DNA of 27,520 nt. It comes from a virus. Below, piece after piece: positions 1-27,520 of the stretch. The notes below the pieces were generated by a model. That model did no database searches, was not told where the DNA came from, and saw only the letters and a list, made by a program, of their open reading frames with translations. The position numbers and the translations under genes are program-made. The stretch lies in the IMG/VR virus record IMGVR_UViG_3300030116_001207, positions 1 through 27,520 of that record; one strand, given 5' to 3'. Numbering within the stretch: position 1 is the stretch's first letter; each line of letters begins with the position of its first letter.

Positions 1-143
1 CTAGCTAGTCCTTTCTTGAATACGCTACAGCTTTCACCTCCTATGAAATCACCTGCCTGTGCTATGCACAAAGTTTTAGCATCTATTTTTTTGAAGAACT
101 TAAAAAGAACCTCAAACATCCAATTAATATCTTTTATCTTGGT
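1..143. repeat. Terminal direct repeat, left copy (circular overlap)
   Basis: Bases 1-143 match bases 27378-27520 except at one position (A at 78, G at 27455). Removing one copy closes the sequence into a circle of about 27,377 bp, and the reading frame of the glycosyltransferase gene then runs through the junction without interruption. This is what an assembler produces from a circular or circularly permuted genome. A true short terminal repeat is possible but less likely, because it would sit in the middle of a gene. Confidence 0.93.
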
Positions 144-506
144 TTTTTTTGTCTGATATCTTCCCTCTGAATTTACTCTGTAATTAAAAGAACTGTAATC
201 ATCATCTAATTCAATAAAATACTTATACCCTAAATCCTTTGCAATATCCCAAAGTGCATTTCTAGCAAATACGGCAACTCTGTAATCATCAATATTGTCT
301 CCAATATCAAACTTCTCTTTTATTTTTTCCTTATTAAAAACTACTACTTTATCACCAAAATTCTTTTTATATAAGTCTAGAGTTTTATCATCGTCTGAAC
401 AAACAATTCTGTAGTCTCCTTTATACCCATACTTCTCCAGGGTTTTTAATGTTTTTAAGTTATCTGCTCTTCCGTAAGATATGATTAGGATAATAAATTC
501 ATTCAT
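1..506 (-). CDS. TET-associated-glycosyltransferase-like protein (TAGT/GREB1-type), N-terminal part
   Basis: This is the first 168 codons of a 282-residue protein that leaves the window at base 1 and continues from about 27377 down to 27035. The ATG at 506 overlaps the parB-like stop by 8 bp (ATGAATGA). Residues 4-40 look like a GT-A nucleotide-sugar-binding start (beta strand, then ISYGRADN, then a strand ending SDDD at 37-40). Residues 96-104 read YFIELDDDY, and the aspartates at 101-103 are the expected metal/nucleotide-sugar DxD site. From memory of the family, this is the TAGT type found in phages and related to part of eukaryotic GREB1; some relatives sit with TET/JBP base oxidases. Predicted role: transfer of a sugar to a modified base in phage DNA. 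Substrate and sugar are unknown. No start-to-stop ORF is visible here because the window edge interrupts it. Confidence 0.8.
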   Translation of the reverse strand, partial: MNEFIILIISYGRADNLKTLKTLEKYGYKGDYRIVCSDDDKTLDLYKKNFGDKVVVFNKEKIKEKFDIGDNIDDYRVAVFARNALWDIAKDLGYKYFIELDDDYSSFNYRVNSEGRYQTKKTKIKDINWMFEVLFKFFKKIDAKTLCIAQAGDFIGGESCSVFKKGLA

Positions 507-1218
507 AATCTTCTTCGTATTGTTTGTAAACAGATTCCTGCAACTCAACGTAGCCGTTCCTTATTGCTTTCTGAAAATCTATTATTACCAAAGCATTTTT
601 CTCAAATAAATCTTGCTGCTCTTTGCTGCAATGGGAATAGTAATCTGCAATCTTATCGAAATAAAAAACAATATGTCTTGCACTAGCTATCTTCAAAAAT
701 TCTTTCTCTCCATCACTCAAATTACTTTCCTCTATTTCCTGAACTAACTTTTTGTATTTGCTATCATCGTACAGCATTTCGATTTCCGGCTGTATCTCTC
801 TAGCTTCATATAATGGGGCATTGATTTTTTTACTGTATACATCATCTTTTTCAATACCTAGAACATCCGGTGTGTTTACTCCCCAATCATTCAACTCCTC
901 AACCTCCCATTCATTGGCAAGCATATCCCAATCCCAATCGCCAAAGCTTACGTTATCTTTAATTACAAATTCCTTGCTCTTTATCTCATCCCATGAAGCA
1001 ATATAAACCGGCACTTCTTCCAACCCTGCAAATTTAGCTGCCTTGTACCTCTGATTGCCTCCTAGAATTACTTTGTCTGGATTTACGACAATAGGCCTAG
1101 CCTCTAGCATTTCCGGAAAATTTTTAATGCTTTCCACCAACTCACCGAACTTCTTATGCGATATTGTTCTAGGGTTATTCGGGTTCTCCGTTATCTCTGT
1201 TATTTTCAATAAATTCAT
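499..1218 (-). CDS. ParB/Srx-like N-terminal domain protein
   Basis: A 239-aa protein. Residues about 3-100 form a ParB/sulfiredoxin-like domain: an opening ITEITENPNNPR, then PIVVNPDKVILGGNQRYKAA, where GGNQR corresponds to the GxxR nucleotide/DNA-contact motif of the fold. Next comes the acidic WDWDMLANEW stretch that often follows this domain in phages. Residues 120-239 are charged, helical and unassigned. Phage ParB-like proteins often sit just upstream of terminase genes and act as nucleases, CTP/ATP-binding DNA clamps or accessory factors for DNA modification; chromosome partitioning is unlikely because no parA is present. It overlaps the 81-aa gene upstream by 44 bp and the glycosyltransferase downstream by 8 bp, so the three are likely co-expressed. 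Family assignment is firm; function is inferred. Confidence 0.82.
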   Translation of the reverse strand: MNLLKITEITENPNNPRTISHKKFGELVESIKNFPEMLEARPIVVNPDKVILGGNQRYKAAKFAGLEEVPVYIASWDEIKSKEFVIKDNVSFGDWDWDMLANEWEVEELNDWGVNTPDVLGIEKDDVYSKKINAPLYEAREIQPEIEMLYDDSKYKKLVQEIEESNLSDGEKEFLKIASARHIVFYFDKIADYYSHCSKEQQDLFEKNALVIIDFQKAIRNGYVELQESVYKQYEEDYE

Positions 1219-1420
1219 CTGCTGTATTTAATATGTTTCTAAACGTCTCCCTTATATGATAATCATTCACGCAAATATTTAGTAGCACTTCCCATGCTGC
1301 GTTGTCGCTTATCAATGTTCTGAAAAAGTGTTTGCCGGATTTTTCTTCACTTGTAAAGACAACCCACTCTTTAGCTTGGTTAATATATCTCTTTGCTCTT
1401 CTTGGTGTCATTTTATTCAT
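1175..1420 (-). CDS. Hypothetical protein, 81 aa
   Basis: A small basic-then-acidic protein beginning MNKMTPRRAKRYINQAKEW. It has no recognised domain, signal peptide or membrane segment. Its start overlaps the stop of the Cys-rich gene by 8 bp, and its last 44 bp overlap the parB-like start, so it sits inside a tightly packed operon. A second ATG at 1411 is an equally possible start. The alternating charged and aromatic residues suggest a short helical protein. Function unknown. Confidence 0.7.
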   Translation of the reverse strand: MNKMTPRRAKRYINQAKEWVVFTSEEKSGKHFFRTLISDNAAWEVLLNICVNDYHIRETFRNILNTADEFIENNRDNGEPE

Positions 1421-1826
1421 TTTCTAGCATTTCACGCATTTCATTTACCATCTTTTTTACGCAAGGCGCACAACTACTCACCTTGTTTTTTTTCGATGTT
1501 ATTCTATTATAAAGCTCTGTTAATTTTATATTCTGCTCTTTTGTGATTCGATTAGTTTTTGCATCTAAAGATCCTAGCAATTTTTTTATTGCTTTAATAT
1601 CATCTTTACTAACCTCACTCCTCCACTTATTCAGGGGGCAACTTCCTATTTTAAGATGCGTTTTTATTGGCATAATACATCCACACAATTTCTTAGTCGT
1701 ATTTTTATACTTAACCGTTTCACCTACTCCAAGCGTTCCACAACTTTGTGTTAGCTTGACAAAGTGTTTACAGCTTCTGCATATTCCTAACCTTTCGTTC
1801 CTAATTTTTGAGCTTGTTAAAAGCAT
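1413..1826 (-). CDS. Cys-rich putative zinc-binding protein, 137 aa
   Basis: The frame is open up to an ATG at 1958, but that would overlap the sigma-like gene by 158 bp. I place the start at ATG 1826 (MLLTSSKIRNERLGICRSC), which leaves a 26-bp overlap. Residues 16-19 are CRSC, a third Cys follows at 29, then CGCIMPIK and GSCPLNKW. This cysteine spacing suggests one or two zinc-binding knots, and the pattern is familiar from small Bacteroidota phage proteins. A further CAPC pair lies near the C-terminus after a basic helical stretch. It may bind nucleic acid or RNA polymerase, given its position directly after a sigma-like gene, but that is inference. Confidence 0.72.
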   Translation of the reverse strand: MLLTSSKIRNERLGICRSCKHFVKLTQSCGTLGVGETVKYKNTTKKLCGCIMPIKTHLKIGSCPLNKWRSEVSKDDIKAIKKLLGSLDAKTNRITKEQNIKLTELYNRITSKKNKVSSCAPCVKKMVNEMREMLENE

Positions 1827-2283
1827 CTTTGATTTTCTTTTTAGTTCGATATAACGATGTGTGTAAAGTTCTTTGAGCAATTCCTGAATCCCTAGCAAGT
1901 TCGCAGATATTTTCACCCGATAACCATAACCGAAAAACTTGTTGGTCGAACCAACCAAGCATTGTGATAAAAATTTCTAATTGCTCACGATTTATCGCCT
2001 CATATAAATCTTTATTGTCTGCAATTGGCTCTTGTTTAATCTCTAACGTGGTTTTATACAATTTCTTAAACTGCCCTCTCGTTCCTTCAATAAACATTGC
2101 TCTTCTAAAATACCCTGCAGGATTTTCAAGCACTTTTTTTAAGTCTTGTTTTATTACTCTTAGATAAACATGATGCACAAGGTCGTACTTATCCTTATGA
2201 TAGCTAGATGCATAACCAACTAACTTCTTGTAGTTTTTCTCAAACCACAAATCAAAGTCCTTTCTCTCTCTGGATATCTTCAA
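1801..2283 (-). CDS. RNA polymerase sigma-70-family-like factor
   Basis: A 160-aa protein with two helical blocks arranged like sigma region 2 (residues about 10-45, including YDLVHHVYLRV) and region 4 (about 118-155, ELARDSGIAQRTLHTSLYRT). The latter is a helix-turn-helix that would recognise a -35-type element; the length matches ECF-type factors. Its position after the replication genes and before the packaging genes suggests a switch of host RNA polymerase to late phage promoters. It overlaps the NinG-like gene upstream by 32 bp. A terminase-small-like HTH protein is an alternative, but TerS is found elsewhere. Confidence 0.75.
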   Translation of the reverse strand: MKISRERKDFDLWFEKNYKKLVGYASSYHKDKYDLVHHVYLRVIKQDLKKVLENPAGYFRRAMFIEGTRGQFKKLYKTTLEIKQEPIADNKDLYEAINREQLEIFITMLGWFDQQVFRLWLSGENICELARDSGIAQRTLHTSLYRTKKKIKDAFNKLKN

Positions 2284-2656
2284 CCTTTCTGGTGTACATA
2301 CTAATCATATCTCTCAAATCACTCACTCCGTACCTAGCTGTTTGATTAGATTTTGTTTGAATTTCCTCTGCTGTTCCCTCTCCGTATTTTATATCTAAAT
2401 TTTTAGCAAATAGATATTGCTCTCCTCCTCTGAATCCGTTGCATCTTTTACATTGAAACTGCACGTTAGCTTCATCCCATCTAGTTGCAAACTTTCCTCT
2501 ACTCTGAAAATGCCCTGCATCAACTGCCTTCCAATGCTTTGTTACTCCACAAGTAAAACACCTTCCAAACCCTGAATCATCTACGTTCCTTGTCCGAATA
2601 TATATGGAGAAAATTTTATCTAATTTTCTGACCAGTTTGGATCTTTCTGTAGGCAT
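2252..2656 (-). CDS. ninG: NinG/Rap-like recombination protein
   Basis: A 134-aa protein matching the lambda NinG/Rap pattern: a basic N-terminal helix, CFTC at 33-36, DAGHF at 46-50, and NVQFQCKRCN at 64-73, where the second CxxC (69, 72) completes a zinc site. This is an HNH-like fold. Lambda Rap is a structure-specific endonuclease that processes recombination intermediates such as D-loops and Holliday junctions. A lone zinc-HNH fits a phage that also has a RecE-like nuclease. It is preceded by a 48-bp gap with a promoter-like sequence (2662-2693) and overlaps the sigma-like gene downstream. Family assignment is confident; the in vivo substrate is inferred. Confidence 0.88.
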   Translation of the reverse strand: MPTERSKLVRKLDKIFSIYIRTRNVDDSGFGRCFTCGVTKHWKAVDAGHFQSRGKFATRWDEANVQFQCKRCNGFRGGEQYLFAKNLDIKYGEGTAEEIQTKSNQTARYGVSDLRDMISMYTRKVEDIQREKGL

Positions 2657-2661
2657 CGCCT

Positions 2662-2693
2662 AAAATATAAGTACAAAATCTCTTTAATTCAAA
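2662..2693 (-). promoter_or_regulatory. Candidate Bacteroidota-type promoter before ninG
   Basis: On the minus strand TTTG (2693-2690) is followed by 20 bases and then TATATTTT (2669-2662), one mismatch from the TANNTTTG -7 box. The -7 box ends only 6 bases before the ATG at 2656, so a transcript from here would be almost leaderless. It would drive ninG, the sigma-like factor and the following genes. It is a pattern match in AT-rich DNA, so modest confidence. Confidence 0.4.
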
Positions 2694-2704
2694 ATTTTAT
2701 TTTT

Positions 2705-3283
2705 TTATTCCTCTGGTTTTATTTCTGAATTTGGATGCGGTATAAATTTCCACCTTCCTTTCTCATCTATATCATCTTCCGGAAGATTTAACTTCTCTAC
2801 AAATTCACTCCACATTTGTTTTTGTTCATCTGTCATTTTATGAGATACACGTTGCTCAGCTTCATCTTTTGTTCTCATGATCTTTTTTTCCATGTACTCT
2901 GCTCTCTCCCCTTCATGCTGTTGAAATATCTCCACTAACTCCGGTAATTTAAGACGCTCGTACATTTTTCCATAGTAACCTGCCTTTAATCTCTGACAAA
3001 TAACTTTCCACTCTTCCAACTTCATAGCAGGAAACCACTCAATCAAATATGTAACCGCATCTATATAATCTCCTTCATGTCTGAAACTTTTATTCATATC
3101 CAAATAATCAACTGCATCCTTCAACAAAGCTGTTAAAGCAATATGTGTCATTTTTGGCTCATTCTTAAATGCTGACCTTACATTAGTTCCAAAATCCCAA
3201 GCATCCGCCAGAGATATATTAGAGCGTGTTGAGATAATCTGAATAGACTTCTGTATTGAATTTTTTATTAGTTCGTTTTTCAT
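2705..3283 (-). CDS. Hypothetical replication-module protein, 192 aa
   Basis: A helical, acidic protein with no catalytic motif that I can assign. The central part reads EWFPAMKLEEWKVICQRLK, followed by a region rich in Glu and Lys that is likely coiled coil (residues 110-165). Proteins of this look sit after the winged-helix initiator in many Bacteroidota phages, where a helicase-loader-like role is plausible but unproven. It overlaps the initiator-like gene upstream by 65 bp, and a 48-bp gap follows it. Function not recognised. Confidence 0.7.
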   Translation of the reverse strand: MKNELIKNSIQKSIQIISTRSNISLADAWDFGTNVRSAFKNEPKMTHIALTALLKDAVDYLDMNKSFRHEGDYIDAVTYLIEWFPAMKLEEWKVICQRLKAGYYGKMYERLKLPELVEIFQQHEGERAEYMEKKIMRTKDEAEQRVSHKMTDEQKQMWSEFVEKLNLPEDDIDEKGRWKFIPHPNSEIKPEE

Positions 3284-3878
3284 TTTTATCTTCCTTGAAA
3301 ATACCTTGATAATTTTGCGCCAAACAATAATCTAAAATCTCTATTGCTTCACGCTCATTATTATCGCTAAGTTTTACCAATCTTTTTAATGCTCTTTTTC
3401 CTCCATCCTTATACTTCTTCTTTCTATTCTTTAACCAATCACTCCAAACTTCTGCAAATTCATTTGAATCAAATGGAAGTTCCACACTATTAGTAATTGT
3501 ATTAGTATATGATTTAGTTATTGAATTAGTAGATGGACTTTTTGACCTTTCACAAGAGTCAATTTGTCCTTTATTAAATACAACTTGTCCTTCATCTAGT
3601 TCATTTTGTCCATTAATACAGCTATAAACCAAACGCACACGCTTGTTTCCTTCGATTTTTATATATCCTAAATCTTTCAACTTTTTTATACTTCTGGACA
3701 CACTTTTGATGCTTACAAACAATTCTTCTGCTATTGTTTCATTGCTTTTGTAAAAAGTTTTTTGATTTCCTGTGAAGGAATCAATATCTGCTAACAAAAT
3801 CTTATCTGTTGCATTTAGGTTTTTATCTAACCATATCCTTGCAGGAATCCAAATGCCCTTAAATTGTCTCTGTGTCAT
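3219..3878 (-). CDS. Winged-helix replication-initiator-like protein
   Basis: I chose ATG 3878 (MTQRQFKGIWIPARIW) over 3887 because it gives an ATGA overlap with the nuclease stop. Residues about 10-75 form a winged helix: LNATDKILLADIDSF, then TIAEELFVSIKSVSRSIKKL as the recognition region, then a wing YIKIEGNKRVRL. A low-complexity Ser/Thr/Asn linker (about 110-130) leads to a C-terminal helical domain (EVWSDWLKNRKKKYKD, then AIEILDYCLAQNYQGIF). That end resembles the DnaD-like tail of replisome organisers. Likely role: origin binding and recruitment of the host helicase machinery, since no polymerase or helicase gene was recognised. Confidence 0.75.
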   Translation of the reverse strand: MTQRQFKGIWIPARIWLDKNLNATDKILLADIDSFTGNQKTFYKSNETIAEELFVSIKSVSRSIKKLKDLGYIKIEGNKRVRLVYSCINGQNELDEGQVVFNKGQIDSCERSKSPSTNSITKSYTNTITNSVELPFDSNEFAEVWSDWLKNRKKKYKDGGKRALKRLVKLSDNNEREAIEILDYCLAQNYQGIFKEDKNEKRTNKKFNTEVYSDYLNTL

Positions 3879-4630
3879 TTTGCCCAATTTGGTGCTTTTA
3901 ATATAAAATACTTTTCATCTTCTAAATCGTAATCGTAACCGGTGTATATCCCATCTGTACAATCTAACCATTCTCTGTATTTCTGAATCAAATAATACAG
4001 CTCTTTCTTTCCTCTCTCAATATACTCCTTGTCTAATTTATAAGGAGTTACATTAAAAGGCGCAACTGTTTCGGCTGTTATTATCCAGAAATCTTCTTTA
4101 CCTGTTAATTCCAGATATATAGCTGCCTGTAAATAATACTTAAAATTGTAGCAGGATCTTTGAAACTCCGAAGGAGAGCCATTTGATGTTGTTTTCAAAT
4201 CTGCTATATAATCCACTCCAAAAATATCCACTATTCCACGAAATGGAATCCCTTTAATCTCACGTTCAACATTCAGCTCAAATCGTGTACTATTATCCAA
4301 CAATTCTTTTGCTAATTTATGCTCTTCAATTGAATCAACTATCCTACTAATCGTGTACCATTCAGAGTTGGTCAGCAACTTCTTACCCTCCTTCAACTTC
4401 TCTTTGTATTTGATAGTGTTTTTTCTGTGTTCGCAAAGTTGATATTCTTTGTAAAAATCTTCATTTTCTAAAACGGCCTTATGTATTGCCGTTCCTAATT
4501 CCATTGCCGGTGTAGATTTCTTTTCTTTATTTCTATACGCTAAATAGTGTGCAGGACTTTTCCCAAACTCTTTAATTGCTGAATAAGATAACGGAAAGCA
4601 TTTATACATTTTGTTTATTATATTTTTCAT
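3875..4630 (-). CDS. PD-(D/E)XK exonuclease, RecE/RecB-like
   Basis: A 251-aa protein with the order of motifs expected of a RecB-type nuclease: LGTAIHKAVLE (motif with conserved His), GIVDIFG (acidic residue), YIADLKTT (the D-x-K catalytic core) and FQRSCYNFKYYLQAAIY (the conserved QxxxY helix). Relatives include phage exonuclease VIII-like proteins that resect DNA ends for single-strand annealing. No RecT or Erf annealase is recognised here; the OB-fold protein at 5335-5754 could fill part of that role. A second in-frame ATG at codon 8 is possible. A perfect hairpin lies just upstream (4644-4664). Confidence 0.83.
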   Translation of the reverse strand: MKNIINKMYKCFPLSYSAIKEFGKSPAHYLAYRNKEKKSTPAMELGTAIHKAVLENEDFYKEYQLCEHRKNTIKYKEKLKEGKKLLTNSEWYTISRIVDSIEEHKLAKELLDNSTRFELNVEREIKGIPFRGIVDIFGVDYIADLKTTSNGSPSEFQRSCYNFKYYLQAAIYLELTGKEDFWIITAETVAPFNVTPYKLDKEYIERGKKELYYLIQKYREWLDCTDGIYTGYDYDLEDEKYFILKAPNWAK

Positions 4631-4643
4631 TGCCTTTATTTAT

Positions 4644-4664
4644 GGGGAGGCATTACACCTCCCC
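4644..4664. promoter_or_regulatory. Perfect 7-bp GC-rich hairpin between HTH and nuclease genes
   Basis: GGGGAGG and CCTCCCC (4644-4650 and 4658-4664) pair perfectly around a 7-base loop in the only sizeable gap in this part of the operon (4631-4670). On the minus (mRNA) strand no T-run follows, so a rho-independent terminator in that direction is unlikely. On the plus strand TTGATTTTA follows. It may be an mRNA processing or translation-control element for the nuclease, or an operator for the nearby HTH protein. Confidence 0.5.
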
Positions 4665-4670
4665 TTGATT

Positions 4671-4907
4671 TTACTTATTTAACTCTTCTTCTCTTGCTAG
4701 GACTTCTCCTGCAAGCTGCGTCCACGTTGTATCGCAATTAGCTACAATTTCCGGAGCGTATTTTAACATTGCTCTGGGATTTTTTGTGTGCCAATTCAAT
4801 ACAGTTTGTGGACTTATATCTAAAACTCTAGCGCACTCGATACTAGAACCAAACTTCTTAAAAATAAACTTTTTTAAATCGTTTGTGTGATGTGGTCGTT
4901 TACTCAT
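4671..4907 (-). CDS. Small helix-turn-helix protein, 78 aa
   Basis: Residues 12-45 read as a helix-turn-helix: FGSSIECARVLDISPQTVLNW, where the second helix would contact DNA. This resembles the Cro/YdaS type in which the N-terminal HTH fills most of the protein. A short acidic tail (LAREEELNK) follows. It overlaps the upstream gene by 4 bp (ATGA). No cognate divergent repressor is present, so it is more likely a regulator of phage transcription or replication than a lysogeny switch. Confidence 0.72.
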   Translation of the reverse strand: MSKRPHHTNDLKKFIFKKFGSSIECARVLDISPQTVLNWHTKNPRAMLKYAPEIVANCDTTWTQLAGEVLAREEELNK

Positions 4908-5335
4908 GAAATAAAATTTAAGGTTTGTTGCTTTGTAAAAGCAAAAGCATCATCTTCCGGATCTATTTTACTTCGCTTATAATCTTCCGGAGAAGGTTCG
5001 CCATGTTTATCAATGCAATCATATCTAAAATGCCAACCATGTTTTTCACCAAGCTTTTTCCATTTAAGATACTTGGCCTCTAATCGTTGTTGTTTGACAT
5101 CCTCCATATCGTCTGCATGCAAAATATAATACTCGCCTGAATCTTTCTGTGCAATTACACCTTCATCAAACATTTCGCTCACTCTTGCTCTTACTGTTAT
5201 AAGATTTATGCCTGTATAAAAAGAGATATTCTCAGCAGTATAATCACCGGTATATAAGCACTTGTAAATTTTCTGCTCCATATCACTCAACTGAGGTAAT
5301 ATGTCTTTATAAGCTTCTATACTTCTTTTACTCAT
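4904..5335 (-). CDS. Winged-HTH protein, 143 aa
   Basis: Residues 15-75 look like a winged helix-turn-helix: LSDMEQKIYKCLYTGDYTAE, then FYTGINLITVRARVSEMFDEG and a strand pair GVIAQKDSGEYYIL. The remaining half is charged, with LKWKKLGEKHGWHFRYD and an acidic stretch. Similar proteins occur in replication blocks of phages and may regulate or assist replication. Its start overlaps the OB-fold gene by one base (TAATG), and it overlaps the small HTH downstream by 4 bp. Confidence 0.72.
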   Translation of the reverse strand: MSKRSIEAYKDILPQLSDMEQKIYKCLYTGDYTAENISFYTGINLITVRARVSEMFDEGVIAQKDSGEYYILHADDMEDVKQQRLEAKYLKWKKLGEKHGWHFRYDCIDKHGEPSPEDYKRSKIDPEDDAFAFTKQQTLNFIS

Positions 5336-5754
5336 TAGTTCAAAGTATCACGTTTAACTAATAACATTCTTGCAACCTCTGCACAATCTACCAACCATTG
5401 TTCAACGCTGACTTCATCGGGGCATTTCCCTAGAACCTGAACTGCTGTACCTAAGGCCCAACTGTTTTCCATTTTCTTTTGGTCCTCTGGACTTCTCTTA
5501 AATCCTCCTCCACTAGAAGGAGAGAAATTATTAGCCTTCTTAATCTTTAACTTTACTCCAAACTTGTTTTCTGTTTTGGTGTATTCTACTTCATCACCAA
5601 CTCCATAAGGCGGTGCTTCGGGTGATGTGCTTGAAGCTGTACCTGTTGTTCCATCTTCCAATGTAACTGTGTAATCGTACATAGTGCTTCCGCTTTGTGC
5701 TTGCCAAGTATTGTCCGTCTTGGCTACGGTTTGAATTTTTGATGTATTCATCAT
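5335..5754 (-). CDS. OB-fold / ssDNA-binding-like protein, 139 aa
   Basis: Residues 15-75 are strand-rich (YDYTVTLEDGTTGTASS, VGDEVEYTKTENKFGVKLKI) and alternate in the way of an OB fold. A Ser/Gly linker (SPSSGGGFKRSPEDQKK) then leads to a helical C-terminus (about 95-139, VEQWLVDCAEVARMLLVK). Proteins of this arrangement sit in replication blocks of Bacteroidota phages and are candidate single-strand-binding or annealing partners of the RecE-like nuclease. The start has tandem ATGs (5754 and 5751). There is no classical SSB acidic tail, so the assignment is structural inference. Confidence 0.62.
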   Translation of the reverse strand: MMNTSKIQTVAKTDNTWQAQSGSTMYDYTVTLEDGTTGTASSTSPEAPPYGVGDEVEYTKTENKFGVKLKIKKANNFSPSSGGGFKRSPEDQKKMENSWALGTAVQVLGKCPDEVSVEQWLVDCAEVARMLLVKRDTLN

Positions 5755-5763
5755 TTCTAAAAA

Positions 5764-6003
5764 TTAAACATTTATATAATTATCACGCTTTCCATTGCGC
5801 AATGTTGTTTCTCTTTCGTGGCTGCTCTCAAAAAGATCATTCTCTATTCTTAGCATAATGTTCTCTAAATCACAACTGCAAAAATCTCCCGTTCTTCCTT
5901 TCCAATGATTTTTGGCTCTGTACCGAATATAGGTTAGCCAAAACTTCAAATCATCATTTTCCTGAATTATTGCCTTCTTTAATTTATCTGTATTGCTTTT
6001 CAT
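5764..6003 (-). CDS. Hypothetical protein, 79 aa
   Basis: A small soluble, mixed-charge protein (MKSNTDKLKKAIIQENDDLK, then FWLTYIRYRAKNHW). A CSCDLENIMLRIE segment has two nearby cysteines. No domain recognised. It follows the methyltransferase stop by 3 bases and precedes the OB-fold gene by 9, so it is part of the same operon. Confidence 0.65.
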   Translation of the reverse strand: MKSNTDKLKKAIIQENDDLKFWLTYIRYRAKNHWKGRTGDFCSCDLENIMLRIENDLFESSHERETTLRNGKRDNYINV

Positions 6004-6006
6004 TAT

Positions 6007-6654
6007 TTATAAAGTTGATTTTATTATTTCCTCAATCAAAAGAGGTGGTATTTTACTTCTCTCAAAATTATTCTTTTGTCCTTGCACTCCTGTTAATGAA
6101 CCTCTAGGTGCTACTTCATGATGACATTTTCTGTTTCCATTAAAACATTGTGGTCGTGGCCTCCATCCGTCAGCATTAAAAAGATTTGCAATATGATTAC
6201 TCCAGATATCTGTTGGCTTTGCTCTTTTATCTCCATATCTACAATACCAAACTGTTGCTCTTTCAAACTCTTTCATGCATTCCATTTTTCGCATCAGGCC
6301 TCTGGGATTCTCAATAAAAAAATACTTAGGGTTACACGCTTTTATAATTTCAATTGTTCTTAATAAAATGCTTTGTCCAATCATTGCATCTTCACTTATT
6401 GGCACTAATATACCATTCACCTCTCTGTAATGTGCAAAACATCCTGCGATGCTAAAAGTCGTGCAAGGTGGGCTGCACCAAATAAGATCCGGAGTACATT
6501 TTGTAAAAACTTCAATCGGTAATTGTAATATATCCCCAACAATATCCACGTTGTCAAAATCAACAATGTCGCTGCTAATTGTTTTGTAATCATATTTATC
6601 TGCAACCTTTCTAAAACTTCCAGAACCTGCAAACAATTCTAATGCAACTCTCAC
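6007..6654 (-). CDS. C5-cytosine DNA methyltransferase (phage type)
   Basis: A 215-aa protein whose start is a GTG at 6654, sharing GTGA with the upstream stop. Motif I is LFAGSGSF (7-14), the AdoMet loop. Motif IV is WCSPPCTTFS with the catalytic Cys64. Motif VI is FFIENPRG with Glu115. YGDKRAKPTDIW and a C-terminal ERSKIPPLLI match the known phage branch in which ENP replaces ENV. It is short compared with host enzymes (about 300-400 aa) because the target-recognition region is small. It should methylate C5 of cytosine in a short motif, protecting phage DNA or making a substrate for further modification. The TAGT-like glycosyltransferase is a possible downstream partner. The sequence specificity cannot be read here. 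Confidence 0.9.
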   Translation of the reverse strand: MRVALELFAGSGSFRKVADKYDYKTISSDIVDFDNVDIVGDILQLPIEVFTKCTPDLIWCSPPCTTFSIAGCFAHYREVNGILVPISEDAMIGQSILLRTIEIIKACNPKYFFIENPRGLMRKMECMKEFERATVWYCRYGDKRAKPTDIWSNHIANLFNADGWRPRPQCFNGNRKCHHEVAPRGSLTGVQGQKNNFERSKIPPLLIEEIIKSTL

Positions 6655-6818
6655 CTCTCTCTCTCGTTCTTAATATCTGCTTTGAACTGCTCCCATATAC
6701 GCATGAAATTGGCTTCAAATTTTTCCTCTGCAGTTAAATCTTGTTTGTTTAACCACTTCATCCAATCACCGTAATTCTTAAAAGGTTTATCCGGAAGTGT
6801 TGTTTTACTAATCTTCAT
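6651..6818 (-). CDS. Small hypothetical protein, 55 aa
   Basis: ATG at 6818 to TGA at 6651. It begins MKISKTTLPDKPFKNYGDWM and is Lys/Glu rich and helical. It overlaps the 113-aa gene upstream by 11 bp and shares GTGA with the methyltransferase start, so it fills what would otherwise be a gap in a continuous series of overlapping genes. That coupling is the main evidence that it is real. Function unknown. Confidence 0.65.
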   Translation of the reverse strand: MKISKTTLPDKPFKNYGDWMKWLNKQDLTAEEKFEANFMRIWEQFKADIKNERER

Positions 6819-7149
6819 CCCTTATTAAATTTAATCCTACAATAGTTACTAATTCGTTCGCAATTTTTTCGTAGCCGATGGGGTACATATCAGCAATGTA
6901 TTCTCTTCTGTCGTACCAATCTGCTATGTAGTTAATTGCATCCAAAGGGTCTACTGAATGATGCACCAACCACATCCTAGCTTCAAACCCTCCACCATGA
7001 TATCCGTATGCTTGTTCTAAAAACATATCTTCCAAATCTAGACTGCTACCCTCATATTGTTTAGGAAGCTCTTTAATCATTTCTCTTAATTCTCTTTCAA
7101 TGCTAATAATCGCTCTATCAAACATTGTGTAAACTGCTTTGTGTTTCAT
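6808..7149 (-). CDS. Hypothetical protein, 113 aa
   Basis: A helical protein (MKHKAVYTMFDRAIISIERE) with GYHGGGFEARMWLVHHSVDP in the middle, followed by an acidic/aromatic half. No catalytic motif that I can assign. It overlaps the 54-aa gene upstream by an ATGA. Function unknown. Confidence 0.7.
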   Translation of the reverse strand: MKHKAVYTMFDRAIISIERELREMIKELPKQYEGSSLDLEDMFLEQAYGYHGGGFEARMWLVHHSVDPLDAINYIADWYDRREYIADMYPIGYEKIANELVTIVGLNLIRDED

Positions 7150-7310
7150 CGTTGTTTTTTATAGTATTTATATAAATTTTTTTCTGGAATTATCTTATCA
7201 AATTGTAAGTCTGTTCTTATCAAATGAGCTTTATTATTATATGTATCTACATAATAAAGAGAGCCTGTGGAATTATTCATCCACAAACCCTCACTCTTTC
7301 TTTTCGTCAT
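7146..7310 (-). CDS. Small hypothetical protein, 54 aa
   Basis: ATG at 7310 to TGA at 7146 (MTKRKSEGLWMNNSTGSLYY ... YKYYKKQR). Both ends overlap neighbours by an ATGA, upstream with the coiled-coil gene and downstream with the 113-aa gene. This is strong positional evidence for a real gene. It is basic and Tyr-rich and has no recognised domain. Confidence 0.7.
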   Translation of the reverse strand: MTKRKSEGLWMNNSTGSLYYVDTYNNKAHLIRTDLQFDKIIPEKNLYKYYKKQR

Positions 7311-7597
7311 GTTACAGAGTATTTATAATTAAATAAATTATCTGCCTTACAATCTCTAGCTGTGTACAAAATATCAAGCATGTACCTTTCATTTTGTATT
7401 TGCTCTTTCCTCCATTCTACATCCTTTCTTGCACGCTCCTTCTCATAATTATAGTTTCCTTTCTTCCAGTCGCTTTCTGATAAAGATTTCATATAAGACA
7501 AATAATGTTCTTCGTTAAACAATTTCTCTTCGTGGTACTTTATATTTTCCTGAATCTCCACAATTTTATCGTCCATGAATTGTTCTAAATTTTTCAT
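7307..7597 (-). CDS. Hypothetical coiled-coil protein, 96 aa
   Basis: Almost wholly helical and charged (IVEIQENIKYHEEKLFNEEH, then KERARKDVEWRKEQIQNERY), with heptad-like hydrophobic spacing through residues 10-80. It overlaps genes on both sides by 4 bp. Likely a small dimeric early protein. Function unknown. Confidence 0.7.
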   Translation of the reverse strand: MKNLEQFMDDKIVEIQENIKYHEEKLFNEEHYLSYMKSLSESDWKKGNYNYEKERARKDVEWRKEQIQNERYMLDILYTARDCKADNLFNYKYSVT

Positions 7598-8106
7598 CTG
7601 AATTTTTTTACTGTTCTTACAATTAAATCAACTACCTTCTCCAAACTCTCTTCACCTTCTTCACTCGTTAAGAGAGTCATGCCTTTCGAATATCGGTCAA
7701 TCTCTACTGTGTAAGTATTGAATAACTCATTATCGTATTCTTGTCTCAAACTATTTGGCACATATACATTCAATTGACCATTTTTTAATGCAATACTGAA
7801 TGACATGCACAAATCGTTCTCACAACTCTGATTCTCACACTCTATACCTTTAGCAAAAAGTATCTCTTCAATTTGGGCGTACTTAAATGCTCCGTAGTCT
7901 TGAGTATATCCATCTCCATAATACTCCTCCGGCAATACAAAGAATCTGCCTGTTTCGTCTAGGTTAGGATTTGTTACCTCTACACCATTAAATTCAAAAG
8001 TAAAGTCCTTGTCATAATCCTTCCCGTTCATTACCCTTCCTATAATTGTTTCACGTCTAGGTGGGTCTGTTTCAATTAATCTGTTTTTCATTTTATGTGT
8101 TTTCAT
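7594..8106 (-). CDS. Hypothetical early protein, 170 aa
   Basis: First gene after the terminator and promoter region. It starts MKTHKMKNRLIETDPPRRET at 8106; an in-frame ATG at codon 6 is possible. The middle has a Cys cluster (GIECENQSCENDLCMSF) and the end is helical (EESLEKVVDLIVRTVKKF). Neither matches a domain I know, and it has no TET/JBP-like iron-binding HxD motif. The TAG-rich promoter sequence ends almost at its ATG, so its mRNA may be leaderless. Being first in the early operon, it could be a host-takeover protein, but that is only positional inference. Confidence 0.7.
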   Translation of the reverse strand: MKTHKMKNRLIETDPPRRETIIGRVMNGKDYDKDFTFEFNGVEVTNPNLDETGRFFVLPEEYYGDGYTQDYGAFKYAQIEEILFAKGIECENQSCENDLCMSFSIALKNGQLNVYVPNSLRQEYDNELFNTYTVEIDRYSKGMTLLTSEEGEESLEKVVDLIVRTVKKFR

Positions 8107-8120
8107 GTGATGCTAATATA
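8107..8120 (-). repeat. 14-bp control-region motif, copy 1
   Basis: On the minus strand TATATTAGCATCAC. It matches copy 2 (8239-8252) with one change (A to G). It contains the candidate -7 box of the early promoter and ends at the ATG of the first early gene. Confidence 0.7.
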
Positions 8121-8142
8121 TAAAACTTTTTTAATATTCCAA
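8113..8142 (-). promoter_or_regulatory. Candidate early promoter
   Basis: TTG (8142-8140), a 19-base spacer, then TATATTAG (8120-8113), close to the Bacteroidota TTTG...TANNTTTG consensus. It stands directly after a terminator and 7 bases before the first early ATG, which is where an early promoter is needed. The short distance predicts a nearly leaderless transcript. Confidence 0.55.
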
Positions 8143-8164
8143 TACCCTTCAAAAAAAAGATCAT

Positions 8165-8194
8165 AAAAAAAAGAGCCGCCCATATAGGCAGCTC
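8165..8194 (-). terminator. Rho-independent terminator ending the late/lysis transcript
   Basis: On the minus strand GAGCTGCC and GGCGGCTC (8194-8187 and 8180-8173) pair over 8 bp with one G-T pair, loop TATATG, followed by eight T (8172-8165). It is preceded by the last lysis-block gene (ends 8254) and followed by the early promoter. Confidence 0.9.
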
Positions 8195-8214
8195 CTTAAA
8201 CAATGAAAACACAA

Positions 8215-8237
8215 TTTGATTCGTTCAGACAATCAAA
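8215..8237. promoter_or_regulatory. Perfect 7-bp inverted repeat (possible operator or hairpin)
   Basis: TTTGATT at 8215-8221 and AATCAAA at 8231-8237 around a 9-base centre. It could be an operator for one of the phage HTH proteins or the first hairpin of the candidate RNA. Confidence 0.5.
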
Positions 8238-8238
8238 C

Positions 8239-8252
8239 GTGACGCTAATATA
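8239..8252 (-). repeat. 14-bp control-region motif, copy 2
   Basis: On the minus strand TATATTAGCGTCAC, identical to copy 1 except one base. The upstream -33 region is weak (TTTCG at 8276-8272, spacer 19), so its promoter activity is less certain than for copy 1. A shared activator site is an alternative. Confidence 0.6.
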
Positions 8253-8253
8253 G

Positions 8254-8520
8254 TTAATCTTTTTCTAAAAACGAAAGGCATAGTGGCAAAACGCCAATCA
8301 AGCATAGAATTACTCCATAAAGTTCAATTCCATTCCCTGAATTTTCCATGCTGTAAAGTGCGTATGCAACAATTGAACCTCCTATTGTTCTTTTTGCACT
8401 CCATCTTTTCAAATCTCCTTTTCCCTTGAATATCTGTGTTAAATCAAGGTTCTTTGCTAAAGTTGTTAATCCCTTATTTATCATTTTTTCTCTGTATTTT
8501 TTTTTATAATAATGTTTCAT
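8254..8520 (-). CDS. Small membrane protein at end of lysis block
   Basis: I chose ATG 8520 (MKHYYKKKYREK), which gives an ATGA overlap with the phosphoesterase stop; an upstream ATG at 8541 also exists. The basic N-terminus is followed by two hydrophobic segments in the second half (GGSIVAYALYSM and YGVILCLIGVLPLCLSFL), ending in KD. A two-helix membrane protein next to an endolysin could be a holin or spanin-like component, but the basic soluble first half is unusual for a holin. It is the last gene before the terminator. Confidence 0.62.
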   Translation of the reverse strand: MKHYYKKKYREKMINKGLTTLAKNLDLTQIFKGKGDLKRWSAKRTIGGSIVAYALYSMENSGNGIELYGVILCLIGVLPLCLSFLEKD

Positions 8521-9242
8521 TTGCCCAATTTCATTAAGCAATTTATTCCAACATTTCCATCAATTACAATACCACAACCAATTGCTTGTTTCTTGTAATG
8601 TTTTGCGTAAGCACTTGCGTATGCTTCATGGTCTATTCCACAGCCAACTTGCATTCCAAAAATCCTTGCTTTTCTTCCAACAAACCACTCGCAATAAGCT
8701 TGTGTATGTATATGCCCCTGCACCGTACTCATTAAATCATTCTTGGCCTTTGTTCTTGCTGTTCCTCCTTCACCATGGCAGTACTGAACACCATCAATCT
8801 CCAAACGCTCTGTCCAATTCCACGATGTTCCCAGAACTTCATTGTAGCTTTTTACCCATGCTTTAGGTATCGCAGAGCTAAATGCTTTTCTCATTATAAT
8901 TCTATCGTGATTTCCAATTATAACATCAGCTACCGGAAACGCATCACGCCATCTTTTTACTTTATTTATAGCTCTTTCTAGCTCCTCACCTCCTCCATAT
9001 CCGTCAGGGTCTGTTTCGTGATAGCTAGCGTAATGATTATCTATTATATCGCCAATAAACACAACTCTGTTACAATTGTGCCTAGCGTACATATCCAAAC
9101 AAAATTCTAAATAGCCGTCAAGGTCAAACGGACAATGTAAATCTCCAATAATTAAAACCCTGCTCTGCTTATTTGTCCACCACTCGTATGCCCTCCTCAC
9201 GTTACCGCTTAGTCTTGGTCTTATTTGTTTCAGTATGTCCAA
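8517..9242 (-). CDS. Calcineurin-like metallophosphoesterase
   Basis: A 241-aa protein with all the family motifs in order: GDLHCP (33-38), GDIID (64-68), GNHD (110-113), CHGE (His156) and GHIHT (176-180). These ligate two metal ions and cleave phosphomonoesters or diesters. Substrates in the family range from proteins and cyclic nucleotides to DNA ends (Mre11/SbcD type) and nucleotides. Its position directly after the endolysin is common in Bacteroidota phages and odd for a DNA enzyme. It overlaps the endolysin by 13 bp. The fold assignment is firm; the substrate is unknown. Confidence 0.9.
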   Translation of the reverse strand: MDILKQIRPRLSGNVRRAYEWWTNKQSRVLIIGDLHCPFDLDGYLEFCLDMYARHNCNRVVFIGDIIDNHYASYHETDPDGYGGGEELERAINKVKRWRDAFPVADVIIGNHDRIIMRKAFSSAIPKAWVKSYNEVLGTSWNWTERLEIDGVQYCHGEGGTARTKAKNDLMSTVQGHIHTQAYCEWFVGRKARIFGMQVGCGIDHEAYASAYAKHYKKQAIGCGIVIDGNVGINCLMKLGK

Positions 9243-9595
9243 ATTAAATTTCTTTGTTTTTCGGGGTCGTTATCCACATGGATAAAAGTTTCTGCAATAC
9301 CTATTCTTGTAAAGCCTGCATCCAATAATGCTTCAATCAAAATAAATCTTTTTCGTGAAGATGTAACATGAATATCTGCTGCCCATCCTAGCAAATGCGA
9401 GCTACTTCCTGAACCTCCAACAGCTTTGTTATGCTCAATTGTTCTGAACCCTGAGTTTATAATAAAAGGAAATCCTGCAATGTCTCTTGCACAATCTAAC
9501 ATTTCTAAAAAGTCATGCTCCATAAAAGATCCAGAACCTTCTTTATCAGGCGAATCAAACTCGCTCACATCAAAATGCTTGTATCTCTTGCTCAT
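9230..9595 (-). CDS. M15-type peptidase endolysin
   Basis: A 121-aa protein of the Peptidase_M15 (D-Ala-D-Ala carboxypeptidase/L-Ala-D-Glu endopeptidase) type. Key residues seen are SSSHLLGWAADI (zinc ligands His67 and Asp74) and IAETFIHVD (His106, the third ligand, with Glu102 nearby). It cleaves the peptide stems of peptidoglycan at the end of infection. No signal peptide or membrane segment, so it needs a holin; the gene before it (9592-9801) is a good candidate and overlaps by 4 bp. Confidence 0.9.
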   Translation of the reverse strand: MSKRYKHFDVSEFDSPDKEGSGSFMEHDFLEMLDCARDIAGFPFIINSGFRTIEHNKAVGGSGSSSHLLGWAADIHVTSSRKRFILIEALLDAGFTRIGIAETFIHVDNDPEKQRNLIWTY

Positions 9596-9801
9596 AGGCC
9601 TTTCCTTGCAATTAAAATCTTCAATTCATTGATTCCTTCAACGCATTCCTTTACAAGTGTTTTAAGCTCTTTTCTGTCCGATTCCAAAGAATAAACCCTG
9701 CCTTTTATTTTCTCAATCTCTCTTGTTAGAGCAACGTACACCCCTATCATTCCTCCCAATATTGGAAGAAGGTTGAGGATAATTTGTATTTCTATATCCA
9801 T
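9592..9801 (-). CDS. Holin-like / one-helix membrane protein, 69 aa
   Basis: An N-terminal hydrophobic segment (residues 5-25, IILNLLPILGGMIGVYVAL) is followed by a charged coiled-coil tail (EIEKIKGRVYSLESDRKELK). One membrane helix plus a cytoplasmic coil, a 69-residue length and direct coupling to the endolysin fit a class III-like holin or a holin-associated protein. Confidence 0.65.
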   Translation of the reverse strand: MDIEIQIILNLLPILGGMIGVYVALTREIEKIKGRVYSLESDRKELKTLVKECVEGINELKILIARKGL

Positions 9802-9856
9802 TTTTGCTTAACCATTTTTTGAGCTTAACCTCATTCTCTTTTCTCTTAACTTTCAT
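9713..9856 (-). CDS. Possible small basic protein, 47 aa, overlapping the holin-like gene
   Basis: ATG at 9856 overlaps the adaptor stop as TAATG, the same coupling seen at two other junctions here. The product (MKVKRKENEVKLKKWLSKNG ... SNKRD) is very basic at first. It then overlaps 89 bp of the holin-like gene in another frame. The first 20 residues look coding; the overlapping half is less convincing. It could also be a non-coding spacer. Confidence 0.35.
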   Translation of the reverse strand: MKVKRKENEVKLKKWLSKNGYRNTNYPQPSSNIGRNDRGVRCSNKRD

Positions 9857-10428
9857 TAGCAATCGTTACAATCCAACACGTTAGCTTTCTGCTGTCTGTA
9901 TTTATATACATCTGCACCATGAGATACTGTAAACCCATTTTGATTGTACGCAACTCTTTCTGGATGCATGTCAGGACTTACATTGCTAGAATACTGTGGA
10001 AATAAAGAGCTGTTGTTACATAAATAACTAACTAACCTTTCAGTATAAAATTGAGCGTTCTGTCTTGCTCTCTCAACTTCTCTGTGCAAATCCTCCTCTG
10101 TTATTGCTTGCGTATTATCTGCAACCCTTATAACCATTCCACCATTATCAAGCTTGACGTACAGACTAGGAATAAGTTCGCACATTGTCCACCACGCTGT
10201 TGTTTTTCTAACGTAACTATCCATCAAAGTTTCATAGTTACCAGATAACGAACTGATGTTGGTTTTAAGATGATTAAGCAAATCTGTTCCAAGATATTGC
10301 TGTATGTATTTGTCTTGCGCTAAAATAATAGCCGGTACAATTACACTATCCTCAACACTACCATTCAAATTAGTAATTCTTTTTAAGTAATCTGTGTTTA
10401 CAAATAAGACCTCTGCTGTTAGTGCCAT
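9856..10428 (-). CDS. Head-tail adaptor / connector protein
   Basis: A 190-aa helical protein (VIVPAIILAQDKYIQQYLGT, then YVRKTTAWWTMCELIPSLYV) with the pattern of the ring-forming adaptor (gp6/gp15-like) of Bacteroidota phages. It directly follows the portal gene by 3 bases, as expected for a protein that docks under the portal. The tail end is Tyr/Asn/Gln rich and ends with CNDC. Confidence 0.75.
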   Translation of the reverse strand: MALTAEVLFVNTDYLKRITNLNGSVEDSVIVPAIILAQDKYIQQYLGTDLLNHLKTNISSLSGNYETLMDSYVRKTTAWWTMCELIPSLYVKLDNGGMVIRVADNTQAITEEDLHREVERARQNAQFYTERLVSYLCNNSSLFPQYSSNVSPDMHPERVAYNQNGFTVSHGADVYKYRQQKANVLDCNDC

Positions 10429-10431
10429 GTT

Positions 10432-12138
10432 TTATCTTCTTGGGTTGGTTGGTAAAAATCCTTCATTCGGCATAGTATACGGCATTTGTGAAACTATAGC
10501 AGGGTCGTTAGGTGGGATTAGGTTTTCTAATCTTTTTTCCAACGGCAGCTTGTCAATAATTCTTTTTGCCTCTGCAACCGAAATTCTCTTGTTGTTTTTT
10601 TGCAGGTAGGTTCTCCTTACCCATCTATGGTGACAATTCCCACCTCCTTTGTATCTGAATATGTCGTAAGTATCTCTGCCGTTTGGCCCCCATCCAGGAT
10701 TTATGTCAGGATTCCTGCCTGCAGCTTCAATATCTTCCTTCCTGTACACCTTGTTTGCACTCACCATTAACTTGCAAAATTTTCTGCTATTCGTAGAAGT
10801 TCTACGTGGGTCGTATTGATAACGAACCTTTACAATCTCGTTATCTAATTTACTTTCACTCTTACGGTCATTTGAAGGTGTCATTGCAAACGTCCAAAGG
10901 GCATCATGTAAATCCTCTGTTTCGTAATTAACTTCCCTTTCATCAACTAATTCGTACTGCTCTTCATCAATCTCTTCGCCTTTAGAGATAAGCCAATTAG
11001 TTGCTTCTAATGCAATTTCATCACTTACTCCTGTTCCATCATCCGAACAGCATAGTTTTTTTTGCGCATTAGCTTGGATTTCTACTTTTTCAACTTCATC
11101 AATCTTAACTCCGTTGTCTAATCCTGCTGCATTCAATACTTCAACTAATGCTCTCTCTACTATTTTTCTGAATGGTTTTATTACTTGCTTATCAAACAGC
11201 TCCGCAGAAATTTCTAGCTCCTGTGTATTTCCTAATTGACCTTCGGTTTTAACTCCAAACATAGCACTTGACACAACTCTGTGTCCTACCATTATCTTGT
11301 CAGTTACTTCTGTAGATAAGAATTGGTATTGCTTGTCTGCATCCGATAATGGGAACGGCTCAAAATCCGGCTTTCTTTCCGGTTGGTCTGAATACGTTAT
11401 TATAAACTTACCTGCATTTGTTGTTCCACCTAATTGTCGCTCAATATCGTTTCTAATTTTGTGCCTTTCCTCAGGACTTGGCACACCATTTTTGAAATGT
11501 ATTGTAAAGCTTGGCGCAAGTCCATTACGGATATTGTTGATGTGGTATTTACTTATCTCCTTATCAAGCTCTATATAATTAACTGAACCAATATAATCCG
11601 GTTTTGGATAGTAAAAGCTGCCGGGTGAGAATGGTTTGACGTATAGAATTTGTGTTGGGTAATCTACTTTTTCCGAAGGGTCAAAAGCTTTGATTTCAAC
11701 CGGCGTTTCCCTTTGGTCGCTCCAATCTTTAGAATACCAATAAAATTCAACTTCATCATTTTCATTGGCCTCTCCACTTCTAATGTTTTCAAATGGGCAA
11801 TGTTTTACAGATGCAATTGTTGTTCTGTCAATGCTGTAACCTATTTCTAACGCAAACCCTCCCTGTATCTTCAAATCAATACAAGCTTTACGCATTACGC
11901 TATCCAAATCCCATTCTTGAAACTTTAATCTAGTTTCTACATCCATTGCAAACACTCCTTCGCCTAGTATCATCTGAGCAATTGTGTTGCACAAAGCAGA
12001 ATGTGTTGCGCTGGACTTGTAAAGATCCACAAGATATTGTGGAAAGAGGTTATCGTCTCCATATTGCACCCATCCTCTAGCTGTGGGTGTTTCTTTATAG
12101 CTTCGTTCTTCGTATTGAGATAAGTTTATTAGTTCCAT
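10432..12138 (-). CDS. Portal protein with C-terminal Cys/His-containing extension
   Basis: A 568-aa protein. Residues 1-350 look like a portal: YGDDNLFPQYLVDLYKSSA near the start, a helical stem, and VSSAMFGVKTEGQLGNTQEL as the usual loop before the wing helices. Residues about 390-568 are an extra domain with RYQYDPRRTSTNSRKFCKLM and YKGGGNCHHRWVRRTY, which resembles a module seen fused to portals in Bacteroidota phages. The portal is the DNA channel of the capsid. Its placement after the tail tube gene, far from TerL, is unusual. Confidence 0.85.
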   Translation of the reverse strand: MELINLSQYEERSYKETPTARGWVQYGDDNLFPQYLVDLYKSSATHSALCNTIAQMILGEGVFAMDVETRLKFQEWDLDSVMRKACIDLKIQGGFALEIGYSIDRTTIASVKHCPFENIRSGEANENDEVEFYWYSKDWSDQRETPVEIKAFDPSEKVDYPTQILYVKPFSPGSFYYPKPDYIGSVNYIELDKEISKYHINNIRNGLAPSFTIHFKNGVPSPEERHKIRNDIERQLGGTTNAGKFIITYSDQPERKPDFEPFPLSDADKQYQFLSTEVTDKIMVGHRVVSSAMFGVKTEGQLGNTQELEISAELFDKQVIKPFRKIVERALVEVLNAAGLDNGVKIDEVEKVEIQANAQKKLCCSDDGTGVSDEIALEATNWLISKGEEIDEEQYELVDEREVNYETEDLHDALWTFAMTPSNDRKSESKLDNEIVKVRYQYDPRRTSTNSRKFCKLMVSANKVYRKEDIEAAGRNPDINPGWGPNGRDTYDIFRYKGGGNCHHRWVRRTYLQKNNKRISVAEAKRIIDKLPLEKRLENLIPPNDPAIVSQMPYTMPNEGFLPTNPRR

Positions 12139-12539
12139 TACTCGTAATATACAATGTTATCTGGTATATTGATGCTAGGCATACTCCAAGCATCTTCACC
12201 AGTGAATGTTATTAATCCTCTTTCAAGCTCTCCTACTACTGCTGCATTATTAGGGTCAAGGTTTGTTGATAGTGTCTGACCGTAGATAATATATCTATAT
12301 TGACCGGATTCTGTAATCAATATATTGTTATTACCTGTATTCGTGTTTGTACTTATCCTTACTTCTGTATAACGCTCATTGTCTTGCTGTACGTCTGCTA
12401 TAAAATAATACTTAGTATCTGTTTGTAGAGACTGCAACTCAAACAAGTACGTTGTTATCGTAGTGCTAAAGTCTTTCTTTCTCTGAAAAGGCGTTACATA
12501 AAACGTCTGCAATGATGTATTTGTATTTAATATTATCAT
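12138..12539 (-). CDS. Hypothetical virion-associated protein, 133 aa
   Basis: The longest frame starts at ATG 12566, but that start lies inside the loop of a strong terminator hairpin and encodes the stem. ATG 12539 (MIILNTNTSLQTFYVTPFQR) is therefore more credible. The protein is strand-rich (FELQSLQTDTKYYFIADVQQ) and looks like a small beta-sandwich, similar to proteins next to the tail tube in Bacteroidota phages. It overlaps the portal by 1 bp. Role unknown; possibly a capsid or tail decoration. Confidence 0.65.
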   Translation of the reverse strand: MIILNTNTSLQTFYVTPFQRKKDFSTTITTYLFELQSLQTDTKYYFIADVQQDNERYTEVRISTNTNTGNNNILITESGQYRYIIYGQTLSTNLDPNNAAVVGELERGLITFTGEDAWSMPSINIPDNIVYYE

Positions 12540-12543
12540 TCTT

Positions 12544-12581
12544 AAAAAAAAAGAGGAGTAAGGCATCTGCCCACCCCTCTT
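12544..12581 (-). terminator. Strong rho-independent terminator after the tail tube gene
   Basis: On the minus strand a long hairpin (AAGAGGGGTGGGC pairing with GCCTTACTCCTCTT, several G-T pairs, 4-base loop) is followed by nine T (12552-12544). It lies 27 bp after the tail tube stop and probably limits expression of the portal gene relative to capsid and tail tube. Confidence 0.85.
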
Positions 12582-12607
12582 GTTTAACTTTTAGTTATCT
12601 GCTATTA

Positions 12608-13132
12608 TCAAGCTCCGTCTGTGAATGTTACATTTCCACCTGACGTTGTAGATAATAACGGTGCTGCCGTTACCTCCATTGCCGTAATTTCCATAGTTGC
12701 TCCATTCAAATCACCTGCAGCTTGTCCACTTACAAATGTTCCTCCTGTTACCTCACAACCTGAAACGTGGCCCATCACCCAATATTGGTCATTCTTGTCT
12801 CTTACTACAATCATTAAACGACCTTTATTTAGTTCTGCTATTTCCGAAACGTCCGTAGCAGCCATTTTGTTAAAGCTTAAAGAAAGAACTTGCGTATAAA
12901 ATACGCTTCCGTTTTCTGTTGAAGCTGTAACTGTTTGTGTGAATGATGAAGATCCGGCTTGAACAGCGAATTGAAATAATTGAATTGCCTCTGCTGCATC
13001 ACTTATTGCACCGCCTGAAGGTTGAACCCATGTGCCTGTTCCAATCCACCTTCCAATGTATACTTCTCGTATACCGCCAAGTGCATCTTTACAAGCTAAC
13101 GCTCTTCCATTTACTGTTATATTACAAGCCAT
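12608..13132 (-). CDS. Major tail (tube) protein
   Basis: A 174-aa strand-rich protein: MACNITVNGRALACKD opens it, then GSSSFTQTVTASTENGSVFY, LNKGRLMIVVRDKNDQYWVM and GGTFVSGQAAGDLNGATMEI, the pattern of a tail-tube monomer. The two Cys near the start and the Gly/Thr-rich C-terminus match Bacteroidota phage tail tubes. It follows the major capsid by 18 bp and ends before a strong terminator, as expected for a highly expressed structural gene. Confidence 0.82.
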   Translation of the reverse strand: MACNITVNGRALACKDALGGIREVYIGRWIGTGTWVQPSGGAISDAAEAIQLFQFAVQAGSSSFTQTVTASTENGSVFYTQVLSLSFNKMAATDVSEIAELNKGRLMIVVRDKNDQYWVMGHVSGCEVTGGTFVSGQAAGDLNGATMEITAMEVTAAPLLSTTSGGNVTFTDGA

Positions 13133-13150
13133 ATTCTAGGGTTTTAAGGA

Positions 13151-14128
13151 TTAAGGTTGAATGTAACCAACAGATAAATCGCCAAGATTTCCAACCTGAA
13201 CGCCACCGCTAAATCTCATAGCTACACGCACGTTATCAGATGCATCTGTTAGTGTCATATCTACAACTGTTGCTTCAATCTGGTCTGTTGCTAGGTTACA
13301 TCCAAAGTGTAGGTTAGCAATAGAAGTGAATAACACGCAGTCGTTCGGGAATCCGGCAGGTGCGATAATCTCGTAACCCATATAAGACATTGGTACGGCT
13401 CCTGTAAGTATTCCACCCTGTGTTGGTGCTGCTCCGCTTGTTGTAATTGTACCTCCTAATGCTCTCTGGAATAAGTAAAGAGATTTACGGCTCATGAATA
13501 TCTTAGAATCTGCGCTGTTAAGTACAGCACTAGAACCTCCTGCAACAACTGCATCAACTCTTTCAAGAATATTAGCTGCAGTTAATCCTGCTGCTGCAAA
13601 GTTTTCAGCGTTATTCACGCTTCCTACTCCATCCTGAATTAAGTGCCAAATGCCGTCAAAGAAAGGTGCTGGGCCTCCAGACGTTGCTCCTGTTGCTGAA
13701 TTAAAGTTTCCCTGCCAAATAGCATTCTCAATACCTTCCGAAACTTTACCTGCTAGGAATTGAAGTAAAAATGCTTCAAAGTTTGGAGGAAGTCTATCAC
13801 CCATAAGAGTACGACCTGTAGCCATCGCTTCCCAATCAGAACGGAAATCGCCCTTGCAAAGCTCTTGGTTTACTTTCAACTCTGTTGGAGTTAATACTAC
13901 TTCATCCAAATCTAAATCTCCTGCATTAGCTGAGAAATCACATCCATAAGCGTCAATTATTTCGTTAGCGTTTGATAGCTTTTTTAATACCGCCTTGAAC
14001 TTTACATTTTCGTGAACAGTAACATATCCATTGGCTATAGTATCTGCAGCCAAAATCGCAGGTGCAATGTACGGTAACGCTAATTCCCCTGCGTAAGAAC
14101 TGCTGTTGATGTCTAATGATTTAGCCAT
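13151..14128 (-). CDS. Major capsid protein
   Basis: A 325-aa protein directly after the scaffold gene. It has the features of an HK97-type capsid in Bacteroidota phages: a short N-arm (MAKSLDINSSSYAGELALPY), a spine helix with WEAMATGRTLMGDRLPPNFE, and a C-terminal A-domain strand set (DNVRVAMRFSGGVQVGNLGD). There is no sign of a protease-cleaved long N-terminal delta domain; the separate scaffold does that job. The flanking protease, scaffold and tail tube support the call. Confidence 0.85.
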   Translation of the reverse strand: MAKSLDINSSSYAGELALPYIAPAILAADTIANGYVTVHENVKFKAVLKKLSNANEIIDAYGCDFSANAGDLDLDEVVLTPTELKVNQELCKGDFRSDWEAMATGRTLMGDRLPPNFEAFLLQFLAGKVSEGIENAIWQGNFNSATGATSGGPAPFFDGIWHLIQDGVGSVNNAENFAAAGLTAANILERVDAVVAGGSSAVLNSADSKIFMSRKSLYLFQRALGGTITTSGAAPTQGGILTGAVPMSYMGYEIIAPAGFPNDCVLFTSIANLHFGCNLATDQIEATVVDMTLTDASDNVRVAMRFSGGVQVGNLGDLSVGYIQP

Positions 14129-14131
14129 TTT

Positions 14132-14800
14132 TTATTTATTTGAATATAATTCGTATAACGCACTAACTCTCTCCTTTTGAGTTAGCTTTTTAATATCTGC
14201 GAAGCTCATGCGCTTCTCTTTGCTTGCACTTCTTCTCAATCCGGCTTCTGCCTTTTGAGTAGATAGCATTTCTTTAAGATCCGAAAGCTCTTTATTTGTT
14301 TTAGACAATTGAGATGCCATTTTTTCTTTTGCATCTTCAACTGCTTTCTTCACCATTTCTTCAACTTCTTTCTTAGTGAACTTCTTTTCTTTCTCTTCTT
14401 CTTCTTCTTCCATCTCCTCTTCGTCCTTCTTCTTCTCATCTTCCATTTTCTCCTCCTCATCTTTCTTATGGTCTGGAGTATGGTCTAATTCCTTTTCCTC
14501 TTCTTTTTTCTCCTCTTCTGCTTCAACCATTTCTGCAATTTTACCTCCTGCAACTACGGTCTTGCCTCCACCTTCGTATTCGTATTCTCCGTCGGGTAGT
14601 GGCATACGCTCACCTTCGTCATTAACAATGAACACAGAAACGCCAACAGCAAAATCTTCTGCGTCTGTGTAAATAACTGTGCCGTTTGCTAAAGTCTTTT
14701 TAGCCATTTGCACTTCATCTTCCTTCTTGTCTTTGTCTGCAAGTTCAAGCTGTACTGAGTACTGGTGGAAGATATCTTGGATTCGTTCCTTTAGATTCAT
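14132..14800 (-). CDS. Capsid scaffolding protein
   Basis: A 222-aa protein. It opens with a short helix and a small beta domain (LANGTVIYTDAEDFAVGVSV, then DGEYEYEGGG). A very acidic Glu/Lys stretch follows (about 90-150, long runs of E and K), then a coiled coil (VEEMVKKAVEDAKEKMASQL). This is typical of a scaffold that is expelled or digested during maturation. It ends 3 bp before the capsid gene and is preceded by the candidate promoter at 14872-14902. Confidence 0.78.
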   Translation of the reverse strand: MNLKERIQDIFHQYSVQLELADKDKKEDEVQMAKKTLANGTVIYTDAEDFAVGVSVFIVNDEGERMPLPDGEYEYEGGGKTVVAGGKIAEMVEAEEEKKEEEKELDHTPDHKKDEEEKMEDEKKKDEEEMEEEEEEKEKKFTKKEVEEMVKKAVEDAKEKMASQLSKTNKELSDLKEMLSTQKAEAGLRRSASKEKRMSFADIKKLTQKERVSALYELYSNK

Positions 14801-14871
14801 ATTCTTATAACGCTTTACTGAGTACGATTCTCACAACCGTTTCAAACTTTTTTTTTACTACCGCTGTGTTT

Positions 14872-14902
14872 CAACAATAGCAAGCGTTTGCGTTATCTCA
14901 AA
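14872..14902 (-). promoter_or_regulatory. Candidate promoter for scaffold-capsid-tail tube
   Basis: TTTG (14902-14899), a 19-base spacer, then TATTGTTG (14879-14872), one mismatch from TANNTTTG. It lies in the longest gene-free stretch of the virion block (14801-14983), 72 bp before the scaffold ATG. With the terminator after the tail tube gene it would form a separate high-expression unit. The rest of the gap holds only a short repeat, GCGATTTAAGCGATTATA, and no supported gene. Confidence 0.5.
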
Positions 14903-14983
14903 AAAGTAATGGTACACCTTCACAAAACACCTATAATCGCTTAAATCGCTTTATATGCCTTGTAGCTGTATTTCACCTAAATC

Positions 14984-16345
14984 TTATTTTTTCTTAGATT
15001 TCGGATGTTTTTTTGGCAATAAATCAAAATCTCCGGTGTACTTTTTATTTTGTGGCCTGCCGTTTTTTACCAAATACAGAAACGCATTTACTCTCGCTTG
15101 AGCCCATGCAGTTGCGCTTTTTATTTTTGGAGAATGAGAAACATTGAACGCTCCTAGACCTCTTTGGAAAACAGCCTTCAACATTCCAACAGTAACCCCG
15201 TAACCTAATTTCTTCTTATACCTTTCATTAAATTCATCGGACTTTTTCTGTAAAGTCTTTTCATCTTTCTTGCTAACCTTGGCACTTCTTGTATCTTTTG
15301 CTGTACCTCTTGCAGTTCCTTTTCCTTTTGGGTTTGGGTTAGGTGTTCCACTCTTCGGTGCTTTCTTGCTTCTCTTCACTCCACCTCTCGGCCCTATCTT
15401 GGCAAGCTCACTCTCCAAAAGATCCAAACCGGCTTCAATCTCAATTGCGCTCAATACTTCTAATTCTTTCATCTTAGACTTTGCCCAACGTAATCCTGCT
15501 TTACCTCCCCAAAGCAAATAGCTTATTGTTCCACAAGCTTTCGTATCGTTTGGGTCGTAATAAGTTTCTGCCCTTGAAAGGAAAGATATCATGCGCTTAA
15601 TCGTCTCAACTGAAACTGCTTCACCTTGTGCAAGCTGTTGCGCTCTTACCTTACCTGTTTGTGTTGCGCACTTATTATCTACCTTCTCATTTAATTCAAT
15701 ACCTCTTCTTGCATTGTTTTTGACTGCATCAGGATAATCTGCAAAGCTTTCAAGATATCTTTTATTATCCTTATATCTTTTATCCTTTCTTACTTGAATA
15801 GATTTTAATTCCTCTTTTTTTTCTACTTCCATTCTATCTGCAAAAAAACCCTCAATACTAAATCCTTTTACCTTTCCGGATTTAACGTACTCGTTCCATA
15901 TTGCTTCGTTGTTTACTTTAATACTTACCATCCATGTTCCCTTCGGCACATCCAATCCATATTTCCTAGATTTGTCCTTTTCATCATCTTCAACTAACCA
16001 CGATTCAACAACGCTTAAACCTCTAATGTCATGCTCATGCTCTAACGTCATGTTGTTCTGATTCCCAAAACTCATGAACATCTCCATTGCTTTGCGTACT
16101 GTTGCTTTTGAGAAGTAAACGTAAAACTCCTCTCCATCATCATTCTTTCTGTAAATAGGTTTATCAGGAATCAACGCAGGCCCTAATACAATTCTCTTCT
16201 CCTTATCAACTTCTGCAAATTGTATTCTTTGCTGATCTTTTAATGCAACAAAATCACTCTCTATTGCAGGAAATTCTACAAGTGAAATTGCATCAATTCC
16301 GAAAACTTCGGCTTCTTCGTCTATTACTAATTCTAAAATCTTCAT
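14984..16345 (-). CDS. XkdF-like prohead protease fused to two further domains
   Basis: A 453-aa protein. Residues 1-185 resemble XkdF-type putative serine proteases (Peptidase_S78_2): MTLEHEHDI carries the likely His and KGFSIEGFF the likely Ser. Residues about 190-300 are a second module (DAVKNNARRGIELNEK, then CGTISYLLWGGKAGLRWAKS) seen on its own or fused in other phages. A basic, low-complexity linker (310-360) follows, then a third module (GYGVTVGMLKAVFQRGLGAF, then SATAWAQARVNAFLYLVK). The role of the second and third is unknown; head assembly or DNA binding is plausible. It overlaps the tape measure by 4 bp. Confidence 0.75.
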   Translation of the reverse strand: MKILELVIDEEAEVFGIDAISLVEFPAIESDFVALKDQQRIQFAEVDKEKRIVLGPALIPDKPIYRKNDDGEEFYVYFSKATVRKAMEMFMSFGNQNNMTLEHEHDIRGLSVVESWLVEDDEKDKSRKYGLDVPKGTWMVSIKVNNEAIWNEYVKSGKVKGFSIEGFFADRMEVEKKEELKSIQVRKDKRYKDNKRYLESFADYPDAVKNNARRGIELNEKVDNKCATQTGKVRAQQLAQGEAVSVETIKRMISFLSRAETYYDPNDTKACGTISYLLWGGKAGLRWAKSKMKELEVLSAIEIEAGLDLLESELAKIGPRGGVKRSKKAPKSGTPNPNPKGKGTARGTAKDTRSAKVSKKDEKTLQKKSDEFNERYKKKLGYGVTVGMLKAVFQRGLGAFNVSHSPKIKSATAWAQARVNAFLYLVKNGRPQNKKYTGDFDLLPKKHPKSKKK

Positions 16346-18330
16346 CCTACTAAGCTTGCTTGGTCGTTAATTAATTGGTCGCTCTGTTGGCTGTTTGTTA
16401 CTTCACTACTTATCACAAATGCCTGTACGTTACTTTGGGCACCTTCTCCTAAGAATGACAGGTCGAGCATCCCCCCTGTACCTCCTTCTGTTTGTTGTTG
16501 TCCTGAACCTTCGGGTATACCTTGTGGTGCTGCACTTCCTCCACCTGCTCCCGAAAGCAATGGCTCTCCTTCAAATGTTTGCTGTTTTATTTTTCCAATA
16601 TTTGCTATGCCCATTGCTATTGCTGCTGCTGCTGCAAGTCCACCCAATACAGGCCCAACTACAGGTATGCCTGCTAATGAGTTGTAAGAGCTAACTGCAC
16701 TCTCATACATACTAATTGTTGCTTGAGCAATCTGTAACTTTTTTCCTCTATCAAACTGCTTTTTAGCTTGTTTGTTTTGTTCTTGAAGCAACTTATTATG
16801 TTGCTGTATTAACCTATTTTTCTCCTCTGCGTTTGCAGCAGCATCTATGGCTGCTAACCTCTTTTCATTATCTTTTTTCTCTTGTTCAGATACTCCTCCA
16901 AAAGCTTCATTCAATGCCATCAAAGCATTTAGCGACTGCTGTGCAACAGCTAACATAGCTGCTTGCTTTTCCTTTTCTTTTGCTATATCTTTAGCATCAT
17001 CCTCCTCCTTTTTCAATCTTCTTTCCTCTGCGTGCTTATCTTCCAAAGCTGCAAGCTCTAACTGCTGTTGTGCCAAAAGTTCTGTTGTATCAAACCCATA
17101 CTTCTCTGCTAATGTTATCTGCTGTGCATAATGTGCAGCTAAATCTGCAAGCTCTTTCTCTTGGTCTGATAACGTACGCTCATTCCTCCTTTCTGCTATT
17201 GTATTAAAAAATTCGGTTTCTGCAGCGAGCCTCTCTTGTTGCAAACTGATAATCTTATTGTTCAGCTCTGTTGCTAAAGCTAACCCCTCCTCTTCAATGG
17301 CATAGTACTCAACACGCAGGTCGTTAATCTTCTGCGCCATCTCCTCATTATCTTCATTAATTTTGGCTTCTTGTTTTGCTAATCGAATCGCATCAAGCAC
17401 GTTATTCTGCCTCAACTTTCTCAACCTCTCCTCTTTCTGTGCAGCTTCTGTTGCAGCTTTAATTCTTTCCTCAACAGACTTATTCATGTTGTCGCTGTCC
17501 ATCTTCAACTGCGCAATCTCGGATCTTTGTTTTGCCGTTTCTAATGCAACGCTTCGAATATTATCACGCAATTTTCTTTGTGCATTTGCTAGCTTTACGG
17601 CCAATCTAGCCTGCACACTCATTTCTTCAGTTAATTCACTTACAAATTTCTTTGCATCCTTAAATGCTTTTATGAACGGCCCTGCAACTTGGCTTGCTGC
17701 TGTACTTATTTCTTTCTTTGTTTCTGATATTGCGTCTTGCGTCTTTTTTAGCTCCTTCTCTAATCCAGACGTATCAGCAAATCCTGCACTAAAAAACTCT
17801 AATGCTGCAATTCCTGCCTGAATTAAACCGGCTTTCATTTTTTGCAGAACCAGTATGAAACTCTCTTTTATAAGTTTAACTACACCTGATATTACACTAT
17901 AAACAGTATTTATCTTCTCATTGATAAAATCAATTGCCTTTTGAGGTTGAGTAAATGCTGTAAATAATGCCTCACCTACTTGCACCACTACATCCACCAA
18001 TACGCTCACTACAGCACCAATGGCAGCCATAGTTTGCTCAACAACTCTAGCAACTTTGTCATTCTTCATTAACTGTTGCCCAAGTTTTACAAGCAACATA
18101 ATCAATAAACCAATTCCAGTAGCAGCAATAGCTTTTCCTAATGCCTGAAATCCTAGCTTACCCACATTGAGGCCTTTGCCTAACGCTCCAAAACCTTTCT
18201 TTCCTTTCTTACCTATATCACCGGCTTTCTCTCCTACATCATCTAATTGTTTATCTACCTGTTGTAGACCAGAAGTAATTTGGCCTGTATCAGCATCAAA
18301 TTCTAATATAATTTTTTTCTTAGCATCCAT
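16342..18330 (-). CDS. Tail tape measure protein
   Basis: A 662-aa protein. The N-terminus is charged helix (LQQVDKQLDDVGEKAGDIGK), followed by two hydrophobic stretches (about 65-85, AIAATGIGLLIMLLVKLG, and 100-120). A long Ala/Glu/Lys/Gln coiled coil (about 230-540) comes next, then a hydrophobic Ala-rich segment and a Gly/Ser/Gln-rich end with NVQAFVISSEVTNSQQSD, as in other Bacteroidota tape measures. At roughly 1.5 angstroms per residue it predicts a tail near 100 nm. It lies between the tip proteins and the protease, not next to the chaperone gene. Confidence 0.85.
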   Translation of the reverse strand: MDAKKKIILEFDADTGQITSGLQQVDKQLDDVGEKAGDIGKKGKKGFGALGKGLNVGKLGFQALGKAIAATGIGLLIMLLVKLGQQLMKNDKVARVVEQTMAAIGAVVSVLVDVVVQVGEALFTAFTQPQKAIDFINEKINTVYSVISGVVKLIKESFILVLQKMKAGLIQAGIAALEFFSAGFADTSGLEKELKKTQDAISETKKEISTAASQVAGPFIKAFKDAKKFVSELTEEMSVQARLAVKLANAQRKLRDNIRSVALETAKQRSEIAQLKMDSDNMNKSVEERIKAATEAAQKEERLRKLRQNNVLDAIRLAKQEAKINEDNEEMAQKINDLRVEYYAIEEEGLALATELNNKIISLQQERLAAETEFFNTIAERRNERTLSDQEKELADLAAHYAQQITLAEKYGFDTTELLAQQQLELAALEDKHAEERRLKKEEDDAKDIAKEKEKQAAMLAVAQQSLNALMALNEAFGGVSEQEKKDNEKRLAAIDAAANAEEKNRLIQQHNKLLQEQNKQAKKQFDRGKKLQIAQATISMYESAVSSYNSLAGIPVVGPVLGGLAAAAAIAMGIANIGKIKQQTFEGEPLLSGAGGGSAAPQGIPEGSGQQQTEGGTGGMLDLSFLGEGAQSNVQAFVISSEVTNSQQSDQLINDQASLVG

Positions 18331-18332
18331 CC

Positions 18333-18530
18333 TTAACGCAGAAAATTAATTAGTGATGAAACCAAAAAAAAGATCATGTACGCATACGCAGAAAGAAAAA
18401 TCGTTGTAAATACAATATCCAAAACTTTTATCATCACGCTCGGTTTTTTATATGGTTTTGCATTTGCAATAAGCAAATCAATCCCCTCCATGATATAACT
18501 CCGGTCTTTCATTTTTCTCACTTTCATCAT
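18333..18530 (-). CDS. Small membrane protein, 65 aa
   Basis: One clear hydrophobic segment near the C-terminus (IVFTTIFLSAYAYMIFFLV) after a basic first half. In-frame ATGs at codons 2, 7 and 14 make the start uncertain. It overlaps the tip gene by 4 bp and ends 2 bp from the tape measure. A tail-associated or membrane role is plausible; a holin role is less likely because it is far from the endolysin. Confidence 0.6.
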   Translation of the reverse strand: MMKVRKMKDRSYIMEGIDLLIANAKPYKKPSVMIKVLDIVFTTIFLSAYAYMIFFLVSSLINFLR

Positions 18531-20893
18531 CCGTTATTTTGAACAGGTGTTGTTGGTGCTACTGCAATATTTCCTAATGCTCTGCATCTACTATTGCCCC
18601 CTGCTTTATCCGGTGTAAATACATATCCATAGCGTTCACAGCACTCCTTACTCCCAAAATCTGTTGGACTTCCATTAAACGTAATAATCCCTTCATTTGT
18701 CACGTCTGTTGGAATATCTGCGCAATCTGCAATACTTGAAAGGATTTTAATTAGCTTAACTCTGCAAGGTGCTTCTGTTGTTGCGTCGTAATTCCTTATC
18801 TCAAGAATCCTGTAATAAGTATTCTCAATTAGAATCTTATCATTAAATTCGAAAGTGGCAATATCTTCTGCTGTTAAAAACATTGAACATTCCACCAACC
18901 TTGCATCAGTCGAATACAGCTCATTTACATAACCGCTGTAATATTTATAGTAAAGATTATTTAATACTAAACTTTGATTAGGTATCAATGGAATCTCTGA
19001 ACCAAAATTTAACCAATTATCTTCAACCTCTGGATAACGTGCGTTGAAACTACTGAACAGCGGAAACGCACTAATCGTAGCTAACGAGCCATCATCTTGC
19101 CTAACCTTATAATCGCCTGTCATACCGGATTGTAAATAGTTGTAATATGCTAATTTTATTTTAGGTTTCTGAACGGCTAATCCTTTATCATCAATTGCTC
19201 TGTGTATCGTCACATTTGAGTTAGGCACTACACTCATAATGTAAGGCGCAAAAGGAGTCTTTATTGTTATATCACCAGAGGCAAAATCGTTACCGGGGTC
19301 TAGTACTTCCTTTTGACCATATACTCTATTCAGTTGGTCTTTCACAGCTTTATTAATGAAATCTCCACCCTCTGAATGTGTCCACCTGTATTTTCCTTTC
19401 TGAATATCTGTCGTTGGCTTTATGACAAAATCCTTTGTAAAATCTACTTTGTTTGTCCAATCCTTTTCCGTACCAGTAGCCATGTAATCTGTAAACGGCT
19501 CAATCTTTAATTTTTTAGGATTAACTGCATCCGGAATGAACACAAGGTTAAACATTTTTTGCAATCCTGCTAAAAAGTCTATTTGTTTAAGTTCAGGAAT
19601 ATTCAAACTAGGGTCAATATCAAACCCTGTTGCCTCTGATGCATCTGCTTCAATTCTTATACTAGAACCTTCTGCCGATGCAATACTATTTGAACCAATC
19701 ATTGTTGCTGTTCCTGAACCTGTATTTGCAAATTCTGCTTCGATATAATCCCCTGCATTTACAAGCAAATTATGTACTACTGTACCTGCTGCGTAATCTC
19801 CTGTCGGATCTAAAATAGCAGTATTAGTTGATGCAGAAACGGAAAAAAGTGTTTGTAATACTGAACCGCCTGAATCCTTTAACTGCACTCTTACATACGC
19901 ATTGCTAGCTCTAATTTTTGGTTCAACTCTTATATACTGTGTTATAGGTGCTGTCCATCTATATGTAGTATTGTTCCAATTTGTTCCGGGGTCTGTTCCT
20001 CCATTAACGGTGTCTACAAATGCAATTACTGAAAAGCTCGAAGAAGTTGTTGTTTGGTTTGTAGCTAAACCAACCCTAGCACCGTTGTCTTGTACATCAT
20101 CTGAAACTATGCCTAATGTACCTCCTGCATGCATCGGAACGTATATATTACCGAAATCATTTGTGTCCATGAAATCCGATGTAAACGTAAATCCTGCATC
20201 TGTTAGAATCTGTGTTACAAGAAACTTTGCCTTTACAAATGGAGTAAAATCGCATTGATTCAGTACGTTATTAGTTCCATTACCTCCCCACAAAGGGTAA
20301 GAGTTTGCCGGTGCGGTATCATCCCAACCAACTGTATATAGTGGGGCAACTCCCCAATTTCTTCCCTTATCCATAACACCATATACAATCGTTCCATCTA
20401 AGGGTGCAGTACCAAACATTAACCAACTTGTCAAAATGTTTCCATAATTAACTGTTGTATCTAATGCTGTTAGAGTCAATTCACTCATTAACGAACCTCC
20501 AACTGCATTCAACAAATCAACTGCCTGCCCAAAAAACACCAACTCAATATCGTAGAAATCTTTTTTCTGTCTGTATACAGCTTTAACCTGTACGCTCCCT
20601 CTGATTAAAGGAACTGTATTTTTAGATAATTCAGCTCTGATCTTTTGTTTTACGCTGAAATTTCCATTTATTAAAGATGATGTTTCTGCAACACCGGGAT
20701 TAATTACACCTCCAAAAAAGTCAAGATTTTTCTTTGTGGCCGGAATCCGGAATGTTTGAGAATAACTGCCAACAGCTTTGTTAATTTCTGAAACCTCTGT
20801 GTATCTGAATAACAGATTTACCGGCAGATTTTGATAAACCTCTAAATCGTATTGTTCAGTTTCTGCGCTGTTCCAAACTCTTAATCTTAACAT
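18527..20893 (-). CDS. Large tail-tip / host-interaction protein
   Basis: A 788-aa strand-rich protein. Residues 1-110 contain NLPVNLLFRYTEVSEINKAV and GSYSQTFRIPATKKNLDFFG, which mark a baseplate-like protein widespread in Bacteroidota phages. A central part (about 270-420) looks like inserted beta-sandwich or carbohydrate-binding-type repeats. The C-terminus holds KECCERYGYVF and NSRCRALG, a small Cys knot that may be surface exposed and host specific. It overlaps its upstream partner by 7 bp. Expected role: distal tail and receptor contact. Confidence 0.75.
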   Translation of the reverse strand: MLRLRVWNSAETEQYDLEVYQNLPVNLLFRYTEVSEINKAVGSYSQTFRIPATKKNLDFFGGVINPGVAETSSLINGNFSVKQKIRAELSKNTVPLIRGSVQVKAVYRQKKDFYDIELVFFGQAVDLLNAVGGSLMSELTLTALDTTVNYGNILTSWLMFGTAPLDGTIVYGVMDKGRNWGVAPLYTVGWDDTAPANSYPLWGGNGTNNVLNQCDFTPFVKAKFLVTQILTDAGFTFTSDFMDTNDFGNIYVPMHAGGTLGIVSDDVQDNGARVGLATNQTTTSSSFSVIAFVDTVNGGTDPGTNWNNTTYRWTAPITQYIRVEPKIRASNAYVRVQLKDSGGSVLQTLFSVSASTNTAILDPTGDYAAGTVVHNLLVNAGDYIEAEFANTGSGTATMIGSNSIASAEGSSIRIEADASEATGFDIDPSLNIPELKQIDFLAGLQKMFNLVFIPDAVNPKKLKIEPFTDYMATGTEKDWTNKVDFTKDFVIKPTTDIQKGKYRWTHSEGGDFINKAVKDQLNRVYGQKEVLDPGNDFASGDITIKTPFAPYIMSVVPNSNVTIHRAIDDKGLAVQKPKIKLAYYNYLQSGMTGDYKVRQDDGSLATISAFPLFSSFNARYPEVEDNWLNFGSEIPLIPNQSLVLNNLYYKYYSGYVNELYSTDARLVECSMFLTAEDIATFEFNDKILIENTYYRILEIRNYDATTEAPCRVKLIKILSSIADCADIPTDVTNEGIITFNGSPTDFGSKECCERYGYVFTPDKAGGNSRCRALGNIAVAPTTPVQNNG

Positions 20894-22203
20894 CTTATAT
20901 CCTGTGCTAATGTTACTTTAACGCTTACATCAAAAATTCTGCTTTGTGCTTTATCTCTTATTGTTAAGCTTTTTGTATCAACTATGACCGGCAACCATTT
21001 ATCTCTGTCAATTAAAAACGAAGTATCTGAATCACTATCCCCATAACGCATGAATACGTTACTGCTCCTCAATAATCCTTCTAACTGATAAAACTCTTCT
21101 TTCTTAAAGCTATTGCTTTTTAATGTGTAACTCTGCTTAGCTGTTATTTGATATGGCTCTTTATTTCTTGCTGTTGTTGCAAATGAGAATGTTGCTGCAT
21201 CATAATCACCAAGCTGTTTGTAGAAAGGTTTATTCTCAACCGTTTCTAGCTTGTCTGCATTTCCATCAAAGTTCAAGTAATCCCAACCTCCCAATCTGTT
21301 TGCGTAAGCTATCTGCACTCGTTCATTTTTATAAACTCCACAATCTTTGTAAACTCGAATGTATTTTGATTTTCTATTTGCTGACGTATCAGCTAACCAA
21401 AGAAGGTAATAAGTCCATGATGAATTGTTGGCATGACTTGGCAAATTAGTTGATGTAAACCTCAAACTTGCAGGTGCTAATCCAGTAAAGTGTAGCTTTT
21501 GGTCATAGTTTGTGTCAGCAAGAGTATTACCTCCATCTGATGATATACGGTGGAAATCTAACGTACCTAAAGTTCCTGCATCATTATAAAGTTGATAATA
21601 AACTCTTTCATCATCTCCACTTATAACTGTATCATCATGAATCCATGCAACCACGCCCTCATCATTATCTGCAAAATAATAATCTACTGCACTATTAATT
21701 CCTTGTCCGCTGACTTCTTTATCATCCCATCTTTCTGTTAACCAACCTTTGAAGCTTGTGCCTGTTGGATAATACTTGGCAAAACTTGGGTGCAAACCCT
21801 CACTTATCTGCTGTGTTCCATCCACAAGATAAATGTATTTTGAAGCTTCATTAAGCGTTTCTGATGTTCCGTCAAACGTACCAATCCTCACCCTGAATCT
21901 TCTAGTGCCTACTGTTGAATGGTCAATTTTTGCAGCCATGTCGAAAATCGAAAGTGTACCGTCACTAATGTTATTATCTACTTTCAATCTGTGTTTCACT
22001 ATTTGAGATAAGTCAAAGTGTGCTTTGTTATTTGTATTAGCTGTCAAGTACAATTTCGCAATCTGTGTCGCGTTCTCAAATACCACTACAATAAACCTAT
22101 GCGATGCAGATACAGCACCACCATCATCACTTATCGTGTACATCAATACTTGGTTCGCCGGTACATAAGTCTCTGCCGGTGCTGAATCGAATTGTGCAGC
22201 CAT
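20887..22203 (-). CDS. Distal tail / virion structural protein
   Basis: A 438-aa protein, strand-rich throughout. The region around 295-325 reads VQIAYANRLGGWDYLNF, followed by KPFYKQLGDYD, a combination seen in a conserved tail protein of Bacteroidota phages that lies beside the tip protein. It likely forms a ring between tube and tip. The start MAAQFDSAPAETYVPANQ follows the neck gene by 2 bp. Confidence 0.7.
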   Translation of the reverse strand: MAAQFDSAPAETYVPANQVLMYTISDDGGAVSASHRFIVVVFENATQIAKLYLTANTNNKAHFDLSQIVKHRLKVDNNISDGTLSIFDMAAKIDHSTVGTRRFRVRIGTFDGTSETLNEASKYIYLVDGTQQISEGLHPSFAKYYPTGTSFKGWLTERWDDKEVSGQGINSAVDYYFADNDEGVVAWIHDDTVISGDDERVYYQLYNDAGTLGTLDFHRISSDGGNTLADTNYDQKLHFTGLAPASLRFTSTNLPSHANNSSWTYYLLWLADTSANRKSKYIRVYKDCGVYKNERVQIAYANRLGGWDYLNFDGNADKLETVENKPFYKQLGDYDAATFSFATTARNKEPYQITAKQSYTLKSNSFKKEEFYQLEGLLRSSNVFMRYGDSDSDTSFLIDRDKWLPVIVDTKSLTIRDKAQSRIFDVSVKVTLAQDIRC

Positions 22204-22205
22204 GT

Positions 22206-22769
22206 CTATCCTTCTTTTAAGTTATCGTTGTTCTCTATTGATTTTTGAATCTGCTCTAGTAAATCTAACGCAATAGCCTCTCCTATCTTACTTTGATGCT
22301 TTGGATATACCATTTCAAACGCATCATCAAAAAACGCAAGTCCGGGTATTCCCTTCTCCTGTATTTTCTTGGCGATTCCAAATGCAGCTCCCTTTAATCT
22401 TGCCGGTGTTGCCTTTACAAAAGATCCTTTATCGTCTCTCAATCTTACAGGTTTCACCTTCATCCATTTTGCAATTGCATCAATAGGAGGCATTTTTTTT
22501 CCATACTTAAACGGAGTATCGGGTCTGCTTTTCTTTGTACCTGAAACTCCATAGTGTATGAACTTAGCATAGGGTGCTAACGAACCAAACACCACATCCC
22601 CTGTTGCTTCATTAACATCACCGTACAAGCTTTTCTGTAATCTCCTCCTCTTCGTTCCTCCGTAAGACGTATTCTTGCCAATCCTTCGAGTACCTAAATT
22701 CTGTTGTGCTTTTTTTACAACTGCGTGCTTAAACTTCTGGAGGGCAATTTTAGTCTTTTTTCCAATCAT
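22206..22769 (-). CDS. Neck/tail-completion protein (HK97 gp10-like)
   Basis: A 187-aa basic protein resembling HK97 gp10-like proteins: a basic helix at the start (KTKIALQKFKHAVVKKAQQN), a Gly/Lys/Arg loop, FGSLAPYAKFIHYGVSG as the common core strand, and KGIPGLAFFDDAFE near the end. It would sit at the head-tail joint. Its start overlaps the small membrane peptide gene as TAATG. Confidence 0.72.
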   Translation of the reverse strand: MIGKKTKIALQKFKHAVVKKAQQNLGTRRIGKNTSYGGTKRRRLQKSLYGDVNEATGDVVFGSLAPYAKFIHYGVSGTKKSRPDTPFKYGKKMPPIDAIAKWMKVKPVRLRDDKGSFVKATPARLKGAAFGIAKKIQEKGIPGLAFFDDAFEMVYPKHQSKIGEAIALDLLEQIQKSIENNDNLKEG

Positions 22770-22927
22770 TACTTCTTCCTAGTATCTCCTGTAATTGAGG
22801 TAATAAAAGTATCTATCCAACCGAATACTTTGTTATCTTTTTCTGTTGGTGTAAGATTAACAACGATTTTAGCAAATGCTAGTAAGCCAATTATTAACTC
22901 TGCCCAATTTTCAATTATAAACTCCAT
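22769..22927 (-). CDS. Small one-helix membrane protein, 52 aa (holin-like)
   Basis: ATG at 22927 to TAA at 22769. The product begins MEFIIENWAELIIGLLAFAK, a membrane helix (residues 10-25), followed by NLTPTEKDN and FGWIDTFITSITG and a basic end. This pattern is widespread among small proteins of Bacteroidota phages. The TAATG overlap with the neck gene supports it. It may be a second holin or a structural membrane peptide. Confidence 0.75.
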   Translation of the reverse strand: MEFIIENWAELIIGLLAFAKIVVNLTPTEKDNKVFGWIDTFITSITGDTRKK

Positions 22928-22938
22928 TATATTAATTT

Positions 22939-24021
22939 TTATGATGGACTAAACGCCCTGTATTTTATATAGATTGTTAAACTCAAAAAATTTGTAGTTA
23001 GATTCAATGTACTACCGATGAATAGATGCGTACCCTTATTTTTAGAATATAACCTTGCACTTTCATTCCCTGCCGGCACATCCCTAAAATACAAGCCTTG
23101 TGTGCTTGTTTCGTTACGCATTATTTGATTAATTCGATTTTTTGGAATCTGTGCTGCTGTTACATTTGCAGTTTGATTTGTTGACTGTCGAACTATAATG
23201 TTTGCGTTGCTATCATAAGAACCTGAATCATTAAAACCTGTTTTATTTATAATAAAATATACCTCTTCAATAGTGTGAAACTTATCTGCTTCTGCTGTAA
23301 TTAATTGCAGGGCAGGTTGTGCTGTAACATCCAAACCTTTATACGCAAGTAACTCTGCTCTTGTGAATGTCTTACTAACTTCTGTGTAAGGGTACGGACT
23401 AGTTCCGCTAGTGTCTATTGTTACAACTCCATTACCATCATCTGTTAGCGTACCATTACTTACGTTAATTGTTTTAACCGTTGTTACATCCGGTGTTCCG
23501 TCAATCTCCTTAACTCTTAACAGACCTCTTGCAGAAAATGTTGTGCTTGTTCCTTGTGGACTTACCCCAACTAAAGGTGCATTACAACTATCGTACAAGT
23601 AAGGCACTCCAATAGAAATTGTTAAGAGTGTTCCACTCAATGTGTTGCTGTTCTCTTCTTCTAAAGGAGTAATACTTGCACTTTCCAAGATATACGCAAA
23701 ATCGAAATCAAATATTGCACCTCCATTCTCCAAATCTGCTAAAATATCCTCTGCGCAAAGTTCACTCTGCGTGATAACATCCCTCTCAAACTCCTTTCTG
23801 TTTTGCTCCCCTCTAGGGCAATCCATGATGTAAACCTCCAACGTATAGGTTTTTACCTTATCCACATAATTACCCGATGTATAAACCAGATGCAAAAGGG
23901 GGTAATTCTCAAACTTGTTCAAATCCAAGTCCTCCGGTGAGCCGAATGAAAATGTTTTGAGGAAAAAGTGGTTTTCTACAAACGTCTCAAATCTATCTAC
24001 AATATTAGCGAATGTTATCAT
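22939..24021 (-). CDS. Tail-completion domain fused to fibre-like C-terminus
   Basis: A 360-aa protein. Residues 1-150 (ITFANIVDRFETFVENHFFL, then YTLEVYIMDCPRGEQNRKEF) look like the tail-terminator protein found near the neck gene in Bacteroidota phages. Residues about 170-360 differ. They contain VKTINVSNGTLTDDGNGVVT, a fibre-type linking repeat, then a beta-sandwich (ALQLITAEADKFHTIEEVYF and ASPS-type end). The two parts together suggest a tail completion protein carrying a small fibre or decoration domain. It overlaps the frameshifted chaperone product by 17 bp. Confidence 0.65.
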   Translation of the reverse strand: MITFANIVDRFETFVENHFFLKTFSFGSPEDLDLNKFENYPLLHLVYTSGNYVDKVKTYTLEVYIMDCPRGEQNRKEFERDVITQSELCAEDILADLENGGAIFDFDFAYILESASITPLEEENSNTLSGTLLTISIGVPYLYDSCNAPLVGVSPQGTSTTFSARGLLRVKEIDGTPDVTTVKTINVSNGTLTDDGNGVVTIDTSGTSPYPYTEVSKTFTRAELLAYKGLDVTAQPALQLITAEADKFHTIEEVYFIINKTGFNDSGSYDSNANIIVRQSTNQTANVTAAQIPKNRINQIMRNETSTQGLYFRDVPAGNESARLYSKNKGTHLFIGSTLNLTTNFLSLTIYIKYRAFSPS

Positions 24022-24696
24022 TTCTCTGCTTTTCTGTTAGGTCTTGTAAGTAACAAAGATGCGTAAAAATCGTTGCCACAGGTTTTTCGGTAACTGCATC
24101 CATTTTAAGAAAGTTCTCACCTGCAAGGGTATATAGTGCGGAATACCAACCCCATCGTTTCCCAAACTCACCTCCCTCAGTATTCCCGCTAAAGATAGCC
24201 GCATAGTCCTCAACAATTCGATTTTGGTATTCAAAAAAAAACTAAGCACTCCACCGAATACTGTTGCTGGAATATCCTTGAACTTCTCTGGATCTTCTTT
24301 AGCCGTATAATCTTTAATCCAATATCTTTTCCCCTCTTCCCTTATAATTTCTCTATATAATAAAGAAAGAATGTTTTTAGCGTTTTTACTGACATCCTTG
24401 CAATAATTCTCCATATCAATCCACTCTCCCATGCTGAATGAATCCCAATCATTTACAAACCCATATTGCACACCATTGATATTCAACTTTTCTACAAGCT
24501 CACCATATTCAGATTTCCTCAACTCTTCAATATGGTTATAAGCTACATCAAGGCCTTTTTTTGAAAGTTTTTGTATATCCTCTTTCTTAATACCAGAAAG
24601 CGCAACTAGCGCATCCATGTTATCTTCATTCTGATGCAATAGCTCCCATTCTGAAACGCTTAAATCTGCAAATGTTTTAGGTAACCTTATTTTCAT
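24005..24696 (-). CDS. Tail-assembly-chaperone-like protein made by -1 frameshift
   Basis: Frame 0 runs from ATG 24696 to TAA 24037 (219 aa), but after VFGGVLSFF at about residue 154 it becomes sequence unlike its family. A -1 slip in the T9 run at 24241-24233 opens a frame that reads EYQNRIVEDYAAIFSGN, then FGKRWGWYSALYTLAGENF and KPVATIFTHLCYLQDL, ending at 24005 (about 230 aa). That second half carries the WGWY...LA motif known from Bacteroidota phage proteins. Slippage on T TTT TTT is a classic -1 site, and tail chaperones often use it. A homopolymer sequencing error would give the same picture. Confidence 0.7.
24233..24241 (-). promoter_or_regulatory. Slippery T9 run, candidate -1 frameshift site
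   Basis: Nine consecutive T on the mRNA strand, read as AGT TTT TTT TTG in frame 0. Slipping back one base gives AGT TTT TTT TTT GAA and joins the two halves of the chaperone-like protein. Confidence 0.6.
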
Positions 24697-24699
24697 AAT

Positions 24700-24966
24700 C
24701 TAAGGAATTTGATTCATAATTGTTTCCAAATTTGTGCAATGGTCAATCGCTAATTGGTCAAACCCTGAACGAATCATGTGTTCCATGTAATCAATTCCAA
24801 GACGCTTATTGTTCAACGTACTTCTTCCTTCAACCGTTGCCTTTATCGTTCTCCATTCTGACAATGCCCTAGCTTCATTTCTTGTACCTCTATTTGTTTG
24901 AACAGCGGTCAATTTGGTTTTCATATCCCCAACGTCTGTCAAATCTTGAGCTTTGGTGAAACTCAT
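24700..24966 (-). CDS. Hypothetical protein, 88 aa
   Basis: A helical, basic protein (MSFTKAQDLTDVGDMKTKLT, then EARALSEWRTIKATVEGRST). No domain recognised. It overlaps the 89-aa gene upstream by 4 bp (ATGA) and precedes the chaperone-like gene by 3 bp. Likely a small virion or assembly protein by position. Confidence 0.65.
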   Translation of the reverse strand: MSFTKAQDLTDVGDMKTKLTAVQTNRGTRNEARALSEWRTIKATVEGRSTLNNKRLGIDYMEHMIRSGFDQLAIDHCTNLETIMNQIP

Positions 24967-25232
24967 CCTTTTCTCTTTATTAACTCTGTTAGATGAAACT
25001 CTGCAACCTCCGGCTTATGCTTCAACAATGCATCACAAGCCTCATGTAAAACCCTTCTCTCTTCAATCGATGCTTTTAACATCATACCTGCAATGTATTT
25101 GGCTGCTTCACAATTATCTCCGCACTCCTCTTTGCATGCTTGAATCTTGCCTAATGCAACTGCATGTTCAGATACAGGACTTTCAATAATTTCCTTCGGA
25201 TCTTTTTTTGTGCTTTTCTTCTTCTTACTCAT
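24963..25232 (-). CDS. Hypothetical protein, 89 aa
   Basis: A Lys-rich N-terminus (MSKKKKSTKKDPKEIIESPV) is followed by a Cys-containing helical region (IQACKEECGDNCEAAKYIAG), which could form a disulphide or bind metal. It follows TerL after a 54-bp AT-rich gap in which no clear promoter or terminator was seen. Function unknown. Confidence 0.65.
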   Translation of the reverse strand: MSKKKKSTKKDPKEIIESPVSEHAVALGKIQACKEECGDNCEAAKYIAGMMLKASIEERRVLHEACDALLKHKPEVAEFHLTELIKRKG

Positions 25233-25286
25233 TTTAGATATTTTTCTTTGATATAAATATAACGTATTTGATTCTATTATCTCACA

Positions 25287-26468
25287 TCATCCCAAATGAT
25301 AGCTTCCGTAATTTGGATTTGTTTGATTAAACGTAATTGCATATCTACTTGCATCAATGAAATGATTAAACGCATCAACAGGCGTATTCAAAGCTTTTTG
25401 GTTTCTATCCTCTTTGTATTTATAATTCCTCAATTCTTTTATTCCATTCACACTTCTTGCTGTTATCATTAAAGGTTTTGAACGCATGAAATCAATCCCT
25501 GCTCTTATGCTGTCCGGCCCTTTTCTGCATGGATGAACATTGAACCCTTGCGAAGCAATCACCGCTATTGATTTTGGTTCTGCATTGTCTGCAATAATAG
25601 AATCTCCTTTATCTATTTCTGCACTTCTTAATATGTTACAGATATCCGTATTCAGCAATCCACTCGAATAACAAACCTCATCTAAACAATATCCATGTCC
25701 ATCTGTAAAGACCTTTACAATAGCTGTCGGGTCATTCGTGTACCCAAAATCCAATCCCACAGCCAAAAGCCTCCATCCTTCCGGCACTTGTTCAACCTCT
25801 TTCCAATGTGTAAAGATTGTTGTTCTACTTGTTCCCCTTTCTCCTAATCCAAATACCTTCCAATAATTCTCGTCAGCTTCCTTCAATCTTTCAATCTCCT
25901 TAATCGTCTGCTCTCCTAAATATGGATTATCCTTATATGTTGTCTGGAAGAAATCCACATCATCCCTTGTTAGAACCTTATCATATATCCAATGAAATTC
26001 ATCGCTAGGGTTATAATCCAAAATAATTCTGTCCTGTGTTCTCAATATCAACTGCCTCCAATCTTCTAAATTCAATTGATTAGCTTCATTAATAAAAAGT
26101 ATGTTCCTTTTTTTACCTCTTACCTTTTCTGCTTGGTCTACGCTTATAAACTCAACCAGATTTCCAAACAGCTTGTAAGTTCCTTCGACCTTATTATGTA
26201 GTGCAGGATTATACCAATTCTCTTGTTCTAGGATATGGAAGAAATCTCGCATCGCACTACTCCTCAAACTAGGATAAGTTTTTCTGCATATTGTTATTAC
26301 TTGCTTAGCATTTTTATTCTTAAAACAATACTCAATCAGCACCGAAAGAATTGAATACGTCTTGCCGGATCTTGTGCCTCCCTGATGCACTTGGATTCTT
26401 GCCTTGCTGCTTTTTACTTGGTAGTATGTTTTAGGGTTCTTCAATCTCTTCATTATTAAAAATCCCAT
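25287..26468 (-). CDS. terL: Terminase large subunit (TerL)
   Basis: A 393-aa protein of the PBSX-type terminase family. Walker A GGTRSGKT (30-37), a Walker B-like strand with catalytic Glu (NILFINEANQL) and the coupling region (ILDYNPSDEFHW) form the ATPase. The RNase H-like nuclease has Asp in GLDFGYTNDPTA, Asp in SIIADNAEPKS and Asp in PVDAFNHFIDASRYA. It packages DNA into the prohead and cuts it. A start at ATG 26453 (MKRLKNPKTYYQ) is at least as likely as 26468, as it reduces the overlap with the 48-aa gene from 38 to 23 bp. Confidence 0.96.
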   Translation of the reverse strand: MGFLIMKRLKNPKTYYQVKSSKARIQVHQGGTRSGKTYSILSVLIEYCFKNKNAKQVITICRKTYPSLRSSAMRDFFHILEQENWYNPALHNKVEGTYKLFGNLVEFISVDQAEKVRGKKRNILFINEANQLNLEDWRQLILRTQDRIILDYNPSDEFHWIYDKVLTRDDVDFFQTTYKDNPYLGEQTIKEIERLKEADENYWKVFGLGERGTSRTTIFTHWKEVEQVPEGWRLLAVGLDFGYTNDPTAIVKVFTDGHGYCLDEVCYSSGLLNTDICNILRSAEIDKGDSIIADNAEPKSIAVIASQGFNVHPCRKGPDSIRAGIDFMRSKPLMITARSVNGIKELRNYKYKEDRNQKALNTPVDAFNHFIDASRYAITFNQTNPNYGSYHLG

Positions 26469-26577
26469 ATAAAGCAGAATAACACCAAACGCAAAACCCT
26501 ATTGGCTCTGTTCCAATCATTCCACGCATATCATCATGCTCTAAGTCCGAATCACATATAGTGCAATTATTTACCAC
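26431..26577 (-). CDS. Small zinc-ribbon-like protein, 48 aa
   Basis: GTG at 26577 to TAA at 26431. The product holds CTIC (5-8) and CVWC (29-32), a CxxC-20-CxxC zinc ribbon, and ends NNEEIEEP. A stop codon just upstream rules out a longer form, so the GTG is the only usual start. It bridges the gap between the 45-aa gene and TerL. The paired CxxC spacing makes chance unlikely. Confidence 0.6.
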   Translation of the reverse strand: MVNNCTICDSDLEHDDMRGMIGTEPIGFCVWCYSALYGIFNNEEIEEP

Positions 26578-26704
26578 TTCTCACTCTGCTTGCTAAAATC
26601 TTAAAACTTACAAATGCAACTGCTCCTAAAAAAAGCATGTTTATCAAATTAGGGTGTGAATGCTCTCCACATATTCCTAACGCATGGTATAAAAATTCAT
26701 TCAT
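26567..26704 (-). CDS. Small membrane protein, 45 aa
   Basis: ATG at 26704 to TAA at 26567. The product begins MNEFLYHALGICGEHSHPNL, then has a membrane helix (INMLFLGAVAFVSFKIL) and a basic end. The HALG-CGEHSHPN pattern is familiar from short proteins of Bacteroidota phages. It overlaps the TerS stop by 8 bp. A role in lysis or membrane is guessed from the helix. Confidence 0.7.
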   Translation of the reverse strand: MNEFLYHALGICGEHSHPNLINMLFLGAVAFVSFKILASRVRSGK

Positions 26705-27038
26705 CATTATCATCAAACCAGCTTGGCTTTTTATTTGTTTGTGTAATACTTATATCTTGGCTTTCAATATAACCTCTCTCCTTGCCTTTTGTTTTTAATA
26801 AGAAGATTGTTGCTGCTGTATTTCCATTTTCAATCTGCTTATACAATTGGCTTTCTGCAAAGTCTAAAGTTATATTCTTTACATCATCAACTTGCTTCTT
26901 AAAATCTTCATCATTGTTATACCACTCATAGTACGTTGTTCTTCCTACTCCTGCGGTTTTACAGGCAGTCGTTACAACTCCCAAAGATTTTTCAAGTGCT
27001 TGTATTAATACCTTTTTACTGTGTTCGGTTTTGTTCAT
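26697..27038 (-). CDS. terS: Terminase small subunit (TerS)
   Basis: A 113-aa protein with a helix-turn-helix at about 12-45 (LEKSLGVVTTACKTAGVGRT, then TYYEWYNNDEDFKK) and an oligomerisation helix pair (LDFAESQLYKQIENGNTAAT). This is typical of TerS, which recognises the pac/cos site and loads TerL. It overlaps the glycosyltransferase stop by an ATGA. Confidence 0.9.
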   Translation of the reverse strand: MNKTEHSKKVLIQALEKSLGVVTTACKTAGVGRTTYYEWYNNDEDFKKQVDDVKNITLDFAESQLYKQIENGNTAATIFLLKTKGKERGYIESQDISITQTNKKPSWFDDNDE

Positions 27039-27520
27039 TTCTTATATTTTTCATCTAGGATTTTAGGCACGGATTTATTCCAATTAATCTTGTGGTGCAA
27101 TCTCATATTCTTAGCTCCCATCAATCCAACTTTTACGCTACTAGGATTATACATTACAGAGTAAAAAGATTTAACGTATGTGCCTTCGTTTTTATATACG
27201 TCTGTAAATCCACCTTCATTTGTTTGTGTTAGTTCTTGGGTTAATGACAACTCACAAACGGTAAAAAAAAGATCACCCTTGTTTCCTAAATTAACATAGG
27301 TCGTTACATCCTCATTAATTCTTCCTAAAAAATTAAAAGGGTTGTCTGTTTTACATATAAAAAAATTCATGGCCTTCCTAGCTAGTCCTTTCTTGAATAC
27401 GCTACAGCTTTCACCTCCTATGAAATCACCTGCCTGTGCTATGCACAAAGTTTTGGCATCTATTTTTTTGAAGAACTTAAAAAGAACCTCAAACATCCAA
27501 TTAATATCTTTTATCTTGGT
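27035..27520 (-). CDS. TET-associated-glycosyltransferase-like protein (TAGT/GREB1-type), C-terminal part
   Basis: Continuation of the gene at 1-506; in the closed circle only 27035-27377 is new sequence, and 27378-27520 duplicates residues encoded at 1-143. The ATG at 27496 corresponds to internal residue 130 and is not the real start. Conserved stretches here are QAGDFIGGESCSVFKK, RKAMNFFICKTDNPFNFLGR, INEDVTTYVNLGNKGDLFFT and SSVKVGLMGAKNMRLHHKIN, which together identify the family as I remember it. The full protein is 282 aa. The gene lies between the ParB-like gene and TerS, so it may act on DNA before packaging. Confidence 0.8.
   Translation of the reverse strand, partial: TKIKDINWMFEVLFKFFKKIDAKTLCIAQAGDFIGGESCSVFKKGLARKAMNFFICKTDNPFNFLGRINEDVTTYVNLGNKGDLFFTVCELSLTQELTQTNEGGFTDVYKNEGTYVKSFYSVMYNPSSVKVGLMGAKNMRLHHKINWNKSVPKILDEKYKK
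27378..27520. repeat. Terminal direct repeat, right copy (circular overlap)
   Basis: Matches bases 1-143 except G at 27455 against A at 78. The difference is a synonymous third-codon change (GCC versus GCT, alanine) in the glycosyltransferase gene, which fits strain variation in the sampled population more than an error. Confidence 0.93.

Follow-up and report, generated by a model that had tools for sequence, protein, structure and literature searches.

Judged by gene order, the TAGT-family glycosyltransferase of this virus has as its constant partner the ParB-like gene immediately upstream, and we consider it probable that the ParB-TAGT pair is a DNA-tethered, two-component glycosyltransferase whose substrate is the DNA of the phage itself. 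The original prediction for the stretch analysed here (27,520 nucleotides, hereafter the window) was of a possible two-gene modification system in which a TAGT lacking a TET/JBP oxidase is coupled to a C5-cytosine methyltransferase. One part of that proposal stands, in that a TAGT without TET/JBP does belong to a two-gene unit; the second gene of the unit is, however, ParB-like and not the methyltransferase.

TAGT proteins are already known, as are solitary TAGTs, which were singled out in 2026 as possible DNA glycosyltransferases of a class lacking an explanation and occur, without alpha-GT and beta-GT, in 288 of 753 phage genomes; the passages of that source on them give neither a function nor a partner (PMC13216743). 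A ParB-domain adaptor would supply this class with a definite partner, and hence make it testable. The pair was not described in the papers retrieved by a literature search combining ParB, glycosyltransferase and phage, and the same is true of the exchange of ParB_N for a clamp-like peptide and of the slot common with TET; the search was of papers other than two central ones on phage TET systems (Iyer 2013 and Burke 2021), which may mention a ParB-TAGT link.

The TAGT gene and its ParB-like neighbour

Positions 27378-27520 repeat positions 1-143 directly, with a single mismatch over the 143 bp, and the contig is therefore circular or circularly permuted, with a length of ~27,377 bp (~27.4 kb); the TAGT gene, split by the junction, therefore continues at 27377..27035. 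Joining 506..1 to this second segment gives a protein of 282 aa with no internal stop, which matches Pfam PF20691 over residues 5-225 (E=1.5e-33, 117 bits; curated cut-off 27.5) and PHROG 842 (E=8e-64). The TAGT-like gene originally placed at 1-506 is thus real and a full-length PF20691 member, although those positions hold only its N-terminal 168 codons. The catalytic Asp motif (DDD, Table 1) is invariant in 30 of 30 aligned relatives. A structure model of the TAGT from the nearest syntenic relative (L003; 74% identical to the window TAGT) returned Foldseek matches to the GT-A fold that are generic, such that the acceptor is not identifiable from them, and a sequence search of the PDB with TAGT found no relative. 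On its sequence, the window TAGT is a PF20691 family member, with predicted transfer of sugar to DNA. So generic a fold might serve a non-DNA substrate, e.g. a host surface glycan or virion protein, and the nearest solved structures are indeed small-molecule and protein glycosyltransferases; nevertheless, TAGT is constantly linked to ParB_N or a clamp-like peptide and to genes for replication or packaging, which argues against such a target, no linkage to surface-polysaccharide genes was noted in the loci examined, and we regard this explanation as very improbable.

Table 1. Positions of the features discussed, in window coordinates
Feature	Position	Strand	Basis or remark
TAGT-family glycosyltransferase, N-terminal part	1..506	-	ATG at 506; runs over contig junction; PF20691 on joined protein
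TAGT-family glycosyltransferase, C-terminal part	27035..27377	-	Frame continuous across 143-bp repeat
Asp-Asp-Asp, residues 101-103, DxD-type metal/nucleotide-sugar site of GT-A glycosyltransferases	198..206	-	Alignment of relatives
ParB-like partner, 239 aa	499..1218	-	PF02195, E=7.5e-9; directly upstream of TAGT
ParB_N domain of partner, residues 3-90, with GxxR nucleotide-binding motif (GGNQR)	949..1212	-	Pfam ParB_N
C-terminal domain of partner ("ParBC"), residues ~126-239	502..843	-	Strictly TAGT-linked part; stand-alone copies precede TAGT elsewhere
C5-cytosine methyltransferase-like gene, 215 aa	6007..6654	-	PF00145, E=3.4e-9 over residues 38-124; PHROG 757, E=5e-21
TerS-like small terminase gene	26697..27038	-	Overlaps TAGT stop by 4 bp; ORF list; part of conserved order
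Terminase large subunit	25287..26468	-	Terminase_3, E=3.7e-22

The partner gene overlaps the start of TAGT by 8 bp (499-506). Its PF02195 match passes the cut-off, G54 and R57 of ParB_N are invariant, and the top Foldseek matches of its model are the ParB-CTP structures 7bnr and 6sdk, all of these coming through the ParB_N half only; the ParBC half gave no consistent match, and no family, in Pfam. ParB proteins are CTP-dependent DNA clamps, and the partner, which profile, motif and model place in the ParB/Srx superfamily, may by virtue of its fold likewise bind CTP and clamp DNA.

This arrangement recurs in all 39 related viral loci, in which ParB lies directly upstream of TAGT, with a gene overlap of 8, 11, 14 or 17 bp in 37 of them and the order ParB-TAGT-TerS-TerL in most. 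Annotated phages with the pair include those of E. coli, Haloarcula (HHTV-2), Lactobacillus (jlb1, c5), Nocardia (NTR1) and Porphyromonas, and hence span the viruses of bacteria and archaea; the large Vibrio phage pv27 has the ParB C-domain alone before TAGT, and in Lactobacillus phage Ld17 this position is without an annotated ParB. Many TAGT records are fragments, so that a gene missing from any single one is weak evidence. In bacterial genomes, 28 of 32 loci encode ParBC (23 as a two-domain ParB, 5 as the C-domain alone), automatic gene calling having yielded no ParBC in the other four, and in a tree of TAGT proteins the ParBC-linked members form one group (99/97). A TAGT gene is present in 990 of 5426 complete E. 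coli genomes (18%), which provides tractable hosts; should the target prove to be DNA, a DNA modification commonly encoded by prophages will have gone unnoticed.

Possible sources of an acceptor hydroxyl

The C5-methyltransferase gene of the original prediction is supported by its PF00145 and PHROG 757 matches, though short and divergent. Its proposed pairing with TAGT fares less well. In L003, whose ParB is 92% identical to that of the window, the same slot is occupied by a Dam N6-adenine methyltransferase (PF05869, E=6e-19) while ParB-TAGT is retained, and only 4 of 40 TAGT records contain any PF00145 match (3 of these above the family cut-off). The methyltransferase was rejected as the TAGT partner on these two observations, and we judge it, from gene content, to be an independent accessory gene.

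Profile searches of the window record found no TET/JBP (PF12851) and no member of the thymidylate-synthase/hydroxymethylase family (PF00303), and Pfam scans of 30 window proteins found no 2OG-Fe(II) oxygenase; the few HxD/E...H strings present, in a metallophosphoesterase, an M15 peptidase, tail-region ORFs and the like, have no family support as an oxidase. With searches and scans alike empty, the earlier observation that no recognisable TET/JBP, hydroxymethylase or other base oxidase is encoded is upheld. Across the window and 72 other records, Tet_JBP was found in 0 of 40 and 0 of 10 TAGT records and in 0 of 23 ParBC-TAGT phage records, and no TET was found in the surveyed Actinomycetota genomes or in 50 records of a second TAGT group (see below). 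The silence of PF12851 in the window carries weight because this profile does detect phage TETs: the same search route recovered three Coopervirus genomes at E~4e-8, whilst six ParB-TAGT phages searched alongside gave no match at E<=1, and hmmscan matched gp26 of Nonlabens phage P12024L at E=6e-27. A host-supplied oxidase, one of the original suggestions, is disfavoured, and host-supplied TET was rejected, since a Tet_JBP search of 10 whole genomes of pair-carrying bacteria returned nothing over the cut-off (best E=0.03, in E. coli).

These results bear directly on the route in which 5mC made by the C5-methyltransferase is oxidised to 5hmC by an unrecognised enzyme of phage or host and the 5hmC is then glycosylated by TAGT. 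Both end enzymes are encoded in the window genome, and glycosylated cytosines arising via methyltransferase, TET and glycosyltransferases have been described (cited in PMC12730594). Furthermore, neighbouring genes of P12024L (gp26-28; L324 2122-4384) encode TET/JBP, TAGT and an N6/N4 methyltransferase, by gene content a genuine TET-associated TAGT cassette. P12024L resembles the window in its PF20691 glycosyltransferase, but differs in the presence of Tet_JBP (6e-27) and of an N6/N4 methyltransferase, and no ParB is annotated in the 6.6 kb examined; moreover its TAGT stands a very long way from the ParBC group in the tree, on a branch (length 4.08) too long for it to be placed. Given that distance, the replacement of the methyltransferase by Dam, its scarcity among TAGT records, and the empty oxygenase and TET searches of window proteins and host genomes, we find the 5mC-5hmC route highly doubtful.

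An unrelated host or phage activity, i.e. a new oxidase or a modified nucleotide pool, might instead install a hydroxyl before TAGT acts. Characterised TAGT-family enzymes do use glucosyl-hmC or oxidised bases (PMC13216743). The T6 beta-glucosyl-HMC-alpha-glucosyltransferase shares PF20691, the GT-A fold and the conserved Asp motif with the window TAGT, and acts on a DNA-bound sugar (PMC13216743), adding a second glucose to glucosyl-hmC; unlike the window, which has none, T6 possesses a hydroxymethylase pathway. PF00303 is present in 2 of 10 annotated TAGT phages, the large Vibrio phages pv27 and Kuja, given which some TAGT members could use a hydroxymethylated base; it is, however, over the cut-off in 0 of 23 ParBC-TAGT phage records of 49-144 kb. 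The pair also occurs in phages of hosts as unrelated as E. coli, Lactobacillus, Haloarcula and Nocardia with no evident conserved third modification gene, and on this evidence we consider a separately installed hydroxyl unlikely.

Because no TET/JBP, hydroxymethylase or C5-methyltransferase is constant, TAGT probably uses either a canonical base or one readied by a widely available host activity. The most economical choice of acceptor, given the lack of any conserved third gene, is a canonical base, although we favour this only tentatively. To our knowledge, no GT-A enzyme has been established to glycosylate a canonical DNA base directly, and we know of no acceptor hydroxyl outside 5hmC and 5hmU. 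Glycosylation in the absence of prior oxidation would, if true, be new chemistry, and would constitute a one-enzyme route needing no oxidase or hydroxymethylase.

Exchange of enzymes and of DNA-holding modules

The position after ParB is occupied by other enzymes in other phages. In the Coopervirus genomes of Nigel, Stinger and Zemanar (L310, L311, L312, positions 1-1759), the ParB gene gp1 overlaps gp2, a TET/JBP by Pfam (E=4e-6), and terminase follows; gp2 of Cooper is named among TET/JBP proteins (PMC12730594). Gene order and the overlapping ParB gene are as in ParB-TAGT phages, and the ParB N-half is homologous (54.5% identity to Nocardia NTR1 ParB over 143 aa), whereas the enzyme is Tet_JBP (with ADDT in addition in Zemanar) and the C-domain of ParB differs. 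Gp2 of Nigel is annotated as a queuine tRNA-ribosyltransferase, yet matches Tet_JBP. ParB overlaps a C5-methyltransferase in Moraxella Mcat8, a ParB_N-methyltransferase fusion before TerS in Bacteroides BS-TP3, and, in Leptospira LE3 (L318 2938-4559), a protein upstream of terminase with weak GNAT acetyltransferase matches that is possibly another ParB-coupled modifier; the ParB neighbour in Streptococcus Javan420 is an ABC-ATPase-like protein. ParB_N-DNA methyltransferase fusions and pairs (PHROG 498, PADLOC PDLC03229) contain a closely similar ParB_N, but with a methyltransferase in the place of TAGT, and residues 10-144 of the E. coli ParB match a type II methyltransferase family (E=2e-38). 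Although this comparison covers about a dozen phages, from which no frequency is derivable, their predicted gene products indicate that the slot after ParB is rich in, and not exclusive to, DNA-modifying enzymes.

The terminase-proximal location admits a role in packaging, whereby ParB marks pac or cos and TAGT glycosylates the site, or terminase itself, to control cutting. In most small phages ParB-TAGT immediately precedes terminase; in Lactobacillus phage c5 it adjoins the annotated cos site, and in the window TAGT and TerS overlap. However, base modifiers such as TET/JBP occupy the same slot in other phages, and most stand-alone ParBC-TAGT cassettes are found in replication modules, between polymerase and DnaN and away from terminase; we accordingly think a packaging role quite unlikely.

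These stand-alone cassettes were retrieved with a stand-alone ParBC query, which yielded 80 viral loci containing 84 ParBC copies, 71 of which are without ParB_N and immediately precede a TAGT, often adjoining polymerase, DnaN, primase or helicase. Within the fetched flanks, a DNA polymerase is encoded in 57 of the 80 loci and a DnaN-like clamp in 47, the DnaN assignment in L063 being supported by Pfam. The bacterial beta-clamp motif is QLxLF, and the stand-alone ParBC proteins carry a resembling peptide near the N-terminus: LF occurs in 57 of 72 distinct N-termini (7.2 expected from shuffling; 84 of 520 control ORFs) and Q-x(0-2)-LF in 28 of 72 (0.8 expected), whereas the linkers of ParB_N-fused copies contain LF in 0 of 25 cases. 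The motif is short, and several of the stand-alone proteins, that of Vibrio pv27 among them, lack it. By this resemblance the LF/QxxLF peptide may bind the beta clamp, a proposal that concerns the stand-alone proteins and not the window ParB.

A second TAGT group is associated with a different small adaptor (EW.GMPEF...), which is joined to ParB_N in 53 loci, stands alone in 29 and is fused to TAGT in 20; when alone it often has an LF-like peptide. In the adaptors of L191-L195 this peptide is located near the C-terminus (DLFGLEDES), not the N-terminus.

Under the mechanism that we favour, the ParB-like protein would act as both DNA tether and adaptor: ParB_N, a fold that binds CTP and clamps DNA in studied ParBs, would hold DNA, and ParBC would recruit or activate TAGT, presumably through physical contact, for the glycosylation of DNA bases from a nucleotide-sugar donor. 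In the larger phages, ParBC without ParB_N would bind the beta sliding clamp through its LF/QxxLF peptide, so that the enzyme rides the replisome. ParB_N and the clamp peptide would both tether the enzyme to DNA, because ParBs are themselves DNA clamps, and the resulting modular logic is of ParB_N or clamp peptide, adaptor and enzyme. The benefit to the phage may be protection from host nucleases. A precedent is the T4 alpha-glucosyltransferase, which co-purifies with the gp45 sliding clamp (PMC13216743) and so belongs to a DNA glycosyltransferase system with the same clamp-tethering logic as the clamp-peptide ParBC; unlike ParB-TAGT it has a GT-B fold, needs 5hmC, and binds the clamp itself with no adaptor. 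The more ambitious combination, in which TAGT loaded by ParB or beta clamp glycosylates an unmodified base directly and ParB_N is also a general, exchangeable loader for TET/JBP, methyltransferases and TAGT, is in our estimation possible, if short of probable.

In E. coli K-12 MG1655, ynaK of the Rac prophage (L052 9378-9641) corresponds to the N-terminal third of the partner ParB (98% identity over 86 residues). No TAGT gene follows ynaK, which makes K-12 a natural null for the pair; blastp detected no similarity between K-12 YdaY and TAGT, and our literature search on YnaK and YdaY function returned nothing relevant. By gene content, K-12 is a strain that has lost TAGT, keeping only the ParB fragment YnaK.

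Thirty-five of the 80 ParBC loci encode TAGT two or three times over, and one has five copies (multi-copy loci include L060, L064, L066, L083 and L089), suggesting stepwise addition of several sugars. Genes beside TAGT cassettes include those for a UDP-galactopyranose mutase (L107 6225-7319), a cytidylyltransferase-like protein (L093 6249-6968), a radical SAM protein (L120 5353-6339) and a recurrent ~280-aa SAM methyltransferase (L197 4162-5001); the mutase, cytidylyltransferase-like and methyltransferase genes, accessory to some cassettes, suggest that the sugars transferred may be varied.
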